Of a stretch of 64,000 nucleotides of DNA, positions 1 through 64,000 are shown one piece after another (the stretch's first letter is position 1; the number at the start of each line of letters is the position of its first letter). Source of the DNA: Anaerobacillus alkalilacustris. GTDB taxonomy: Bacteria; Bacillota; Bacilli; Bacillales; Anaerobacillaceae. Under the pieces are notes generated by a model. It was not told where the DNA came from. It worked only from the letters and a program-made list of their open reading frames with translations, and did no database searches. The stretch is taken from contig NZ_MLQR01000045.1 of assembly GCF_001866005.1 (NCBI RefSeq), positions 1-64,000 on the forward strand, read 5' to 3'. The position numbers and the translations under genes are program-made.

Positions 1-184
1 TCAATGTGTTATGAAAATTCCAGTATAGTAATTACAACAAACTTACAATTTCGGTCAGTGGAACCATGTTTTTGGTGATCCCATACTAACTGAGGCTGTC
101 ATTGACCGATTAATTCATCATTCGCATTTATTAGTATTTAAAGGTGATAGTTTCCGTTATAAAGAGTCTTTATTGCATCAATAA
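1..184 (+). pseudogene. C-terminal remnant of IS21-family IstB ATPase, frameshifted
   Basis: The first bases read SMCYENSSIVITTNLQF in frame 1, the IstB C-terminal pattern. After an extra C near position 52 the match continues in frame 2 as FGQWNHVFGDP, then a stop at 182-184 after ESLLHQ. IstB is the transposition helper ATPase of IS21 elements. The gene runs off the left edge and the frameshift shows that the copy is dead. No right-hand IS terminus is recognisable. Family assignment rests on motif recognition by eye. Confidence 0.75.
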
Positions 185-414
185 TTTATAGGTGGCAAGT
201 GGCATGCATTTTTAATTGCCATTTCATACATTTTTTACTTGCCAAATACAAGTTGAAGCGTTGTTTTTAAATAGAGATAAATTAAAGTGACTGGCTAAAT
301 GTATTTATCATTTAAATTAATAAACATAGACATTCTAAATTTGAATTTGAAATTATTTTGATGAAAAATATTAGTAATCAAATCATTATGAGCCAAATAA
401 ATATACAATTAAGA
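185..414. other. intergenic, nothing recognised
   Basis: AT-rich stretch between the IstB remnant and the first R1 repeat. I see no ORF with a ribosome site, no terminator and no repeat. Confidence 0.5.
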
Positions 415-495
415 CAAGAAAAGCGCAAGCGCCTTGGTCACGAGCTAAAGCTAGACAGTTTCCAAGTTAGAAATTTATAAATTCTGGATTATATG
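415..495 (+). repeat. R1 repeat, short form
   Basis: Carries the two conserved R1 ends: AAGCGCAAGCGCCTTGG on the left and CTAGACAGTTTCCAAGTTAG plus AAATTTATAAATTCTG on the right. The middle is almost absent. The ends can pair into a long stem. It lies downstream of pckA, just beyond its terminator. Confidence 0.85.
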
Positions 496-504
496 AAAAA
501 GTAA

Positions 505-540
505 AAAGCACCTTCACGTTTATGGTGAAGATGCTTTTTC
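505..540 (-). terminator. Rho-independent terminator of pckA
   Basis: AGCA-CTTCAC / GTGAAG-TGCT stem with a seven-base loop and one mismatch. It is flanked by A-run and T-run, so it can work on either strand. It sits about 40 bases past the pckA stop codon. Confidence 0.8.
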
Positions 541-578
541 TACTATTAATTTAATATTTTATGAATTTAAAATTCTTA

Positions 579-2150
579 TTAAAACTTCATCAATTTAATA
601 CCTAGATCATTACTTTCTAGTTTCTCAAAGTTCTTTTTAAAGCGATCAGCTAAATCTTTAGCTTGTTGATCATAGTCATCTTTATTTGGCCACGTGTTGC
701 GAGGATTTAATACATCTCTAGGAACACCAGGGCAAAACTCCGGTATTAGTAGCCCAAATATCGGGTCCGGATTAAATGCAAATTTATCTAATTCTCCTTT
801 TAAAGCTGCTGTAATCATAGCTCGTGTAAAACTTAATTTCATACGTTTTCCTACTCCGTAAGGCCCACCAGTCCAGCCGGTATTAACAAGGTAAACAGTT
901 GTATTATATTTATCAATTTTTTCACCTAGTAGTTTTGCATAAACGCTTGGATAGAGAGGCAAGAAAGGTGCGCCAAAACATGTAGAGAATGTCGCTTGAG
1001 GTTTTGTTACTCCTCTTTCTGTTCCAGCAAGTTTGCTAGTGTAGCCAGAAAGGAAATGGTACATTGCTTGTTCTTTTGTAAGTCTAGAAATTGGTGGTAA
1101 TACTCCAAATGCATCTGCAGTTAAGAATATTATTACGTTCGGGTGCCCAGCTAACCCTGGAATAACTACATTATCAATATGGTTAATTGGGTAAGCAACA
1201 CGAGTATTTTCAGTTAAACTATTATCATCATAATCTGGTACTCTTGTTTTTTCATTAATAATAGCGTTTTCAAGAATGGCGCCAAAACGAACACTTTTAT
1301 ATATTTCTGGCTCAGTTTCCATAGAAAGGTGGATTGCCTTAGCATAACAGCCACCTTCAAAGTTAAATATTCCAGCATCACACCAACCGTGTTCATCATC
1401 TCCAATTAGATAGCGATTCGGGTCGGCGGATAATGTTGTTTTTCCGGTCCCAGAAAGACCAAAGAAAAGTGCTACATCATTATTTTCCCCAATATTTGCT
1501 GAACAGTGCATTGGTAGAACGTCATTATCTGGTAAGATTGTATTCATTACACTAAAAATTGACTTTTTCATTTCACCTGCATATTCAGTACCACCAATCA
1601 AGACCATTTTCTTTTTGTAATTTACAATAATAAAAGTTTCTGTTTTTGTGCCGTGTTTTTCTGGTTTGGCTCGAAAACCTGGTGCATATACTACTGTAAA
1701 TTGAGCTTTATGATGTTTTAATTCCTCGTCAGTTGGGCGAATAAATAACTGATGAGCAAATAAATTATGCCATGCATACTCATTTACAACAGTAATCGGT
1801 AGACAATACAAGTCATCAGCACCCGCAAAGCCGTCAAACACGAATAGTTGTTTTTCATTTAAATATTGCAGAACATCTGCAAAAAGAGCTTCAAATTTTT
1901 CTTCTTCAATTGACTGATTGACAGCTCCCCACGCAATTTTTTGTTCTATAGTAGGTTCTTTTACAATGTATTTGTCTTTGGGAGAACGTCCTGTATACTT
2001 TCCTGTAGAAACTCGTAAGGCTCCAGTGTTAGTAAGCTTTCCCTCTCCTCTTTTTATCGCGACTTCTATAAGTTGGGGTACAGATAAATTGCGATGGACC
2101 TCAGTATTTATTAAAAGTTTTTCTAATGAGATGTTACTGTTTTTTTCCAT
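579..2150 (-). CDS. pckA: phosphoenolpyruvate carboxykinase (ATP)
   Basis: Decarboxylates and phosphorylates oxaloacetate to phosphoenolpyruvate, the committed cytosolic step of gluconeogenesis. The kinase 1a P-loop [16 protein letters not shown] and the metal-binding GDDEHGW stretch are intact, as is the full roughly 523-residue length of the ATP-type enzyme. The start is set at the ATG giving MEKNSNIS. The ATG two codons upstream sits only three bases after the AGAGGTGG ribosome site, while this one is optimally spaced. The gene stands alone with its own terminator. Confidence 0.97.
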
Positions 2151-2410
2151 AAACATCCACCTCTTTTTATAAAATAATAAACATGTACTATTCTGCTAAA
2201 TCTTAAATACTTTACATTTTAATAATATGCTGTACCTACTTGTATTTGTGAATCGTTTCACAATTTATACAAAATTATTAGAGAAAGTAAATGTACATTC
2301 AGTGAATGTTTAAAATTACTAATGATAAATAATCATTCTATTTTTTTTTATTATTAGAAAACGTAGTTTACATAATTAGATTATAGGAAACTAATTGTGT
2401 TTTTTTACAG
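2151..2410 (-). promoter_or_regulatory. pckA upstream region
   Basis: Holds the AGAGGTGG ribosome site and very AT-rich DNA in which the promoter must lie. I could not single out a convincing -35/-10 pair or a catabolite operator. Confidence 0.3.
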
Positions 2411-2497
2411 TATAAGAATTTATAAATTTCTAACTTGAAAACTGTCTAGCGTAAGCAGCCTACGAGCTCGTGACCAAGGCGCTTGCGCTTTTCTTGA
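2411..2497 (-). repeat. R1 repeat, short form, reverse orientation
   Basis: Reverse complement of the R1 ends: AGAATTTATAAATTTCTAAC, then ACTGTCTAGC, then GTGACCAAGGCGCTTGCGC. It lies between the methyltransferase gene and the pckA promoter region. Confidence 0.85.
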
Positions 2498-2564
2498 CTA
2501 AATAGAATTAGAGTTTTACTCATTTCATACTTAAGATATTAATCTCATATCAAATAACTTAGCT

Positions 2565-3149
2565 TTATTCGAGGTCATTTGAAATCGACTTTTTTTTTAC
2601 TAGTATTGTTTGTCGTCCCTCTTTTTCATTTTCCTCAAAATAAAGAACTTGCCAATCAGTAAAGGTAGATAGTAACTCATTAGGATGTAGCTTGTATTTA
2701 TTAGAAACTCCAACTTCTTTTGTTTCTTCTGATAAATAAAATGTTTCCATAAAAAAGTATCCATTATCTTTAATGATTGATTTAACATATGGAAAAATTT
2801 CGCGATCAAGATAATAAGTAATGATAACTAGATCAAATAAATTCTTTTTAAAATTGAGTTTACTTAAATTAGTTAGATCAATTGCAGTAGCAACTATATC
2901 AAGTTGCTTTTCCCTCGCCTGTTCTCTAACATATTGTGTAGCTACCTCCGAAATATCCAATGCTTGTATGTTATAGCCTAATTGAGCAAGAAAAAAACTG
3001 TTTGCTCCAAGGCCACAGGCAAGATCTAGGCCTTTCCCACCTGTAAGATAGTCGGACACATTTTTTAACCTTTCATTTGGAGCAACCTGTTGCGTATTAC
3101 TACTTAAACGGTCTTTATACTTGCTATTCCATTTACTACGTGGATCCAA
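2565..3149 (-). CDS. class I SAM-dependent methyltransferase (TehB-like)
   Basis: A 194-residue soluble Rossmann methyltransferase. Motif I is DLACGLGANSFFLAQLG near residues 59-75, followed by the acidic motif II loop ALDISEVA and the later DLVIITYYLD strand. These place it with TehB/UbiE-type small-molecule methyltransferases; the substrate cannot be read from the sequence. The start codon is TTG (MDPRSKW), seven bases after GGAGGA. It is monocistronic, between the pckA promoter region and the Tad cluster. Confidence 0.8.
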   Translation of the reverse strand: MDPRSKWNSKYKDRLSSNTQQVAPNERLKNVSDYLTGGKGLDLACGLGANSFFLAQLGYNIQALDISEVATQYVREQAREKQLDIVATAIDLTNLSKLNFKKNLFDLVIITYYLDREIFPYVKSIIKDNGYFFMETFYLSEETKEVGVSNKYKLHPNELLSTFTDWQVLYFEENEKEGRQTILVKKKSISNDLE

Positions 3150-3272
3150 AACAATTCCTCCATTTACTGTTTTTTTGATTAATTTGGTAATTTCTTTATT
3201 CTATTCATAAGCACACCTTCGTTTTTCTTAGACTACCATCTGAAAAATCTTTTATGTTAATCGTACAAAAAA

Positions 3273-3325
3273 ATATATCAAAAAACTACCTTTTAAATAA
3301 ATAGTAAAAGGTAGTTTTTTGATAT
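3273..3325 (-). terminator. terminator at the end of the Tad-linked DUF4352 gene
   Basis: Long perfect inverted repeat: ATATCAAAAAACTACCTTTT pairs with AAAAGGTAGTTTTTTGATAT across an 11-base loop. It starts right at the stop codon of the upstream gene. Confidence 0.85.
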
Positions 3326-3809
3326 TAGTCATTAAGTTCAATTGTCCAATGTGCCTCACCTGTATAAAATGGATTCCTTACAGAAAAATTGTACATGTCT
3401 AAATCATTGATTTCGAAAATAATTTTCTCATCATACATTTCTGCTGGTTTGATCGTAATCGTTGGAATAGCCTTTTCACCTTCCACAATAATTCTAGGTT
3501 GAAGTTTACCTTGTTGATCTATTAGCTTCATGTTATTCGTTAAAACATCGATTTTCTCTTCTGAGTGGTTAAATATGGATAAGTGTAAGATTAACCTTAG
3601 CCCTTCACCATAATCTTCTGCTACTGTATAGGATAAAACAGTAACATCTAATCCGCCAACATTAGCTGTTTCGCCTATTTTGTGAATTCGAGCGGAGCTT
3701 TCTTCTTCTGTCGTTTTAGTAGTAATGGTTGCATAAACATCCATTGGGAGTGAGGCGCTTATTACAAAAAATAACAACAAAGACACTAGATAAAAAAGAT
3801 GTTTTTCAT
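3325..3809 (-). CDS. secreted DUF4352-like protein, frameshifted in its signal peptide
   Basis: The mature part is a small beta-rich extracellular domain of DUF4352 type (VGGLDVTVLSYTVAEDYGEG...FNHSEEKIDVLTNNMKLID). The open frame has only a GTG at 3786 with no ribosome site. An excellent AAAGGAGG site precedes the ATG at 3807-3809, but that frame hits TAG after seven codons. Adding one T to the T6 tract (A6 at 3792-3797 on the + strand) restores a textbook signal peptide, MKNIFFYLVSLLLFFVISAS, ending with VYA before the mature domain. It is last in the Tad-direction block and may be a pilus accessory. Either a sequencing or assembly error, a recent mutation, or homopolymer slippage explains the break. 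Confidence 0.75.
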
Positions 3810-3896
3810 TTTCAACCTCCTTTGACTTAAATTTTCCCTTTTTTGCTACAAACTATGAAAAATTATTCTTTAAATTTCCTACAACAATAAATTTCA

Positions 3897-3948
3897 TCCC
3901 ACTCTATAAGAGGCAGTAAAACCCCCACTGATTGAAGTTCATCTTTAT
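3897..3948 (-). repeat. minimal R3 element
   Basis: Only the two outer parts of the R3 family are present, reversed: ATCCCACTCT..GGCAGTAA joined to CCCCACTGATTGAAGTTC. It lies just after tadC in the direction of transcription and may act as a weak terminator. Confidence 0.55.
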
Positions 3949-3965
3949 TTAGATTTAAATAAGAT

Positions 3966-4892
3966 TTACAAAAATTGAGTAATAAAATTTACTACGACGG
4001 GGCCAATTAGAACGATAAACAATGTAGGGAAGATAAACAAAACCATTGGAATAAGCATTTTAACAGGGGCTTTCATAGCTTGTTCTTTTGCACTATAACG
4101 TTGCTTTTCTCTAATCCTCTTTGTTTGAGCTCTTAATACTTTACTTATTCCTATTCCCATTTGATCAGCCTGGATCATTGAACTCATTACACTTTTAAAA
4201 AAATCTGAAGGCACTCGCTCTTTTAACTCAATAAATGCTTGTTTTCTTGATTTTCCGAGCTTCATATCCTCCAATGCCGATAAAAATTCTCTTGAAAGTG
4301 GTGAATCCATTTGAGAACACACTTTTTTTAATGCGCCATCCAATCCCATACCAGCTTCTATTGAAACATTTAACATATCAAAAAAGTCAGGCATTGCTTT
4401 ATCAATTTGCTTCGTCCGTTGGTTACTTTTTGCAACTAAATAATAATTCATATAACCATAAGAAAAAAAAGCAACAATACCAGATAATAGGACGACCTTT
4501 CCTGTTTCTTCAGTTGCAGGGGCTAATAATATCGTAAATACGATAAATAAAGCGACCGGTAAGGTTAGTTGGATTAACAGAAAATCACCTGCAGACATTC
4601 CTAGTGGATGCCCCGCTGCTTGAAGTTTTTTTTCAATTTGAACCATTTTTTGTTTTGGCATTTTATTTACAGCCAAAACACGTATCTTTGATATTGTAGG
4701 TTGAATTAGTCTTGCTGATAACGTTTTATTTCTTAAAGTTTCATCTACTTTTATACCTTTTTGTGTCGGTGTTATTAATAAGGAAACCCTTTTATGCATT
4801 ATCATTTTACTTTTATACAGTCGGTTAAAGAAGAGAAAACCAATGCATGTAAAAAACAAGAAAGAAAAAAGCCATAAACTAAATATTAACAT
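3966..4892 (-). CDS. tadC: TadC-like pilus assembly membrane protein
   Basis: Inner-membrane platform protein of the Tad/Flp pilus, of the GspF (T2SSF) fold. It has an N-terminal membrane segment at residues 1-20, two segments near 100-150, the conserved cytoplasmic helical block DFFDMLNVSIEAGMGLDGALKKV, and a C-terminal membrane anchor after APVKMLIPMVLFIFPTLF. It begins three bases after tadB, so the pair is translationally linked. By family it works with TadB and the TadA ATPase to extrude Flp pilin. Confidence 0.9.
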   Translation of the reverse strand: MLIFSLWLFSFLFFTCIGFLFFNRLYKSKMIMHKRVSLLITPTQKGIKVDETLRNKTLSARLIQPTISKIRVLAVNKMPKQKMVQIEKKLQAAGHPLGMSAGDFLLIQLTLPVALFIVFTILLAPATEETGKVVLLSGIVAFFSYGYMNYYLVAKSNQRTKQIDKAMPDFFDMLNVSIEAGMGLDGALKKVCSQMDSPLSREFLSALEDMKLGKSRKQAFIELKERVPSDFFKSVMSSMIQADQMGIGISKVLRAQTKRIREKQRYSAKEQAMKAPVKMLIPMVLFIFPTLFIVLIGPVVVNFITQFL

Positions 4893-4895
4893 ATT

Positions 4896-5858
4896 CTACA
4901 CCTCAATCGTTACGACCTTTTGAATAAATATCCATCCCAAAATACCTGAAATCGTTCCACCGGCCAATAACAACCATCCTAGTGGATGTGAGAACATTGG
5001 ACTAAAATACTCGGGATTCATTACATTTAATAGTAGACCTAAAATAATCGGCAATAATGTAATGACTAAAGCAGACATTCTCCCTTGAGAAGTAAGTGCC
5101 TTTAGTTCATCTTTCATTCGCACACGCTCAGATATCGTTTCATGGATCGTTTCTAATATCGCAGCTAAATTTCCACCTGTTGAACGTTGTATCACGACAG
5201 CTGTAACAGCTATTTCTAAATCTTTATTAGGAAGGCGTTTCAGTAAATTTGCAAATGCGGTTTCTGTCGGTATACCAAAATTAATTTCTTTAATCGTTCG
5301 TTCAAACTCAATTCCTATTGGGGCAGGGACTTCCCTTGACACTAATTGCATGGCTTGTAGAAAGCTAAAGCCTGATTTCATTGCACTCGCCATCGTTTCT
5401 AATGTTTGAGGCAATAATGTCGCTGCATCTGATACTCTTGCTTCTTTTTTCTTTTTTACATAAATAGTGGGGAGCTTCCAACTGATTAATCCAATTACGA
5501 TTGATAATAGTACGTTCACACCTGATAATATTAGGGCTATAAACATAATTGAGAAAAGGACTATTCTTATAGTCATAAATTCTTCCACTTTTAAGGGAAT
5601 ATCGGCACTTTCTAACTCAATTTTCCATTTATTTTGTTTCGTTTCTGAAGCTTTAATATTTTTAGCGATTGTTGTTATGAATTCTTTGAACACCGTCGGT
5701 TTGACTGATGGTACTTCCACTTCTTTTTCTTGAGATACTTTTGAAGATCGTGGGATAAATCGATTAATTCTTTTTTGAACCTTTTGCTTTTTATTCCGAT
5801 AATAAATAGTAGTCAACGCAAAAGATAAAGTAGAGAGAATAAAAATAAAAATGAACAT
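4896..5858 (-). CDS. tadB: TadB-like pilus assembly membrane protein
   Basis: A 320-residue T2SSF-domain protein. It has an N-terminal membrane anchor, two segments around residues 100-130, the signature block LETMASAMKSGFSFLQAMQLVSREVPAPIG, and two C-terminal membrane helices. The ribosome site GGGGGGA stands eight bases ahead of ATG. It lies between tadA and tadC, the usual order in Tad loci. Confidence 0.9.
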   Translation of the reverse strand: MFIFIFILSTLSFALTTIYYRNKKQKVQKRINRFIPRSSKVSQEKEVEVPSVKPTVFKEFITTIAKNIKASETKQNKWKIELESADIPLKVEEFMTIRIVLFSIMFIALILSGVNVLLSIVIGLISWKLPTIYVKKKKEARVSDAATLLPQTLETMASAMKSGFSFLQAMQLVSREVPAPIGIEFERTIKEINFGIPTETAFANLLKRLPNKDLEIAVTAVVIQRSTGGNLAAILETIHETISERVRMKDELKALTSQGRMSALVITLLPIILGLLLNVMNPEYFSPMFSHPLGWLLLAGGTISGILGWIFIQKVVTIEV

Positions 5859-5930
5859 GAAAATGATCCCCCCAATAAGAAAACAAAAGACTATTGCTCA
5901 TATTTAAGCCTTTTTGATTACAATTTTTTA

Positions 5931-7286
5931 TTAACTTTTTTCTACAAAAAAGGTCGCAGGTAACTCAAATCCATACTGCTCTAATTTATCAGAACAATAA
6001 GGTCGAATGCCGGTAGATGTATGTTGTCCAATTACTTTTCCCTCAGCAGTTGTACCGGTTTGACGAAAAACAAATAGATCCTGTAAAACGATCGTTTCAC
6101 CCTCCATACCGATCACTTCGGTAATATTAATGACTTTACGACTTCCATCTTTTAATCGGGACTGTTGGATTATGAGATCAACAGCACCAGCCATTTGTTC
6201 CCTAATCGCTCGAATTGGAAGATCCATACCTGCCATTAATACCATCGTTTCTAGTCGAGATAACATTTCTCGAGGAGAATTAGAATGTCCCGTAGCTAGT
6301 GAACCATCATGTCCGGTATTCATGGCTTGAAGCATATCCAACGCTTCACCACCACGAACCTCTCCAATCACAATCCGGTCTGGTCTCATTCTTAACGAAT
6401 TTTTTACTAAATCTCGAATCGAAACGGCTCCTTTTCCTTCAACATTCGGTGGTCTTGTTTCTAAAGAAACGACGTGGTCTTGTAATAACTGTAGTTCAGC
6501 AGCATCCTCGATCGTGACGATCCTTTCATCATGTGGGATGAAGGAAGATAAAATGTTTAATAAACTTGTTTTACCACTACCCGTACCCCCGCTAATAAAT
6601 ATGTTAAGCCGTGCTTTTACACACGCATCAAGAAATTGTGACATATGTTCTGTTAATGAGTTGAAATTTATTAAGTCTGAAATTTGCAAGCGATTTTGCG
6701 GAAATTTCCGAATGGTAATCACTGGTCCTACTAACGATAGGGGTGGAATAATCGCATTCACTCTAGATCCATCAGGAAGTCTAGCATCAACCATCGGACT
6801 ACTCTCATCTATTCTCCTACCTAATGGTGAAACAATTTTTTCAATCACTTGTAGTACGTGTTCATTGTCCCGAAAATAGTGATCACTTAACATAAGTTTT
6901 CCATTTCTTTCGACGTAAATTTGATCTGGCCCATTGACCATTATTTCCGACACATCAGATTCATTTAATAGAGCTGTAATAGGTCCATAGCCAATGAGTT
7001 CGTGAGAAACTATTTCGATTAATTCTTTTTTTGCTTCAAACGATAACCGATCGTTTTTTTCATTTATATACTTCATTGCTTCTAATTCAATTAACTCTTT
7101 TTGTCCATTGTCTGTAAGGTCTGGCTTCTTTTTTAATTCTGAAATTAAATGATTTTGTAACGAAACTTTTAACTCTGTTTCCTTTGATTTACTCCCTTCT
7201 CGAGTTTGAGACTGGTGATGATCTTGTTTACGATCAGTTGAGGAAGCAGCGATATTTTTTTCATTTAATCGTTTTAATAATGACAA
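5931..7286 (-). CDS. tadA: TadA/CpaF secretion ATPase
   Basis: Hexameric cytoplasmic ATPase that powers Flp pilus assembly. In order: a variable charged N-terminus, the GspE-type domain with GYGPITALLNESDVSEIMVNG, Walker A GGTGSGKTSLLN, the Asp box ERIVTIEDAAELQL, Walker B-like RIVIGEVRGGEALDMLQAMNTGHDGSLATGHSN with the His box, and arginine fingers. The start codon is TTG (MSLLKRL) behind GGGGGAG. Length 451 is normal for the family, and all catalytic boxes are intact. Confidence 0.95.
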   Translation of the reverse strand: MSLLKRLNEKNIAASSTDRKQDHHQSQTREGSKSKETELKVSLQNHLISELKKKPDLTDNGQKELIELEAMKYINEKNDRLSFEAKKELIEIVSHELIGYGPITALLNESDVSEIMVNGPDQIYVERNGKLMLSDHYFRDNEHVLQVIEKIVSPLGRRIDESSPMVDARLPDGSRVNAIIPPLSLVGPVITIRKFPQNRLQISDLINFNSLTEHMSQFLDACVKARLNIFISGGTGSGKTSLLNILSSFIPHDERIVTIEDAAELQLLQDHVVSLETRPPNVEGKGAVSIRDLVKNSLRMRPDRIVIGEVRGGEALDMLQAMNTGHDGSLATGHSNSPREMLSRLETMVLMAGMDLPIRAIREQMAGAVDLIIQQSRLKDGSRKVINITEVIGMEGETIVLQDLFVFRQTGTTAEGKVIGQHTSTGIRPYCSDKLEQYGFELPATFFVEKS

Positions 7287-7298
7287 ATGACACTCCCC

Positions 7299-8495
7299 CT
7301 ATTTTTTATTTCTTTGAAAAAAAAATAACTTATTTTTCTTCTTCGCTTTCCTATTTACTTCTACTTCTTCTTGTCCTTCCTGCAATAATTGATCAGATAT
7401 TTTCATCACTGCTTTTGCGATAGGCGTTCTAGTAGCCATATCTACAAATGGCTCACCTTTATTAATCGAAGATATTACGGTATGATAATCACTCGGAATT
7501 CTCCCAAATATTTTCATTTCCAAAACCTCTTCAACTAAACTTCTGGTCATACCTGCCATTTCAGAATCACGATTTAATATCACGTAAATTTTTTCTTTTA
7601 ACCCCAATAAATTTAACGTTTCTATCGCTAACTTTCCATTTTTTAACGTAGGTAAATCTAATGATGCAATAAGTAAAATGACGTCTGATGATTCTAAAGC
7701 AACTAAACTTGTTTCAACAAATGCTGCTGGTGTATCAACGATGATCACATCATAATCTTTTTTCATCTTTTCTAACAGATATGTGATATGTTCTCCTGTA
7801 ATTAATTCTGCAAATTCAGGGAGAGCAGGTGCCGCTAAAATATCAATTCCGAATTTGTCCTTTGTTACAAAGCTTTGATATGATTTATCCCCATTTTCGT
7901 AAGATCTTTTCACCCAATCGTAAATGGTATGAGTTGGTTGCTGATCAAAAAGTAGTGCTGCATCACCAAATTGTAAGTCCAAGTCGATAACTACAACCTT
8001 CAAATTATGCTTATTAAAAGCAACAGCCATATTCACACTTAAAGTGGTTTTACCAACTCCACCTTTTGTACTACAAACTGTAATGATTTTTGCATTATTT
8101 TTTTCATCCTCATCAATGTCTGCATCTATTTTAAGAGTAACGACGGTCTCAGCCTTTTTTAATGAATCGATAACTTCTTGTTCGTCACTTTCAATATCGA
8201 GTACATCAACCGCACCTGAATACATGCCTTTTTTATAATCAATATCTTCGCTGTTTAACAATAATAATACCGCTGTTAATGGAAAGCTCCTCGTTATTTC
8301 TTGGCAAATTTCATATGGATTTTGTAACGAATTTGGTCCGATTACAACAATATTTGCTTTAGAGTTAAATAGATCAGCTTTAAGATCAGAAAAAATTTCA
8401 TAAATCTTATTATTTTTTTTCAAATCATCTAACATCATTTTTATGGCAGTTGAATACATTTTTTTTTCTGAAAGAATCAAATAATTCATTCTCAT
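7299..8495 (-). CDS. tadZ: TadZ/CpaE-like pilus-positioning ParA ATPase
   Basis: An N-terminal response-regulator-like pseudo-receiver (residues 1-110), then a MinD/ParA ATPase domain. The deviant Walker A is STKGGVGKTTLSVNMA, with VIDLDLQFGDAAL and VDTPAAF downstream. The basic tail is KKKNKLFFFQRNKK. TadZ-type proteins place the Tad machine at a pole or focus. The ATGA start overlaps the CpaB-like stop, so the two are translationally coupled. Confidence 0.9.
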   Translation of the reverse strand: MRMNYLILSEKKMYSTAIKMMLDDLKKNNKIYEIFSDLKADLFNSKANIVVIGPNSLQNPYEICQEITRSFPLTAVLLLLNSEDIDYKKGMYSGAVDVLDIESDEQEVIDSLKKAETVVTLKIDADIDEDEKNNAKIITVCSTKGGVGKTTLSVNMAVAFNKHNLKVVVIDLDLQFGDAALLFDQQPTHTIYDWVKRSYENGDKSYQSFVTKDKFGIDILAAPALPEFAELITGEHITYLLEKMKKDYDVIIVDTPAAFVETSLVALESSDVILLIASLDLPTLKNGKLAIETLNLLGLKEKIYVILNRDSEMAGMTRSLVEEVLEMKIFGRIPSDYHTVISSINKGEPFVDMATRTPIAKAVMKISDQLLQEGQEEVEVNRKAKKKNKLFFFQRNKK

Positions 8496-9049
8496 CTTTG
8501 CATCTTTCCTTTTACTAAATCCTCAAATGAAATCTTAGTACGAATAGATGTCTCCTGTTCGTCCGCTCCCCTCAACATAAGCGTGACTACACCAATTTCT
8601 TTTGCAAACGCTAGTGCAGTTCCTTCTTCCGGCGTTACTTCTAGTGTCACCATTTCGTATACTTCATTTCTTTCATCATTCTCTATTTGAAACGTTTTGC
8701 CAACTGCTAACACTTTAATATCATCAAGTAAAATTCGAGCTGATGTATGTTCACCAATAGGAAAAGGCAAAATGGCAACTACATCAACATAAGAACCCGG
8801 TTTTACAAATCTAGAAACGCTTTGCACTTCATTGACTGCAATTGAAATGGCTCTTTTTCCTGGCTGAATTTCAAAAAAAAATTTTTCTGTCATTCCCAAG
8901 TCTTCTTGATCGTTTATCTCTTGTTCGTTTAATTGTGGTTCATTTAATGTTTGATTAGCATTCCCGTTACTTGATGTTAATGTATAAACGAGTATTGACA
9001 TTAACAACCCAAAAAAAATCGCTAATATCCATATTTTTTTTGTATTCAT
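8492..9049 (-). CDS. CpaB/RcpC-like protein with SAF domain
   Basis: One N-terminal membrane helix (IWILAIFFGLLMSILVYTLT), a short linker, then an SAF/RcpC domain: GKRAISIAVNEVQSVSRFVKPGSYVDVVAI and the later VTLEVTPEEGTALAFAKEIG. In Gram-negative Tad systems this protein supports the secretin; here it is a cell-wall-facing assembly factor of unknown detail. The start is the second ATG, MNTKKIW, eight bases past AAAGGAG; the first ATG overlaps that site. Confidence 0.85.
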   Translation of the reverse strand: MNTKKIWILAIFFGLLMSILVYTLTSSNGNANQTLNEPQLNEQEINDQEDLGMTEKFFFEIQPGKRAISIAVNEVQSVSRFVKPGSYVDVVAILPFPIGEHTSARILLDDIKVLAVGKTFQIENDERNEVYEMVTLEVTPEEGTALAFAKEIGVVTLMLRGADEQETSIRTKISFEDLVKGKMQR

Positions 9050-9133
9050 TTCCATCTCCTTTAATCTTTTAAAGATGCCTTTCGCCCGGTGGTTGAAAAT
9101 TACTGTTGAAAATATCGGATATAATCCTTTGTT

Positions 9134-10039
9134 TTATTGAACAAGTTTAAAACCGAATGTACCATAATTGACTTGATTAGGAGACGAAGTACCTAACTGA
9201 CTAAATTGAATAAAACGTCCAGTTACTTCAGCACCTTCGCTAGTTGTTGCTACGTCTTCAAGAAAGAACGAACCAAATCCAACAACTTTGACTTGTTTAA
9301 TTTGCTTTTGATCGGTTTGTACTGGTTCGTAGATCGGAATAAGTACAACTCTTGAGCAATTTGGCGGATAATTTAAATACGTTGCATTTGGGCAACGAGA
9401 AATTCGATCCAAAACAGCCCGTCTCGTAGGACCTGCTAATTGTCCTGTTTGTGTATTTAGAGTTATGCCTACCGTTAAATCAAATTCATAACCATTTTTT
9501 AAATCAGTTTCATAATCTTTAGCTCCTGGGCCCGTTAATGCAATGGCACCAAAATGACCATATGCGGAGTCACTTACCTTTAACGTTTGAAGACTTCCAA
9601 ATGATAAATTCATTGATGGTTGTACTCCTAAAGGAATTGACCCCTTCCCTGTCGTAAGTGGTTGGAGTTGAACGACAGCGCTAGCTTTTATCGTTGGTTC
9701 TCTTAAACCAAGTACTTTTGCAAAAAATAGTGTCCCCTGTTTTTCACCACTTACTTCAATTAACGTAGAATCACTATTAATCGAGGTTGTAAACTGTTTA
9801 AGATCGTCATCATTTAATTCGATAGTTTTATACACTTCTTGACGTGCCTTTGTTTCACTGCTTGGAAGCTCTTGTGCTCCAGCTAAAGCAGCGGCATCAA
9901 CAATTTTTTGAAGGCGATTTTTCTCAAGATATAAGGATCCCATATCAATAACGAAAGCTATACTTCCAATAAAGACGGTCATACATAAAACAACTAAAAT
10001 AATAACAGATCCAGATTCTTCTTTTAAAAATGTTTTCAT
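9134..10039 (-). CDS. TadG-like pseudopilin/assembly protein
   Basis: An N-terminal cytosolic stub and type IV pilin-like helix (SGSVIILVVLCMTVFIGSIA) are followed by the Tad-N signature MGSLYLEKNRLQKIVDAAALAGAQEL. A roughly 230-residue extracellular domain with two cysteines (RCPNATYLNYPPNCSRV) could form a disulfide. The family is the minor pilin-like TadG, retained in Gram-positive Tad loci. It starts four bases after the TadE gene, in the same operon. Confidence 0.85.
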   Translation of the reverse strand: MKTFLKEESGSVIILVVLCMTVFIGSIAFVIDMGSLYLEKNRLQKIVDAAALAGAQELPSSETKARQEVYKTIELNDDDLKQFTTSINSDSTLIEVSGEKQGTLFFAKVLGLREPTIKASAVVQLQPLTTGKGSIPLGVQPSMNLSFGSLQTLKVSDSAYGHFGAIALTGPGAKDYETDLKNGYEFDLTVGITLNTQTGQLAGPTRRAVLDRISRCPNATYLNYPPNCSRVVLIPIYEPVQTDQKQIKQVKVVGFGSFFLEDVATTSEGAEVTGRFIQFSQLGTSSPNQVNYGTFGFKLVQ

Positions 10040-10043
10040 TTCT

Positions 10044-10427
10044 TCATTCCACTCTCATTACTGTTTTAGCATTTAATACAACGGGATCGGGTAATACTGT
10101 CTTTAATAACGGGACGGAGAGCGTAATTGGATAGGCCAAGTCAATGGTTACGTATGTTCCTCTCGTTCGTCCTACTTTTGAAGGTATTTGAGAAATCGTA
10201 ATTTGGTTCGTGTTAAGTGATGGGGCAGACTCTTTTACCCTTTGAATAACGTCTGTATCTGTCCCCCCTACACTTGCAACCCTAGCCCCTTCTCGCCCTG
10301 CATGTTCTAGGGTAAGATAAGCATGAAAAATACGGCCGAAATCAATAATGATAAATATGAGAAAAACTAGAATGGTTAATGTAATCGCTAATTCAACGGT
10401 AGCTTGTCCTTTTTGTGATCTAATCAA
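10044..10427 (-). CDS. TadE-like pseudopilin
   Basis: A 127-residue TadE-family minor pilin. The processing-site region KGQATVELAITLTILVFL precedes a hydrophobic helix, then DFGRIFHAYLTLEHAGREGARVAS, the TadE signature. The start is a TTG seven bases after GGGAGTGA, overlapping the peptidase stop in a TTGA junction. This gives translational coupling and removes the eight upstream codons of the longer frame. Confidence 0.88.
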   Translation of the reverse strand: MIRSQKGQATVELAITLTILVFLIFIIIDFGRIFHAYLTLEHAGREGARVASVGGTDTDVIQRVKESAPSLNTNQITISQIPSKVGRTRGTYVTIDLAYPITLSVPLLKTVLPDPVVLNAKTVMRVE

Positions 10428-10915
10428 AAGTAAATCACTCCCGTATAACATATTGTTCCTAAAACAATGGCAACACCATATGGAAATGCATGATGTAATT
10501 CATTTTTATTTAGACCATTTAAAGTTTTTAACTGAGCTGTTGTAAAAATACGTTTAATTGTATTTCGCAATTCTCCTTGCATTATTAATAGTACAAGAGC
10601 AATGACACCACCAATTATGGTTATATATAAAAAGGAACCAAAAACAAAGGAACTCCCTTGTAAGGCGCCAATAGCCATTAATAGCTTAACATCGCCCGCA
10701 GCTATTCCACCTAACGCATAAGGGATGACTAACAACCCAAACCCGGTTAATAAACCTAAAATGCTAAAAAACAACCCTTCCCATCCAAATGTAATGGTGT
10801 TAAAAATAATTCCTATAAACATGGATGGAAACGTAACAATATTGAATATTTTTCTACTTTTTATATCAGTAATAAATGAAATCGCTAACGTAATCAGTAA
10901 AACGACAAATGTCAT
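10424..10915 (-). CDS. A24-family prepilin peptidase (TadV/CpaA-like)
   Basis: A polytopic aspartyl protease that trims Flp and TadE/G prepilins. The first catalytic Asp is in ITDIKSRKIFN near residue 17. The second is in GGIAAGDVKLLMAIGAL, where the usual GxGD box reads AAGD, so the first glycine is alanine. Five or six membrane helices cover the rest. It is the first gene of the assembly block, starting 100 bases past the pilin-gene terminator, with ribosome site GAGGTGA. Confidence 0.88.
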   Translation of the reverse strand: MTFVVLLITLAISFITDIKSRKIFNIVTFPSMFIGIIFNTITFGWEGLFFSILGLLTGFGLLVIPYALGGIAAGDVKLLMAIGALQGSSFVFGSFLYITIIGGVIALVLLIMQGELRNTIKRIFTTAQLKTLNGLNKNELHHAFPYGVAIVLGTICYTGVIYF

Positions 10916-11018
10916 TTCCTATCACCTCAAATTCTTTAATCGATAGGGGTGTTCACCAAAATTAGTCCTTATAAATTAGTATTTGTTTTATTTACTATCT
11001 TATTTGTACGGTGTAAAA

Positions 11019-11058
11019 AAAATCCTACTTTCTTTGTTTAAAAGAAAGTAGGATTTTA
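11019..11058 (-). terminator. terminator between the Flp pilin genes and the Tad assembly genes
   Basis: AATCCTACTTTCTTT pairs perfectly with AAAGAAAGTAGGATTT around a GTTTA loop, with flanking A and T tracts. It separates the abundant pilin transcript from the assembly operon. Confidence 0.88.
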
Positions 11059-11083
11059 GGAACTACGCTAGGATATGTTGTAA

Positions 11084-11257
11084 TTATTCAGTTGAAAAGA
11101 TTGAACCTCTAACTTCATTAATTTTTTCAATTAAAGAATCACCGAATAATGTGAATGCTGCAATCGCTCCAATTGCAATGACACCTAAGATTAAGCCGTA
11201 TTCAGTCATCCCTTGTCCTTCTTCTTCTTTAAAAAATTTCATGAATTTATTTAACAT
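11084..11257 (-). CDS. flp: Flp-family type IVb pilin 2
   Basis: A 57-residue pilin, MLNKFMKFFKEEEGQGMTEY onward, then a 20-residue hydrophobic helix and the tail ending in SIFSTE. The EEEGQG-M-TEYG motif is the prepilin peptidase cleavage site with the E5-Y6 pair of Flp pilins. Residues 10-49 are nearly identical to pilin 1 and the C-termini differ, so the pair is a tandem duplication. It is preceded by AAAGGATGG and by its own c-di-GMP riboswitch. Confidence 0.93.
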   Translation of the reverse strand: MLNKFMKFFKEEEGQGMTEYGLILGVIAIGAIAAFTLFGDSLIEKINEVRGSIFSTE

Positions 11258-11361
11258 AATTTGTATCCATCCTTTATTAGTTTTTATTTGATTACATAAG
11301 AAATGCGCACAGCACCTTGGTTAGACATCATAACAGGTACAAAATTTTAAACTTTTCGATC

Positions 11362-11410
11362 AAAAAAAAATACTACACCCGAAGAATAATAGTAGAAATC
11401 ACTATTTTCG
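11362..11410 (-). terminator. candidate terminator platform of c-di-GMP riboswitch 2
   Basis: On the minus strand, CCGAA..AATAGT pairs with ACTATT..TTCGG. GTGTAGTA and an uninterrupted run of nine T follow. The T-run directly after alternative hairpins suggests that ligand-dependent termination controls pilin 2. I cannot tell by eye whether ligand turns it on or off. Confidence 0.55.
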
Positions 11411-11490
11411 GTAACTGGCTGACCTATCGCAACATCGATGAAGTCCCTATAGCTTTGCGTCCCAAAGTTTCCTATGGTTTGCCTTTTTTA
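11403..11490 (-). ncRNA. c-di-GMP-I (GEMM-I) riboswitch 2
   Basis: The minus strand reads GGCAAACCATAGGAAACTTT, then GGGACGCAAAGCTATAGGG, a GNRA-capped arm, and GGTCAGCCAGTTACCG. The paired GCAAAC / GGACGCAAAG and GCCAG / ACCG core is diagnostic of GEMM-I. It sits between pilin 1 and pilin 2, so pilin 2 has its own c-di-GMP control even on read-through transcripts. Confidence 0.93.
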
Positions 11491-11518
11491 TTTAAAAAGT
11501 CACATATATAAATTAAAT

Positions 11519-11686
11519 TTAGTTTGAAAATACTGTTTCTGCAACTTCATTAATTTTTTCAATTAAAGAATCACCGAATAATGTGAATGCTGCAATCGCT
11601 CCAATCGCAATAACACCTAAAATTAAGCCATATTCAGTCATTCCTTGACCTTCTTCTTCTTTAAGAAATTTAATAAATTTGTTCAT
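11519..11686 (-). CDS. flp: Flp-family type IVb pilin 1
   Basis: A 55-residue prepilin. It has the basic leader MNKFIKFLK, the cleavage motif EEEGQG-M-TEYG, the hydrophobic helix LILGVIAIGAIAAFTLFGDS, and the tail AETVFSN. The ATG is chosen over an upstream in-frame TTG because GAAGGGTGG lies ten bases before it. It follows riboswitch 1 and is the first gene of the two-pilin unit. Confidence 0.93.
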   Translation of the reverse strand: MNKFIKFLKEEEGQGMTEYGLILGVIAIGAIAAFTLFGDSLIEKINEVAETVFSN

Positions 11687-11759
11687 CTTTTTGTGACCAC
11701 CCTTCAAATAGTATTTTTGTATAAATAATATCGATCCGAAGAATAGTACTTAGTGATCA

Positions 11760-11850
11760 CTATTTTCGGTAACTGGCTAGCATATCGCAACTTCGATGAA
11801 GCCCCTATAGCTTTGCGTCCTAAAGTTTCCTTTAGTTTGCCCTTAACATA
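11760..11850 (-). ncRNA. c-di-GMP-I (GEMM-I) riboswitch 1
   Basis: The minus strand reads AAGGGCAAACTAAAGGAAAC, TTTAGGACGCAAAGCTATAG, then ATATGCTAGCCAGTTACCG, matching every invariant GEMM-I block. A long hairpin (CCGAA..AATAGT with ACTATT..TTCGG) follows without a T-run. The AATAGT arm could also pair with ACTATTT just upstream of the pilin 1 ribosome site, so translational control is possible. Confidence 0.94.
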
Positions 11851-11915
11851 ATGTGAAAGCAACAAACGAAAAATTCTTAAACAATTTGTTTAGGTTATCT
11901 CGTCGCTGTAATGTC

Positions 11916-11942
11916 ATAGTAGCACGGAATTTACCTAGTCAA
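11916..11942 (-). promoter_or_regulatory. candidate promoter of the pilin/riboswitch unit
   Basis: Minus strand TTGACT, 15-base spacer ending TGC, then TACTAT, an extended -10 form (TGnTACTAT). The spacer is short, but position relative to riboswitch 1 is right. Confidence 0.4.
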
Positions 11943-12052
11943 CAATGACAAAATAGTTCATATTTTAGATAATGTTGGTATATTATTTTAAAATAATTAT
12001 AACGTTCGATTTATAAACAATTACGTTACTAGCAGAAAAGGATGTGGTTTTC

Positions 12053-12391
12053 ATGAAGTTAATCCTAGAAAATTCTGTGCAACATATTCCTATCAAAATT
12101 TTTCAATACAATACATTTCTTAAAAGATTAAAAGGTTTAATGTTTCGTATGAAACCCATTGTTAAAGAAGGCATATTACTGTCACCTTGCAATTCCATTC
12201 ACATGTTTTTTATGAATTTCTCCATAGATGTTGTTTTTTTGAACGATAAAAATCAAATTATTTTTATTAAAGAAAATGTAAAACCTTGGTCAGTTATTTT
12301 TCCTATTAAGCATGCCGTATCAGCCCTGGAATTGCCTAATGGGACTATATCGAAATACTCCATACAACTTGGCGCATTTATTGAGATATAA
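12053..12391 (+). CDS. DUF192 family protein
   Basis: A 112-residue DUF192 domain protein: FLKRLKGLMFR near residue 25, the conserved CNSIHMFFMNFSIDVVFL block, and AVSALELPNGTI. The biochemical role is unknown. Members are often encoded near Tad pilus genes, and this one is divergent from the riboswitched pilins. The ATG follows AAAGGATGTGG with good spacing; the in-frame GTG at 12044 lies inside that site. No signal peptide is evident in this version. Confidence 0.85.
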   Translation: MKLILENSVQHIPIKIFQYNTFLKRLKGLMFRMKPIVKEGILLSPCNSIHMFFMNFSIDVVFLNDKNQIIFIKENVKPWSVIFPIKHAVSALELPNGTISKYSIQLGAFIEI

Positions 12392-12408
12392 TGATACCCT
12401 TCTATGAA

Positions 12409-12436
12409 AAAATGATCTCTGATAAGAGATCATTTA
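12409..12436. terminator. bidirectional terminator
   Basis: AAATGATCTCT pairs perfectly with AGAGATCATTT around GATA, between the convergent DUF192 and membrane-protein genes. Confidence 0.85.
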
Positions 12437-12958
12437 TTTATTGACGATAACTAGATTATCGTTAAACGTTTTTTGTTTCTCATGCATATTTTTTTCAGAG
12501 TCTTCAAATATTCTAAAACATTCAACTAATCCTCTAACTAGCAGTTTAATGATAAACAACGAAAAAAATGTGCGAATAATTGACCATTTATTATATTTAA
12601 CTAAATTAGTATATTTTTCAAACCAATATTCAAGTCCGCAAGCTGGCACCGTAAAGAGTAATGCTTGAAGTAAGATTGTTTTTATATTTTTTTTGTAACT
12701 AACTTGATTAAACCAAACGCAAACTAATGGGCAGAGTAAATAATCATAAATCACGCTCGTTTCAAAAGACTTTGGTAAAAACCGGGCCGGATAGGAAATT
12801 CTTTTTGTTTTCACCATAAGTGAGTCGATATAAGTGACAAAATAGGAATTTAGTAAAAATGAAATAACCCAATCCTTTATATTTTTCTTTTTCAAGAAAA
12901 TAGTAGGCAGTAGCCCGAGTCCTAATAATAGTAGGAATCTTAAAATTTTCCGATCCAT
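12434..12958 (-). CDS. CBO0543-like polytopic membrane protein
   Basis: A 174-residue protein with about four to five hydrophobic segments and charged connecting loops (KKKNIKDW, MVKTKRISYPAR). The layout resembles the CBO0543 family of Bacillus membrane proteins of unknown function. The start MDRKILRF is chosen because AGAGGAG stands seven bases before it; the longer frame has no site. It is monocistronic and converges on the DUF192 gene. Confidence 0.65.
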   Translation of the reverse strand: MDRKILRFLLLLGLGLLPTIFLKKKNIKDWVISFLLNSYFVTYIDSLMVKTKRISYPARFLPKSFETSVIYDYLLCPLVCVWFNQVSYKKNIKTILLQALLFTVPACGLEYWFEKYTNLVKYNKWSIIRTFFSLFIIKLLVRGLVECFRIFEDSEKNMHEKQKTFNDNLVIVNK

Positions 12959-13101
12959 GTTTGCACTCCTCTTTACTTGAATTAATAATTTTATTTTAAA
13001 ACTAATCAAGAAAAATATTCATTAATCTAACTAAAAAACATGACTTCTGAACTATGTATCCATCTTTAGTAAAAAGGTAAATGCAATCCATATAACACAC
13101 A

Positions 13102-13143
13102 AAAAGAAGTACGCTTCAAGAAGAATGAGGCATACTTCTTTTA
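13102..13143 (-). terminator. terminator of the flavin reductase gene
   Basis: AAAGAAGTA pairs with TACTTCTTT across a 21-base loop, ending in a T-tract on the minus strand side as well as the plus. Confidence 0.65.
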
Positions 13144-13159
13144 TTTACAGGTTGTAACT

Positions 13160-15079
13160 TTATGCATTTTGAAGACGAATTGCATGAAAGGCATCGTGTA
13201 CAGCATTTAAAATTTTTCCTGGTTTAACACAGTCTCCTACTGAAGCTATTGGAACTGTATCCTCTAATTCCTTTATTAATTCACTCTCTGGAAGGTATCC
13301 TGTAGCAATGACAACTGAATCACAATCATACATTTGTTCCTTTCCATCTGTTAGCAAAGTTACGTTTGTATAGCAAATAGACTCAACTTTTGTTTTTGTC
13401 ATAATATAAATACCACTTTCTTTTAGTAAGGCTCTTAGCTTCATCTTATTATTTAATGAATGACTATCTCCTTGTAAAATATCATCAAGAATCTCAACTA
13501 TGGTTACTTCCTTCCCTTGTTGTTTTAAGAAAAGGGCTGTTTCACAACCAACTAAACCGCCACCAATGACTACTACTTCATCACCAGTTATTTCTTTACC
13601 AAGTAATACATTATTTGCATACTTAACATGGGCCTTATCAATCCCAGGAATAGGTGGTGTTGCTTCTTTCGCCCCTAGAGCAAGTATAACAAGGTCATCT
13701 TTTCGATTGATGATATCAGTAACTGACCCTTCTTTAAGTAATTTTAAATTAATTGGGTGCTTACTTACTTGTGTTTTTAAATAATCAGTATATTTTATAA
13801 CATCTTTTTTAAATGATGGCGCACCAGCTGCAAGTAGGTTCCCCCCTAAATGGTCTTTTTTCTCCCAAAGCTCTACCTTAAAACCTCGTTTTGCAGCAGA
13901 TATCGCTGCGGTCATTCCTCCTGGTCCACCACCAACGACTAAAATTGATTTTGTTTTTTTCGCTTCCTTAAGATTGTATTCGCTTACATAACCACACGTT
14001 GGGTTAATTGCACAGGTTGTGTTTTTACCTGAGAACCCACCTAAGAGACATTCATTACATCCAATACAAGGAATGATATCATCAATTTTTCCATCAGCGA
14101 CCTTATTTACCCATTCAGGATCAGCTAGTAGTTGATGACCAAGTCCAACAAAGTCTGCCTTCCCTTCTTGTAATACTTGCTCTGCAAAAGCTGGTTCACT
14201 TAACTTTCCTTGTGCGAGAACCGGTATTTTTACTGCTTTTTTAATAGCTTGAGCAAGGTTAATTTGGGCGCCTTTTTCTTCATAAACCGTTGAGATTGCA
14301 TGATACCATGCTTCATAACAGCCTTTATCTACATGAAGTGCCGCCACACCCGCGTTCTCTAATATCTTTGCTATTTCAATACCTTCTTCAAGTTCACGTC
14401 CATCTTCTACACCATGATATGGAGTAAATTTAAATATGATCGGAAAATCTTTTCCACATGTTTTTTGAACTTCCGCTATTAACTCACGACTAAAACGTGT
14501 TCTTCCTTCTAAATCTCCACCATATTCATCCGTTCGTTTGTTCCATAAAGTTGAGTGGAATTGATCTATCAGATAACCTCCATAACCATGAATTTCAATA
14601 GCATCTGCACCTGCTTGCTTGGCTAGGCTTGCTGAATATCCAAAAGCCTTTATTAGATATTGAATATCTTCAATAGTAAATGGCTTACATGTTAAAGATG
14701 GAAACCAAAAAGCGGGAACTGGACTTGGTGCGTATGGTGGTGTAAATGGATCCACAAATGAAACGCGCCCTAAACCAGGACTTAATTGAACACATACTTT
14801 TGCACCATATTGATGCGCACGTTCTATTAAAAGATTTAATCGGCCAACTTTATTGAAATGGTCAAGGAGATGACATGGACGAGGTTCATATTTATCAGTT
14901 ATTGTATTTGCACCAGTAATGATGAGGCCTATTCCACCTTTTGCACGAGCGGTGAAATAATGAATATTTCGATCAGAATACCCACCATCAGGATCTGTAG
15001 TCGTTCCCATTGGTGCCATAAATACACGATTCCGTAAATTCATCTTACCGATATTCGCTTTACTTAACATCTTCAACAT
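13160..15079 (-). CDS. NADH:flavin oxidoreductase, 2,4-dienoyl-CoA reductase type
   Basis: A three-part enzyme of about 639 residues. It has an N-terminal Old Yellow Enzyme TIM barrel with FMN and active-site stretches (AMTTD-type start, HGYGGYLIDQFHSTLWNKRTD). A 4Fe-4S ligand set follows: CIGCNECLLGG and the later CAINPTCG. The C-terminal FAD/NAD(P) domains carry VVGGGPGGMTAAISAAKRG and VVIGGGLVGCETALFL. It reduces an activated double bond; the substrate is unknown. The start MLKMLSK follows AGGGAGGG. It is divergent from the PucR-type regulator, which probably controls it. Confidence 0.9.
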   Translation of the reverse strand: MLKMLSKANIGKMNLRNRVFMAPMGTTTDPDGGYSDRNIHYFTARAKGGIGLIITGANTITDKYEPRPCHLLDHFNKVGRLNLLIERAHQYGAKVCVQLSPGLGRVSFVDPFTPPYAPSPVPAFWFPSLTCKPFTIEDIQYLIKAFGYSASLAKQAGADAIEIHGYGGYLIDQFHSTLWNKRTDEYGGDLEGRTRFSRELIAEVQKTCGKDFPIIFKFTPYHGVEDGRELEEGIEIAKILENAGVAALHVDKGCYEAWYHAISTVYEEKGAQINLAQAIKKAVKIPVLAQGKLSEPAFAEQVLQEGKADFVGLGHQLLADPEWVNKVADGKIDDIIPCIGCNECLLGGFSGKNTTCAINPTCGYVSEYNLKEAKKTKSILVVGGGPGGMTAAISAAKRGFKVELWEKKDHLGGNLLAAGAPSFKKDVIKYTDYLKTQVSKHPINLKLLKEGSVTDIINRKDDLVILALGAKEATPPIPGIDKAHVKYANNVLLGKEITGDEVVVIGGGLVGCETALFLKQQGKEVTIVEILDDILQGDSHSLNNKMKLRALLKESGIYIMTKTKVESICYTNVTLLTDGKEQMYDCDSVVIATGYLPESELIKELEDTVPIASVGDCVKPGKILNAVHDAFHAIRLQNA

Positions 15080-15241
15080 GACAAAACCCTCCCTCAATCT
15101 TTATTTACTTCGATTATATTAACTTGTTAAACGTTTCACAATGTCATTTTTCATAATTTAACCAATTCTAATTGTGCAATTTTAACAACTAAGATAAAAT
15201 ATGGTTGATATAACTAATCTTTAGGCTGCGGAGGATTTTGT

Positions 15242-16756
15242 ATGAAAATATTACAACTTATTGAACGCTTACAAAAATTAGCTCCATTGAAACAGCTTAG
15301 TTATCCAGAACGCAGTATTGCTAACATTGAACCATTACATTCAAATTTACAAAATTTTGAGTTAAACACACTTTATTATGGCAGCACACAAGTATTGTCC
15401 ACGCTTCCACAAAATGCCAACTTTTTATTTCAAAGTAATCTCGCTAGCGACTTGATTAACATTGATAATAATAATTTGATCTACGTAGCTGATCATAAAT
15501 TTGATATCGCTGTATCCATTGTAAAAATGGCCCTTGCAGAAAAAAAAGTTATTCAAGACGCAAAAGAACGTCTTTTTGATGAAGTAATCAAAGAATCTAG
15601 TATCTCTTCAATCCTTTATACAGCCTACGGAATATTAGGAAATCCCATTGCATTAACGGATCCTACGTATAGACTGCTAGGCTTCTATCCAGAAAAAAAA
15701 ATAAATGATCCAGTATGGGATAGTCTATATGTAAGAGGATTTTTAGAACAGGATTTTGTTATGATGTTTGAAACAGACAAAACAAAAGAGAAGTCATTAG
15801 TTAGTGATAGGCCTATTTATTTAAATTGGAGTTGGGCACAAGAAATACCAAGACTTTCTGCAACAGTTATTGATGGAAAGAAAATATATGGTTATTTAGG
15901 TATTATTGAATACAATAAACCTTTTTCGCAGGCAGATTATGAAATAACCCATTTAGTATGTAAGGTTTTATGTTCTATTCTGAAAAGAAAAACAACACCA
16001 GCTAGTGAGCCATCTATTTTGAAACAAACATTTCTTGCAAATCTTTTGGACGGTGGGATTTCATCTGAAGATACACTTCAAAAAACAATGGCTCGAGCTA
16101 AACTACCGTTTAAAGCACCATATTGTATTTTCGCTGCACCTCTAAATTTCATGAAAGAAAATACGTCATTATTAACTATTGCACATAACCAGCTTACGTT
16201 AAAAATCGAAAATATCCATTTATGTACTCACGGAGGTTATCTAGTTCTTCTATTATTTGGCAAAGGGATTGAACGGTCTATAAAAGTTACAGTGGACATA
16301 CTTAAAAATCTTACTATTCATTTTGGAGTTAGTAATGTCTATTACGAATTAATCAATTCTACTATTTATTATCGACAAGCCATAGTTGCAAATAAAATTG
16401 GAAGAAAAATAGATAGAAAAAAAAACTACTATAAGTATGAAAATTATGTTTACCAACACTTAATTGAATCTGCTTTGAAAGAAGAATCCTCATTAGTTTT
16501 TGTGTATCCAGGTTGTAAAACTCTTATTGAATATGATCATAAAAATAAAACAAATTACGCAAAAACACTTCATTTATACCTTACAAAATATAAAAATATT
16601 AACGATACATCTAATGAATTAAACATACATCGTAACACCTTAACTTACAGACTTAAAAAGTGTGAAGAAATTGCAGGTTTCCAGTTAACTAATGAAATGC
16701 ATTGTAAACATCTCCAGATTTCATTAGACATCTTGTTATATAAGGAATATTTGTAA
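15242..16756 (+). CDS. PucR/CdaR-family transcriptional regulator
   Basis: A 504-residue protein. An N-terminal PucR-like sensing region and a middle GGDEF-like/CdaR helical block lead to the C-terminal PucR HTH (INDTSNELNIHRNTLTYRLK), the family hallmark. It is divergent from the flavin reductase across about 160 bases, the classic arrangement for a substrate-responsive activator. The ribosome site is GCGGAGGA before ATG. The ligand is not deducible. Confidence 0.85.
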   Translation: MKILQLIERLQKLAPLKQLSYPERSIANIEPLHSNLQNFELNTLYYGSTQVLSTLPQNANFLFQSNLASDLINIDNNNLIYVADHKFDIAVSIVKMALAEKKVIQDAKERLFDEVIKESSISSILYTAYGILGNPIALTDPTYRLLGFYPEKKINDPVWDSLYVRGFLEQDFVMMFETDKTKEKSLVSDRPIYLNWSWAQEIPRLSATVIDGKKIYGYLGIIEYNKPFSQADYEITHLVCKVLCSILKRKTTPASEPSILKQTFLANLLDGGISSEDTLQKTMARAKLPFKAPYCIFAAPLNFMKENTSLLTIAHNQLTLKIENIHLCTHGGYLVLLLFGKGIERSIKVTVDILKNLTIHFGVSNVYYELINSTIYYRQAIVANKIGRKIDRKKNYYKYENYVYQHLIESALKEESSLVFVYPGCKTLIEYDHKNKTNYAKTLHLYLTKYKNINDTSNELNIHRNTLTYRLKKCEEIAGFQLTNEMHCKHLQISLDILLYKEYL

Positions 16757-16804
16757 CTATTCTTTCTTTAAATTGTGTATAATTTAATAGAGGAGGTGAA
16801 TGAT

Positions 16805-16981
16805 ATGAAAGTTTCTTACGAAATAAAAACAGAATTTGATATAAAAGAAGTAAAAGAACTATTAAAACCGTTCGGTGGTAGATGTGCAAAAGTAGATGGT
16901 ACTTCATTAGTCTATCAAATTAAGGATGAAAAAGAAAAAGAAGCATTTGAAGCGCTAAAGGAAAAAGGATACATAGGCTAA
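16805..16981 (+). CDS. small protein of unknown function
   Basis: A 58-residue, charged, soluble protein (MKVSYEIKTEFDIKEVKELL...EKGYIG). AGAGGAGGTG is six bases before the ATG, a very strong site that argues for a real gene. It follows the PucR regulator by 48 bases and may be cotranscribed. No family recognised. Confidence 0.6.
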   Translation: MKVSYEIKTEFDIKEVKELLKPFGGRCAKVDGTSLVYQIKDEKEKEAFEALKEKGYIG

Positions 16982-17008
16982 AAAGCTTACGTGCTTTTTA
17001 TAGCAAAT

Positions 17009-17262
17009 AAGAAAAGCGCAAGCGCCTTGGTCACGAGCGAAAGGCACTGGAAGGCCTTTGACAGAAGCCGCTCTTTGGCTTCCGCGTGCTTCTGCGTCTT
17101 ACAGCAATGCTTCGAAGTAGGCTTCCTCGAAGCATTGCTGCATGAAGCTATTCAGAGACGTTATTCATGTAGTCATTGAAGTCAGAAACTTGACTTAAGT
17201 GACCGAGCTCGTAGGCGCTGAAGCTAGACAGTTTCCAAGTTAGAAATTTATAAATTCTGATT
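17009..17262 (+). repeat. R1 repeat, long form
   Basis: Full-length copy of about 250 bases: left end AAAAGCGCAAGCGCCTTGGT, the middle with GGCACTGGAAGGCCTTTGAC, CTTCGAAGTAGGCTTCCTCG and TTCAGAGACGTTATTCATGT, and the right end GAAGCTAGACAGTTTCCAAG. The middle blocks are palindromic, so the element folds into a branched stem-loop. Confidence 0.9.
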
Positions 17263-17266
17263 ATGC

Positions 17267-17304
17267 AAAAAAGTAGTTCACCTCCATTGGTGACTACTTT
17301 TTTT
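17267..17304. terminator. bidirectional terminator
   Basis: AAAAAAGTAGTTCACC pairs with GGTGACTACTTTTTTT around TCCATT. It serves the GGDEF-EAL gene on the minus strand and anything reading right through R1. Confidence 0.85.
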
Positions 17305-17343
17305 GTATTAAATTCAAGGCTATACATAAACATAAATTATTTT

Positions 17344-19611
17344 TTAAATTATTTCTTGGTTTTCTTGTATCATCATTTTCTTTTTTGGCTCCTTCGTCCA
17401 TTTTCCTAATAGTAGAAATTCTACAAACTTTTCTTGTTTTAGTGGTTTACTACATAAGTAACCTTGAAATTCCTTGCAATCTAAAGTTTGAATAATTGAA
17501 AGTTGTTCATTTGTTTCAATTCCTTCAACGACTACCGATTTATTTAACTTATGACACAAGCGAATCGTAGCTTCGAATATTTCATAAGTTTCATTATTAC
17601 TTAAAATGTCGTTTATAAGGCTTTTATCAATCTTTATTGTGTCACATGGTAATTTTCTCAAATAATTTAAAGATGAATAGCCTGTCCCAAAGTCATCTAG
17701 TGCTAGGGAAATACCCATGCTTTTTAATTGCTTTAATGTCTTTAATACATGTTCTTCTCGATCGATTATGACGCTTTCCGTTATTTCAAATTCTAAGTAA
17801 CTTGAGTCGACGCCCTCTTCATTCAATATTGTCGAAACCGTTGAAACAAAGTCCGCTTGGAATAATTGAAGGGAAGAGATATTTATCGATATCTTCTCAA
17901 AGTTTATGCCCTGTTCTAACCATCCTTTAATTTGACGACACACTTCCCTTAGTAGCCATTCGCCCATCTTTACAATTAATCCTGATTCTTCAGCTAGTGA
18001 AATAAAATCAATTGGAGAAACAATGCCCCATTTCCGATGATTCCAACGCATTAGCGCTTCGGCTCCAGTTACCTCAAATGTTAATGGGTTAATACGTGGT
18101 TGAAAGTAAATAATGAACTCTTCTTTAACTAAAGCTTTTTTCAGATCATTTTTAAGAGTAAACATTTTAAAACTATTTAAATTCATGTTTGGGGAATAAA
18201 TTTGATATTGATTTTTCCCTTCCATTTTTGAATGATACACTGCAGTACCAGCATGTTTTAATAACTTTTTAATTGTATCTCCAGAAGAAGGATAGACACT
18301 AATTCCTATACTAGCTGAGATAAAAAATTCATAATCATCAATTTTAAATGGATTTTCGTCAAATAAATTCACCAAAAATTTTCCAACCTGATGGATTTCA
18401 TCAAAATTATTGGTGTTAGGAAAAATTAAGCCGTACTCGTCTCCACCTAATCTACCGCAAAATAGCTTTTTGTTTAACACATTTCTTAATCGTAGTGAAA
18501 CTTCTCTAAGAAGTTTATCACCTACATCATGCCCAAAAGAATCATTAACGTACTTAAATCCATCTAAGTTTATTAATATAACAGTAAACTGTAGATTATC
18601 TTCTTTTGAGTGAATGATTTCTTCAGCTAAACGCTTTTCAAAACTTCTGCGATTATTCAACCCAGTTAAATAATCATAATATGAAAGGTGGCTCACTTTC
18701 TCTTGTTCGTTAATAGTACGTAAACTGAAAACTATTCCGTTTATATAAGGGTCATCAATATAATTAGTAGTATTTAATTCGCACAGAATCCACGAACCGT
18801 TTTTGTGTCTTACATTAATATGAAAATGTAATGATTTTTCCTGTTTAGCTACGAGATTTTTTAGCTTTTTCGTTTTAGTATCTTCATTATTAAAGTAGTC
18901 AAATAGATTTGTTCCTATTACATCTTCAACTTTGTATCCCATCATTTGTTCTACTGAATTATTTTGATAGATTATTTTCATCTCTTGATCAATGATGCCA
19001 ATCACATCATTTGAATTCTTTGTAAAAAAATTTAACATTCTCTCTTTTTGTATGGCCCGAAACTCAAATTCTTTTTTATCAGAAATATCTTCTCTAAGAG
19101 TTAAGAATTGATAAGGGTTTCCTTTTGCATCTAAAACCGGAAAAATCGTCATTTCATTCCAAGTTGTAGAGCCATCTTTGCGTTTAATTTTAATTTCATC
19201 TTTCCAAATGTCACCTAAAAGAATGGTGTTCCACATATCTTTAAAATATTGTGTTGAATGATAACCGGAATTAAAAACTCGAGTGTGTTTTCCAATTATT
19301 TCGTCTTTTTCATAACCTATTACTTGGCAGCACTTTTCGTTAACAAAAAGAATAACTCCCTCGGTATCGGTAATTAAAATTTTGGCCTCATTATTAATAA
19401 CAGAATTTATTCTCTCGATATCAATTGCTAAGTGATCCGTACTTTCATTTCTTAACATTTTTTCTATTTTGTCATATTCATTTAAAAGGTGGTCAAGCTT
19501 CTGACTAACTTTAATAGTTTCCTCAGAGGATAATCCTTTCAAAGAAGCATGTTTAACCATAAGTTTTCTAGTATGTTCGATTTCCTTTAACAATTCAGTA
19601 TTGTTGCGCAT
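17344..19611 (-). CDS. Spo0E-PAS-PAS-GGDEF-EAL fusion protein
   Basis: A 755-residue soluble multidomain protein. Residues 5-50 match Spo0E aspartyl-phosphate phosphatases (helix, GLSSEETIKVSQKLDHLLNEYDK; SQKLD stands for the SQELD signature). Two PAS domains follow (about 70-180 and 190-310), then GGDEF (GRLGGDEYGLIF, with Y for F and no RxxD I-site seen), then EAL. All EAL catalytic residues appear present: GAEALMRW, NISSLQL, EITES, DDFGTGYS, KIDKS, VEGIET, FQGY. An active c-di-GMP phosphodiesterase is likely; diguanylate cyclase activity is uncertain. The Spo0E part could act on Spo0F-P or Spo0A-P, joining c-di-GMP to sporulation (inference). A decayed paralogue lies at 37.5-38.1 kb. Confidence 0.92.
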   Translation of the reverse strand: MRNNTELLKEIEHTRKLMVKHASLKGLSSEETIKVSQKLDHLLNEYDKIEKMLRNESTDHLAIDIERINSVINNEAKILITDTEGVILFVNEKCCQVIGYEKDEIIGKHTRVFNSGYHSTQYFKDMWNTILLGDIWKDEIKIKRKDGSTTWNEMTIFPVLDAKGNPYQFLTLREDISDKKEFEFRAIQKERMLNFFTKNSNDVIGIIDQEMKIIYQNNSVEQMMGYKVEDVIGTNLFDYFNNEDTKTKKLKNLVAKQEKSLHFHINVRHKNGSWILCELNTTNYIDDPYINGIVFSLRTINEQEKVSHLSYYDYLTGLNNRRSFEKRLAEEIIHSKEDNLQFTVILINLDGFKYVNDSFGHDVGDKLLREVSLRLRNVLNKKLFCGRLGGDEYGLIFPNTNNFDEIHQVGKFLVNLFDENPFKIDDYEFFISASIGISVYPSSGDTIKKLLKHAGTAVYHSKMEGKNQYQIYSPNMNLNSFKMFTLKNDLKKALVKEEFIIYFQPRINPLTFEVTGAEALMRWNHRKWGIVSPIDFISLAEESGLIVKMGEWLLREVCRQIKGWLEQGINFEKISINISSLQLFQADFVSTVSTILNEEGVDSSYLEFEITESVIIDREEHVLKTLKQLKSMGISLALDDFGTGYSSLNYLRKLPCDTIKIDKSLINDILSNNETYEIFEATIRLCHKLNKSVVVEGIETNEQLSIIQTLDCKEFQGYLCSKPLKQEKFVEFLLLGKWTKEPKKKMMIQENQEII

Positions 19612-19838
19612 GATACCACCCTCTTACATTAAATAAACCACAAATTTATTACTATAATCACATTATGTCAAAAAAACACACACTTTTGAATGCATTCGAC
19701 AAAACAAGACACTATCTTCACATTCCAAATTTTTCCCTAGTACATTTTTGTACAAATTAATAATTTTTATCGAAGTAGTTTGAATCATGTCACAAAAAGA
19801 TATATTCTAAGATTAGACACTGTAATGGTTGGTGAACT

Positions 19839-20348
19839 ATGATAAATAAACAGCTAAGAAAACTTAAATATCTTTGTCTTAGGTTATTAAGGATTAATGA
19901 TAGAGCTCATAGTATAGCAGGAGGCTTTTCGATTGGCTTTTTAATAAACTTTATACCATCATTTGGCTTTGGACCGTTTCTTTCCACTATAGGACCTAAA
20001 TTAGTGAAAGGAAATCCTGTTGCAGGGTTAATTGGATGTATAGCCTTTATTTGGGCGTTCCCGTTATTTTTTTATTTAAATATTATCGTCGGTGAATCCT
20101 TAATACCTATGCAATTTGAAAATAACATCGAAATAATAATTGAAGAAATTGAAGTGAGCCCCGTTGAACCTGAAGAAGTTCTTGAAGCAGGTTTGAAAAT
20201 TGGTAAGACATTTATAGTTGGCATGTGTCTTAATATGGTTATTTTTGGCATCATCCTTTACTTTCTCATCCATTATATCATTAAGAAATATCGCCGAGAT
20301 CTCCTTAGGTTATTGTATAAAAAGTGGCGGTTAAAAAAGTGGCAATAA
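19839..20348 (+). CDS. DUF2062 membrane protein
   Basis: A 169-residue protein with the DUF2062 pattern: an N-terminal basic stretch, IAGGFSIGFLINFIPSFGFGPFLSTIG, the second segment VAGLIGCIAFIWAFPLFFYLN, and a C-terminal membrane helix before a basic tail (KKYRRDLLRLLYKKWRLKK). About three to four membrane helices. Function unknown. Divergent from the GGDEF-EAL gene. Confidence 0.8.
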   Translation: MINKQLRKLKYLCLRLLRINDRAHSIAGGFSIGFLINFIPSFGFGPFLSTIGPKLVKGNPVAGLIGCIAFIWAFPLFFYLNIIVGESLIPMQFENNIEIIIEEIEVSPVEPEEVLEAGLKIGKTFIVGMCLNMVIFGIILYFLIHYIIKKYRRDLLRLLYKKWRLKKWQ

Positions 20349-20358
20349 TTAATAGTTT

Positions 20359-20476
20359 AATGAATTTCATAATCCATCCTTCTCGCCACCAAGGTGCTAT
20401 ATAGAGTTACATCAAACTGTTCGTAACTATAAATAGATTTATGTAGCTCGGTTTTTGTAATGATGAAATTCACTCA
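20359..20476. repeat. R4 MITE-like element
   Basis: About 118 bases bounded by TGAATTTCATAAT on the left and ATGATGAAATTCACTCA on the right, an inverted pair. Inside, TAGAGTTACAT opposes ATGTAGCTC. Confidence 0.5.
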
Positions 20477-20565
20477 GATGAATATATTTCCGAGTTACCT
20501 TCACCTATTAACAAAGCTGAACTTCAATTAGTTGGGTGACTGCCGCTAAAGAGTTAAATAAAATT

Positions 20566-20675
20566 AGCGATTTTCATAATGGGATATTTATGTGCTAGTT
20601 CACCTATATGTAGTGAATGATCGCACTATCAAACTACATATAGTTTGATGCTGCTTGAATAATGAAATTCACTCA
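20566..20675. repeat. R4 MITE-like element
   Basis: Second copy, 90 bases on: left GATTTTCATAAT, right AATGAAATTCACTC, with the internal palindrome ATCAAACTA..TAGTTTGAT. The 20349-20790 stretch holds only these repeats. Confidence 0.5.
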
Positions 20676-20790
20676 ATAAGAGAAGTGTTTTCCTAAAAGA
20701 AATCTTTTATTTTTTCTTCAAATTGTATTGCAAAAGAGGCTAGAATTTGTTAAGGTTTACAAAAGTTCATATTTTCTCTACTTCATTTTT

Positions 20791-20980
20791 TGAAGTGATA
20801 GAGGCGCAATGACCATTAGTACAAACTTTAAGGAGAGTGAGCTCCGTTGACGGGTTTGAAAAGGGGGATTTGCCGAAGCGACGAGTTTCTCATTGGCTTT
20901 GTTGCTGGGTCTGTCATTGAACAAATACAGAACTGTCGTATAGTTTTTAACTATATGGAGGGCTATCTTACGCTAGAATA
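20791..20980 (+). ncRNA. lysine riboswitch (L-box)
   Basis: Conserved blocks in order: GATAGAGGCGC, TTAGTA, GGAGAGTGAGCTCC, GGGGGATTTGCCGAAGCG, TTGGCTTTGTTGCTGGGTCT, GGAGGGCTATCTTAC. The P1 strands GTGATAG / CTATCTTAC close the junction. It lies directly before dapA, a classic lysine-riboswitch target, with a terminator after it. Confidence 0.95.
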
Positions 20981-20997
20981 ACCGTTGATTTTTTCCT

Positions 20998-21036
20998 AGC
21001 AGCAGCGATTCCCTCGTTGTTGTTTTTGTTTTTTCT
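20998..21036 (+). terminator. lysine-riboswitch terminator
   Basis: CAGCAGCGA pairs with TCGTTGTTG (with G-U pairs) around TTCCC, followed by TTTTGTTTTTT. It should form when lysine is bound and stop transcription into dapA. Confidence 0.85.
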
Positions 21037-21135
21037 AAAGGTTTACGGTGATCTTTGCGATTTAGCTCTATTCAGAACTTAACATCGTCATTATAAACAA
21101 TGGCGAAAAAAATCTAATGAATAGAGGTGTTCTAC

Positions 21136-22023
21136 ATGAATTTTGGGCAATTATTAACTGCGATGGTTACCCCATTCGATCAAGAAGGAAAAGTTGATTT
21201 TCAAGCAACAAACTCATTAATTAATTACTTAATAGCAACTGGAACGGAAGGTATCGTTGTTGCTGGAACAACAGGTGAATCTCCGACATTAACTACTCAA
21301 GAAAAAACTGAATTATTTAAATATGTTGTAGAAGTGGTAGACGGGCGTGTTCCGGTAATTGCAGGAACTGGATCAAATAATACAGTTGCATCTATAGAGT
21401 TAACAAAAATTGCAAGTTCTGTAGGGGTCGACGGCATTATGTTAGTCGTACCTTATTATAATAAACCAAGTCAAGAAGGACTTTATCAACACTTCAAAAC
21501 AATAGCTGAATCAACAGAATTACCAGTAATGCTTTACAATATTCCTGGACGAAGTGCTGTTAATATGTTACCAGAGACAATTATACGCCTTGCTCAAATT
21601 GAAAATATCGTTTGTATTAAAGAAGCTAGTGGAGACTTAGAAGCGATTGCCAATATTATTCAACACACGCCTGAAGATTTCCTAGTTTATACTGGAGATG
21701 ATAGTTTAACACTACCATTAATGTCAATTGGTGGGTACGGTGTAGTAAGTGTTGCTTCTCACGTTGTTGGTCTTGAAATGAAACAAATGATTACAGCATT
21801 CCAAAATGGCGAATATAAACAAGCTGCCCAAATGCATCGTAATCTATTACCGATTATGAAATCAATGTTTATTGCACCCAACCCAACTCCTGTAAAAGCT
21901 GCACTAGAAATGCTTGGTCAAAACGTTGGGTCGGTACGATTACCGTTAGTTCCACTTACCCTTGAAGAAACACAAATTGTCCATTCTGCATTAGAGCCAA
22001 AGATTTTATCTTCAGCTGTATAA
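21136..22023 (+). CDS. dapA: 4-hydroxy-tetrahydrodipicolinate synthase
   Basis: Condenses pyruvate with aspartate semialdehyde at the branch point to lysine and dipicolinate. A 295-residue TIM barrel: GTTGESPTLT, YNIPGRS with the catalytic Tyr, and the Schiff-base Lys in CIKEASGD. ATG is chosen (AGAGGTG six bases before) over an upstream in-frame GTG within that site. Single gene behind a lysine riboswitch, so it is repressed by lysine. The paralogue used for spore dipicolinate, if any, is not in the window. Confidence 0.97.
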   Translation: MNFGQLLTAMVTPFDQEGKVDFQATNSLINYLIATGTEGIVVAGTTGESPTLTTQEKTELFKYVVEVVDGRVPVIAGTGSNNTVASIELTKIASSVGVDGIMLVVPYYNKPSQEGLYQHFKTIAESTELPVMLYNIPGRSAVNMLPETIIRLAQIENIVCIKEASGDLEAIANIIQHTPEDFLVYTGDDSLTLPLMSIGGYGVVSVASHVVGLEMKQMITAFQNGEYKQAAQMHRNLLPIMKSMFIAPNPTPVKAALEMLGQNVGSVRLPLVPLTLEETQIVHSALEPKILSSAV

Positions 22024-22037
22024 ATGTATTGCGATAT

Positions 22038-22290
22038 AAGAAAAGCGCAAGCGCCTTGGTCACGAGCGAAAGGCACTGGAAGGCCTTTGACGGAAGCCGC
22101 TCTTTAGCTTCCTACGTGCTTCTGCGTCTTCTAGTATTGCTTCGTAGTAAGCTTCCTCGAAGCAAAGCTGCATGAAGCTATTCAGAGACGTTATTCATGT
22201 AGTTATTGAAGTCAATAGCTTGACTGAAGTGACCGAGCTCGTAGGCGCTGAAGCTAGACAGTTTCCAAGTTTGCAATTTTATACTTTCTT
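22038..22290 (+). repeat. R1 repeat, long form
   Basis: About 250 bases, closely matching the 17-kb copy, with only scattered differences (for example CTTTAGCTTCCTACGTGC). It starts 14 bases after the dapA stop. Confidence 0.9.
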
Positions 22291-22306
22291 ACATAGAAAA
22301 AAAAGA

Positions 22307-22342
22307 AGCTTTCAAGCTATATTAATAGCCTAGAAGCTTTTT
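22307..22342. terminator. terminator
   Basis: AAGCTT-GCTAT / ATAGC-AAGCTT imperfect hairpin flanked by A and T runs, between dapA and the convergent CstR-like gene. Confidence 0.7.
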
Positions 22343-22357
22343 TTATGGAATTACGCT

Positions 22358-22618
22358 TTATCTACTTTTCACCAATAGTTCCACAGCTTCTTGTATAAAC
22401 TTATCCGTTCCCTCACCCTTTTCTATTTGATCTCTGATACATTTTTCTAAGTTTTCACTAACTACTACGCCTATTGCGCGATCAAGAGCATTTCGTGCAG
22501 CTGACATTTGAACAACCAATTCTTTACAATCCTTTTCTTCTTCCATCATTCGCAAAATTCCTTTTATTTGTCCTTCAATTCTTTTTACTCTATTTTTAAC
22601 CTTATCGTCATATTTCAT
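22358..22618 (-). CDS. CsoR/CstR-family (DUF156) repressor, CstR-like
   Basis: An 86-residue all-helical repressor with the family core VKRIEGQIKGILRMMEEEKDC. CsoR copper sensors have Cys-x24-His-x3-Cys. Here the spacing is kept (DCKELV ... VVSENLEKC) but the His position is Asn, as in persulfide-sensing CstR and B. subtilis YrkD-type proteins. Copper sensing is therefore unlikely and a two-Cys persulfide switch more likely. No sulfurtransferase or copper exporter is adjacent, so it looks orphaned. The upstream ATATACCCCTTA could be an operator half-site. Confidence 0.85.
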   Translation of the reverse strand: MKYDDKVKNRVKRIEGQIKGILRMMEEEKDCKELVVQMSAARNALDRAIGVVVSENLEKCIRDQIEKGEGTDKFIQEAVELLVKSR

Positions 22619-22839
22619 TTATTTTTCCACCCTTCATGCAATACTTATCAAACGCTAATCACTTTAAGAATCATTCGCACTTCCATTATATACCCCTTAC
22701 AGTATTAAAGCAAGGCTCTAAATATGAATTCCTATAGGAGTTGTCAGTTTTATAATTTATTGTGAAATTGTTCATCAGTATTAGCCATAACAGAATCTCA
22801 ATTGTTGTACTCTTTCCTGACAGAAAATAAAAATACAAA

Positions 22840-22876
22840 AAGTCTGATCAACATTTCCGTAGTCAGACTTCTTTTA
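22840..22876. terminator. terminator of the HAD hydrolase gene
   Basis: AAGTCTGA pairs with TCAGACTT across a 15-base loop; A-run on one side and CTTTT on the other. Confidence 0.75.
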
Positions 22877-22908
22877 TGTAATGTATTCTTAATTGCTTCC
22901 TTTAGTGT

Positions 22909-23640
22909 TTAATCTATTTCTTTAGCAAATATCCCTAGTTTTCCTTTCAACTTCTCGTATAATTGTTCCAATGTTCCCTCGTCATTGATTGGATAGTTCG
23001 GTTCACCGCGATCAATGACAAAACCATGAACTAGAAATGTTTTCATTCCTATTTGTGATGCGGACATATCCTCTTGCTTGTCATTTCCAACCATAATACA
23101 ATCTTCTGGCTTCACTTCTAGGCGGTGACAAATATTTCGGTAATACTCGACATGTGGCTTTGTATAAACACTTTCTTCGTATACAGTCACGATATCAAAT
23201 GTTAATTCGTTAATACCAGCCCAACGTAAACGCTCATAAATAGCTGCTTTTGGAAATAAGGGATTAGTAGCAATCACAATACGGTAACCTTGATTTATGG
23301 CTTCTTCGACTACTTTTTTTGCGACCGGTGTGGGTTCCGTTAAGTAATCTAAAGTAGGAAATGTTTCTTCATAAAATTTATCTAATGTCGGCCAAATTTC
23401 TTCTTTATTAAGATTCACTAATGATAGGAATGACTTCGTGAAGACTTGTTCATTTGTTTTTTCTTCCTCTAGATTACGTATCATCGCATCTGTACCAGCA
23501 AGTAGAGCTTTTGTAAATTCATGAGGATCAAGTATGTGTGATACTCTTGATGCTAATTTCTGTATATAGTTTTTCACAAATAAATCCGTGTCCATAGGAA
23601 GCAATGTACCATCTAAATCAAATAAAATTACTTTTGACAT
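22909..23640 (-). CDS. HAD-superfamily hydrolase
   Basis: A 243-residue phosphatase-like protein. Motif I is FDLDGTLLPMD, motif II VIATNPLFP, motif III Lys in YTKPHVEYY, motif IV GNDKQEDM. The cap is the C1 helical type, with several family relatives annotated as generic phosphoglycolate-type phosphatases. Substrate unknown. Good ribosome site GGTGAGGCG. It follows the Dabb gene with a terminator between, so probably its own unit. Confidence 0.85.
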   Translation of the reverse strand: MSKVILFDLDGTLLPMDTDLFVKNYIQKLASRVSHILDPHEFTKALLAGTDAMIRNLEEEKTNEQVFTKSFLSLVNLNKEEIWPTLDKFYEETFPTLDYLTEPTPVAKKVVEEAINQGYRIVIATNPLFPKAAIYERLRWAGINELTFDIVTVYEESVYTKPHVEYYRNICHRLEVKPEDCIMVGNDKQEDMSASQIGMKTFLVHGFVIDRGEPNYPINDEGTLEQLYEKLKGKLGIFAKEID

Positions 23641-23700
23641 CTCTTATTCGCCTCACCTTAGTTTTTATTAACAATGCCAAATATACCATACACAATTGTA

Positions 23701-23730
23701 AAAAGCCTAACGAAAACATTAGGCTTTTTT
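23701..23730 (-). terminator. terminator of the Dabb gene
   Basis: AAAAGCCTAA pairs with TTAGGCTTTT around CGAAAACA, 15 bases past the stop. Confidence 0.85.
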
Positions 23731-23745
23731 AATCGTTAAACTTTA

Positions 23746-24039
23746 TTAAATTTCGATGTCTACTCCGATACTGTCTACTCTTCCAACCTCTTTAATATAA
23801 TTAGCAACAGCTTGATGATTAGGGTCTGTTACATAGGCATCAAGAGATGCACGGTCTTCAAAACGAACCATAAGAACGACTTGATATTCCTTGTTTCGCT
23901 CAGAAATATTTAGTCCAGCATGAAGTTCAACAATACCAGTAAGGTGTTCTTTCAATGCTTTAAATCGTTCAATCACTTCAAGTAATTGATCGGCAGTGGT
24001 ATCCTCGGAAAATTTAACTAAAACTATACGTTGAATCAT
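23746..24039 (-). CDS. Dabb-family stress-responsive protein
   Basis: A 97-residue dimeric alpha-beta barrel (Dabb) protein: MIQRIVLVKFSEDTTADQLLEVIE, then the conserved HAGLNISER and VRFEDRASLDAYVTDPNHQ. The fold is known, the function is not. It starts about 150 bases after gabT and has AAGAGGA before its ATG. It may be cotranscribed with the lysine catabolic genes, but the gap makes this uncertain. Confidence 0.85.
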   Translation of the reverse strand: MIQRIVLVKFSEDTTADQLLEVIERFKALKEHLTGIVELHAGLNISERNKEYQVVLMVRFEDRASLDAYVTDPNHQAVANYIKEVGRVDSIGVDIEI

Positions 24040-24196
24040 TTGGAGTTCCTCTTTTCTTCCTAAAATTTTATTTCACTGCTCATTTTAACGATCAATTAGT
24101 CGAGGTGCAATTCTTTTGTTTGAAACATCAATATAAATATTGTAAAACATAATAGAAGCTTGTTTATTCCTCTCAATTGTCGTTACACAGATATTG

Positions 24197-25546
24197 CTAT
24201 TCTACTTCGCGATTAATAATTTCATCTATGACTTCTTCAATCACTTCTAGACCTTCATGAAGTTGTTCATCAGTAATAACAAGTGGACATAAAAAACGTA
24301 ATACATTACTGTAAAGACCAGCCCCTAAAATGACAACTCCACGTTTATTTGTTTCTTGAACAATTTTTCCAACTAACTCTTTGTTTGGTTCTTTCGTATG
24401 GGAATCCTTCACAAACTCAATTGCAGTCATAGCTCCCAACGTACGAATATCTCCAATTTGTGGGATAGCTTTCTTTAGTATGGAAAATCGATTCACAATT
24501 TGTTCACCAATAGATTGCGCCCGGTCATAAAGTTTTTCTTTCTCTATCATATCAATAACGTTCAATGCGGCGACACAGCCAAGTGGACTCCCCCCGTATG
24601 TTCCACCGATCTCTCCAGAATAAGGTGCATCCATAATTTCCGCACGCCCTGTAACTGCACTAATCGGTAAACCAGCAGCAATTGATTTTGATAATGTCAT
24701 TAAATCTGGAATTACACCATAGTGCTCGATTGCAAACATCTTTCCTGTACGACCAAACCCTGTTTGCACCTCATCAGCTATGAATAAAATTCCATATTTT
24801 TCACATAATTTTTTAACTCCTTGAACGAAACCAACCGATGGCACAATAAACCCACCTTCTCCTTGTACGGGCTCCATAATAACTGCAGCCACATCTTCAG
24901 CAGATACTTCACGTAAAAAAAAGTCTTCAAATTGAGATAAAATAAGGTCATCGACATCATCGTTCGTCATTCCACTTGGCTTTCGATAGTAATACGGATA
25001 AGGCATTTTATACGTATCAGTTGCAAATGGACCAAAACCATTTTTATACGGTTTTACTTTACTCGTTATGGACATTGCCATATATGTTCTACCATGGTAT
25101 CCACGCTCAAAAGAAATAATTCCTCTTCGCTTCGTGAATTTCCTAGCAATTTTAATCGCATTCTCTACTGCTTCGGCACCACTATTTAAAAAAAATGTTT
25201 TTTTATCATGTGTGCCAGGTGTAATCGAATTTATTTTTTCTGCTAATGTAATATACGGTTCGTACATCATAACATGAAAGGAAGTATGCAAATAATCGCT
25301 TATTTGATGTTTTAGTGCATCTACTACTTGTTTCGGACAATGGCCAACATTCATTGTTCCAATTGCACCGGCAAAATCTATAAATGTATTTCCATCAACA
25401 TCAGTAAGTAAGGCACCACGACCTTCTTTAACAAAAGTCAGCGCTGTATTAAAAGGGCCTCTAGGAACATTTTCGTAACGACGCTCTAATAAAACCTTTG
25501 CTTTAGGTCCAGGTATTTCAGTTTTTAAATCAATGAACTTTTTCAA
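24197..25546 (-). CDS. gabT: 4-aminobutyrate aminotransferase-type class III transaminase
   Basis: A 449-residue PLP enzyme: NSGAEAVENAIKIARKFT, YHGRTYMAMS, EPVQGEGG, FIADEVQTGFGRTG, and the Schiff-base Lys in LMTLSKSIAAGLP. GABA-transaminase-like overall. The start is TTG (MKKFIDLK) four bases after GAGGTGA, and only 15 bases separate it from yodQ, so it belongs to the lysine operon. This placement suggests it takes the amino acid released by the YodQ deacylase, plausibly GABA (inference). Confidence 0.88.
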   Translation of the reverse strand: MKKFIDLKTEIPGPKAKVLLERRYENVPRGPFNTALTFVKEGRGALLTDVDGNTFIDFAGAIGTMNVGHCPKQVVDALKHQISDYLHTSFHVMMYEPYITLAEKINSITPGTHDKKTFFLNSGAEAVENAIKIARKFTKRRGIISFERGYHGRTYMAMSITSKVKPYKNGFGPFATDTYKMPYPYYYRKPSGMTNDDVDDLILSQFEDFFLREVSAEDVAAVIMEPVQGEGGFIVPSVGFVQGVKKLCEKYGILFIADEVQTGFGRTGKMFAIEHYGVIPDLMTLSKSIAAGLPISAVTGRAEIMDAPYSGEIGGTYGGSPLGCVAALNVIDMIEKEKLYDRAQSIGEQIVNRFSILKKAIPQIGDIRTLGAMTAIEFVKDSHTKEPNKELVGKIVQETNKRGVVILGAGLYSNVLRFLCPLVITDEQLHEGLEVIEEVIDEIINREVE

Positions 25547-25561
25547 AGGGTCACCTCACAA

Positions 25562-26842
25562 TCATCGTTTTTTTATTTTTGCAATTTGACACCAATCAAT
25601 AATCGTTAGCGCTATAATTTCAGCTGTAAGGAAAATATCATCTAATTCAATATATTCATTTGGAAAATGGGCCTTACTGGAGATGCCTGGTCCAAAAACA
25701 ATGGATGGTGTTTTACCTACTTGTGTAAGTAAACCACCGTCTGTACCCCACGGAGATGCTTCTATGACTGCGTCGAATCCTACGACCTCCTTATACTTTG
25801 CCTTTAAAATTGCCATTAAAGGATGGTTTTCATCGATACATCCAGGTACCCATTGTGCTCCAAACCACTCTAATTCTACGGGGTGTTCTTTAAACCACGG
25901 ATCAATATTTTCAAGTTTTTTTAACCATTCTTTAAACTCTCTTTGGACGTCTTCGATTATTTCATTTGGGGCAATCCCAATTCGACCTTCTAATAATACG
26001 AGATCAGCTACTGATGAAGGCCAATCTCCACCTTTAATTGTACCGATATTTATTGGGACTGGAATGGGGATATTAGCATAAAGCGGGTCGTTAATGCGTT
26101 GATTACGAACGGTTTCGAGTCCTTCAATATGTTTAACAACTATTGCACTTTTTTCAATTGCACTGACTCCGTGGTATCTTGTTCCACCGTGGGCAGAGCG
26201 GCCTTTTACGCGAATTCGAAACCACTTGGAGCCTTGTTGTTTTGGAAAAATTTTCATGTTTGTTGGTTCTGGGATTATCGCTGCATCTGCTGTAAACCCC
26301 TTCATTACTGCAGCTAAAGTTCCCGCACCACCACTTTCTTCTTCAACTACGCTTTGTAAGATGACATCCCCTTTTAATTGAATTCCTAACTCTTTAATAG
26401 CTTTAACTGCCAAATAACTTGAAAGATTACCCCCTTTCATATCACTCGTACCACGTCCATACATTTTTCCATCTTGTACCACACCAAGATACGGATGATT
26501 TTCCCATTGCGAAAGATCCCCGGCCGGTACTACATCGACGTGTCCATTTAAAATCAATGATTTCCCATTCCCTTTCCCTTTTAAAATACCAATCACATTT
26601 GGGCTTTCTACAAAAGAATCGCGTGTAGAAAAGAAGTAAGGGTGTTTTTTTAAATCCTTACCATCAAGTTCCCACATATGAACTTCTAGACCCATTTGTA
26701 AAAAATTTGTGGCAATAACCGATTGGATAAGTCCTTCATTACCTTGAATACTTGGAAGTTTGACAAGATCTTGTAAAAATATAATCGCTTGTTCACGGTT
26801 TTCGATTAACCATTTGTGGATATTTTCTTGCGTTCGGTTCAT
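25562..26842 (-). CDS. yodQ: M20-family deacylase, YodQ-like
   Basis: A 426-residue ArgE/DapE/ACY1-type metallohydrolase. Metal ligands: NGHVDVVP, GRGTSDMKGG, the general-base pair VVEEESGGAG, and the C-terminal FGPGISSKAHFPNEY. A dimerisation insert is present (GRSAHGG). It should cleave an N-acyl group; in the operon the likely substrate is 4-acetamidobutyrate or another N-acetylated lysine product. GAAGGAGG precedes ATG. The 185-base gap before it holds no gene. Confidence 0.88.
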   Translation of the reverse strand: MNRTQENIHKWLIENREQAIIFLQDLVKLPSIQGNEGLIQSVIATNFLQMGLEVHMWELDGKDLKKHPYFFSTRDSFVESPNVIGILKGKGNGKSLILNGHVDVVPAGDLSQWENHPYLGVVQDGKMYGRGTSDMKGGNLSSYLAVKAIKELGIQLKGDVILQSVVEEESGGAGTLAAVMKGFTADAAIIPEPTNMKIFPKQQGSKWFRIRVKGRSAHGGTRYHGVSAIEKSAIVVKHIEGLETVRNQRINDPLYANIPIPVPINIGTIKGGDWPSSVADLVLLEGRIGIAPNEIIEDVQREFKEWLKKLENIDPWFKEHPVELEWFGAQWVPGCIDENHPLMAILKAKYKEVVGFDAVIEASPWGTDGGLLTQVGKTPSIVFGPGISSKAHFPNEYIELDDIFLTAEIIALTIIDWCQIAKIKKR

Positions 26843-27027
26843 TTCAGAGCCTCCTTCAAAAAAATCAACTGATTACAAAAGCCAAAACTCTACAGCTCTA
26901 TACGTAAAAAGCTAGACTTATCGTAGACAAAGTGAGATGAGGTAAGGGGACTAGTCGGTAAGGCACTGTAACTAGACAGCTTTTTAATTAATGATTTTTT
27001 ACTCTTAATCTTTAAAAAACAATTCGA

Positions 27028-27687
27028 CTACATATTTTTTAAATTAGAATTAACTGTAAAGTCACAACCAGTATGTTTGTAAACATCAGCAACGGTATAA
27101 GGTTTCATAATTTCTAGCAATAATAATCCATCTTTTGTTACTTTAAATACCGCTAAGTCTGTAATAATTAAATTGACACAGCTTTGAGCAGTTAATGGAA
27201 GACTACATGTTTGCAAGATTTTAGGACTTCCATTTTTATTTACATGGTTCATAAGCACGATTACTTTCTTCGACTTTTGTGCGAGTTCGATTGCCCCGCC
27301 CATACCAGGGACTTTTTTTCCTGGGACAATCCAGTTAGCCAGATCTCCTTTTTCACTAACTTCTAACGCTCCTAAAATCGTGACATCTACTAAACCTTTC
27401 CTTATAATTCCAAATGCAGTAGCACTATCAAAGTAAGAGGCTCCAGGAACAACTGTTATCGGAAATCCTCCAGCATTACACAAATTAGCGTCCTCATTGC
27501 CTTTGCTGGGACTAGGACCAGTTCCTAAAATTCCGTTTTCAGCATGGAACATTACATTTACCGATGTAGGTAAGTAATTTGCTACTAGTGTAGGGATACC
27601 AATGCCTAAATTGACGATCATCCCGTCTTTTATTTCCTCAGCGGCACGCATAGCAATTCGCTCTCTTACGCCTACTCCCATACCCAT
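27028..27687 (-). CDS. yodR: CoA-transferase subunit B, YodR-like
   Basis: Beta subunit of a 3-oxoacid CoA-transferase (AtoA/ScoB type): VNLGIGIPTLVANYLP and the catalytic Glu in HAENGILGTGP, then VTILGALEVSEKGDLANW. It overlaps the end of the alpha-subunit gene by 16 bases, as usual for the pair. The ATG giving MGMGVGV lies ten bases after GAGGGAG and is preferred to the TTG two codons upstream. Confidence 0.92.
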   Translation of the reverse strand: MGMGVGVRERIAMRAAEEIKDGMIVNLGIGIPTLVANYLPTSVNVMFHAENGILGTGPSPSKGNEDANLCNAGGFPITVVPGASYFDSATAFGIIRKGLVDVTILGALEVSEKGDLANWIVPGKKVPGMGGAIELAQKSKKVIVLMNHVNKNGSPKILQTCSLPLTAQSCVNLIITDLAVFKVTKDGLLLLEIMKPYTVADVYKHTGCDFTVNSNLKNM

Positions 27688-28346
27688 TTCCAATCGACTC
27701 CCTCGGTTTGTATGACGATATCAACAAATGCACCTGGTGTAATAATCTCTTCTGGCTCGAGTTTTCCAACTGGTACAATTTCCTCTACTTCCGCAATCGT
27801 TAAATCACCAGCCATTGCTATAAGTGGATTTGTATTTCTTGCACTCTTGTCATAAATTAAATTACCGTAAGTGTCTGCTTTTTTTGCAAAGACGATAGAA
27901 ATATCAGCAGTTAAAGCTGATTCAATTAAATACTGCCTTCCATCAAGCTCGACTACTTTTTTATTCTCTGAAAAACTAGTATTCATTCCTATATCAATGA
28001 GAACACCACCTAATCCCATCCCACCTGAGCGAATGCGCTCTACTAATGTTCCTTGTGGTGAAAATTCCACATCTAATTTTCCATCACTCATTAATTTCCC
28101 GGCCACTGGGTTAGAACCGATATGAGAGGCGATTAAACGTTTCGCTCTCCCTTGACTTATCAACTTCCCAATCCCAATATTAGGGAAGCCAGCATCATTT
28201 CCAATTAACGTCAACTCTTTACTACCTTTAGTCAGAATTCCGTTAATGAGTGTAGGAGGATTACCGACACCACCAAAACCACCGTACATGATAGTCATTC
28301 CGTCTTTTATATTCGTTAGGGCCTCATCTAATGTAAAAACTTTCAT
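27672..28346 (-). CDS. yodS: CoA-transferase subunit A, YodS-like
   Basis: Alpha subunit (AtoD/ScoA type), 224 residues: GMTIMYGGFGGVGNPPTLI, ELTLIGNDAG, and DGRQYLIESALTADISIVFAKKADTYGNL. It forms the heteromer with YodR and should activate a 3-oxo acid to its CoA thioester. The second ATG (MKVFTLDE) is nine bases past AGAGGGG; the first is inside the spacer with none. Confidence 0.92.
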   Translation of the reverse strand: MKVFTLDEALTNIKDGMTIMYGGFGGVGNPPTLINGILTKGSKELTLIGNDAGFPNIGIGKLISQGRAKRLIASHIGSNPVAGKLMSDGKLDVEFSPQGTLVERIRSGGMGLGGVLIDIGMNTSFSENKKVVELDGRQYLIESALTADISIVFAKKADTYGNLIYDKSARNTNPLIAMAGDLTIAEVEEIVPVGKLEPEEIITPGAFVDIVIQTEGVDWKWVWE

Positions 28347-28396
28347 GAGTTTCATCCCCTCTTATTTCTGTAAATTAATCTTAATTTGGTTTAATT

Positions 28397-28492
28397 CTTT
28401 ATCTGAATTTTTTGGGGAGTAAAAGACCCCCACCTCTAAGCGTAGCGTAGGTGGGATTTTCCAATGTTTCAGCTTGCTGAAACGAGTTCACT
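28397..28492 (+). repeat. R2 repeat, lacking the middle hairpin
   Basis: ATCTGAATTTTTTGGGGAGT, then CCCACCTCTAAGCGTAGCGT, then GTTTCAGCTTGCTGAAACGA. Two palindromes are present and the CAGGTGGAG hairpin of other copies is missing. Its right part lies inside the yodT reading frame. Confidence 0.85.
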
Positions 28493-29809
28493 TACTTCAG
28501 TTAAAGCTGATTTTAGTCTTATAATAAGTTCATCAACTTCCTTCTTTGTAATAACTAATGGTGGAGAAATAATAATCGCATCACCACCAACCCCTTCATC
28601 ACCAGAATTGGCTGGGTACACTAATAAACCTTTTTCCATACATTTTTGAACAATAAGAGTTGTCAACCTGAACTGAATTGGAAATGGACGTTTTTGTTGT
28701 TGATCTTCAACAAATTCAATACCGAGAAGTAAACCTTTCCCTCTAACATCGCCTATCATCGGATAATCTTTAGCAAGTGTGAGTAATTGAGATCTTAAAT
28801 AATCACCAATTTGTTCAGCCTGCTTTAGTAAATCATTTTTTTCTAAATAGTTAATTACTGCTAATGATACAGCTGCTGACTGTGGATTGGCACTATATGT
28901 GTGACCGCTCATGATTATTTTTGACCCGTTTAAAATCGGTGCCATAACTTTGTCACTTACTAATGTCGCTGCCATTGGCGTGTAACCGGCCGTCATACCT
29001 TTTCCGAGTGCAACTATATCAGGGACAACATTCCAATGTTCCATTGCGAGCATTTTTCCAGTTCTGCCTATTCCGGTCATCACCTCATCAGCAATGAAAA
29101 GTATTTCATTTTTTGCACATATTTCTTTAATTTTTTCGTAATACCCACTCGGAGGATCAATAGCACCACCCGCTGCACCGATAATTGGTTCAGCAATAAA
29201 CGCCGCGATATATTTTTTCCCAATACGTTTAATCTCTCGTTCTAGTTCAAGTGCACAAAGAAGATTGCAACTAGGATACGTATCGTTATACGGACACCGA
29301 TAACAATAAGGTGCAGACACACTAGGGAAATCCTCTAATAACGGAACAAAACGCTCCCTTCGTCCGACATGTCCTGACATCGATAATGCCCCTAATGTAA
29401 TTCCGTGATAACTAATCCAACGCGAAATGATTTTGTTTTTCGTATATATTCCTTGTTCTTGCCAATGTTGAATTGCTATTTTCATAGCCGTTTCAGTTGC
29501 TTCGGAGCCACTATTAACAAAAAAAGTCCAATTTACATCTCCTTTTGTCATTTCACTTAATTTTTTTGCTAATAATTCGGCTGGTTCACTTGTAAATTGA
29601 GCGCGGTAAACAAACGATATTCTTTTTGCCTGTTCATAAAGAGTTTCAATTATTTCTGGAACCCCATGACCGATACTTGCGGTTACTGCACCAGAACAAC
29701 CATCTAGATAATCTTTATCATTAGTGTCAAAGAGATAGACCCCTTTACCATAAGCAATAGTAGGATAGACACCGTCTAACAGTGGTTTAATTAAATGGCT
29801 ACGTTCCAT
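28469..29809 (-). CDS. yodT: class III aminotransferase, YodT-like
   Basis: A 446-residue PLP transaminase: DGCSGAVTASIGHG, NSGSEATETAMKIA, YHGITLGALSMSG, EPIIGAAGG, FIADEVMTGIGRTG, and Lys in ALGKGMTAGYTP. In the operon it likely removes the 3-amino group of N6-acetyl-beta-lysine. The start MERSHLIK follows AGAGGAGG by six bases. The final seven codons (SELVSAS and stop) come from an R2 repeat, so the native C-terminus was replaced when the repeat arrived. Confidence 0.88.
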   Translation of the reverse strand: MERSHLIKPLLDGVYPTIAYGKGVYLFDTNDKDYLDGCSGAVTASIGHGVPEIIETLYEQAKRISFVYRAQFTSEPAELLAKKLSEMTKGDVNWTFFVNSGSEATETAMKIAIQHWQEQGIYTKNKIISRWISYHGITLGALSMSGHVGRRERFVPLLEDFPSVSAPYCYRCPYNDTYPSCNLLCALELEREIKRIGKKYIAAFIAEPIIGAAGGAIDPPSGYYEKIKEICAKNEILFIADEVMTGIGRTGKMLAMEHWNVVPDIVALGKGMTAGYTPMAATLVSDKVMAPILNGSKIIMSGHTYSANPQSAAVSLAVINYLEKNDLLKQAEQIGDYLRSQLLTLAKDYPMIGDVRGKGLLLGIEFVEDQQQKRPFPIQFRLTTLIVQKCMEKGLLVYPANSGDEGVGGDAIIISPPLVITKKEVDELIIRLKSALTEVSELVSAS

Positions 29810-29883
29810 TCCTTGCCTCCTCTTGCCAATACTTACTAGCAAATGTTCCAAAAAATCCTAGTTAACGTAAAAACTATTAACAA

Positions 29884-30078
29884 AGCTGCACTTCGATCAT
29901 TGAGGGTGTTCCTTTATCCCCCAATGATTGTTAGTTTAACTTAACCACAGGGATAAGAATAACTAATGATGAGCGAAAGTTATTCTATATCGTACATTTA
30001 GGGTAGTTAATCCCACCTAATTTTTTTGAGGTTTGAGTGAGGTAGGGTTATTACTGCCACTTTAGAGTGGGATAAAAA
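29884..30078 (+). repeat. R3 repeat, full copy
   Basis: About 195 bases with ordered hairpins: CACTTCGATCATTGAGGG / CCCCCAATGAT, then AGAATAACT / AGTTATTCT, then GGTAGTTAATCCCACC / AGGTAGGGTTATTACTGCC, then CCACTTTAGAGTGG. It fills the gap between ablB and yodT, and so lies within the lysine operon in antisense orientation. Confidence 0.75.
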
Positions 30079-30114
30079 AGATATTTGATTAAAATATAAG
30101 ATTAATTAACTCAG

Positions 30115-30972
30115 TTAGATTAACTTTTTTACCCAAACATTCATATTTTCATATTTATCGTTTATAGAGCAGTTATTAGTTAATCTCCCATTGTATTGAT
30201 AATCAAGTTTTCTTAAACATGCATTTATGCTATTAGATCCTGCTCTTGCTAACGAATAAGAGCAGAAAATCTTTCTTTTTACTAATTCTTTTTCTAATTT
30301 TGAGATTAGTAACTTCATAAATCCATAGCTACGATATCCTGGAAGCGTTGCACAATCGGTTATTTCTGCATTTAAATACGTAGTATTTACCTCTGCACTT
30401 GCTGCACTCACAATACTTCCGTTCCATTCCACTACGTAAAAAATCGATCCTTCTTTCATAGCAGTTTGAATATACATTTCATCGTTTATCGGGGTAGGGT
30501 ACGAGCTAAAAACCTGGTTATATAAGCTAGCTAATGCCGATGCATCTTCTACATTTGCTAGTCTAACTGTGTACTCAGAAGGTATTGGATCTACTGAACT
30601 TGAAGTTGGTAACTCATATACTTTTTCAATTAACTCATCTTCCTTTTTCCATTCTCGGCTTGTTCTTCTTTTATCTGACAAATAGTAGACCATAAAGTAA
30701 GCATCATGACCTTTAAAATAGTTATCAATAACCCCTTCTAAGAAAAAACCTTTTGAAAGTAAAAAGCGCCAATCCTCAACTCGAGACTTAACAATAATTT
30801 TTGAAAAAGACGATTTCTTCGAAAGTTTTTTTAACATTGAAACCATTTCTTCCATATTTCCTTGATAATCATCGACACGTAATCGTTCGCTCACAAAGTC
30901 ATAACACACTTGCATCGAATAACTTTGACCTTTTTCCCATTGGGTAATATAGGACAGATAAATTTTCTTCAT
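30115..30972 (-). CDS. ablB: beta-lysine N6-acetyltransferase (AblB/YodP)
   Basis: A 285-residue GNAT protein of the AblB family. An N-terminal family-specific part (residues 1-125, with SKIIVKSRVEDWRFLLSKGF and FKGHDAYFMVYYL) precedes the GNAT domain (YTVRLANVEDASALASLYNQVF, then ATLPGYRSYGFMKLLISKLE as the acetyl-CoA loop). AblB acetylates beta-lysine made by KamA. In archaea this product is an osmolyte; here the downstream catabolic genes suggest a protecting-group role. ribosome site AAGGAG. Confidence 0.9.
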   Translation of the reverse strand: MKKIYLSYITQWEKGQSYSMQVCYDFVSERLRVDDYQGNMEEMVSMLKKLSKKSSFSKIIVKSRVEDWRFLLSKGFFLEGVIDNYFKGHDAYFMVYYLSDKRRTSREWKKEDELIEKVYELPTSSSVDPIPSEYTVRLANVEDASALASLYNQVFSSYPTPINDEMYIQTAMKEGSIFYVVEWNGSIVSAASAEVNTTYLNAEITDCATLPGYRSYGFMKLLISKLEKELVKRKIFCSYSLARAGSNSINACLRKLDYQYNGRLTNNCSINDKYENMNVWVKKLI

Positions 30973-31139
30973 CGTTTTTTCTCCTTTCTTTATTGAAGTT
31001 TAGTCTATAATTATTGTAGGAATATAGTTATCTAACTATTTCAAGTAAGTCATGTCCCTATCAAACCGTTAGAAAGTTTGACTATAATTTAACGAGTATA
31101 TGAACGATCACTTCCAATCGGTGGGGTAAATACCCACTA

Positions 31140-31394
31140 TTAAAACGTAGTTTTATAAGGAGCATTAATTAATTCCTTATATAGAATTCCGTTTTTTCTA
31201 GCGGGTAGGTTCCGTGTATATAAAGCAAAGTCTATCTCATGATTTATTTCATCTGTTAAATAAAGACCACAGTTTTTGCATGAAAGGGCTGGTACTTGTA
31301 AAATTTGAACGGAGGCCAAACCATCAGGTAGGATCCAATAACAATCCTTTGTTGCTTCTATTATCTGGTTACTTTCACACCACATACAATTCAC
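31140..31394 (-). CDS. yokU: YokU-family zinc-finger protein
   Basis: An 84-residue protein with MNCMWCES at the N-terminus and ALSCKNCGLYLTDE in the middle, two CxxC pairs that should bind one zinc ion (YgiT-type finger). YokU homologues are commonly next to kamA; role unknown. The start is GTG after GGGGGAGAG, 22 bases past the kamA stop. Cotranscription with kamA is almost certain. Confidence 0.85.
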   Translation of the reverse strand: MNCMWCESNQIIEATKDCYWILPDGLASVQILQVPALSCKNCGLYLTDEINHEIDFALYTRNLPARKNGILYKELINAPYKTTF

Positions 31395-31416
31395 AATCTC
31401 TCCCCCTTCTTTTTTA

Positions 31417-32820
31417 TTATTGCGTTTCGGAATTGCCCTCCGCTTTTTTTCCCTTCGACTTTATCAACTTTTCTTTCATTTGATCTCGTTTTTCACGTTG
31501 ATCCTTAAGGCTTGTGTGATTTTCTGATGAATAATACTTTTTTCGTTTATTTAAGCGTTCTAACCCTTCTGGAACTAAATTAAATTGTTCATCATTAAGC
31601 AAACCGGAAATACCAACGGATTTTTCTTTTTTCATATTGTATATTTCATTAAAATACTCATCAGCACGCCCTGCAACGTATCCTTTTGGTTCAGGATAGG
31701 AAGTAATTACACCTTCGAAATTACGAAGCACAACTTTATCGGGACTTTGTGAAATGATATAGTTTGGCTGTATGGCAATCTTTCCACCACCACCAGGAGC
31801 ATCAACAACAAAGGTCGGTACAGCATATCCTGACGTATGTCCACGTAAACCTTCAATAATTTCTAACCCTTTAGAAATTGGAGCGCGAAAGTGACTAATC
31901 CCCTCTGATAAATCACATTGATAAATATAATAAGGACGAATACGATGCCGAACAAGATCGTGCATAAGCTTTTTCATAATTATCGTACTATCATTAATCC
32001 CAGCTAATATGACGGCTTGATTTCCTATCGGGACACCTGCCATAGACAGCATGTCACAAGCTTTTATAGCTTCTTCAGTTAATTCGAGAGAATGATTGAA
32101 ATGTGTATTTAACCAGATTGGATGATATTTCTTTAAAATATTACAAAGTTTTTCAGTAATTCGCTGCGGAAAAACAACTGGCGCTCGTGTACCAATTCGA
32201 ATAACTTCTACATGAGGAATGGAGCGTAAATTTTTTAAAATATATTCGAGAATAGTATCATTAATTAATAGTCCATCGCCACCAGAGATTAACACATCAC
32301 GAATTTCTGGCGTATTACGAATATAATTAACAGCAACGTCTAATTGTTTTTTAGGAACTCCCATTCCAACTTGCCCAGAAAATCTACGACGAGTACAGTA
32401 GCGACAATACATTGAACATTGGTTCGTTACCAAAAATAAGACTCGGTCCGGGTATCGATGCGTTAGACCAGGTACAGGAGAATCTTCATCTTCAAACAAA
32501 GGGTCTTCTAAATCATATTTCGTTTTATTTATTTCTGCAGATAAAGGTACTGACTGCATACGAATAGGACAACGTGGATCGTTTGGATTCATTAATGATG
32601 CATAATAAGGAGTGATATTTAAAGGAATAGTTTGAGTTGAGATACGTACCCCTTCTTCTTCATCAGGAGTTAAATTGACAACTTTCTTTAGGTCATCTAA
32701 CGTACGTATGGTATTCGTTAATTGCCACATCCAATCATTCCATTTTTCTTCTGGGACACCTTTCCATAGATCTATCTCACTGTAGTGACGTCTAACAATT
32801 TTCCCACTTTTGTTTATCAT
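31417..32820 (-). CDS. kamA: lysine 2,3-aminomutase
   Basis: A 467-residue radical-SAM, PLP-dependent enzyme that moves the alpha-amino group of L-lysine to C3. The iron-sulfur motif is CSMYCRYCTRRR near residue 135. The PLP Lys lies in the C-terminal YVAGRADEY/PNYIISQSP region, following GGGGKIA. First gene of the cluster, with TAGGGGGT before ATG and an exact sigma-54 promoter 46 bases upstream. The C-terminal basic tail (KLIKSKGKKAEG) is longer than in many homologues. Confidence 0.96.
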   Translation of the reverse strand: MINKSGKIVRRHYSEIDLWKGVPEEKWNDWMWQLTNTIRTLDDLKKVVNLTPDEEEGVRISTQTIPLNITPYYASLMNPNDPRCPIRMQSVPLSAEINKTKYDLEDPLFEDEDSPVPGLTHRYPDRVLFLVTNQCSMYCRYCTRRRFSGQVGMGVPKKQLDVAVNYIRNTPEIRDVLISGGDGLLINDTILEYILKNLRSIPHVEVIRIGTRAPVVFPQRITEKLCNILKKYHPIWLNTHFNHSLELTEEAIKACDMLSMAGVPIGNQAVILAGINDSTIIMKKLMHDLVRHRIRPYYIYQCDLSEGISHFRAPISKGLEIIEGLRGHTSGYAVPTFVVDAPGGGGKIAIQPNYIISQSPDKVVLRNFEGVITSYPEPKGYVAGRADEYFNEIYNMKKEKSVGISGLLNDEQFNLVPEGLERLNKRKKYYSSENHTSLKDQREKRDQMKEKLIKSKGKKAEGNSETQ

Positions 32821-32865
32821 ACATTTACCCCCTACTTTTCAATGCAATCTACTTACCATTTATCA

Positions 32866-32883
32866 TTGCAAGAAACGTGCCAA
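32866..32883 (-). promoter_or_regulatory. sigma-54 (-24/-12) promoter of kamA
   Basis: The minus strand reads TTGGCACG-TTTC-TTGCAA, a full match to the sigma-54 consensus (TGGCACG-N4-TTGC). It gives a leader of roughly 35 bases to the kamA start. The neighbouring PAS-AAA+ regulator is the obvious activator. Confidence 0.93.
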
Positions 32884-32931
32884 GGAGTAAAACCATATAA
32901 AGAAAAGTAGTTAAGAGGCTAATTTTTATAT

Positions 32932-32985
32932 AATGCAAAAAAAATGGCAGCAAATGATTTTTCATTACTGCCATTTTTTTTGCAT
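32932..32985 (-). terminator. terminator of the sigma-54 activator gene
   Basis: ATGCAAAAAAAATGGCAG pairs with CTGCCATTTTTTTTGCAT around an 18-base loop. It insulates the activator gene from kamA. Confidence 0.88.
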
Positions 32986-33114
32986 CTGAGTGAATTTTTC
33001 AATTCAATTATTCAATCGATAGCAAACTATATCCATCTAGTTAGAAACGTACTAATCCAACTAGATATAATCTAAGTCGCATAAATCTGTATTTTGGAAT
33101 TTAGATATCTTACG

Positions 33115-34524
33115 TTATTTTTCTATTCCGTATTTATTTAATTTATATTGTAACGCCTGTCGTTTTATACCTAATGCTTTGGCTGTTTTCGAAATATTAC
33201 GATCATTATCATTAAACATCCGGAAAATGGTTTCACGCTCAAATTCTTCTATAATATTTGGTAGATCGATTCTATCTTTTATTGGTGAAAATCTAGCCGT
33301 TTCAGGAATTACTTGTGATGCCGTATTAAAAATATGAGAGGGCAAGTGGTGTTTCTCTATCGTTTCATAACCAAAATCAATAATATTAAAAGCAGATTCG
33401 ATTGCATGGTCTAACTCACGAATATTACCTGGCCAATCGTATTGACGTAAATATTGTAATGCTTCTATACTTACTTCTTTAACTTTCAACCCAAACAATT
33501 CATTACACTTATTAATAAAATGGTCGATTAAGATAGGGATGTCTCCTCTTCTATCTTTAAGGAGAGGTAATTCTATATGGACGACATTTAATCGATAATA
33601 TAAGTCAGATCTTAGTATATTTTTCTCTAGCGCTTTTTTAGGCTTCATATTCATCGCTGAAATAATTCTAACATCGACTTTTTTTTCTTCATTTCCGCCT
33701 AACCTTCTAATTTTTCCATCCTGAAGGACTCGGAGTAACTTTGCTTGAAGTAAAAGTTCAAGACTATTAACCTCATCTAAAAATAATGTTCCACCATCAG
33801 CTTGTTCAAAAATACCTGGTCGATCAATTGCACCGGTAAAAGCACCTTTACTCGTACCAAATAATAAACCTTCCAACAATTCTTTTGGCACTGCCGCGCA
33901 GTTTAATGCAATAAAGGGCTTTTGGCGGCGAGCACTGGCATTATGAATGCTTTGAGCAACTAATTCTTTTCCTGTTCCAGTAGCTCCGCAAATCATAACT
34001 GGTGAAAGAGAACGGGCAGCCCTTTTTGAGATTGATACCGCCTGTTGAAAATTTGGATTTTTACCGATCAAATCACTAAAATGATAAACTGCCGAACCAT
34101 TTGATGTTCTGCCTTTTCTCTTTGATTCAATAAGTTGTTTTCTTAATTCAAGTGTTTGATCGTACATGCTAACAATTTGGGTTATATCCTTGGCTGTTTC
34201 TACAGCTCCTATAATTTTATTTCCTTCATACAATGGGTAAGTGCTATTAATTGTGGTTATTTGTTTACCTTGTAAATTTACATAAGTTTGCATTACATCG
34301 ACACTTTCATATCCTTTACTTAATGCTAGGTTTAATGTGCTCGTCTCACTTGTTAAAGAGGGATAAAGTTGAAAAATATTTTTACCTAAAACATTTTCTC
34401 GAACTAAACCATCGATATCAGCCATTGTTTGATTATAAAAAGATGTTATTCCTTGACTATCGACGATATGGACACCAATATTTACTTTACTCAAGACCCA
34501 TTCATAATGTTCTGATAACTGCAT
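33115..34524 (-). CDS. PAS-containing sigma-54-dependent activator (RocR type)
   Basis: A 469-residue enhancer-binding protein. The N-terminal PAS domain (residues about 5-120) lacks a receiver, so it senses a small molecule directly. The AAA+ domain has Walker A GATGTGKE, the sigma-54 contact loop GAFTGA, Walker B GTLFLDEV, and arginine finger region. The C-terminal Fis-type HTH is NISKTAKALGIKRQALQYKL. GGGGGGA before ATG. Placed just upstream of kamA; likely lysine- or beta-lysine-responsive (inference). Confidence 0.93.
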   Translation of the reverse strand: MQLSEHYEWVLSKVNIGVHIVDSQGITSFYNQTMADIDGLVRENVLGKNIFQLYPSLTSETSTLNLALSKGYESVDVMQTYVNLQGKQITTINSTYPLYEGNKIIGAVETAKDITQIVSMYDQTLELRKQLIESKRKGRTSNGSAVYHFSDLIGKNPNFQQAVSISKRAARSLSPVMICGATGTGKELVAQSIHNASARRQKPFIALNCAAVPKELLEGLLFGTSKGAFTGAIDRPGIFEQADGGTLFLDEVNSLELLLQAKLLRVLQDGKIRRLGGNEEKKVDVRIISAMNMKPKKALEKNILRSDLYYRLNVVHIELPLLKDRRGDIPILIDHFINKCNELFGLKVKEVSIEALQYLRQYDWPGNIRELDHAIESAFNIIDFGYETIEKHHLPSHIFNTASQVIPETARFSPIKDRIDLPNIIEEFERETIFRMFNDNDRNISKTAKALGIKRQALQYKLNKYGIEK

Positions 34525-34691
34525 AGCAAGTATCCCCCCTTACTTTTTGCTTTTCTTCGAGAAACGTATGAGTTAATTAGATAAACATCAACCTATTTTC
34601 TAATTATATGACCGGTTATCGAAATGTTGTTTCTTTTATTATGCGAGATAGGTTATCACGAAGGAAAGAAGCTAATAGGTCTAATGCGCAA

Positions 34692-34707
34692 AAACATACG
34701 TATGTTT
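34692..34707. promoter_or_regulatory. 16-bp perfect palindrome upstream of the sigma-54 activator
   Basis: AAACATACGTATGTTT, beginning four bases past a minus-strand TTGACA. A binding site for a dimeric regulator, or self-control of the activator, is possible. No clear -10 follows at standard spacing. Confidence 0.4.
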
Positions 34708-34772
34708 GATTGTCAATTTTGCATATCACGGGCTCCACTCTGACCTATGATGACCTCTTTTACCTGCTCAAC

Positions 34773-34816
34773 AAATAACGGACACGTATCGTCAATATAC
34801 GTGTCCGTTATTTTTG
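34773..34816. terminator. strong bidirectional terminator after fabF
   Basis: AAATAACGGACACGTAT pairs perfectly with ATACGTGTCCGTTATTT around CGTCA, flanked by A and T runs. The rest of the 34525-34874 gap holds only the palindrome above. Confidence 0.88.
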
Positions 34817-34874
34817 CTAACCGAGTAAAACAGGAAAGAATACCTTCTCGGGATTATTCGGTATTTATTAGAAA

Positions 34875-36116
34875 TTAAGCTTCATACTTTTTAAATGCTA
34901 ATGAAACATTATGTCCACCAAACCCTAATGAGTTTGAAATTACGGTATTTACGTCCGCTTTTTTAGCGGTATTTGGCACGTAATCTAAATCTAAATCATC
35001 ATCAGGCGTTTCGTAATTAATGGTAGGTGGGATAATACCATCTTTAATTGCTAATAGGGAGAATAGAGCTTCAATTGCTCCTGCAGCACCTAACATATGT
35101 CCTGTCATTGATTTTGTTGAACTGACAGATAACTTGTAGGCATGTTCTCCGAACACTTCTTTTATAGCAATCGTTTCATATAAATCGTTATAATGTGTAC
35201 TCGTACCATGAGCATTTATATAGTCAACTTGTTCAGGAGCAAGATTAGCATCTTTCAATGCTAGTTTCATTGCTCGTTGTCCACCTTCCCCATTTGGTGC
35301 TGGAGTGGTAATATGATGAGCATCTCCTGTAGCCCCGTAACCAACAATTTCACCATAAATTTTCGCTCCACGTGCTAATGCATGCTCTAATTCTTCTAAA
35401 ATCAATATCCCAGAACCTTCTGCAATGACAAAGCCATCACGATTTTTGTCAAACGGGCGACTTGCTGTATTTGGATCAGGATTTGTAGATAATGCCGTCA
35501 TATTTGAAAAACCAGCGATTGTCATTTCTGTGATTGCAGATTCTGTTCCTCCAGTAACCATCATGTCTACATCGCCATTCTGAATGACACGGTAAGCATC
35601 ACCGATGGAATTAGCACCTGAAGCGCATGCTGTAACAGAACAGTTATTTATCCCTTTTGCACCTAATTCAATTGATACACGTCCAGATGCCATATCCGGA
35701 ATAAGCATTGGGATAATAAATGGGCTAACACGCTTTGGTCCTTTAGATAAGAACTTTTTATGTTGTTCCTCAAATGCGTCTAATCCGCCAATTCCAGAAC
35801 CAATCCAAACACCAATCCGTTCTGGGGCTACATCCTTACCAATTTCTACACCAGAATCAGAAACAGCCATTTTACTAGCAGCAATAGCTAACTGTGTAAA
35901 GCGTGCCATTCTTCTTGCTTCCTTACTGTCCATATATTGTTCAGGAGTAAAATCTTTTAAAACCGCAGCAACTTTTACATTAAAGTTCTCCGTGTCTATC
36001 TTTGTTAAAGGACCAATGCCGGAGACACCTTTTTTAATCTCTTCCCATGTCGTAAAAATATCGTTTCCTAGAGGTGTTACTGCTCCAATCCCTGTAATTA
36101 CTACTCTTTTTTTCAT
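34875..36116 (-). CDS. fabF: beta-ketoacyl-ACP synthase II
   Basis: A 413-residue condensing enzyme of fatty acid elongation. The catalytic Cys is in [15 protein letters not shown], and the two His are in [11 protein letters not shown] and [21 protein letters not shown] closes the thiolase fold. The start MKKRVVIT follows GAGAGGAG; the longer frame overlaps that site. 25 bases after fabH, so one operon. Confidence 0.97.
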
Positions 36117-36141
36117 TGTAAACTCTCCTCTCAAAATATTA

Positions 36142-37086
36142 TTATTTACCCCATCTTAAACAAACCGAGCCCCAAGTTAAACCACCACCAAATCCAACCA
36201 TGACAACGATATCACCATCTTTTATTAGGCCCTTTTCAACCTCAGAGAATAACGCTAACGGTATAGAAGCTGCTGAAGTATTACCGTGTTTCGTGACAGT
36301 CGTTGAAACTTTTTCTTTGTTAAGACCCAGTCTCTCTCTTGCAGCATCAATAATGCGTATGTTCGCTTGATGTGGAATGAGAAAATCGACATCTTCTTTT
36401 TTTAGTCCAGCTTTATATACTACGTTCAAACTAGATTCAGGCATTTGTCTAACAGCAAATTTGAAAACCTCGCGACCATTCATTGTGACTAAATTCGATT
36501 TATTATCAACAAGTAAATGTTTCCCGCCTGTACCATCTGCTCCTAATTCAAAAGATAAAATGCCCTTACCAGGGGGAACCTCACTAAGTACAACAGCACC
36601 TGCTCCATCACCAAATAAAACTGAAGTATTTCGATCTGACCAATCAGTAATTTTAGAAAACTTTTCACTACCAATAATTAAAATATTTTTATATGTATTT
36701 GTTTCGATGAATTGCTTAGCTGTCACCAATGCATATACAAATCCTGAACATGCTGCACTAAGATCCATAGCAGGAATATTCGGTATTTCAAGAGCCTCTT
36801 GAACCATACAAGCTACAGTTGGAAAAACATAATCTGGTGTCGCAGTTGCAACCAAAATCAAATCAATATCTTTAGCATCAAGTGAAGAATCAACTAGTGC
36901 TTTTTGGGCTGCAATTACTGCCATATCAGATGTATCCATTTCGCTATCAGCAATCCTACGTTCTTCAATTCCTGTTCTTGAGCGAATCCATTCATCAGTT
37001 GTATCAACTATTTTTTCTAATTGTTCATTAGTTACTATATTCTCTGGAACATAGGCACCAATACCAATGATACCAACACATTTCAT
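36142..37086 (-). CDS. fabH: beta-ketoacyl-ACP synthase III
   Basis: A 314-residue initiating condensing enzyme. The catalytic triad is visible: Cys in [13 protein letters not shown], His in [10 protein letters not shown], Asn in [19 protein letters not shown] is the C-terminal signature. It condenses acyl-CoA (branched primers in bacilli) with malonyl-ACP. First gene of fabH-fabF, behind a probable FapR operator. AGGGTGG precedes ATG. Confidence 0.97.
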
Positions 37087-37106
37087 TATACCACCCTAAC
37101 TTTTCC

Positions 37107-37123
37107 TTATGACTAGGTCATAA
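37107..37123 (-). promoter_or_regulatory. candidate FapR operator upstream of fabH
   Basis: A 17-bp inverted repeat, TTATGAC-CTA-GTCATAA, about 20 bases before the fabH start. Length and centre resemble the FapR box (TTAGTACC-TGATACTAA type). FapR represses fabHF in bacilli and is released by malonyl-CoA. The match is partial. Confidence 0.5.
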
Positions 37124-37178
37124 TATCTCATATATATATTTATTTTACAGGAAACCAATTTAAAAAAAAAGTTATTTC

Positions 37179-37293
37179 ATTGAATTTCATCATTCATTAT
37201 ATTCACCATTAAGATACTATAGCTAGTCCCAGTAACATTCGCAACTTGATATTATTTTACGTGGCTCAGTTGTGGTAATAATGAAACTCAATC
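37179..37293. repeat. R4 MITE-like element
   Basis: Left TTGAATTTCATCATTC and right AATAATGAAACTCAATC form the inverted ends; about 115 bases. Confidence 0.45.
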
Positions 37294-37450
37294 ATTTAAT
37301 AACATTTCCAAGCAGCATGGTCGGTCTATACGTTCAAAAGTATTATAAACGTAAAGTATTGAATATTGAAACAAAAAAGCAAAGAAATAACATATTTTCT
37401 CTATGCCAGTTCTTTGCTGCAGTCTTAATTTTACTTAAATTAATCCTTTA

Positions 37451-38070
37451 TTACAATTTTGTAAAACCAGTCATATTTATAATCTCAACAAACTCAGTTT
37501 CTTCAACAGACTTACTAAACAACTATCCTTGAATTTCGTTATACTCAATTTTTTGCAAAATTAATAACTGTTGAGGTGTTTCAACCGCTTTAGCAACGAC
37601 TGGTTTTGTTTAACTTATGACAGAGTGCAACAATCCCAACTACTATTTCAAAATTTGTTACTTCTATTTGTATATCCTTTACTAAACTCTTATCAATGTT
37701 AATAATATCACATGGTATTTTTCGCAAATAATTAATTGCAGAATAACCTGTTCCAAAATCCGCTAAAGTACTTCAAATGCCTTCGATTAGGCAAATCTGT
37801 TAAATAATTAAAATAATCCATATAATGGATTATTTCATCGAATCAGAATTTATAAATTTCTAACTTGTAAACTGTCTAGCTCCATCGCCTTTCGCTCGTG
37901 ACCAAGGCGCTTGCGCTTTTTCTTCTATATTCTTTTGTTTTGTTATATCTCGTAAATTAAAGACAACCCATTTATAAAACGGTCTCTTAAATAATTAGTA
38001 GCACTTAATTCACACCATACTAAAAAGCCATTTTTATGTTTTCATTAATTACGTTGAAACTGAAAAAATT
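37451..38070 (-). pseudogene. relic of a PAS-GGDEF-EAL gene, deleted and repeat-interrupted
   Basis: Read on the minus strand. A PAS fragment (KHKNGFLVWCELSATNYL) precedes an R1 insert; then comes the GGDEF start DYFNYLTDLPNRRHLK, which joins directly to the EAL late half DFGTGYSAINYLRKIPCDI. CHKLNKT follows, then a frameshift, VVAKAVETPQQLLILQKIE, EIQG and an in-frame stop, ending TGFTKL. Every piece aligns by eye with the 17.3-19.6 kb protein. Most of GGDEF and the first half of EAL are gone, and R2 replaces everything before the PAS fragment. The gene is dead. Confidence 0.88.
37846..37924 (-). repeat. R1 repeat, short form, inside the EAL relic
   Basis: CAGAATTTATAAATTTCTAA, ACTGTCTAGCTCC and GTGACCAAGGCGCTTGCGC. 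It separates the PAS piece (ends ..KQKNIEE) from the GGDEF piece (starts DEIIHYMDYFNYL), so its borders can be read directly. Confidence 0.9.
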
Positions 38071-38071
38071 T

Positions 38072-38207
38072 ATCTGAATTTTTTTTAGGATAAAAGATTC
38101 CCACCTCTAAGCGTAGCGTAGCTCGGATTTTCCAATCAGGTGGAGTAGACTCTCCACCTGATTTTCCGATGTTTCAGCTTGCTGAAACGAGTTCACTTCG
38201 GTAAACG
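38072..38207 (+). repeat. R2 repeat, three hairpins
   Basis: CCCACCTCTAAGCGTAGCGT, CAGGTGGAGTAGACTCTCCA with CCTG, and GTTTCAGCTTGCTGAAACGA. Left part TCTGAATTTTTTTTAGGAT matches the 28-kb copy. Confidence 0.88.
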
Positions 38208-38290
38208 TAAAAGTGAATATTATGATACAATCTCATTAATAAATATTCACGATATTGATATTATTAATTATGATTAAAGGGGTTATTTTC

Positions 38291-39352
38291 ATGGGAAGTA
38301 CATACGTTTTCCGACTTCTCGAAACTGCGGTTGTCGGTTTTATTGGTGGATACTTATTTAGTATCATCCATCTTCCGTTACCATGGATGTTAGGGTCATT
38401 AACGTTTGTTATGGTTTGGCAAGGACTGATGAAGCGAAAGTCATATTGGCCTGGTTCCATAAAAAATAGTGGGTTAATTATTTTAGGTATTTATTTTGGA
38501 TTATATTTTTCAAAGGAAACATTTTTAACAGTTGGTCCCTATTTTCTTCCTTACCTAATATCAACCTTCCTCCTTATACTTTTCAGTATTTTACTAAGTT
38601 CAGTTGTAACTAGGTGGATAAATGTAGATAAAATTACTAGTGCTTTCGGTTCTATTCCAGGTGGGATTACAGAAATGGTAATTGCTAGTGAAGCTCTAAA
38701 TGCTAAATCTTCATTTGTATTAATTTTTCAAACTGTTAGGTTACTTACCGTTTTATTTTTGGTACCAAGTACGATTACTTATATTTTCAATGAACGAAGC
38801 TATTCTAGCTATGAGTGGTCAACAGCAACAGTGTTTAGTTTTGGAAATTGGAATTTATTATGGTTTGTAATCCCCGTAGTTATGGGAATATTATTTCGAA
38901 ATAAATTACCAGCCGGTACAGTAATAATACCACTAATAATTACAGCACTAATGAACATAAGTATGATCAACTTATCAATCCTTCCCTCTTTTTTATTAAT
39001 TTTAGCACAAGTAGCAGTAGGAATTGGATTAGGTAAAAATATTTCTTTTAGCGACTTGAGACTTGGTGGGAAATATTGTTTCGTTTATTTTGGAGTTTCT
39101 CTTGCCCTTATTTTTGTTTCGTTTGGTTTAGGAGGATTGTTAGCACACTTTACTACTCTAAATCTGTCAACGGCTATTTTAAGTATTGCACCTGGAGGTT
39201 TAATTGAAATGGTGTTAACAGCTTCTATTATCGGTGGGGACCCTGCCATAGTTAGTGCCCTACAATTAACAAGAATCCTTGTAATCGTTATGTTTGTCCC
39301 TTCAGTTTTAAAATGGTATTTCAAAAAAACGGAAATACAAAACGCGGCATAA
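38291..39352 (+). CDS. AbrB-family (PF05145) membrane transporter-like protein
   Basis: A 353-residue polytopic protein of the duplicated AbrB type, sometimes named ammonia monooxygenase-like. The repeat motif occurs twice: FGSIPGGITEMVIASEALNAKSSFVLIFQTVRLL and LSIAPGGLIEMVLTASIIGGDPAIVSALQLTRIL. About ten membrane helices. Substrate unknown. The ATG (MGSTYVF) follows AAAGGGG; the first twelve codons of the longer frame are dropped. R2 copies flank it in inverted orientation, and the right copy abuts the stop codon. Confidence 0.85.
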   Translation: MGSTYVFRLLETAVVGFIGGYLFSIIHLPLPWMLGSLTFVMVWQGLMKRKSYWPGSIKNSGLIILGIYFGLYFSKETFLTVGPYFLPYLISTFLLILFSILLSSVVTRWINVDKITSAFGSIPGGITEMVIASEALNAKSSFVLIFQTVRLLTVLFLVPSTITYIFNERSYSSYEWSTATVFSFGNWNLLWFVIPVVMGILFRNKLPAGTVIIPLIITALMNISMINLSILPSFLLILAQVAVGIGLGKNISFSDLRLGGKYCFVYFGVSLALIFVSFGLGGLLAHFTTLNLSTAILSIAPGGLIEMVLTASIIGGDPAIVSALQLTRILVIVMFVPSVLKWYFKKTEIQNAA

Positions 39353-39470
39353 CACCTCAGAAAACTCGTTCTAGCTTCGCTAGAACATCAGAAATTTAGA
39401 TAGAGTCACAACTCCACCTGAATGGAAATTCCCTACGCTACGCTTAGAGGTGGGGGTCTATGACCCTAAA
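39352..39470 (-). repeat. R2 repeat, reverse orientation
   Basis: On the minus strand: CCCCCACCTCTAAGCGTAGC, ATTCAGGTGGAGTTGTGAC, and GTTCTAGCGAAGCTAGAACG. The last hairpin uses TTCTAGC/GCTAGAA in place of TTTCAGC/GCTGAAA, a paired change. Confidence 0.85.
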
Positions 39471-39489
39471 TTCTGATTATAAAAATAAA

Positions 39490-39531
39490 GCAAAAGACGA
39501 CAGATAAAAACGTATATCTGTCGTCTTTTTG
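39490..39531. terminator. strong bidirectional terminator
   Basis: AAAAGACGACAGATA pairs with TATCTGTCGTCTTTT around AAAACGTA. It closes the transporter gene on the plus strand. Confidence 0.88.
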
Positions 39532-39555
39532 TTTGTGCCTAAATCCAATTTTGTT

Positions 39556-39633
39556 TCAATACTCTCTTCGTGGAAATAATAGTAAGCCGTCTAGAAGAAA
39601 ACCATAGTTGGAAATCATTTCACTAATTGGCAC
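39556..39633 (-). CDS. possible 25-residue peptide
   Basis: GTG start six bases after GGGGTGA, reading MPISEMISNYGFLLDGLLLF then PRREY. A short hydrophobic peptide just upstream of a strong terminator. It may be chance; no homologue is recognised. Confidence 0.2.
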   Translation of the reverse strand: MPISEMISNYGFLLDGLLLFPRREY

Positions 39634-39768
39634 TAAAATCACCCCATTCCTGATAGTATTATTTCCAAAAAATTAAAGAAGAAAGCACAATAAGAATGTA
39701 TTTATTAAGATTTATATTTATTCCCAAAATATGTGCCAAAAAAGAAATGTTGTATGAAGGTACTATAT

Positions 39769-39918
39769 TTAATTATCATCCTCAATTTGATTGATTCTTT
39801 CAGTTTCAATACTTGAATCTGTAGGAACGTAACCATACCCTGTTTCACTAATCTCTATTGAGTGTGGTTCTTGCTGATTATTTTTTAGTTTATTAATTTC
39901 TGAAGACTTTTTTTTCAA
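39769..39918 (-). CDS. 49-residue acidic small protein
   Basis: TTG start eight bases after GAGGTG. It reads MKKKSSEINKLKNNQQEPHS and continues to QIEDDN. Strongly hydrophilic and probably disordered, with a GYGYVP centre. The ribosome site and codon pattern support a real gene. Perhaps a small spore protein, but no family is recognised. It is divergent from the PGDYG-like gene. Confidence 0.5.
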   Translation of the reverse strand: MKKKSSEINKLKNNQQEPHSIEISETGYGYVPTDSSIETERINQIEDDN

Positions 39919-40107
39919 GTAAACACCTCATTTTTAAAATTAATGAATATTATTCTGCTCGGTTTATGAAGTTCATGAAAATAGTAAAACGATACTTTAT
40001 CATTATTCCAAATGACTTCGTTATTATACTTACTAGAGTGTCACGGTTTTTTTATATAATGAATACTCTGTCCTAGGGGCGCTAATTAAGATAGGGGGTG
40101 AGTTAAC

Positions 40108-40356
40108 ATGCCAAAATTTAGAAGAAAGCCAGTCATTGTAGAAGCTGTTAAAATTACTAGCCCAATAACTATTGAAACGGCTGAAGGAACATTAACTGGT
40201 AAGGCGGGAGATTATTTAATAACACATGCTGATGGTGCGCAATATCCATGCAATGCTGACACTTTTAAACAAACATACGAACCCATAAGAGTAGATATAA
40301 GGACATTCGTGTATAAAGTATTAAGAAAAGTAAAGCACAAACTAAAAACTCAGTAA
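40108..40356 (+). CDS. PGDYG-like small protein
   Basis: An 82-residue basic protein: MPKFRRKPVIVEAVKI, then GKAGDYLITHADGAQYPCNADTFKQTYEPI, the pattern of short phage-associated PGDYG-domain proteins. GGGGGTGA precedes ATG. No other phage gene is nearby, so it is likely a domesticated stray. Function unknown. Confidence 0.6.
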   Translation: MPKFRRKPVIVEAVKITSPITIETAEGTLTGKAGDYLITHADGAQYPCNADTFKQTYEPIRVDIRTFVYKVLRKVKHKLKTQ

Positions 40357-40472
40357 AAAATTCAAAAAGTTCATTAATCTTTTTAGGTTTACATGTAACC
40401 CTGAAGTATAATAATACTCCAGGGTTCACTTGAAAATACGACTCTTAAGTACAAGAAAAATTCAACTGAATT

Positions 40473-41936
40473 TTACGAATTGGGCATTGTAATGGTAAAA
40501 GTTGTTCCATGATTAACCTCACTATCTACAAAAATTGTACCTTTATGATCATGAATTATTTTAAAACAAACCATTAATCCTAAACCATTTCCATACTCTT
40601 TTGTCGAATAAAATGGTTCTCCAAGATGTTGTAACTTTTCTTTTGGTATACCCACACCTTCATCTTGAAAATCAATACTCACCGTTTTTTTATTTTGCCT
40701 TACTCTAATATAAAGATTTCCTCCAGTTGGCATCGCTTCAATCGCGTTCTTAACAAGATTTAGAAATACTTGTTTTAACTGGTTTTCATCACATTCGACA
40801 ATAATCTCGTCTGAATTAAAGTCAGTTATTATTACAACTCGTTTATATTTAGCCTCTGTTTTAAGGAATGTTATAGTATGATTAAGGATTGAAATTAGAT
40901 TTTTCTGATTAAATTTTAAGATCTTTGGTTTAGCTAATAACATAAACTCGTCTACAATAAAATCAATCCGCTCAATCTCATCTAATAATATGTCAAAATA
41001 TTGTTGCTTTTCTTCTTCTATCGTTTCATCTTTTAAAAATTCTGTATATCCCCTTAACGAGGTTAAAGGATTACGAATTTCATGCGCTACTCCAGCTGCT
41101 AGTTCTCCAATAAGTGCAAGTTTTTCAGACCTTAATATCATTTCTTCAACTTTTTTTCTGTCTGAAATATCTTTACGGATTGCAACATATTGATAAGGTT
41201 TGCCTTTATCATTCAAAAAAGGAACAATCGTCGTATCTACCCAATATTCCTTTCCATCTTTCGTAACATTTTTCACTTCACCTTTCCAAATATTACCTTT
41301 TCCGATCTTCTTCCACATTTCTTTAAAAAAGCTTGGTCGATGATAGCTAGAGTTTAATATGCTATGACTTCGACCTATTAATTCTTCACGACTATATTTT
41401 GAAATTTCACAAAATGTATCATTCACATATGTAATAATTCCTTTATTATCAGTAATTGCTAAAATCGAAGAGGCATCTAATGCGTGTTTTATATCTGCTA
41501 ATTCTTTATTAGTATTCGCTAATACTTTTAATGTGTTTTTCAAATTTTCTTCAGTAGCTTTTCTGTCGGTAATATCAGTGCGAATTGATATATACTGATA
41601 CGGTTTCCCGTGTTTATCTAAAAAAGGAACGATCGTTGTATGAACCCAGTAGTACGTTCCGTCTTTGGATTTATTTTTAATTTCACCGGTCCATACAATC
41701 CCTTTTAATATTGTCTTATACATTGTGTGAAAGAATTGTTTATGATGATGACCTGAATTAAGGATTCGATGATCCTGTCCGATTAATTCTTCACGGGTGT
41801 ATTTTGATATGGTACAAAATTTATCATTCACATAAATAATTTCACCTTTACAATCAGTTATAGCGATTATTGTAGTTGCATCTAATGCATATTTAATATC
41901 AGTGGTAAAATTACTAAAAGCGTTTGTAGAATCCAA
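40473..41936 (-). CDS. two-PAS sensor histidine kinase (KinE/KinA-like)
   Basis: A 487-residue cytosolic kinase. Two near-duplicate PAS-PAC units (about 10-130 and 140-260; each with TREELIG or SREELIG, HSILNS/HRILNS, and PYQYxxIR) are followed by HisKA with the phospho-His in GVAHEIRNPLTSLRG and HATPase boxes NLVKNAIEAMP, DEGVGIPKEKL, GNGLGLMVC. No membrane helix. Resembles sporulation kinases feeding Spo0F (inference). No partner response regulator is adjacent, as usual for those kinases. Start TTG, after AGAGGA. Confidence 0.9.
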   Translation of the reverse strand: MDSTNAFSNFTTDIKYALDATTIIAITDCKGEIIYVNDKFCTISKYTREELIGQDHRILNSGHHHKQFFHTMYKTILKGIVWTGEIKNKSKDGTYYWVHTTIVPFLDKHGKPYQYISIRTDITDRKATEENLKNTLKVLANTNKELADIKHALDASSILAITDNKGIITYVNDTFCEISKYSREELIGRSHSILNSSYHRPSFFKEMWKKIGKGNIWKGEVKNVTKDGKEYWVDTTIVPFLNDKGKPYQYVAIRKDISDRKKVEEMILRSEKLALIGELAAGVAHEIRNPLTSLRGYTEFLKDETIEEEKQQYFDILLDEIERIDFIVDEFMLLAKPKILKFNQKNLISILNHTITFLKTEAKYKRVVIITDFNSDEIIVECDENQLKQVFLNLVKNAIEAMPTGGNLYIRVRQNKKTVSIDFQDEGVGIPKEKLQHLGEPFYSTKEYGNGLGLMVCFKIIHDHKGTIFVDSEVNHGTTFTITMPNS

Positions 41937-42091
41937 TTCATTTTCCTCTTTTCCTGTTCGTACGCTATTGTCTTTTTTCTATTATGCACCATACAAAAAC
42001 ACTATGTCCATAGTGTTTTTTGACAAGAAGTCAAAGTACTATTTTGTAAATTACTAAATTGAGTAGAAAACATGACTTTGCATTTATCATT

Positions 42092-42126
42092 TAAAAGGGA
42101 CGAAACCAAGTGGTTTCGTCCCTTTA
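42092..42126. terminator. bidirectional terminator
   Basis: AAAGGGACGAAACC pairs perfectly with GGTTTCGTCCCTTT around AAGT, between the kinase and the next gene. The 42127-42392 stretch has only an in-frame extension of the gene to its right. Confidence 0.85.
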
Positions 42127-42392
42127 TGTTCAAAGTTAATAACTTGAAAATTCTACTTTAGGATATTTCCTATCCCTGTGACATTTCGTAAACTTTTCAA
42201 GTACAGTTCATAAGATCTCATTTGAGTTGTTTTTGTTTTTTTCCATAATGACAAATAAATGTATTATGAACCGGGTGTATGGCACATGGTGGTCTCGTTA
42301 ACTTGCTTCTTCAATTTCTCTTCAAATCGCTCGATAAGCTTTATTTTCTTCTGATTGATAGAAATATTACGATCATTTATTACACTTGTAAC

Positions 42393-42650
42393 TTATTCAT
42401 GTTCTTCATATAAAGAGATAATTGCAGGGTTCAATAATGAAATATTAGAAAAGTCTAAATTTTCAAGTGGATGTCCATTTGTATAAGACATTATTTCTTC
42501 TTCAATTTTTGTTAGATCTTCATTAATATTGTCAAAGTTTTCATTACTGAAACTTAATTCAGCAACTTTATCACGTAACATTTGACGAGTTTCGGTTAAT
42601 ATATATAGCTTTTCTAACTTTTCAAAGTATGTTAAAGAGTTTTGTTCCAT
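42393..42650 (-). CDS. hypothetical small protein, perhaps stop-truncated
   Basis: An 85-residue acidic helical protein (MEQNSLTYFEKLEKLYILTE ... SLYEEHE). AGGAGGGG is four bases before the ATG, so translation is likely. After the stop the same frame stays open for about 38 more codons (VTSVINDRNISINQKKIKLI...). The native protein may have been longer. No family recognised. Confidence 0.55.
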   Translation of the reverse strand: MEQNSLTYFEKLEKLYILTETRQMLRDKVAELSFSNENFDNINEDLTKIEEEIMSYTNGHPLENLDFSNISLLNPAIISLYEEHE

Positions 42651-42836
42651 ACTACCCCTCCTGATTATAAAGTTTAACTCCACTGATTTTAAAAGTACTA
42701 CCACTACAATAACGAGATATGAATTATTTTTTACCGATTTATATAATTTATTCGATTGATCAATTATGAATAAAGTAAAATTTTCCTGATTATCGACCTC
42801 TATGTTTAGAAAAAAGAAAATAATTTTATTTATACC

Positions 42837-42956
42837 GAGTGAAATTCATAATTACCTAAATGGAGCTACAAAAGTATAAATGTTGTTCAAACGGTCTTCA
42901 TCCAACAACATTTAGTATCAGAGTAGCAAAAATAAACAATTATGAAATTCATTAAC
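42837..42956. repeat. R4 MITE-like element
   Basis: GAGTGAAATTCATAATTA on the left and ATTATGAAATTCATTAAC on the right. Inside, AATGTTGTT opposes AACAACATT. Confidence 0.5.
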
Positions 42957-42999
42957 TAGGAAAAATTAAAAGGAGACTTTGAAGGAAGGTGATAAAATC

Positions 43000-43260
43000 A
43001 TGGAAATCGATGCTATTAGAGATCAAATTACAATTGAAGATGAAAATGGCAATATAAAGGACTACAATGTTGAGGGGTTATTTGATATGGAAGATAACTC
43101 TTATGTCCTACTTTCAGATGATGGTGAAACAATTCTTATGAGAATTGAAGATCAAGATAACGAACAATTTTTAGTGGGGATTACCGATCCAGACGAGAGA
43201 GACTCGATTTTAACTGCTTATGAACTTGCGGTAGATGCAGAGCCGACAGAAATCCAATAA
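43000..43260 (+). CDS. DUF1292 family protein (YrzB-like)
   Basis: An 86-residue acidic DUF1292 protein: RDQITIEDENGNIKDYNVEGLFDMEDNSYVLLS and the later LVGITDPDERDSILTAYELA. Widespread in Firmicutes, function unknown. In bacilli YrzB usually sits with yrrK and yrzL, so this isolated copy is an additional paralogue. GGAAGGTGA before ATG. Confidence 0.85.
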   Translation: MEIDAIRDQITIEDENGNIKDYNVEGLFDMEDNSYVLLSDDGETILMRIEDQDNEQFLVGITDPDERDSILTAYELAVDAEPTEIQ

Positions 43261-43330
43261 AACTGAACGGTACAATCAGTAGAAGTTTTTTCACTGATAT
43301 TAGATTGTGTGATCACATAGCGGCAGTTAA

Positions 43331-43490
43331 ACACAAAATGTTTAATCAAAATGATTTGTACTTAAGGTTCATAGACCCCCACCTCTAAGCGTAACGTAGG
43401 TGGAATTTTCCAATCAGGTGAAGTAGACTCTCCACCTGATTTTCCAATGTTTCAGCTTGTTGAAACGAGTTCACTTGGTAAACTTTTATA
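43331..43490 (+). repeat. R2 repeat, three hairpins, long left arm
   Basis: ATTTGTACTTAAGGTTCATA, CCCACCTCTAAGCGTAACGT, CAGGTGAAGTAGACTCTCCA with CCTG, GTTTCAGCTTGTTGAAACGA. The left arm is shared with the 53-kb copy. The remaining 43491-43826 shows no gene. Confidence 0.85.
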
Positions 43491-43826
43491 AGAACCATTT
43501 AGAGCAATTACTAGTTTTGACAATGGCTCAGAAGAATGAGTCGCTAAATGAAGCATTTCTTGAGAGGGTTTTTCCTCTCTTTACCTTACCAAGTAAGTGA
43601 TCTAGTTTAAATAATGAATAATTAGATTGTGTAAATGAAAAAAATAAAAATCCGTATACCCAAACAAAAGCACACCTTTTCATCATTAAAACAACACATT
43701 TTATAATGGAAGAAACTTCCTAACTTATGGTTATGTAATATCAAAATTTTGTAAGACATATTTAAAAAAACAAAACACATAATAGTCTTGTTTCGAAAAA
43801 CAAATTCAATTTGGAGGTTAGATCTT

Positions 43827-44234
43827 ATGAACACTATGATGCCACAAGGTACTTCGGTCCAACAAATTAATGAATGTCGTCAGCAAGCTCAACAATTAAT
43901 GCACCAAACTCAACAAGGTACTCAACAGTACAAACAAATGATGCAGCAAGAACAACAGAACATCCAAATGTTAGAGCAATTGCTACAACGCGAAAGACAA
44001 GCAGTTCAATATATTCAACAGTCTTTACAAGGGCATGACCAAGCTCTAAGACAGTGTCAACAAATTATCCAAACATGTAATCAAATAGAAAGTCAAATTG
44101 GGCATCAACAAACGAGCATGATACACTCATATCAACCAATACACCAACAAACTCAACCTTCTATGATTAATCAAATGCAGCATCAAATGCCTAGTCAACC
44201 ACAATACCAAATGAGCAATATCCAACAACAATAA
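43827..44234 (+). CDS. glutamine-rich protein, possibly spore coat
   Basis: A 135-residue protein that is about one third glutamine (MMPQGTSVQQINECRQQAQQ...). A helical Q/M-rich half may form a coiled coil with two Cys (QCQQIIQTCNQ), and a low-complexity QPxHQQ tail follows. TTGGAGG precedes ATG. Composition resembles small spore coat proteins of bacilli, but I cannot name a family. A hairpin (AATAGCTG / CAGCTATT) follows the stop. Confidence 0.6.
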   Translation: MNTMMPQGTSVQQINECRQQAQQLMHQTQQGTQQYKQMMQQEQQNIQMLEQLLQRERQAVQYIQQSLQGHDQALRQCQQIIQTCNQIESQIGHQQTSMIHSYQPIHQQTQPSMINQMQHQMPSQPQYQMSNIQQQ

Positions 44235-44262
44235 CGATTAAATAGCTGGCTTTCTAAGTCAG

Positions 44263-44545
44263 CTATTCTTCCCTAACCGCTTTAGTAACCTTTTTCATCG
44301 TTCCTCGTCGCTCATACATCAAATCTAGGCCAACAAAAGGTTCTAATGATCTAATCAATACAGCTTCTGGGTGATGATTCACGCGTCCACTTACAACGTT
44401 TACTAAACAATGCTTATGTATTACATACGTGTACGTGTAACCTGCAGACCCAAACATTATTTCAGTTCTAGCAGTTCTTCGATTATAGTAACTATGAGAA
44501 ACTTTATCATTTAGCCCATTATTAGTCTAGTTTCTGTTTCATAAC
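44263..44545 (-). pseudogene. relic of 3-methyladenine (methylpurine) DNA glycosylase
   Basis: The minus strand carries NDKVSHSYYNRRTARTEIMF then GSAGYTYTYVIHKHCLVNVV and EAVLIRSLEPFVGLDLMYERRG. These are core motifs of the MPG/AAG fold (ASHS, RRTARTE-MFG, AVLIRALEP). The ETE catalytic-region match lies upstream in another frame with stops. The C-terminal third is missing. Clearly a dead gene. Confidence 0.8.
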
Positions 44546-44798
44546 TAAAACCAATCCGTACAAATCTATATCTAATTGCGAAAGGACCAACGTAACTGTG
44601 GCGAGAATAACGAACGGAGAAATTCGTCCCGTGTTTTCCTAATCTGTATCCTTAGTCCTTTTGTAGGTGATGGATCTTCAACACTGAAACTTTCGAACTA
44701 TTTTCACTTTTCGTTCACACTTTAGACAAAAAAGCCCATTAATTCCCAATCAAATTTATAGGATAATAATACTATCTGTTTTAATGGGAGTGACATAT

Positions 44799-45011
44799 AT
44801 GTTAAATACTTTGAATTTAATCGAAAAGATTGAAGAAAAACGTCGTGAAATGCTTCAAATATCATTAAAGTATGGGATTTCATCAAAACAAACGATAAAG
44901 TGTAGTCAAGAATTAGATGATTTATTAAATTTATACGATAAATTGAAAAATTACACTTCAAAAACTTATGTTTTCCTACCTTACCTCATTATACAGCTAA
45001 TGAGTATTTAA
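44799..45011 (+). CDS. Spo0E-like aspartyl-phosphate phosphatase
   Basis: A 70-residue protein, two-helix hairpin: NLIEKIEEKRREMLQISLKY then GISSKQTIKCSQELDDLLN. SQELD is the Spo0E signature. Such proteins dephosphorylate Spo0A-P and delay sporulation. GGGAGTGA precedes the ATG (MLNTLNL). A hydrophobic C-terminal tail (VFLPYLIIQLMSI) is unusual and may be post-truncation sequence. It aligns with the N-terminus of the GGDEF-EAL fusion. Confidence 0.9.
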   Translation: MLNTLNLIEKIEEKRREMLQISLKYGISSKQTIKCSQELDDLLNLYDKLKNYTSKTYVFLPYLIIQLMSI

Positions 45012-45023
45012 AAATAACTTTAC

Positions 45024-45665
45024 TTATAGAGGATGATTTATTAATGATACGCTTGTAATAATATCATTTGGAGTAGAAGCAACATAATCTGGACTCACTT
45101 TATTTATCACTTCAATGGAATCAAAACCCCAGTTTACCCAAATGATTTTGATTGATACTTGTCGACATGCGACGATATCTCGTAATTCATCCCCAATATA
45201 AAGAACTTCTGATTGATGTAATTTATGTTTTTTCAGAAATCTTTTTATAACCTGAGCTTTTCCAAAAACATTATTTGAACAATAAACCTCATCGATTGAA
45301 TAGATACCTTTATTCTTAAAAAACTCTCTAATCGTTTCTTCGGCGTTAGAAGAAATAACCGCTAATCTATATCCGCTACCTACTAACTTTTCAAGCATAT
45401 CTTTTATTCCTGGAAAAAGCTTAAGTTGATGTGTGAATTTTTTATAAAGAGCTAAGAATTCAATAACGGCAAAGGGAATTTTATATAAAGGAAATCCAAG
45501 GGTTTTGCACCGTTCTTTAATTGATACTTTTCTTAATTCCTTAATTTTTTCTTGACTTAACTTTTCATAGTTATATTTAACCGCTAATTGGTTTATAACT
45601 GAAATAGCTATATCCTTCGAGTCTACTAATGTACCGTCAAAATCAAAGATAATGTACTTAATCAT
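45024..45665 (-). CDS. HAD-family hydrolase, phosphoglycolate phosphatase-like
   Basis: A 213-residue HAD protein with C1 cap. Motif I FDFDGTLVDSK, motif II AVISSNAEETI, motif III Lys in NVFGKAQVIK, motif IV YIGDELRDIVAC. Typical phosphoglycolate/pyrophosphatase relative; substrate unknown. AGAGGA before ATG. Converges with the Spo0E gene, the stop codons being 12 bases apart. Confidence 0.85.
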   Translation of the reverse strand: MIKYIIFDFDGTLVDSKDIAISVINQLAVKYNYEKLSQEKIKELRKVSIKERCKTLGFPLYKIPFAVIEFLALYKKFTHQLKLFPGIKDMLEKLVGSGYRLAVISSNAEETIREFFKNKGIYSIDEVYCSNNVFGKAQVIKRFLKKHKLHQSEVLYIGDELRDIVACRQVSIKIIWVNWGFDSIEVINKVSPDYVASTPNDIITSVSLINHPL

Positions 45666-45740
45666 ATAATAATTCCTCTCTGGTCAGCCTTTCCCAATAC
45701 TTAAAGTTCTTTAAAACCGTATTGAATAAGCAAGAATGTT

Positions 45741-46517
45741 TTATATTTTTATATCCCACGATCTTATCAATGCTAACCTAAATATTTCATCTAATTGAAA
45801 AGTAGATTGATTTAGTCCTTGATCATTTGGAAAAGCTTGATTTGATAATCTCTCTAACTCGCTTTCAATGTACAAATTAACAATATCAAAATGAATACAA
45901 CCCTCGCTTTCATCTCCTTTCTTCCTTTTAATGAGTTGTTCGATTTCTTTATTTATTGGTTGATTTAAATCAATTCCATTTAATAACTCATTGACTTCAA
46001 TAGGTGGGAATGAGTTATTTTTTTCTAACCAAAGGCTTGCAAGTAATGGTCTAATCACGTTAATATAGTGTTTTATTTCCTCATTACCTTTACGTTTACA
46101 TACCCCAAAATTCCTCTTAGTCATATTCAAATAGTGGAAAAAACATGTTTTTCTAGAATACATCCACGGTATTAGCCTTCTTAGTTCTGCCACAATCATA
46201 GGATCTTCCAAATAAACAACGGATGATGAAAGCCATTCTAACAATGTTGGATTTGATTTCTTCATTAGATACAGTGCCTTGCGTAAATCCCAACCATGTA
46301 TATCTAACTTATTATTTATAGGAAATGATAACACATCATTTTTGGAATCAATTGATAAATACCAATCAATTGGCTTTATGTATATAAACCGAACATCAAA
46401 GTCACTCAGTGACGTATGTAAGCCAGCTGCTCTACTACCTGCTTCACAGGCAAAAATAACTTTAATATGATGTACCTCTTCTAGTTTTGTTAATGTAGAC
46501 ATTATAAGGTCTTCCAT
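45741..46517 (-). CDS. RlaP/YcgL-type nucleotidyltransferase
   Basis: A 258-residue Pol-beta-superfamily nucleotidyltransferase (PF10127). The active site is CEAGSRAAGLHTSLSDFDVRFIYI, giving the GS-x-AxG and DxDxR acids, then RKALYLMKKSNPTLLEWLSS. Relatives include B. subtilis YcgL; RNA-repair roles are proposed for some. The start MEDLIM follows GAGGTAA by ten bases. Confidence 0.85.
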   Translation of the reverse strand: MEDLIMSTLTKLEEVHHIKVIFACEAGSRAAGLHTSLSDFDVRFIYIKPIDWYLSIDSKNDVLSFPINNKLDIHGWDLRKALYLMKKSNPTLLEWLSSSVVYLEDPMIVAELRRLIPWMYSRKTCFFHYLNMTKRNFGVCKRKGNEEIKHYINVIRPLLASLWLEKNNSFPPIEVNELLNGIDLNQPINKEIEQLIKRKKGDESEGCIHFDIVNLYIESELERLSNQAFPNDQGLNQSTFQLDEIFRLALIRSWDIKI

Positions 46518-46632
46518 AATAAATTTACCTCATTCTTATTCACATAGAAACTTACTTATTAAAATAGTAAAGACAGTGCACTTATGACACCGTCTCCCTT
46601 TCAACATCTATTTTAAATCAAAATTCCATTTT

Positions 46633-46884
46633 CTAAAATAGTAATTCATACACTTCGCTAAGTTCGTGAGCTCTTTTTTCATCTTGCTCTTTTTTTGCAT
46701 AATTTATTTCATTTTTTAACACTAAATCTAATACTGCAATCTCAGCCTCATTTAGATCATTAACAAATTCACCTTCGTCTTTATACTGATTTTCTTTTAA
46801 CTTATCATAAATTTGTTGGCAACTTTCATATTTTTCTGTGTAATTAGATAAAGATTCACGTAAATATCCTAATGTTACATCCAT
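46633..46884 (-). CDS. csgA: CsgA-like sigma-G sporulation protein
   Basis: An 83-residue protein beginning MDVTLGYLRESLSNYTEKYE and ending with KRAHELSEVYELLF. From memory this pattern matches B. subtilis CsgA, a sigma-G-dependent small acid-soluble-type spore protein, which is also next to ybxH there. GGAGGT is seven bases before the ATG; the frame's five upstream codons are dropped. Role in the spore is not known in detail. Confidence 0.75.
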   Translation of the reverse strand: MDVTLGYLRESLSNYTEKYESCQQIYDKLKENQYKDEGEFVNDLNEAEIAVLDLVLKNEINYAKKEQDEKRAHELSEVYELLF

Positions 46885-46902
46885 CTGTACTACCTCCAAT
46901 TA

Positions 46903-47094
46903 TTATATATTGTGTTGATTACAATATGTATCAATATTCTTTTGTATTTGTTCTGATTCAGGAAACTCTCCTTGAAATTGAAATTTTATTTCTTCAACAT
47001 ACGTACCACTTTTATAGACATGTACTGCTCCAACCTGACTGATCACACTGTATTCTGGTTCAAATCGATAACCATTTCGATCGATCGCTCCCAA
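46903..47094 (-). CDS. ybxH: YbxH-like (DUF5370) small protein
   Basis: A 63-residue protein, GAIDRNGYRFEPEYSVISQV and then AVHVYKSGTYVEEIKF. It looks like the YbxH family. The TTG start is chosen: AAAGGAG lies nine bases before it and the YbxH N-terminus begins there, whereas the upstream ATG has no site. 18 bases before csgA, so one operon, likely forespore-expressed. Confidence 0.75.
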   Translation of the reverse strand: MGAIDRNGYRFEPEYSVISQVGAVHVYKSGTYVEEIKFQFQGEFPESEQIQKNIDTYCNQHNI

Positions 47095-47329
47095 TCCATA
47101 CAACTCCTTTACTTTCATTCAACAATATAATTATTATGACTCAAAAATGAAAAATTATCGTTCATATACATGTATTTTAATGAGTGTCATAAAACGTATT
47201 TTGAAAACTGTATCTAGGCGCATTAATCGTACAAACTAGATATAGTTTGTTGTATTCAATAAATCAAATAAATATTACCTAGTTAAAGCATATTAAAAGT
47301 GTAAAAGAAACTAATAAAGGGGTTTGAAA

Positions 47330-47641
47330 ATGGATTTTATATCAAGAGAAGCTATCATTCGTGAAATGACTGAATCATTACCAAGCATGATTGACCAGTA
47401 TGAACTAGAAGATATTGCAGTATTTGAAGAAGAAGGCGAAGATGATCGATACTATTTTGGTTTTACAATACGTAAGAACGGTGATGTTTACATGATTCAC
47501 CAACCATTTTAAAAAAATCATGAAGGTAAATTAGCACCAATTGACTCTAGATGGGTAATCGAGTGTGATGAAGGAGACTCTACAGGATATAATAACCTTG
47601 ACGATGTTTTCGACTATATTAAAGAAGGAATTAAACATTAA
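47330..47641 (+). pseudogene. DUF5634-like gene with an in-frame stop
   Basis: MDFISREAIIREMTESLPSM to MIHQPF (61 codons), then TAA at 47510-47512, then the same frame continues KNHEGKLAPIDSRWVIECDE to EGIKH and stop. Both halves fit one DUF5634-type protein of about 103 residues, so one codon was lost to TAA. AAAGGGG before ATG. Either a recent pseudogene or a truncated but working N-terminal half. Confidence 0.75.
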
Positions 47642-47779
47642 ATTTAAAATAATTTAACGATAACGGCTGCTTATTTTATATAGGAAGCCAGTATTAACAA
47701 GTTCTTGAGATTTCCTACATACCGATATAATCCAAGGCTAATTTAGCCTATTATTTATGAAAATTGTTAAATATCTCAT

Positions 47780-48625
47780 CTAATTATGCTTGTTTAATTT
47801 CACTAAGATTATTTTTTCAAGTAGTGACCAAGGTAATATATTCTTCCAAAATATCATTGATTTTACTCCGCTACCTACTTGATAACGTAGTTTTGGATTT
47901 CTTGCTTTAGATATTTTTTCAATTAATAAAACAACTTTGTTTGGGTCTGCGGCTTTTTTAGCTGTTTTATTAGCTTCATTAAAAATTAATTTCATAAAAC
48001 CATGATAATCTTGTTGCTCTGATAGTTGAACTTCACTTAAACTTTTCTTCCAAATATCCGTTTGAAAAGAACCAGCTTCAATGATACTAACATATATATT
48101 AAAAGGTAATATTTCCAATCGAAGTGATTCACTAAAACCACTTAAGGCAAATTTCGATGTAGCATAAGCCCCCAAACCAGGGAAACCAAAACGGCCGCTA
48201 ATACTGCCAATATTAATGATTTTTCCTTTCCTCCTTTCTCTCATCATAGGTAAAAAAGCTTGTGTAACAGAGACAACGCCTAAGACGTTTGTCTCTAATT
48301 GATATTTCCAATCGTTAATGGAGAGAAGTTCAGTCATCCCCCCACAGCAGTAACCTGCGTTATTAATTAATATATCAATTTTATGATATCTTTGTTGAAC
48401 ATAATTTTTTATTTCATTAATTTCTTGATCTTTTGTAACGTCTAATTGTAAAACATCTATATTGTTTAATATATTGTTTTTCTTGGCTTCTTCTATTAAT
48501 AAATGTTTTTTATTTAAGTCTCGCATTGTAGCAACAACAAAGTAACCCTGTTTAGCTAAATGCAGCGTAGCTAAATAACCAAACCCACTGTTTGTTCCGG
48601 TTATCAACACAATCGTTTTTTCCAT
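47780..48625 (-). CDS. short-chain dehydrogenase/reductase
   Basis: A 281-residue classical SDR. Cofactor loop TGTNSGFGYLATLHLA, NNAGYCCGG, Ser in NIGSISGRFGF, and the catalytic YATSKFALSG (Tyr-x3-Lys). Missing acidic residue after beta-2 and ATMRDLNKK suggest NADP preference (inference). Substrate unknown. Starts MEKTIVLI after AAGAGTGA. Confidence 0.88.
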   Translation of the reverse strand: MEKTIVLITGTNSGFGYLATLHLAKQGYFVVATMRDLNKKHLLIEEAKKNNILNNIDVLQLDVTKDQEINEIKNYVQQRYHKIDILINNAGYCCGGMTELLSINDWKYQLETNVLGVVSVTQAFLPMMRERRKGKIINIGSISGRFGFPGLGAYATSKFALSGFSESLRLEILPFNIYVSIIEAGSFQTDIWKKSLSEVQLSEQQDYHGFMKLIFNEANKTAKKAADPNKVVLLIEKISKARNPKLRYQVGSGVKSMIFWKNILPWSLLEKIILVKLNKHN

Positions 48626-48663
48626 TTTCGTCACTCTTTCTTTAAATCTAAATATATATTAGT

Positions 48664-48745
48664 TAATAAATTTCATAATTGCTTATTTCCGGTAGTCTTG
48701 ATACTAAATGTAGCTCCTTTTAGGTAGTTAAGCAATAAATATTAA
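48664..48745. repeat. R4 element with internal deletion
   Basis: ATAAATTTCATAATTGCTTA and GGTAGTCTTGATACTAAATG match the reverse of the 42.8-kb copy, then skip its centre and resume at AGCTCCTTTTAGGTA. The rest of the 48626-48990 gap shows no gene. Confidence 0.45.
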
Positions 48746-48990
48746 ATAAAGATTTTCTTTATAGTACAATTGCAAAAAATTATCACAGTTCCTTATAATA
48801 AATTTTTTCTACAAAAAGAAAACCTAACCTTACATTCCATTTTAGGCTAGGATGAAATAGTCCGATAAGGTGTCGTTTATACAATAAGTTAACTTCGCTT
48901 AAGTTAACACCACTACTATAAAATGTCAATTATATTTGGTATTCTTATTGAATTCTTATGTATACTGACTACACAATTAAGAGTGAGAAG

Positions 48991-49032
48991 AAAAAAGGAG
49001 TAAGGATCTCTGATTTTTCGTCCTTACTCCCT
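48991..49032 (-). terminator. terminator of the 56-residue gene
   Basis: GGAGTAAGGA pairs with TCCTTACTCC; T6 follows on the minus strand. Confidence 0.85.
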
Positions 49033-49041
49033 TATTTACAA

Positions 49042-49212
49042 CTAAATAAGTCTTACACCCTTCGTCTGTTTTTTTATTATTTCATCACGCTCCCCACCAT
49101 CGGAAAGCTCTTCAGAAAACTCATGGTCTTCTTTCGGGGCATATTTTGAAGCTTTTATATCCCCAGGTGTCATATTGTTATTTGGTGCCGCTTCATTATT
49201 TAGTTTACTCAT
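49042..49212 (-). CDS. 56-residue small hydrophilic protein
   Basis: AAAGGAGGG then ATG: MSKLNNEAAPNNNMTPGDIK and on to KKQTKGVRLI. Ideal ribosome site plus own terminator support a real gene. Charged, no helix of membrane type. No family recognised. Confidence 0.65.
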   Translation of the reverse strand: MSKLNNEAAPNNNMTPGDIKASKYAPKEDHEFSEELSDGGERDEIIKKQTKGVRLI

Positions 49213-49271
49213 TTCAAACCCTCCTTTAGGTTTTTATTATTTCCAAAATCGTATGAATAATTTTTACTCAA

Positions 49272-49422
49272 GAAAAGCGCAAGGCGCCCGCCTATCGGCG
49301 ACAAACACTGGAAGACCTGCTCGTAGCGGTCGGGTTTTTGACCGAAAGAGAAGGTCTGAAGTGATCGAGCGGATGACGCCTTGCGCTGGACAGTTTCCAA
49401 GTTAGAAATTTATAAATTTTGA
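49272..49422 (+). repeat. R1 repeat, divergent middle
   Basis: Ends AAAAGCGCAAGGCGCCCGCC and GCGCTGGACAGTTTCCAAGT fit R1, but the centre (TATCGGCGACAAACACTGGA, GCTCGTAGCGGTCGGG) is a different module with its own pairing. Confidence 0.8.
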
Positions 49423-49435
49423 TACTGTAAAAAAC

Positions 49436-49460
49436 AAGAGCCTTTGAAAATTAGGGCTCT
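49436..49460 (-). terminator. terminator
   Basis: AGAGCC/GGCTCT stem; minus-strand tail TTGTTTTTT. Closes the 49.5-51 kb genes. Confidence 0.65.
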
Positions 49461-49492
49461 CGTATATATTATTTAATTTTTTTCGGTATATA

Positions 49493-49951
49493 TTAAGGAT
49501 TTCTTTTCATTAATTCCTTTTGTAACTCAGCAACTCCTATGGCCATTAATGCATTTAACTCTTCCTCAGAAAAGCGGTCCTTTAATTGGTACACTAATTG
49601 AAGTTGTTCATCTATCGTTAAAGAGCTTTGGAACTGATTTGAAATATCGTTCATTTCTTTAATAGAAAAATTTTTCAAAATAACTTTAACTCCCTCTTCT
49701 TTTGTGGAAAATGGTAGTTGTTCAAGATTTTCTTGTGTTGGATTTATCTGCTGATTTTCCATAAACTCTTTAACTAGCTCAGTAATTTCAGGGTTACTTA
49801 AAAGTTCATCCACAATCTGATCATCTAATAAATCATTAATAACGTTTTCTATTAATTTATCTGAAACCACATTAATAAAAAAATCATAAGCATACTTCCC
49901 TAAAACGACAAGACAAACAATAATTGAGAATGTAATGAATAGCTTTTTCAT
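49493..49951 (-). CDS. hypothetical membrane-anchored protein
   Basis: A 152-residue protein with one N-terminal helix (KLFITFSIIVCLVVLGKYAY) and an acidic helical extracellular part, EQLPFSTKEEGVKVILKNFS, RFSEEELNALMAIG. GAGGGAGA before ATG (MKKLFIT). It lies 93 bases after the DUF4097 gene and may be cotranscribed. No family named. Confidence 0.6.
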   Translation of the reverse strand: MKKLFITFSIIVCLVVLGKYAYDFFINVVSDKLIENVINDLLDDQIVDELLSNPEITELVKEFMENQQINPTQENLEQLPFSTKEEGVKVILKNFSIKEMNDISNQFQSSLTIDEQLQLVYQLKDRFSEEELNALMAIGVAELQKELMKRNP

Positions 49952-50044
49952 TCTTGTCTCCCTCAAAACATATTTATTTAATACTTAACATACTAAAATC
50001 AATTTGGGAAGAGCCATTATTTACTAAGATACCTTATAAATTTA

Positions 50045-51010
50045 TCAATTCAAATAAAAACTCCCTGATGAGGTTCGAACTTTTACTTTAGGACTTTCCG
50101 AACCAATTGTTCCTAAAATACGATTATTCGACTTTTCCTCAAATTTCATACCAGAAATATGAACATTTCCATTACCTGAGCTTCCTAGGAAGTCAATAAT
50201 GGCTGAGGTCGGAGAATTAGTAAACTTTACTTCGACACGACCACTTGAGGTAGCTACTGTAATATCATTGGTTAGCTCTTTGTTTTTAATCGTAATTTTA
50301 CCTGAGCTCGAACTAGCTGTTATATCTCCATCAATGTCAGTTAAATTAATTCTTCCAGAAGAAGAAGTAACCTCTAACTTTTCTGTAATAACATTTGATA
50401 AAGAAATAGTTCCACTACTTGCTGTAACACCTACAAACGTGGCTACACTATCTTTTGCCTCAATTCGACCACTTGAAGCTTCTAATTTAAGGTTTTTTTC
50501 TACAAATAAATTTAAAACTTCAATTTTTCCCGAACTTGCTCTTAAATAAAAGTTCTTAGCTTGTATATCTGTTGCGATAACCTTCCCTGATGAAGAACTT
50601 ATACTAATAGAATCGTAGAGCTTTTGTGGGACATAAATGTTAAGTTGCATATTTATTCTCGTAGTTCTAAAATTAAAACCGGTTTTTATTGGACTTTTAT
50701 TATTTATCATAACTTGCACCTTATCATTATTTTTTTTCACTTCAAGAGTAAAATCATTTTTATATTTTTCACTTACCTTACCTTGAAACTCAATCCTTAT
50801 GTCATTATTTTTTGTAGGTTTTATAAGTACTGGAAGTGATGAGTTGTTAACATCAATGTTTGATATGTTTCTTCCGTCAATCACTTCATTCTCATTTATA
50901 TTCACTACTTTATCCGATAACAAACCAAAAAATGGTTGATTAAAATTTATAACTAAAGCAAACAAGCCAATAACTATTAATGATAAACCTAAAAATGTTA
51001 CTTTATTCAT
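50045..51010 (-). CDS. DUF4097-family membrane-anchored beta-repeat protein (LiaG-like)
   Basis: A 321-residue protein: N-terminal membrane helix, then a right-handed beta-helix of repeated SSSGKV/ASSGRIE-type turns (over ten SSG motifs), ending VKVRTSSGSFYLN. This is the DUF4097 / LiaG pattern found with cell-envelope stress genes. AGGAGGGG before ATG. No LiaFSR genes are in the window. Confidence 0.85.
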   Translation of the reverse strand: MNKVTFLGLSLIVIGLFALVINFNQPFFGLLSDKVVNINENEVIDGRNISNIDVNNSSLPVLIKPTKNNDIRIEFQGKVSEKYKNDFTLEVKKNNDKVQVMINNKSPIKTGFNFRTTRINMQLNIYVPQKLYDSISISSSSGKVIATDIQAKNFYLRASSGKIEVLNLFVEKNLKLEASSGRIEAKDSVATFVGVTASSGTISLSNVITEKLEVTSSSGRINLTDIDGDITASSSSGKITIKNKELTNDITVATSSGRVEVKFTNSPTSAIIDFLGSSGNGNVHISGMKFEEKSNNRILGTIGSESPKVKVRTSSGSFYLN

Positions 51011-51159
51011 CTGTACCCCTCCTAAATTTTTATAGTGTCACGTCATTCGCTAAATTAAATGATTAAGAGATTTCCTTAATCGAATTTAATATCTTAAATT
51101 TTTTAAAAAGCCCTAAAGTTGACCGAGAAGGAAATAACTTCATAATCTTTTCCATTAAG

Positions 51160-51376
51160 TTGAACTTCCATCAGTATAGGTTTTCTTTCATCTCCCACCG
51201 ATTATTAGCTTAACTTATACGATTTGCATAAGAATAACTAATTACCGAGCTTTCACTTATGAAAGTTATTCTATACCTGTCCTTTAAGGACAGTTAATCC
51301 CACCTTACCTTTTTTCGATTCCCCTTGCGTTTTGAGGTTGGGATCTTACTGCCCTTTAAGAGTGGGATAAAAGAGG
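51160..51376 (+). repeat. R3 repeat, full copy
   Basis: GAACTTCCATCAGTATAGG, CATAAGAATAACTAAT, AAAGTTATTCTATACC, GTTAATCCCACCTTACC, TTACTGCCCTTTAAGAGTGG in the order of the 29.9-kb copy. Confidence 0.75.
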
Positions 51377-51599
51377 CGCATTACTTGATCCAACCATACT
51401 ATTCGTCATTTCTTGCGAGAGTCCCTCGTTCATATATAGTTTACTTTTCTTTCTTATTAGATAGAATGTACTTCAGATATATTTATGGTAAGACTAACGG
51501 CTTATAACTTAATATCAAGCAACGAATGATAAGAGATGATACATATCGTTCTTTAGATTTATCAAATGAAAAGAGAAGAAAGAATGCAACTTGTCAACT
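51377..51599. other. intergenic between two R3 copies, nothing recognised
   Basis: AT-rich DNA without a supported ORF; a 60-codon open frame ends here but has no ribosome site and overlaps the repeat. Confidence 0.4.
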
Positions 51600-51737
51600 T
51601 AAATTATTAAGTCGAACTTTAATCAATGGTGGGATGGTTCCTTCATTCCACACTGATCGTTAGTTTAAGTAATACCACAGGCATAAGAATAACTAATCAT
51701 CAGCTTTCACTGTTGAAAGCGATTCTATATTGGATGG
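51600..51737 (+). repeat. R3 repeat, cut off by R1
   Basis: TCGAACTTTAATCAATGGTG, CACTGATCGTTAGTTTAAG, CATAAGAATAACTAATCATC and GCGATTCTATATTGGATGG, then an abrupt switch to R1 sequence. The last third of R3 is gone. Confidence 0.75.
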
Positions 51738-51998
51738 CTTCTTACGTTTAAGTGCTTCTGCGTCTTCTAGCATAGCTTCGTAGCAAGCTTCCTCGAAGCA
51801 GTTTTCCGTGCGACGAGTAATCGCAGGAGCAATTGTTTTCCGTGCGACGAGTAATCGCAGGAGCAAAGTAGCATGAAGCTAATCGACGAAGAACTCAAGC
51901 AGTAATTGAAGTCCGTTGCTTGACTGAAGTGCTCGAGTTCGTAGGCTGCTTACGCTAGAAAGTTTTCAAGTTAGAAATTTATAAATTCTGATTATAGA
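51738..51998 (+). repeat. R1 repeat, left end missing, with two 34-bp tandem units
   Basis: Begins inside R1 (GTGCTTCTGCGTCTTCTAGC), carries two units of TGCGACGAGTAATCGCAGGA + GCAATTGTTTTCCG from 51809, and ends with the standard right arm ..TTCTGATTATAG. Confidence 0.88.
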
Positions 51999-52060
51999 AT
52001 AAAGAGAGTGTTATTTTCAAAAAATAATTTTCATAAAATTACTGTAGAGGAATGATCTTT

Positions 52061-52525
52061 TTGAAAAAACTATTTGTATTTATGTTTATTTGTTTGTTTT
52101 TATTAACTGGCTTTGAGAGTCAAAATGATCTTGAAATAACTGATGTAGAAACGACGCTAATAAAAGCAGAGCACATACTACGTTATGATATAAAGATAAA
52201 AAATCTAACTGGTTCCCGATTAGTTCCCGCATTTGATTATCCTGGGCATTACTATTATGGTTTCGAGATTGTCATTAAACCAAATAAAAAGTTAGCATCA
52301 TTAATGGTAATGGAAGATAATACGAAATATAAAAAAATGATGTTTAGAGGCGGAGGAGCAAGTGGTGTTTTAGAGCCTGGAGTCAATACAACCTTTAGTG
52401 TCGAGTATCAAATAAAAGATGACTCAGATTTGGAGAAAGTAAAAAACTATGCATTTGATTCAACATTATTATTTTTAGACGGCACAAAAGTAATTGCAGA
52501 ATTCCCACTCAACAAATTTGACTAA
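52061..52525 (+). CDS. secreted protein of unknown function
   Basis: A 154-residue protein with a signal peptide (MKKLFVFMFICLFLLTGFES) lacking a lipobox Cys, then a beta-sandwich-like domain (YDIKIKNLTGSRLVPAFDYP, LEPGVNTTFSVEYQI) of the general DUF4352/BsuPI build. TTG is chosen: ten bases after AGAGGA, whereas the ATG at 52052 is one base from it. Stands alone. Confidence 0.6.
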   Translation: MKKLFVFMFICLFLLTGFESQNDLEITDVETTLIKAEHILRYDIKIKNLTGSRLVPAFDYPGHYYYGFEIVIKPNKKLASLMVMEDNTKYKKMMFRGGGASGVLEPGVNTTFSVEYQIKDDSDLEKVKNYAFDSTLLFLDGTKVIAEFPLNKFD

Positions 52526-52830
52526 TCCAGAAAATCGAACCACCAAATCTATTAGAGATAATAAGGAATTGGTGAAAAGATGTCCTCAAATTCAATCGTG
52601 TAGTGTACTATGTTAAATTTACGGTTTAAACGGACTGTAGATCCTTTATTTTGAATATAACACGCAAATTTTAGATTTCACGGACAGAGGATCCGCTATT
52701 TAGTCTTATAATGTCATTCTTTTAACGATTTTGATCAAATAAGATATCTGTTGTCCGCGAAAGTTTAATTAAATCAAATTTTTCAAAAATAGCGGAACAT
52801 GTGTCATAAAAAACAGCTAAAATAGATATT
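52526..52830. repeat. degenerate CGGACAGAGGATCCG repeats (R5)
   Basis: Shows AACGGACTGTAGATCCTTTATTTT, then CACGGACAGAGGATCCGCTATTT, then TGTTGTCCGCGAAAGT and AAATAGCGGAACATGTGTC. The recurring CGGAC..GATCC..GCTATTT words suggest an eroded repeat array. Nothing coding is seen here. Confidence 0.4.
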
Positions 52831-52833
52831 AAG

Positions 52834-52868
52834 AGGCTTAGAGATAATTTTTTCTCCAAGCCTTTTTT
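52834..52868 (+). terminator. terminator
   Basis: AGGCTTaGAGA pairs with TCTCcAAGCCT, followed by T6. Confidence 0.75.
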
Positions 52869-52874
52869 ACATAA

Positions 52875-52957
52875 TCAGAATTTAAAAGTTTCTAACTCGG
52901 AAACTGTCTAGCTTCAGCGCCTTTCGCTCGTGACCAAGGCGCTGAAGCTTTTCTTGG
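52875..52957 (-). repeat. R1 repeat, short form, reverse
   Basis: CAGAATTTAAAAGTTTCTAA, AAACTGTCTAGCTTCAGCGC, CTCGTGACCAAGGCGCTGAA. The stem here reads AGCTTCAGCGCC with GGCGCTGAAGCT, a perfect version of the R1 closing stem. Confidence 0.88.
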
Positions 52958-53039
52958 TGTAAATTACCTTTTTATAAGATGGTACTTTTGAGTGTAAATA
53001 CTAGATGTAATTTGTCAATATGCACCTTACAAGTAAATC

Positions 53040-53195
53040 GTTACTGATAAATGATTAATCAAACTAATTTGTACTTAAGGTTCAAAGCCCCCCCACTTCT
53101 AAGCGTAGTGTTGGTGGGAACTTCCATTCAGGTGGAGTTAAGGCTCCATCTGAATTTTCGATGTACTTGCGAAGCTAGAACGAGTTCTGTTTTCG
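53040..53195 (+). repeat. R2 repeat, three hairpins, long left arm
   Basis: AATTTGTACTTAAGGTTCAA, CCCACTTCTAAGCGTAGTGT, TTCAGGTGGAGTTAAGGCTC, GCGAAGCTAGAACGAGTTC. It ends about 16 bases before the stop of the next gene. Confidence 0.82.
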
Positions 53196-53211
53196 ATCCA
53201 TTAACTCTTTC

Positions 53212-54387
53212 TTAAAATGCAAAAACATGATTTCCAATAATCGTCGATACAGTTCTACTCCTCACCCAAGTATCACTTGTCTTACTTGGATTATAAAAAT
53301 ATAATGAACCATTCGTAGGGTCTTCACCATTCAAAGCTCTTTTTGCCGCATCATAATTAGTGGAATTCGGTTGTGCCATATCTAGTGCCCCATTTCCAGC
53401 TGGGCTAAACTGAAAGTGTCCATGACTTCTTTCAAAAATTACTTCCTTCACATTATTTGGGAATTGATTACTTTTTACACGGTTTAAGATTACCGCTCCA
53501 ACAGCAATTTGTCCGTTTAATGACTCCCCCCTAGCTTCGGCATAAATTATTCGTGCAAGCCATTCTAATTCTTCTTGATTACTATTATTTTTCACCTCTG
53601 TCGATGGAGCAGTCCTTACTTCAGAACTACTAGGAATAGTTAATACTTGTCCTACTTGTAAAAAATCCGACGTTAACTGATTCGTAATTTTGATTACTTC
53701 GACGGTAGTGCCATAAGTATTTGCAATTTTCCAAAGCGAATCACCAGCTACTACATGATGTGTTCCTACAGTTTGTTCAGGTTGTTGAATTGTTGATGAG
53801 TTATTAGTAGTTGGTATGGCTAACGTTTGGCCAATTCGTAAGAAATCTGTCGTTAAATTGTTATTGTTTTTTATGGCGGCAACTGTTGTGCCATTTCTTT
53901 TAGCTATGTGTGATAACGTGTCACCAGCAACAACAACGTATGTACTATCTTGCATATTTCCAGATGGAATAATTAATGTTTGACCAACTCTAATAAAATC
54001 TGTTGTTAAATTATTTTGTAGTTTGATTGCATTAACAGTTGTACCAAATCGTTGAGCTATTTCTGAGAGCGTATCTCCAGCCACTACTTGATACGTTGTA
54101 GAAATAGTTTGTTGTACACTTGCTGATGCTTCCGCTTTTGTTGAAGGACTAAAAAAACCAATAGTTGTAACTAATAATGCGCCAGCCATAACCTTTATAG
54201 CTTTTACTTTAAGATTAGGAAATTGTTTTTTAGTATAACGAACGGCCTCTTCTTCAATAGTTTGTTTATTAGCATGCTGTATGGATCCAAGTTCATCTGC
54301 AAACTCCATCATATTTTCATTTAGAAATAAAATGATTTCTATCCCATTATTCGTTTTATTTAATCTATAATGAGTAAATGACTGCAT
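53212..54387 (-). CDS. LysM x3 cell-wall hydrolase, SleB/YkvT-type
   Basis: A 391-residue protein. A cytosolic-looking N-terminus (residues 1-55) precedes a hydrophobic segment (VMAGALLVTTIGFFSPSTKAEA). Three LysM repeats (each YxVVAGDTLSxIAxRxGTTV or similar) lead to a SleB/CwlJ-type Hydrolase_2 domain: ARIIYAEARGESLNGQIAVG with catalytic Glu, and later FQFSPAGNGALD and NGSLYFYNP. It should cut peptidoglycan; spore-cortex or vegetative role unknown. AAAGGAGTGA before ATG MQSFTHYR. Confidence 0.9.
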   Translation of the reverse strand: MQSFTHYRLNKTNNGIEIILFLNENMMEFADELGSIQHANKQTIEEEAVRYTKKQFPNLKVKAIKVMAGALLVTTIGFFSPSTKAEASASVQQTISTTYQVVAGDTLSEIAQRFGTTVNAIKLQNNLTTDFIRVGQTLIIPSGNMQDSTYVVVAGDTLSHIAKRNGTTVAAIKNNNNLTTDFLRIGQTLAIPTTNNSSTIQQPEQTVGTHHVVAGDSLWKIANTYGTTVEVIKITNQLTSDFLQVGQVLTIPSSSEVRTAPSTEVKNNSNQEELEWLARIIYAEARGESLNGQIAVGAVILNRVKSNQFPNNVKEVIFERSHGHFQFSPAGNGALDMAQPNSTNYDAAKRALNGEDPTNGSLYFYNPSKTSDTWVRSRTVSTIIGNHVFAF

Positions 54388-54489
54388 ATACTTCACTCCT
54401 TTGCAGTTAATATCCCCAAGAAAATATTTTTTAGGAATTAAAAGCAAAGGAATTGTATCTTTTAAATTCAGATACTGAAATAAATAAAA

Positions 54490-54524
54490 AATCCTACCTA
54501 AAATAGTAAATTTTAGGTAGGATT
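54490..54524. terminator. terminator
   Basis: AATCCTACCTAAAAT pairs with ATTTTAGGTAGGATT around AGTAA. It serves the 112-residue gene. Confidence 0.85.
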
Positions 54525-54556
54525 AAATAGTTTTAACTAAACTGTTATAGTGCCCC

Positions 54557-54895
54557 TTAGTGTTCGTTTACAGAAGATTCCTCTTCTTCATTATTTGCGA
54601 AATCATACCAATCATCTAAAACTTTAGCATCAAGTACTTTCTTTTCAACATAATCAATTTGCTTTTTAGTAAATGAATCATCCCACTTTACATCAAGCTC
54701 TTTAGAAAGTTTAATAATAGTTAATAATTCTTGCCATGCCACATATCGCTTATACCAGAAAAATTGCGGATGTTCACTCATATATGGATATAAAGTATCA
54801 AATTCAGTATATTTACAATCGATGGTGCGTTCAAACTGGTTCTTAGCTTCTATAATTCTTTCTTGAAAAAATGCCTTAAGATCTACACTACTCAT
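54557..54895 (-). CDS. hypothetical cytosolic protein
   Basis: A 112-residue acidic helical protein (MSSVDLKAFFQERIIEAKNQ ... NNEEEESSVNEH), with aromatic-rich centre (HPQFFWYKRYVAWQELL). GGAGGGG is nine bases before the ATG. Own terminator. No family recognised. Confidence 0.6.
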   Translation of the reverse strand: MSSVDLKAFFQERIIEAKNQFERTIDCKYTEFDTLYPYMSEHPQFFWYKRYVAWQELLTIIKLSKELDVKWDDSFTKKQIDYVEKKVLDAKVLDDWYDFANNEEEESSVNEH

Positions 54896-55080
54896 TTCTC
54901 TACTCCCCTCCAATATTTGAACTAGTACGTTTCTTTAATAGTATTAATAATCATAGTAACATCATCAAGTTTACCATAAATGTCTTCTTTTTTGCAGTAA
55001 ATTCACTTGGGAATTTCAAGTAAGGTTTATATCATTCACCAAATTGTTAAAATTATCCATAAACAAAATCATTATTCGTA

Positions 55081-56967
55081 CTATTCATTGCCCAAAAGTC
55101 GATTTTCTTTAAAGCGAAAAAGATCTCGATAAATAATTTTATCAGAAAAATAAAGTTCCCATGCACCTCGTTCACGATTTGGTTCACAAAGCTCCAAAGG
55201 AATTTCTTCACCATTTTTATAATTTAAGCAGGTTTCATTTAGAAAAATATTTTCTTCAGTGACCACTGTTCCATTCCGTAATACCGCAAATCCCTCTCTG
55301 TCTTTTGAAAACAAATCATTACCGAACATCGTATGGTCTCCTTCAGGGATGCCTAACAAATTTAACAATGTCGGCATGACATCAATTTGTCCTGAAATTG
55401 TATCAAGTACTTCCCCTTTAATTCCTGGAATGTGTATGATAAGAGGTACTCTGTTTAATTTTACTTCTTCATATAAATCAATCTCTTTATCTAAAAATCT
55501 AGCAAGTTGTTCGTAATGCGTATTGGCAATCCCGTAATGATCACCATACATAACTAGCATTGTATTTTCATAAAGACCTGCTTCTTTAAGCTTTTCAACC
55601 AAAACTCTTATCGCTTCATCTGTATATCGAACAGTAGGAAAATATTGATTTAAGATAATACTTTCAGAATCAAACGGCTCAATGAATTGATCTTCTTCAT
55701 CTAAGTGAAACGGAAAATGATTTGTTAATGTAATAATTGTACTATAAAAAGGTTCTTGAAATTCTCTAATATAATTCATTGATTGTTCCACAAAATCTAT
55801 ATCTTTTAAACCCCAACCAACAGAATTTCTAATTGAAATATTGTAATCACTAAAAGAAAAGTATTTGTCATATCCTAGATTCGGATACATAACATCACGA
55901 TTGTAAAAAGTTTTATCATTGGCATGTAATACCGAATTATAATACCCATAATGTGACAATGTTTCTGGCAAAGCCTGGTACTCATTTGTATCATGAGTTA
56001 AAAATACGGCTCCCCTCCCCAACGGATATAAAGAGTTATTAATTAAGAATTCCGCATCCGATGTTTTGCCTTGCCCTGTTTGATAATAAAAATTCTCAAA
56101 ATAAAAGCTATCATCTATCAGTTCGTTTAAAAAAGGGGTAATTTCCTCACCATATAACGTATCTCCAATAACGAAACTTTCTACTGACTCTAACGATACA
56201 ACGATCACATTCATATCTTTAGCAATTCCAAACATATCAGGGTTTGGGGATACGTGATATTCATTTAAATGTTTTTCAATTCTTGACCAATCATCTTCAT
56301 TAGAAAAGACAGGTTGTGCATTTGTCTGAGTATGTACAAACATGTCATAAACATAAAAACTATAGAGCCCAATCGTTCTAACAAGCTGATCACGATTAAA
56401 AAAATGTGTTTTTTCTAGAACATTGCCAAGTGAGATCACAATCGTCATAATGATGATTGCTGTAAATACATATCCTTTTGTTTGTTGAAAAAATAATTTT
56501 TGAACAGTTAAACAATTTGTTTTTTTCATCAATAGATACACAATTATAATTAAATCAAAAAAATAAATAATATCGTACCATTTAACCAAAGCAAAAATAC
56601 TAGTGCTTAAATCCCCCATGTTTGCGCTCATTGAAAGCATTGGCAAAGTAATAATATCTGTAAATTCTCGATAGTAAACAACGTTTGCATATAAAATAAT
56701 TGTCAACACACAATGTAAAAATAAATAATATCGATTTTGCCACTTTACATTAAGATACATTCCAAGGCCATATGTCATAATTAAAAAGCCTAATGTACTT
56801 CCTAGAAAAAATAGGACTTCAAATATTCTGGCAATATGCAGTTGGAATATCAGTGTAGAAACAACAAATGTTTTTAGCCAGGTAATCATAATAAAAAATA
56901 AAATAGATCTGTGATTATTATAAAATGTTTTTATACTGCCTGCTTCTCCCAATAGTGAACACCCCAT
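55081..56967 (-). CDS. LtaS-family sulfatase (lipoteichoic acid synthase-like)
   Basis: A 628-residue protein: about five membrane helices (residues 20-190), then an extracellular sulfatase-type domain. Metal and nucleophile motifs: VVSLESVESFVIG, QTGQGKTSDAEFLINNSLYP with the catalytic Thr, and MYGDHYGI. It transfers glycerol phosphate or a related group to a glycolipid or polymer. The first ATG lacks a clear ribosome site, so the exact start is uncertain. Divergent from the VanW gene. Confidence 0.88.
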   Translation of the reverse strand: MGCSLLGEAGSIKTFYNNHRSILFFIMITWLKTFVVSTLIFQLHIARIFEVLFFLGSTLGFLIMTYGLGMYLNVKWQNRYYLFLHCVLTIILYANVVYYREFTDIITLPMLSMSANMGDLSTSIFALVKWYDIIYFFDLIIIVYLLMKKTNCLTVQKLFFQQTKGYVFTAIIIMTIVISLGNVLEKTHFFNRDQLVRTIGLYSFYVYDMFVHTQTNAQPVFSNEDDWSRIEKHLNEYHVSPNPDMFGIAKDMNVIVVSLESVESFVIGDTLYGEEITPFLNELIDDSFYFENFYYQTGQGKTSDAEFLINNSLYPLGRGAVFLTHDTNEYQALPETLSHYGYYNSVLHANDKTFYNRDVMYPNLGYDKYFSFSDYNISIRNSVGWGLKDIDFVEQSMNYIREFQEPFYSTIITLTNHFPFHLDEEDQFIEPFDSESIILNQYFPTVRYTDEAIRVLVEKLKEAGLYENTMLVMYGDHYGIANTHYEQLARFLDKEIDLYEEVKLNRVPLIIHIPGIKGEVLDTISGQIDVMPTLLNLLGIPEGDHTMFGNDLFSKDREGFAVLRNGTVVTEENIFLNETCLNYKNGEEIPLELCEPNRERGAWELYFSDKIIYRDLFRFKENRLLGNE

Positions 56968-57117
56968 ATAACTAGTATTAACCTATTTTAATATAATTGG
57001 GGTTGTTTTAACAAATAATTGCCATTTTCAAATTGGAGTATTTTTTATAACTCAAATTTTTTAAGCGACTATTTTAAGATCTTCCTACTCATAATATACA
57101 GTAGGAGGATTTTAAAA

Positions 57118-57972
57118 ATGAGATTTTCATTATTACTCGTATTTTTTGTTTTAGCGCAACTAACAAATGTAAATGAAGCTAGCCTTACCTTAATATTAAA
57201 CGGTGAAACAATCGGAAACGTAAATAAAAGCGATTTTTTTTCTAATTTAGGAGAACCGGTCATTGATATTGAAAAATCGAATGATTTTATCGAAAAATTA
57301 GATAAACAAATTTACTACAGTCCTATAAATGCTTATATTAATAAACAAGGAAAGATAATCGCAGAACAAATTGGTTACAAACTAGATCGGGAAAAATTTA
57401 TACAGCTATTTTTTAACTATTTACTAGGCAATTCTCCATCACAAATAGAAATACCTACGATTCCTCTTTATCCAAAAGTAGATAGTGAATTGCTAGCTAA
57501 TATCCGTGTAAAACCAATTGGGCATTTTGTTACATATTTTAATAAAAGAAACAAATCCCGTGCCCATAATATTAACCTTGCAGTTGAAGCAATAAATAAT
57601 CATGTTGTATTTCCTGGTGAGTTATTTTCTTTTAATGAAGTTGTTGGAAAACGAACATATGAAAAAGGCTATTTACCAGGACCCGTCATCATTCGCGGGA
57701 GGGTTTTTCTAGATTTTGGTGGTGGCATCTGTCAAGTATCTTCTACATTATTTAATGCCGTTGATCGTGCTGGGGTAGAAATAGTTGAGCGTTACTCTCA
57801 TAGTAAACGAGTACCTTATGTTCCACCCGGACGTGATGCAACAGTAAGTTGGTACGGTCCTGACTTTTCTTTTAAAAATATTCACAACCAACCTATATTA
57901 ATTTGTGCTCATATATATGGAAATATGGTAAGCATAAATATTTACTCTTCTGAAGTCATTAACTACAATTAG
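57118..57972 (+). CDS. VanW-family secreted protein
   Basis: A 284-residue protein with signal peptide (MRFSLLLVFFVLAQLTNVNE), a short G5/PG-binding-type middle, and a VanW domain: RAHNINLAVEAINNHVVFPG, FNEVVGKRTYEKGYLPGPVI, GGGICQVSSTLFNAV. Cell-wall associated, molecular role unknown. AGTAGGAGG nine bases before ATG; the 33 upstream codons of the longer frame are dropped. Confidence 0.88.
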   Translation: MRFSLLLVFFVLAQLTNVNEASLTLILNGETIGNVNKSDFFSNLGEPVIDIEKSNDFIEKLDKQIYYSPINAYINKQGKIIAEQIGYKLDREKFIQLFFNYLLGNSPSQIEIPTIPLYPKVDSELLANIRVKPIGHFVTYFNKRNKSRAHNINLAVEAINNHVVFPGELFSFNEVVGKRTYEKGYLPGPVIIRGRVFLDFGGGICQVSSTLFNAVDRAGVEIVERYSHSKRVPYVPPGRDATVSWYGPDFSFKNIHNQPILICAHIYGNMVSINIYSSEVINYN

Positions 57973-57979
57973 AATATTT

Positions 57980-58014
57980 ACTGAGCTTAAGAAAATAATT
58001 CTTAAGCTCAGTTT
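57980..58014. terminator. bidirectional terminator
   Basis: CTGAGCTTAAGAA pairs perfectly with TTCTTAAGCTCAG around AATAA, between the convergent VanW and reductase genes. Confidence 0.9.
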
Positions 58015-58023
58015 CAATTGAAA

Positions 58024-58968
58024 CTAAAGTAAAATTTCTTCGATTTGATTTACTATATTCTCTGTCAATGAAACATTAACCGCTTTCACATTCTCTTCTA
58101 TTTGACTTGGTCTACTAGCACCAATTAAGGCACTCGCTATGTTAGGTTGGCGCAAAACCCAAGCTAACGCTAGTGAAGGTAATGAAATATCTAGTTCCTT
58201 GGCAACTTGCTCTAATTTTTCAACTTTTGAAAGTGTATTTTCGTTTAGCGTGTCTTGCATATAATTATTTATAGCATTATTTGCTGCTCGACTGCTTTCT
58301 GGAACTTGGCCTGCTTTATATTTACCTGTAAGGACACCTTGGGCTAATGGAGAGAAGACAACTTGACCGACACCATTTTTTTCACTTACAGGTATAACTT
58401 CTTTTTCAATATCGCGCTTAAACATATTGTATTGAGGTTGATTCACCACAATGCGATCCAACAAGCGTCTATCTGCAATCTTAATGGCTTCCTCAATTTG
58501 CGCTGCACTCCATTCACTTACTCCCGCATACAAAACTTTACCTTGACGAATTAAATCATCAATCACACGTAACGTTTCCTCTACCGGAGTTTCAACGTCA
58601 TAGCGATGGCAATAAAAAATATCGACATAATCTAAGTTCATTCTTTTCAAGCTAGCATGCAATTGTTCCATGATATGTTTACGTGATAAACCGCTATCAT
58701 TTGGTCTGTCGCCCATTGGGAAAAAAGCTTTTGTCGTAATCACATATGACTCACGGCGATATTCCTTAAGAGCCTGGGCCATGACACGTTCACCTTCACC
58801 TTGCTCATACACATTTGCAGAATCGAAGAAATTGATTCCTAACTCATATGCTTTATGTATTGTCTTTTCTGCAAGATTCTCATCCACTGATTTGCCATAC
58901 GTTAACCAGCTACCTAAGCTAATTTCACTAACTTTTAAGCCAGTGTTACCTAATCGTCTATATTTCAT
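58024..58968 (-). CDS. aldo/keto reductase
   Basis: A 314-residue NADPH-dependent (alpha/beta)8 barrel of the AKR11/Kv-beta-like type. Catalytic Asp-Tyr-Lys-His are in FFDSANVYEQGEGE, VITTKAFF and DIFYCHRYD, and the NADPH loop is ALIGASRPSQIEEN. Substrate unknown. ATG MKYRRLG preferred to the TTG two codons earlier, for spacing from GGGGGA. Confidence 0.92.
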   Translation of the reverse strand: MKYRRLGNTGLKVSEISLGSWLTYGKSVDENLAEKTIHKAYELGINFFDSANVYEQGEGERVMAQALKEYRRESYVITTKAFFPMGDRPNDSGLSRKHIMEQLHASLKRMNLDYVDIFYCHRYDVETPVEETLRVIDDLIRQGKVLYAGVSEWSAAQIEEAIKIADRRLLDRIVVNQPQYNMFKRDIEKEVIPVSEKNGVGQVVFSPLAQGVLTGKYKAGQVPESSRAANNAINNYMQDTLNENTLSKVEKLEQVAKELDISLPSLALAWVLRQPNIASALIGASRPSQIEENVKAVNVSLTENIVNQIEEILL

Positions 58969-59068
58969 CTTCAATTCCCCCTAACATGATTATGCGGTAC
59001 CGTTTACATTTTACTAAAAAACTCTAAAACAATATAGTATTTTTTACTAAAATTTCGTTAAATTACAA

Positions 59069-59106
59069 AAAAAAACATGAAACTCAAATTGAGTACATGT
59101 CTTTTT
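59069..59106 (-). terminator. terminator of htpG
   Basis: Nested CATG / CTCAA..TTGAG / CATG hairpin followed by T9 on the minus strand. Confidence 0.75.
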
Positions 59107-59176
59107 CGTAAAAAACTTTTAGTTCTAATTTTTGCAAGTTTTGAGAAATGTAATGCGCTATTTAAATTTCGTCGCT

Positions 59177-61057
59177 TTAAACCATGACTTTACAAATATC
59201 GTTCGTAAAATCTACTGGATCTTCAATTGGTAAGCCTTCAATGAGTAAGGCTTGGTTATATAGTAAATTTGTAAATAAACTTAGTTTTTCTTTATCATTA
59301 TCAAATGCAACTTTTAATGATTGGAAAACTTCGTGGTTACTGTTAATTTCTAATACTTTATCGGCTTTAATATTTTGGTTTTCTGGCATTGCACTTAAGA
59401 TTTTCTCCATTTCAATCGTTACTTCGCCATCTGTAGATAAACAAACTGGATGAGTTTTTAATCTTTTAGAGATACGAACATCCTTCACTTTACTTGAAAG
59501 GATATTTTTCATATACTCTAACAATTCTCTGTTCTCTGATTGCTCGTTATCTTTCTGTGTTTGAGTATCTTCTTCGTCGATACCTAAATCTCCACTTGAT
59601 ACAGATTTAAATTCTTTTTCTTTATAGTTCATCAACATTTTGATTGCAAATTCATCAATATCATCGGTAAAATATAAAATTTCATAACCTTTTTCTCCGA
59701 CAATCTCTGTTTGTGGTAGTTTTTCAATTCTTTCATTCGATTCACCAGACGCATAATAAATATATTTTTGATCTTCAGGCATTCTTGAAACATACTCATC
59801 TAACGTAACTAGTTTCTTCTCTTTTGATGAATAGAACATTAATAAATCTTTTAAGTCTTCTTTATTTGCTCCAAAGTCATTATAAACCCCGAACTTCAAC
59901 TGACGACCAAAGGAGTTATAAAACTTTTCATACTTTTCACGTTCATCTTTTAAAAGGTTTTGTAATTGACTCTTAATTTTATTCTTAATATTTTTGGCAA
60001 TAAGCTTTAGTTGGCGATCGTGTTGTAAAATCTCTCTTGAAATATTTAAGGATAAATCTTCAGAATCAACCATACCTTTTACAAAGCTAAAGTAGTCTGG
60101 TAGTAAATCTGAGCACTTGTTCATGATGAGTACTCCATTTGAATATAATTCTAATCCCTTTTCATATTCCTTTGAATAATAGTCGAACGGAATATTTTCT
60201 GGAATAAATAAAATCGCATTATATCTAACTGCTCCATCAACATTTAGGTGAAGATGTGTTAATGGCTTATCATAACCGTAGTGCTTTTCTGTATAGAAGT
60301 TTTCATAATCTTCAGTTGTCAATTCATTTTTGTTTTTTCTCCAAATCGGAACCATACTGTTAATAATTTGCTCTTCTTGAAACTCCTCAAATTCCGTCTC
60401 GCTACCTTCTTTTGGTTTACTAGTTGTAACATCCATTTTAATTGGGTATCGAATGAAATCAGAATACTTTTTAATAATCCCTCTCAAACGATACTCTTCA
60501 AGATATTCATCAAATGTTTCTTCTTCTGTATTTTCTTTAATTTTAAGGGTGATTTCAGTACCCACAGAATCTTTCTCAACTGGCTCAATCGTATAGCCTT
60601 CAGCACCTTCAGATTCCCATTTATAAGCTTCATTACTGCCAACTGCTCTACTTACAACTGTCACTTTGTCTGCAACCATAAACGCTGAATAAAAACCAAC
60701 ACCGAATTGACCGATAATATCGTGACCATCTTTTGCTTCGTTTTCTTTTTTAAAAGTAAGAGAACCACTTTTAGCAATAATTCCAAGGTTATTCTCAAGA
60801 TCTTCTTTTGTCATTCCAATTCCTGTATCAGTGATTGTTAAAATTCTATTTTCTTTATCAGCAGATACTTTTATGTAATAATTATCTTTTTCAAAACTTA
60901 TTGAATCGTCAGTTAATGCTTTATAGTACATTTTATCAATCGCATCGCTTGAGTTTGAAATTAACTCCCTTAGAAAAATTTCCTTTTGAGAATAAATAGA
61001 GTTAACCATCATCTCTAATAACCTTTTAGATTCAGCTTTAAATTCTTTTTTTACCAT
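59177..61057 (-). CDS. htpG: Hsp90-family chaperone HtpG
   Basis: A 626-residue protein, the same length as B. subtilis HtpG. N-terminal GHKL ATP site ([38 protein letters not shown]), middle domain with [15 protein letters not shown] and the catalytic Arg loop, and C-terminal dimerisation part. The start MVKKEFKAE follows AAAGGGGAG by eight bases; the longer frame would overlap the CIRCE element. Single gene. Confidence 0.97.
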
Positions 61058-61099
61058 GAAACTTTCTCCCCTTTCAATAGTACAAAAATATTTTTTCAT

Positions 61100-61126
61100 T
61101 TACCACTCAAGCAAACCGAGTGCTAA
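61100..61126 (-). promoter_or_regulatory. CIRCE element (HrcA operator) upstream of htpG
   Basis: The minus strand reads TTAGCACTC-N9-GAGTGGTAA, the CIRCE inverted repeat with a single mismatch. It lies 43 bases before the htpG start, so HrcA should repress htpG. Confidence 0.92.
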
Positions 61127-61230
61127 CTCTCTTTTTTATTTACCATATATTAAAATTCATGTCAACAAAAAGCCATGCATTTTAAAGTTATTCTACACAT
61201 ATATCTAGAACGTTTTTACTCCAATAGCAC

Positions 61231-61555
61231 GAAAAGCGCAAGCGCCTTGGTCACGAGCAGCTGCTCCTGTGCCACTCCGTTTGCTCAAAAGCAAAGCCGC
61301 TTCGTAGTAAGCTTCCTCGAAGCAGTGTTTTGTGCGACGAGTAACCGCAGGAGCAATTGTTTTCCGTGCGACGAGTAACCGCAGGAGCAATTGTTTTCCG
61401 TGCGACGAGTAACCGCAGGAGCAAAGCTGCATGAAGCTATTCAGAGACGTTATTCATGTAGTTATTGAAGTCAGTAGCTTGACTGAAGTGACCGAGATCG
61501 TAGGCTGCTTGCGCTAGACAGTTTTTAAGTTAGTAACTTATAAATTCTGATACTG
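61231..61555 (+). repeat. R1 repeat, longest form, with 34-bp tandem repeat
   Basis: AAAAGCGCAAGCGCCTTGG to CTAGACAGTTTTTAAG. From 61333 to 61424 it carries 2.7 units of TGCGACGAGTAACCGCAGGA + GCAATTGTTTTCCG, period exactly 34 (unit starts 61333, 61367, 61401). Confidence 0.92.
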
Positions 61556-61565
61556 AAATAAATCT

Positions 61566-61618
61566 GAACTTCTTCAATCAGTGGGGTTTATTCAACAGCC
61601 CCACTGATTGAAGTTCAG
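61566..61618 (-). terminator. large hairpin after clpE, R3-related
   Basis: CTTCAATCAGTGGGG pairs perfectly with CCCCACTGATTGAAG around a 12-base loop, just past the clpE stop. The same arm opens the R3 family. Confidence 0.75.
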
Positions 61619-61620
61619 GG

Positions 61621-63730
61621 TTATATAGTTTTAACTTTAATTTCATCTTTTTCCATGTAAACATGAATAGTTTTGACAAATTCGTTATCTAATAGTAGCG
61701 CAGTAATTTGATCTTCGATTTGTTCTTGAATTTTACGACGTAATGGACGTGCTCCAAAAGTTGGGCAATATCCAAGTTCAGCAATTTTTGCTTTTGTTTC
61801 TTCCGTGAATTCAATAGAAATACCTTGCTCAGTAAGAGTTTCTTCTAATTCAACTAACATTAAGTTAACAATTTTTATTAAGTCTTCCTTCTTAAGAGTG
61901 TTAAACTCAATAATTGAATCAAAACGATTTAAGAACTCTGGTTTGAAGTAGTTTCCTAACTTATCTAGTACTGTTGAATGCCGATCTTCTTCAGTACCAC
62001 CAAACCCGATCGAAGCAACCTTCTTATCGGTTACACCCGCATTGGATGTCATAATAATGACTGTCTCATTAAAGTTAACTACTCTCCCTTGACTATCCGT
62101 CAGACGTCCATCTTCCATAATTTGAAGAAATATATTCATAACATCCGGGTGTGCTTTTTCAATTTCATCTAAAAGTATAATTGAATATGGGTTTCGACGT
62201 ACTCGTTCAGTTAATTGACCAGCTTCATCATGACCGACATACCCCGGGGGTGAGCCGATCAGTTTTGATACCGAATGCTTTTCCATATATTCACTCATAT
62301 CAAGACGAATCATCGCATCCTTTTTGCCGAATAGTTCAAGTGCTAATGTTCTCGTAAGCTCTGTCTTACCAGTACCTGTTTGACCAACGAACAAAAATGA
62401 TGCTGTTGGACGTGTTTTGGCTTTCAAGCCAGCACGAGCCCTTAATATCGCATTGGCTACTTTAGTAACAGCTTTTTCATGGCCAATGACTTTTTCAGCA
62501 AGTCTTTTCGGTAGATTCTTCATTTTCGCTTGTTCAGATTTTTCTAGTTTTTTGACAGGAATGCCTGTACGTTTTTCAATAATATCTTGAATGTGTTCAA
62601 TAGTTACATTAACTACTTGCTCAGATGGTTTATCTAGGAGTTTTTCTTCCAATTGTAGTTCTTCATCACGAAGTAATGCAGCTTTTTCGTAATTTTCTTC
62701 AGCTGTTGCAAGCTCCTTCTCATAGATAACTTTCTCAAGACGTTTCTCTAGTTCACTAGTATTTGAATTTGAGTGCACTAAATTTAATTTTGAACCAACC
62801 TCATCCAAAACATCGATAGCCTTATCTGGTAAAAAACGTTCTTGAATATATCGATTAGAAAGTGTCACACATGCTTTTAACACTTCATCAGAGTACTTAA
62901 CACCATGGTAATTTTCATACGTTGGTCGGATCCCCTTTAATATGGTTAAAGCTTCATCTACTGAAGGTTCCTTCACCATTACAGGTTGGAAACGACGTTC
63001 AAGAGTTGGGTTTTTCTCGATTAATCTATACTCTTTTAACGTTGTTGCACCAATAACTTGAATATTGCCTCGTGCTAGCGCAGTTTTCAAGATATTTCCT
63101 GCATCCATCGAACCTTCAGAAGTTCCACCTGCTCCTACCATCATGTGTATTTCATCAATAAATAGAATAAGGTTTTCGTTAGTTTCTAATTCAGTAACTA
63201 ACTGCTTCATTTTTTCTTCAAACTGGCCACGGTAACTAGTACCAGCAATGAGAGAGCTAATATCCAAAACATAAACTTCTTTATTTTTAAGTTTCATAGG
63301 TACTTTTCCTTCAGCAATTTTTAAGGCTAGACCTTCTACAATCGCTGTTTTACCTACACCTGCTTCACCAACTAAAACAGGATTGTTCTTTGAGCGACGA
63401 TTTAATACTTCTATAACACGTTCGATTTCTTTTTCTCTACCAATTACTGCATCAATTCGACCTTGTTTTGCTTCATTTGTTAAATTTCGTCCGTGTTGAT
63501 TTAAGAAATTATTAGCATGTACTTCTTTTATTTTGCTTTACAATTTTTTGGGGGCTATTTTCAAAAAATGATTGAAAATAGCCATTAAAATGATTATGAA
63601 AGGAATTGAATCCTGACAATTTTACAGAATGATAACACTGTGAACACAAGTCTATTTTCCGTTTTTCCTGATTTATTTGTAAATTTAATTTAACAACTGC
63701 TTTATTGGTTTGACATTTATTACATATCAT
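61621..63730 (-). CDS. clpE: ClpE ATPase, split by a frameshift
   Basis: Hsp100 unfoldase of the Clp protease. The N-terminal zinc finger MICNKCQTNK...LCSQCYHS (63730 to about 63530) reads in one frame and stops at STC. The body (NNFLNQHGRNLTNEAKQG, Walker A GEAGVGKTAIVEGLA, then the 558-codon open part with second AAA+ module GQTGTGKTELTRT) is one base off. Deleting one A of AATAAAAGAAG near 63525-63530 joins them. The body alone has no start before Walker A, so a frameshift is needed. Behind two CtsR boxes. Sequencing error, pseudogene and programmed shift remain open. Confidence 0.9.
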
Positions 63731-63753
63731 TTAACTCAATCCTCCTATTTGAC

Positions 63754-63770
63754 TTTGACTAACTTTGACC
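63754..63770 (-). promoter_or_regulatory. CtsR operator of clpE, proximal
   Basis: The minus strand reads GGTCAAA-GTT-AGTCAAA, the CtsR tandem heptad with 3-base spacing, about 24 bases before the clpE start. Confidence 0.92.
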
Positions 63771-63783
63771 TTTTATATAAAGA

Positions 63784-63807
63784 AAAAACCATTACGAAAC
63801 GAATGGC
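63784..63807 (-). terminator. hairpin with T-run between the two CtsR boxes
   Basis: Minus strand CCATT / AATGG stem around CGTTTCGT, then TTTTTT. It is the terminator of the gene to the right or a leader attenuator for clpE. Confidence 0.55.
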
Positions 63808-63829
63808 TTTATTGATTACCTTTATTATA

Positions 63830-63846
63830 TTTGACCTTTCCTGACT
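63830..63846 (-). promoter_or_regulatory. CtsR operator, distal, weak half
   Basis: Minus strand AGTCAGG-AAA-GGTCAAA: one perfect and one imperfect heptad with correct spacing. Confidence 0.65.
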
Positions 63847-63964
63847 TTTCAATTGGTAATGCTTACCTCCACACAGTGTAGGGTCCCTTTCTTACCTGAG
63901 CGAAATTCTATCAAAAGAGGGAAACCACCTATAATATCTGTATTAAATCAAGGAGATTTCTTAT

Positions 63965-64000
63965 TTATTCTTCTTTCACAGTAACTTTATAAGCAATTGG
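63965..64000 (-). CDS. possible C-terminus of a gene running off the right edge
   Basis: The minus strand reads PIAYKVTVKEE then TAA. Eleven codons only; too short to name. Supported by the hairpin downstream of it, which could be its terminator. Confidence 0.3.
   Translation of the reverse strand, partial: PIAYKVTVKEE

Follow-up and report, generated by a model that had tools for sequence, protein, structure and literature searches.

A Spo0E-like domain fused to a PAS-PAS-GGDEF-EAL protein in Anaerobacillus, and the reverse EAL-Spo0E order in Alicyclobacillaceae

The 64,000-nucleotide stretch of Anaerobacillus alkalilacustris DNA analyzed here (the window) encodes a 755-amino-acid protein in which a Spo0E-like domain is followed by two PAS domains, a GGDEF domain, and an EAL domain, each of which exceeds its Pfam cut-off (Table 1). 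We read this protein, with a probability of about 55%, as a two-output switch on a single chain, in which the PAS domains would provide the input, the EAL domain would lower c-di-GMP, and the Spo0E hairpin would dephosphorylate Spo0A~P. Proteins that join the same two modules in the opposite order, EAL before Spo0E, are found in the Alicyclobacillaceae, and the evidence laid out below points to the pairing having arisen at least twice, independently.

The open reading frame begins with ATG, and the ribosome-binding-site-like sequence AGAGGGTGG lies directly 5′ of it. The genome (50 contigs, 90.85% completeness) holds five Spo0E domains; the fusion alone sits in a long frame (759 aa), the other four in frames of 54 to 107 aa. 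Judged from the sequences, the fusion is no assembly artefact, because the same junction of Spo0E with PAS is present in the single-contig genome of a congener, G003, at 57% identity across query residues 1–124. Autoregulation through a possible Spo0A box upstream of the gene was considered and rejected: TGTCGAA is found 5 times in the window against 7.2 expected, and the box is absent in G003. One copy of an interspersed repeat of about 245 nt (copies 91–97% identical; 17007–17249, 22036–22279, and others) lies just 3′ of the fusion gene, and a 24-base piece of this repeat occurs six times in the window, on both strands. A lysine riboswitch (20791–20973, + strand) precedes a dihydrodipicolinate synthase ORF (21127–22023).

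Table 1. Location of the fusion gene, its domains, and related features in the window.
Feature	Positions	Strand	Remarks
Fusion gene	17344..19611	-	755 aa, Spo0E-PAS-PAS-GGDEF-EAL
Spo0E domain, residues 7-47, S36-Q-K-L-D40	19471..19593	-	PF09388
PAS1, residues 78-178	19078..19380	-	Pfam; closest solved folds MmoS, NifL FAD-type PAS
PAS2, residues 199-299	18715..19017	-	Pfam
GGDEF, residues 311-468	18208..18681	-	PF00990 136.5 bits
EAL, residues 488-723	17443..18150	-	PF00563 253.3 bits; full catalytic set
Possible 0A box (Spo0A site) TTGTCGAA, weak	19695..19702	-	perfect match, upstream of fusion gene
c-di-GMP-I riboswitch before Flp-like ORF 11519-11707 (-)	11765..11851	-	Rfam RF01051 78.3 bits
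c-di-GMP-I riboswitch before Flp-like ORF 11084-11257 (-) and Tad-type genes down to 3966	11407..11493	-	RF01051 75.0 bits
PAS-PAS-HisKA-HATPase kinase	40473..41936	-	Pfam
Free-standing Spo0E, 75 aa, SQELD	44784..45011	+	PF09388 53.3 bits

A Spo0E domain at the N-terminus had been proposed in the first-pass annotation, and the assignment holds. Residues 7–47 match SpoOE-like (PF09388) with an E-value of 1.3e-13 (51.1 bits, cut-off 23), and BLASTP of the first 185 residues against the free-standing Spo0E of the window returns 46% identity over 50 residues (E-value 1e-11). The SxxxD signature is kept as S36-QKL-D40. Its lysine, in place of the Glu of SQELD, had been named as a test point; on this comparison it is within the range of the family and no anomaly, because the signature is given as SxxxD (PMC11115286). 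Among the free-standing Spo0Es of the genus, 18 have Glu at the third signature position, 6 have Lys, 2 Asp, 1 Gln, and 1 Arg (n = 28; the genus has 39 Spo0E matches, and 30 loci were read out, of which one is the fusion and another, L049, was unreadable). With Lys in 6 of these 28, Lys38 was rejected as a test point for loss of function.

The helical hairpin characteristic of Spo0E is also predicted, as the earlier reading would have it. AlphaFold2 models of residues 1–185 (13-row alignment) and of residues 1–75 (9 rows) give the same hairpin, with helices at 4–25 and 30–72/73 and pLDDT block values of 94–98 across residues 11–50. For the 75-residue model, Foldseek ranks 2c0s first, the solved aspartyl-phosphate phosphatase of B. 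anthracis (E-value 0.037, probability 1.00, rmsd 1.4 over 52 columns); the runner-up has an E-value of 0.49, and no match reaches 0.001. The rows of VIA-align mainly cover residues 66–185 and hence are no test of the hairpin. A profile built on 11 Spo0Es, including both fused domains, retrieves 2c0s (2.3e-13) and 2bzb (1.1e-10) from the PDB; phmmer with fusion residues 1–76 alone did not find a Spo0E structure.

Such a hairpin could also serve as a docking piece that brings the c-di-GMP enzyme to Spo0A, or blocks the phosphorylation site of Spo0A, without phosphatase action, and the output would then be local c-di-GMP breakdown or sequestration of Spo0A. The predicted continuation of the hairpin into a long helix (30–72) suits this role, as does the model of C. 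difficile Spo0E, in which the protein blocks the site where Spo0A is phosphorylated; this Spo0E has an interface with RstA as well (PMC11115286). We nevertheless consider docking unlikely, given that the Asp of SxxxD, described as critical for the function of B. subtilis Spo0E (PMC11115286), is kept in both fusions of the genus and in all 21 EAL-Spo0E proteins described below.

In the enzyme part, the complete catalytic set that the first-pass annotation had read from the EAL domain is confirmed by an alignment that includes the MorA structure: E518, N577, E609, E612, D639, D640, K660, E696, and Q716 stand at the nine catalytic positions of EAL domains. The GGDEF domain has GGDEY, and Asn348 takes the place of the first Asp of DxDxFK, which is a metal ligand. 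The G003 orthologue has Asp at this position, as do the related proteins of G203 and G005, and a plasmid relative (L066) likewise has Asn; no RxxD inhibitory site (I-site) was read in the domain. The GGDEF domain may be weakened, and it is probably a regulator or a weak cyclase. Because the EAL set is complete and the GGDEF domain carries Asn348, phosphodiesterase activity is a likelier output of the enzyme part than cyclase activity. EAL matches in the genome number 12, including one remnant; in the window, an EAL-domain remnant with an internal TGA lies at 37605–37781 (− strand), about 18 kb from the fusion gene.

The model of PAS1 closely matches the PAS domain of MmoS (3ewk; Z 19.2, rmsd 1.1, 108 residues aligned, 43% identity) and also resembles the NifL PAS domain, so that by fold it would be of the FAD/redox-sensing type, with putative FAD binding. 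The PAS domains of the PAS-PAS kinase of the window are 37–38% identical to it. This kinase, which we take to have the layout of a sporulation kinase, lies 2.8 kb from the free-standing Spo0E gene.

A search for the domain order, suggested in the first-pass annotation, gave a divided answer: among the matches listed, the exact order occurs only in the genome of the window (G000) and in G003, and the reverse order, EAL-Spo0E, occurs in 19 of 41 Alicyclobacillaceae genomes. Within the genus, two of seven genomes (G000, G003) have Spo0E in a long frame. The G003 copy is broken within PAS2, with an N-terminal ORF of 252 aa followed by a transposase-like ORF of 453 aa and then by the GGDEF-EAL part. 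Just upstream of the split gene (locus L039, 2002–8488) lies an ORF pair that we take to be an IS21-type element, as we take the ORF at the split to be transposase-like. The fused Spo0E domains of the two genomes are 48% identical over residues 5–50 (PF09388 43 bits in G003 vs 51.1 in the window) and have SQKLD..LLNE in common. Their NG86 dN/dS is 0.17 at residues 5–50 and 0.12 in PAS1, values that are rough only, with dS near 2 and saturated or undefined in several regions of the comparison.

Beyond the genus, we searched with the N-terminal 125 residues, which cover Spo0E, the linker, and half of PAS1, scoring at most 11 candidates per genome. No other match covering both Spo0E and PAS appeared among the matches listed in 397 genomes of the order, and no Spo0E-PAS fusion beyond G000 appeared among those listed in 398 genomes of the class, a sample that partly overlaps with that of the order. 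The query matched at least 127 of the 397 and 100 of the 398 genomes, mostly through linker and PAS only; the match in G641 is a free-standing Spo0E. The reading frames around nineteen sites, part of those whose match starts before about residue 45 (the G605 site lies outside this scoring), were scored with a profile of alignment A2 and rejected as further N-terminal fusions, the best reaching 5.2 bits vs 84.6 for the fusion of the window; the residues upstream of these matches bear no resemblance to Spo0E. Also rejected were a match in G632 spanning 9–124, which belongs to an unfused PAS-GGDEF-EAL protein with upstream similarity by chance; two Lysinibacillus plasmid matches, H1 and H2, which are PAS matches (the H1 protein is without a Spo0E start, and H2 was judged by its annotation); and the one phage-record match to the fusion query, which lies in the PAS part. 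A scan of the genome contigs with alignment A1 gave three loci (71–178, 47–180, and 64–183), none reaching the Spo0E residues. The viral scan found no relative with the Spo0E of the window alone and seven loci with alignment A2. Fusion residues 1–60 matched 81 plasmid records, and each of the 60 listed matches falls within a feature annotated as a Spo0E family protein. By these searches, the exact architecture appears to be rare.

The pairing itself is more widespread. A survey of 36 genomes of the order, each from a different family, gave 134 Spo0E matches, all in frames of at most 167 aa. One of these genomes, G024, encodes a 163-aa protein (L093, 787–1278, + strand; 167-aa frame) with a SpoOE-like match of 28.0 bits and a STAS-like C-terminus, the STAS_2 match (25.7 bits) being below the cut-off of 29.2. 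A survey of 36 genomes of the class, chosen from the matches to the N-terminal query and thus leaning towards genomes with PAS proteins, gave 99 matches; four lie in frames of 314–359 aa, all from one family, the Alicyclobacillaceae, and the others in frames of at most 164 aa. The four long frames encode EAL proteins with a C-terminal Spo0E, both parts exceeding the Pfam cut-offs. Across 41 Alicyclobacillaceae genomes we found 93 Spo0E matches, 21 of them in frames of 308–359 aa that are distributed over 19 genomes and 10 of 16 genera; EAL-Spo0E of this length was not found in the other 22 genomes. All 21 match Pfam EAL, and 20 match SpoOE-like at an E-value of 0.001, the remaining one (G762) scoring 19.0 bits (cut-off 23; E-value 0.0014). 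All 21 retain the EAL catalytic residues and the Spo0E Asp, and 20 retain the Ser, with pairwise identity falling as low as 26% (alignment from 24 loci, leaving out L126, L127, and L128, which are without a full EAL). A 181-aa frame in G764 looks like a truncated EAL-Spo0E and is excluded from the 21; a similar 181-aa frame occurs in G768. The frames in G676 (263 aa) and G533 (187 aa) were rejected as fusions, being without an EAL motif and looking like free Spo0Es in accidental frames. One EAL-Spo0E, WP_245530858.1, annotated only as 'EAL domain-containing protein', belongs to Alicyclobacillus acidocaldarius DSM 446; its gene (L129) lies on plasmid pAACI02, surrounded by spore germination, FapA-family, and response-regulator genes.

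In a midpoint-rooted FastTree phylogeny of EAL domains, 13 Alicyclobacillaceae domains fall on one side (support 1.0; 14 of the 21 EAL-Spo0E were entered, and L113 was lost to the length filter), and the window protein pairs with G003 (1.0), the two joining G203 and G005 (0.93) among GGDEF-EAL proteins. Four other EAL loci of the window's own genome are outside the tree, L087 and L088 having fallen out and L089 and L090 having been left out at entry. Because the tree separates the two sets and their domain orders are opposite, the evidence points to at least two independent origins of the Spo0E-EAL pairing. When two modules are joined repeatedly and independently, this is usually a sign that they are functionally linked, and the convergent EAL-Spo0E proteins make such a link, here of c-di-GMP breakdown with Spo0E, likelier than a single example would. 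Tentatively, at somewhat under even odds, we suggest that two or more separate fusions of Spo0E with EAL enzymes, with Spo0E at opposite ends, produced single-chain couplers in which the state of c-di-GMP or a PAS ligand directly gates the dephosphorylation of Spo0A~P; such couplers would connect the second-messenger network directly, within one protein, to the sporulation phosphorelay.

The fused Spo0E might have as its target a response regulator other than Spo0A. The four other Spo0E domains of the genome leave room for specialisation, the EAL-Spo0E gene of A. acidocaldarius has a response regulator gene about 3 kb away, and the G024 protein with its STAS-like end shows the module combined with other partners; set against these points, Spo0A_C is present in all seven genomes of the genus, and Spo0A is described as the only interaction factor of Spo0E-like proteins known before RstA (PMC11115286), and we hold another target to be improbable. 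Least probable is a recent, non-functional chance fusion onto a PAS-PAS-GGDEF-EAL protein, a reading in keeping with the presence of the gene in two of seven genomes, the interrupted G003 copy, and the PAS-GGDEF-EAL-PilZ proteins of G203 and G005 as the nearest unfused relatives found, and opposed by the family-specific Spo0E positions kept despite a 52% difference over residues 5–50, by the dN/dS of about 0.17 (saturated), and by the convergent EAL-Spo0E proteins of the Alicyclobacillaceae.

In the two-output switch that we prefer, the PAS domains would take in a signal and the EAL domain would hydrolyze c-di-GMP, while the N-terminal hairpin would bind Spo0A~P, its presumed substrate, and strip the phosphate as a free Spo0E does. 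Both outputs would push the cell towards a vegetative or motile state, away from sessile growth and sporulation. We infer further that both activities reside in one and the same protein, and that the state of the PAS domains or of c-di-GMP controls the Spo0E part via the long second helix. Since pdeH, which encodes a phosphodiesterase, is under repression by Spo0A~P in B. subtilis, the two outputs of the fusion would reinforce each other. Most likely, then, the fusions lower c-di-GMP and Spo0A~P jointly, both activities being predicted, and so keep cells vegetative. The first-pass annotation had likewise proposed that one chain lowers c-di-GMP and drains the phosphorelay; the presence of both domains and the convergent proteins favor this, and Spo0F~P, which is the target of Rap proteins, is not supported as a substrate. 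Spo0E acts on Spo0A (PMC11115286). Counting against the two-output switch, by genome comparison, are the presence of the gene in just two of seven genomes of the genus, the split copy in G003, the lack of a further N-terminal Spo0E-PAS fusion among the matches listed in the order and the class, the 22 of 41 Alicyclobacillaceae genomes in which EAL-Spo0E of this length was not found, and the sub-threshold SpoOE-like score of the G762 protein, and the four free-standing Spo0Es in the same genome could make the fused one dispensable.

The tie to pilus use that had been drawn earlier has a physical basis in the window, where two c-di-GMP-I riboswitches precede Flp-like ORFs and a Tad-type run. The Flp_Fap scores of these ORFs, 28.7 bits for 11519–11707 and 26.6 bits for 11084–11257, are both below the cut-off of 32.2; in the run that follows, prepilin peptidase, TadE, a T2SSE ATPase, and two T2SSF proteins are all above cut-off. 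Because these riboswitches precede Flp-like ORFs 5.5 kb from the fusion gene, the c-di-GMP enzyme of the fusion could affect pilus expression, as could the other EAL proteins of the genome.

The networks of c-di-GMP control and of the Spo0A phosphorelay in spore-formers are regarded as separate, with transcription as their main meeting point. If our reading is true, a Spo0A~P phosphatase and a c-di-GMP phosphodiesterase on one protein would form a direct post-translational link between the two. The separate, reversed appearance of the same pairing in a distant family of spore-formers suggests a protein-level connection between the two decisions, on sporulation and on c-di-GMP, and the fact that it recurs independently speaks for selection in its favor. 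A published survey of Spo0E was filtered for proteins of 40–100 aa and so would miss fusions (PMC11115286); full-text searches, mostly outside the subscription literature and judged by titles and the openings of abstracts, found no description of a fusion of Spo0E with GGDEF/EAL or a c-di-GMP enzyme. A. acidocaldarius DSM 446 is culturable and carries EAL-Spo0E, which makes the idea directly testable.

With the Spo0E-like aspartyl-phosphate phosphatases (2c0s, 2bzb) the fusion shares the PF09388 match, the SxxxD signature, and the two-helix hairpin, which in the fusion is predicted. The known members, among them Spo0E, YisI, and YnzD of B. subtilis, are small and free-standing, whereas the domain described here is the N-terminus of a 755-aa enzyme; the small free-standing form, from which the fusion departs, is usual for SpoOE-like proteins and not strictly defining. 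The GGDEF-EAL core and its catalytic residues are common to the fusion and the PAS-GGDEF-EAL phosphodiesterases (MorA, 4rnh; DosP; the NCBIfam model DibA), which are without a Spo0E domain in their names or matched stretches. Among the 25 equivalog models shown, none reaches its cut-off for the fusion, the best being DibA with 473.9 of 980 bits. The nearest unfused relatives found, in a full-length search of 397 genomes of the order that scored two candidates per genome, are PAS-rich GGDEF-EAL-PilZ proteins of G203 (1004 aa) and G005 (1071 aa), 40–41% identical to the fusion over residues 58–750 and 64–735; they carry additional PAS domains and a C-terminal PilZ and are without a Spo0E match. 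The EAL-Spo0E proteins of the Alicyclobacillaceae differ from the fusion of the window in their C-terminal Spo0E, in having no PAS or GGDEF match, and in belonging to another EAL clade, but both kinds have the full EAL catalytic set and a Spo0E domain with its Asp kept.
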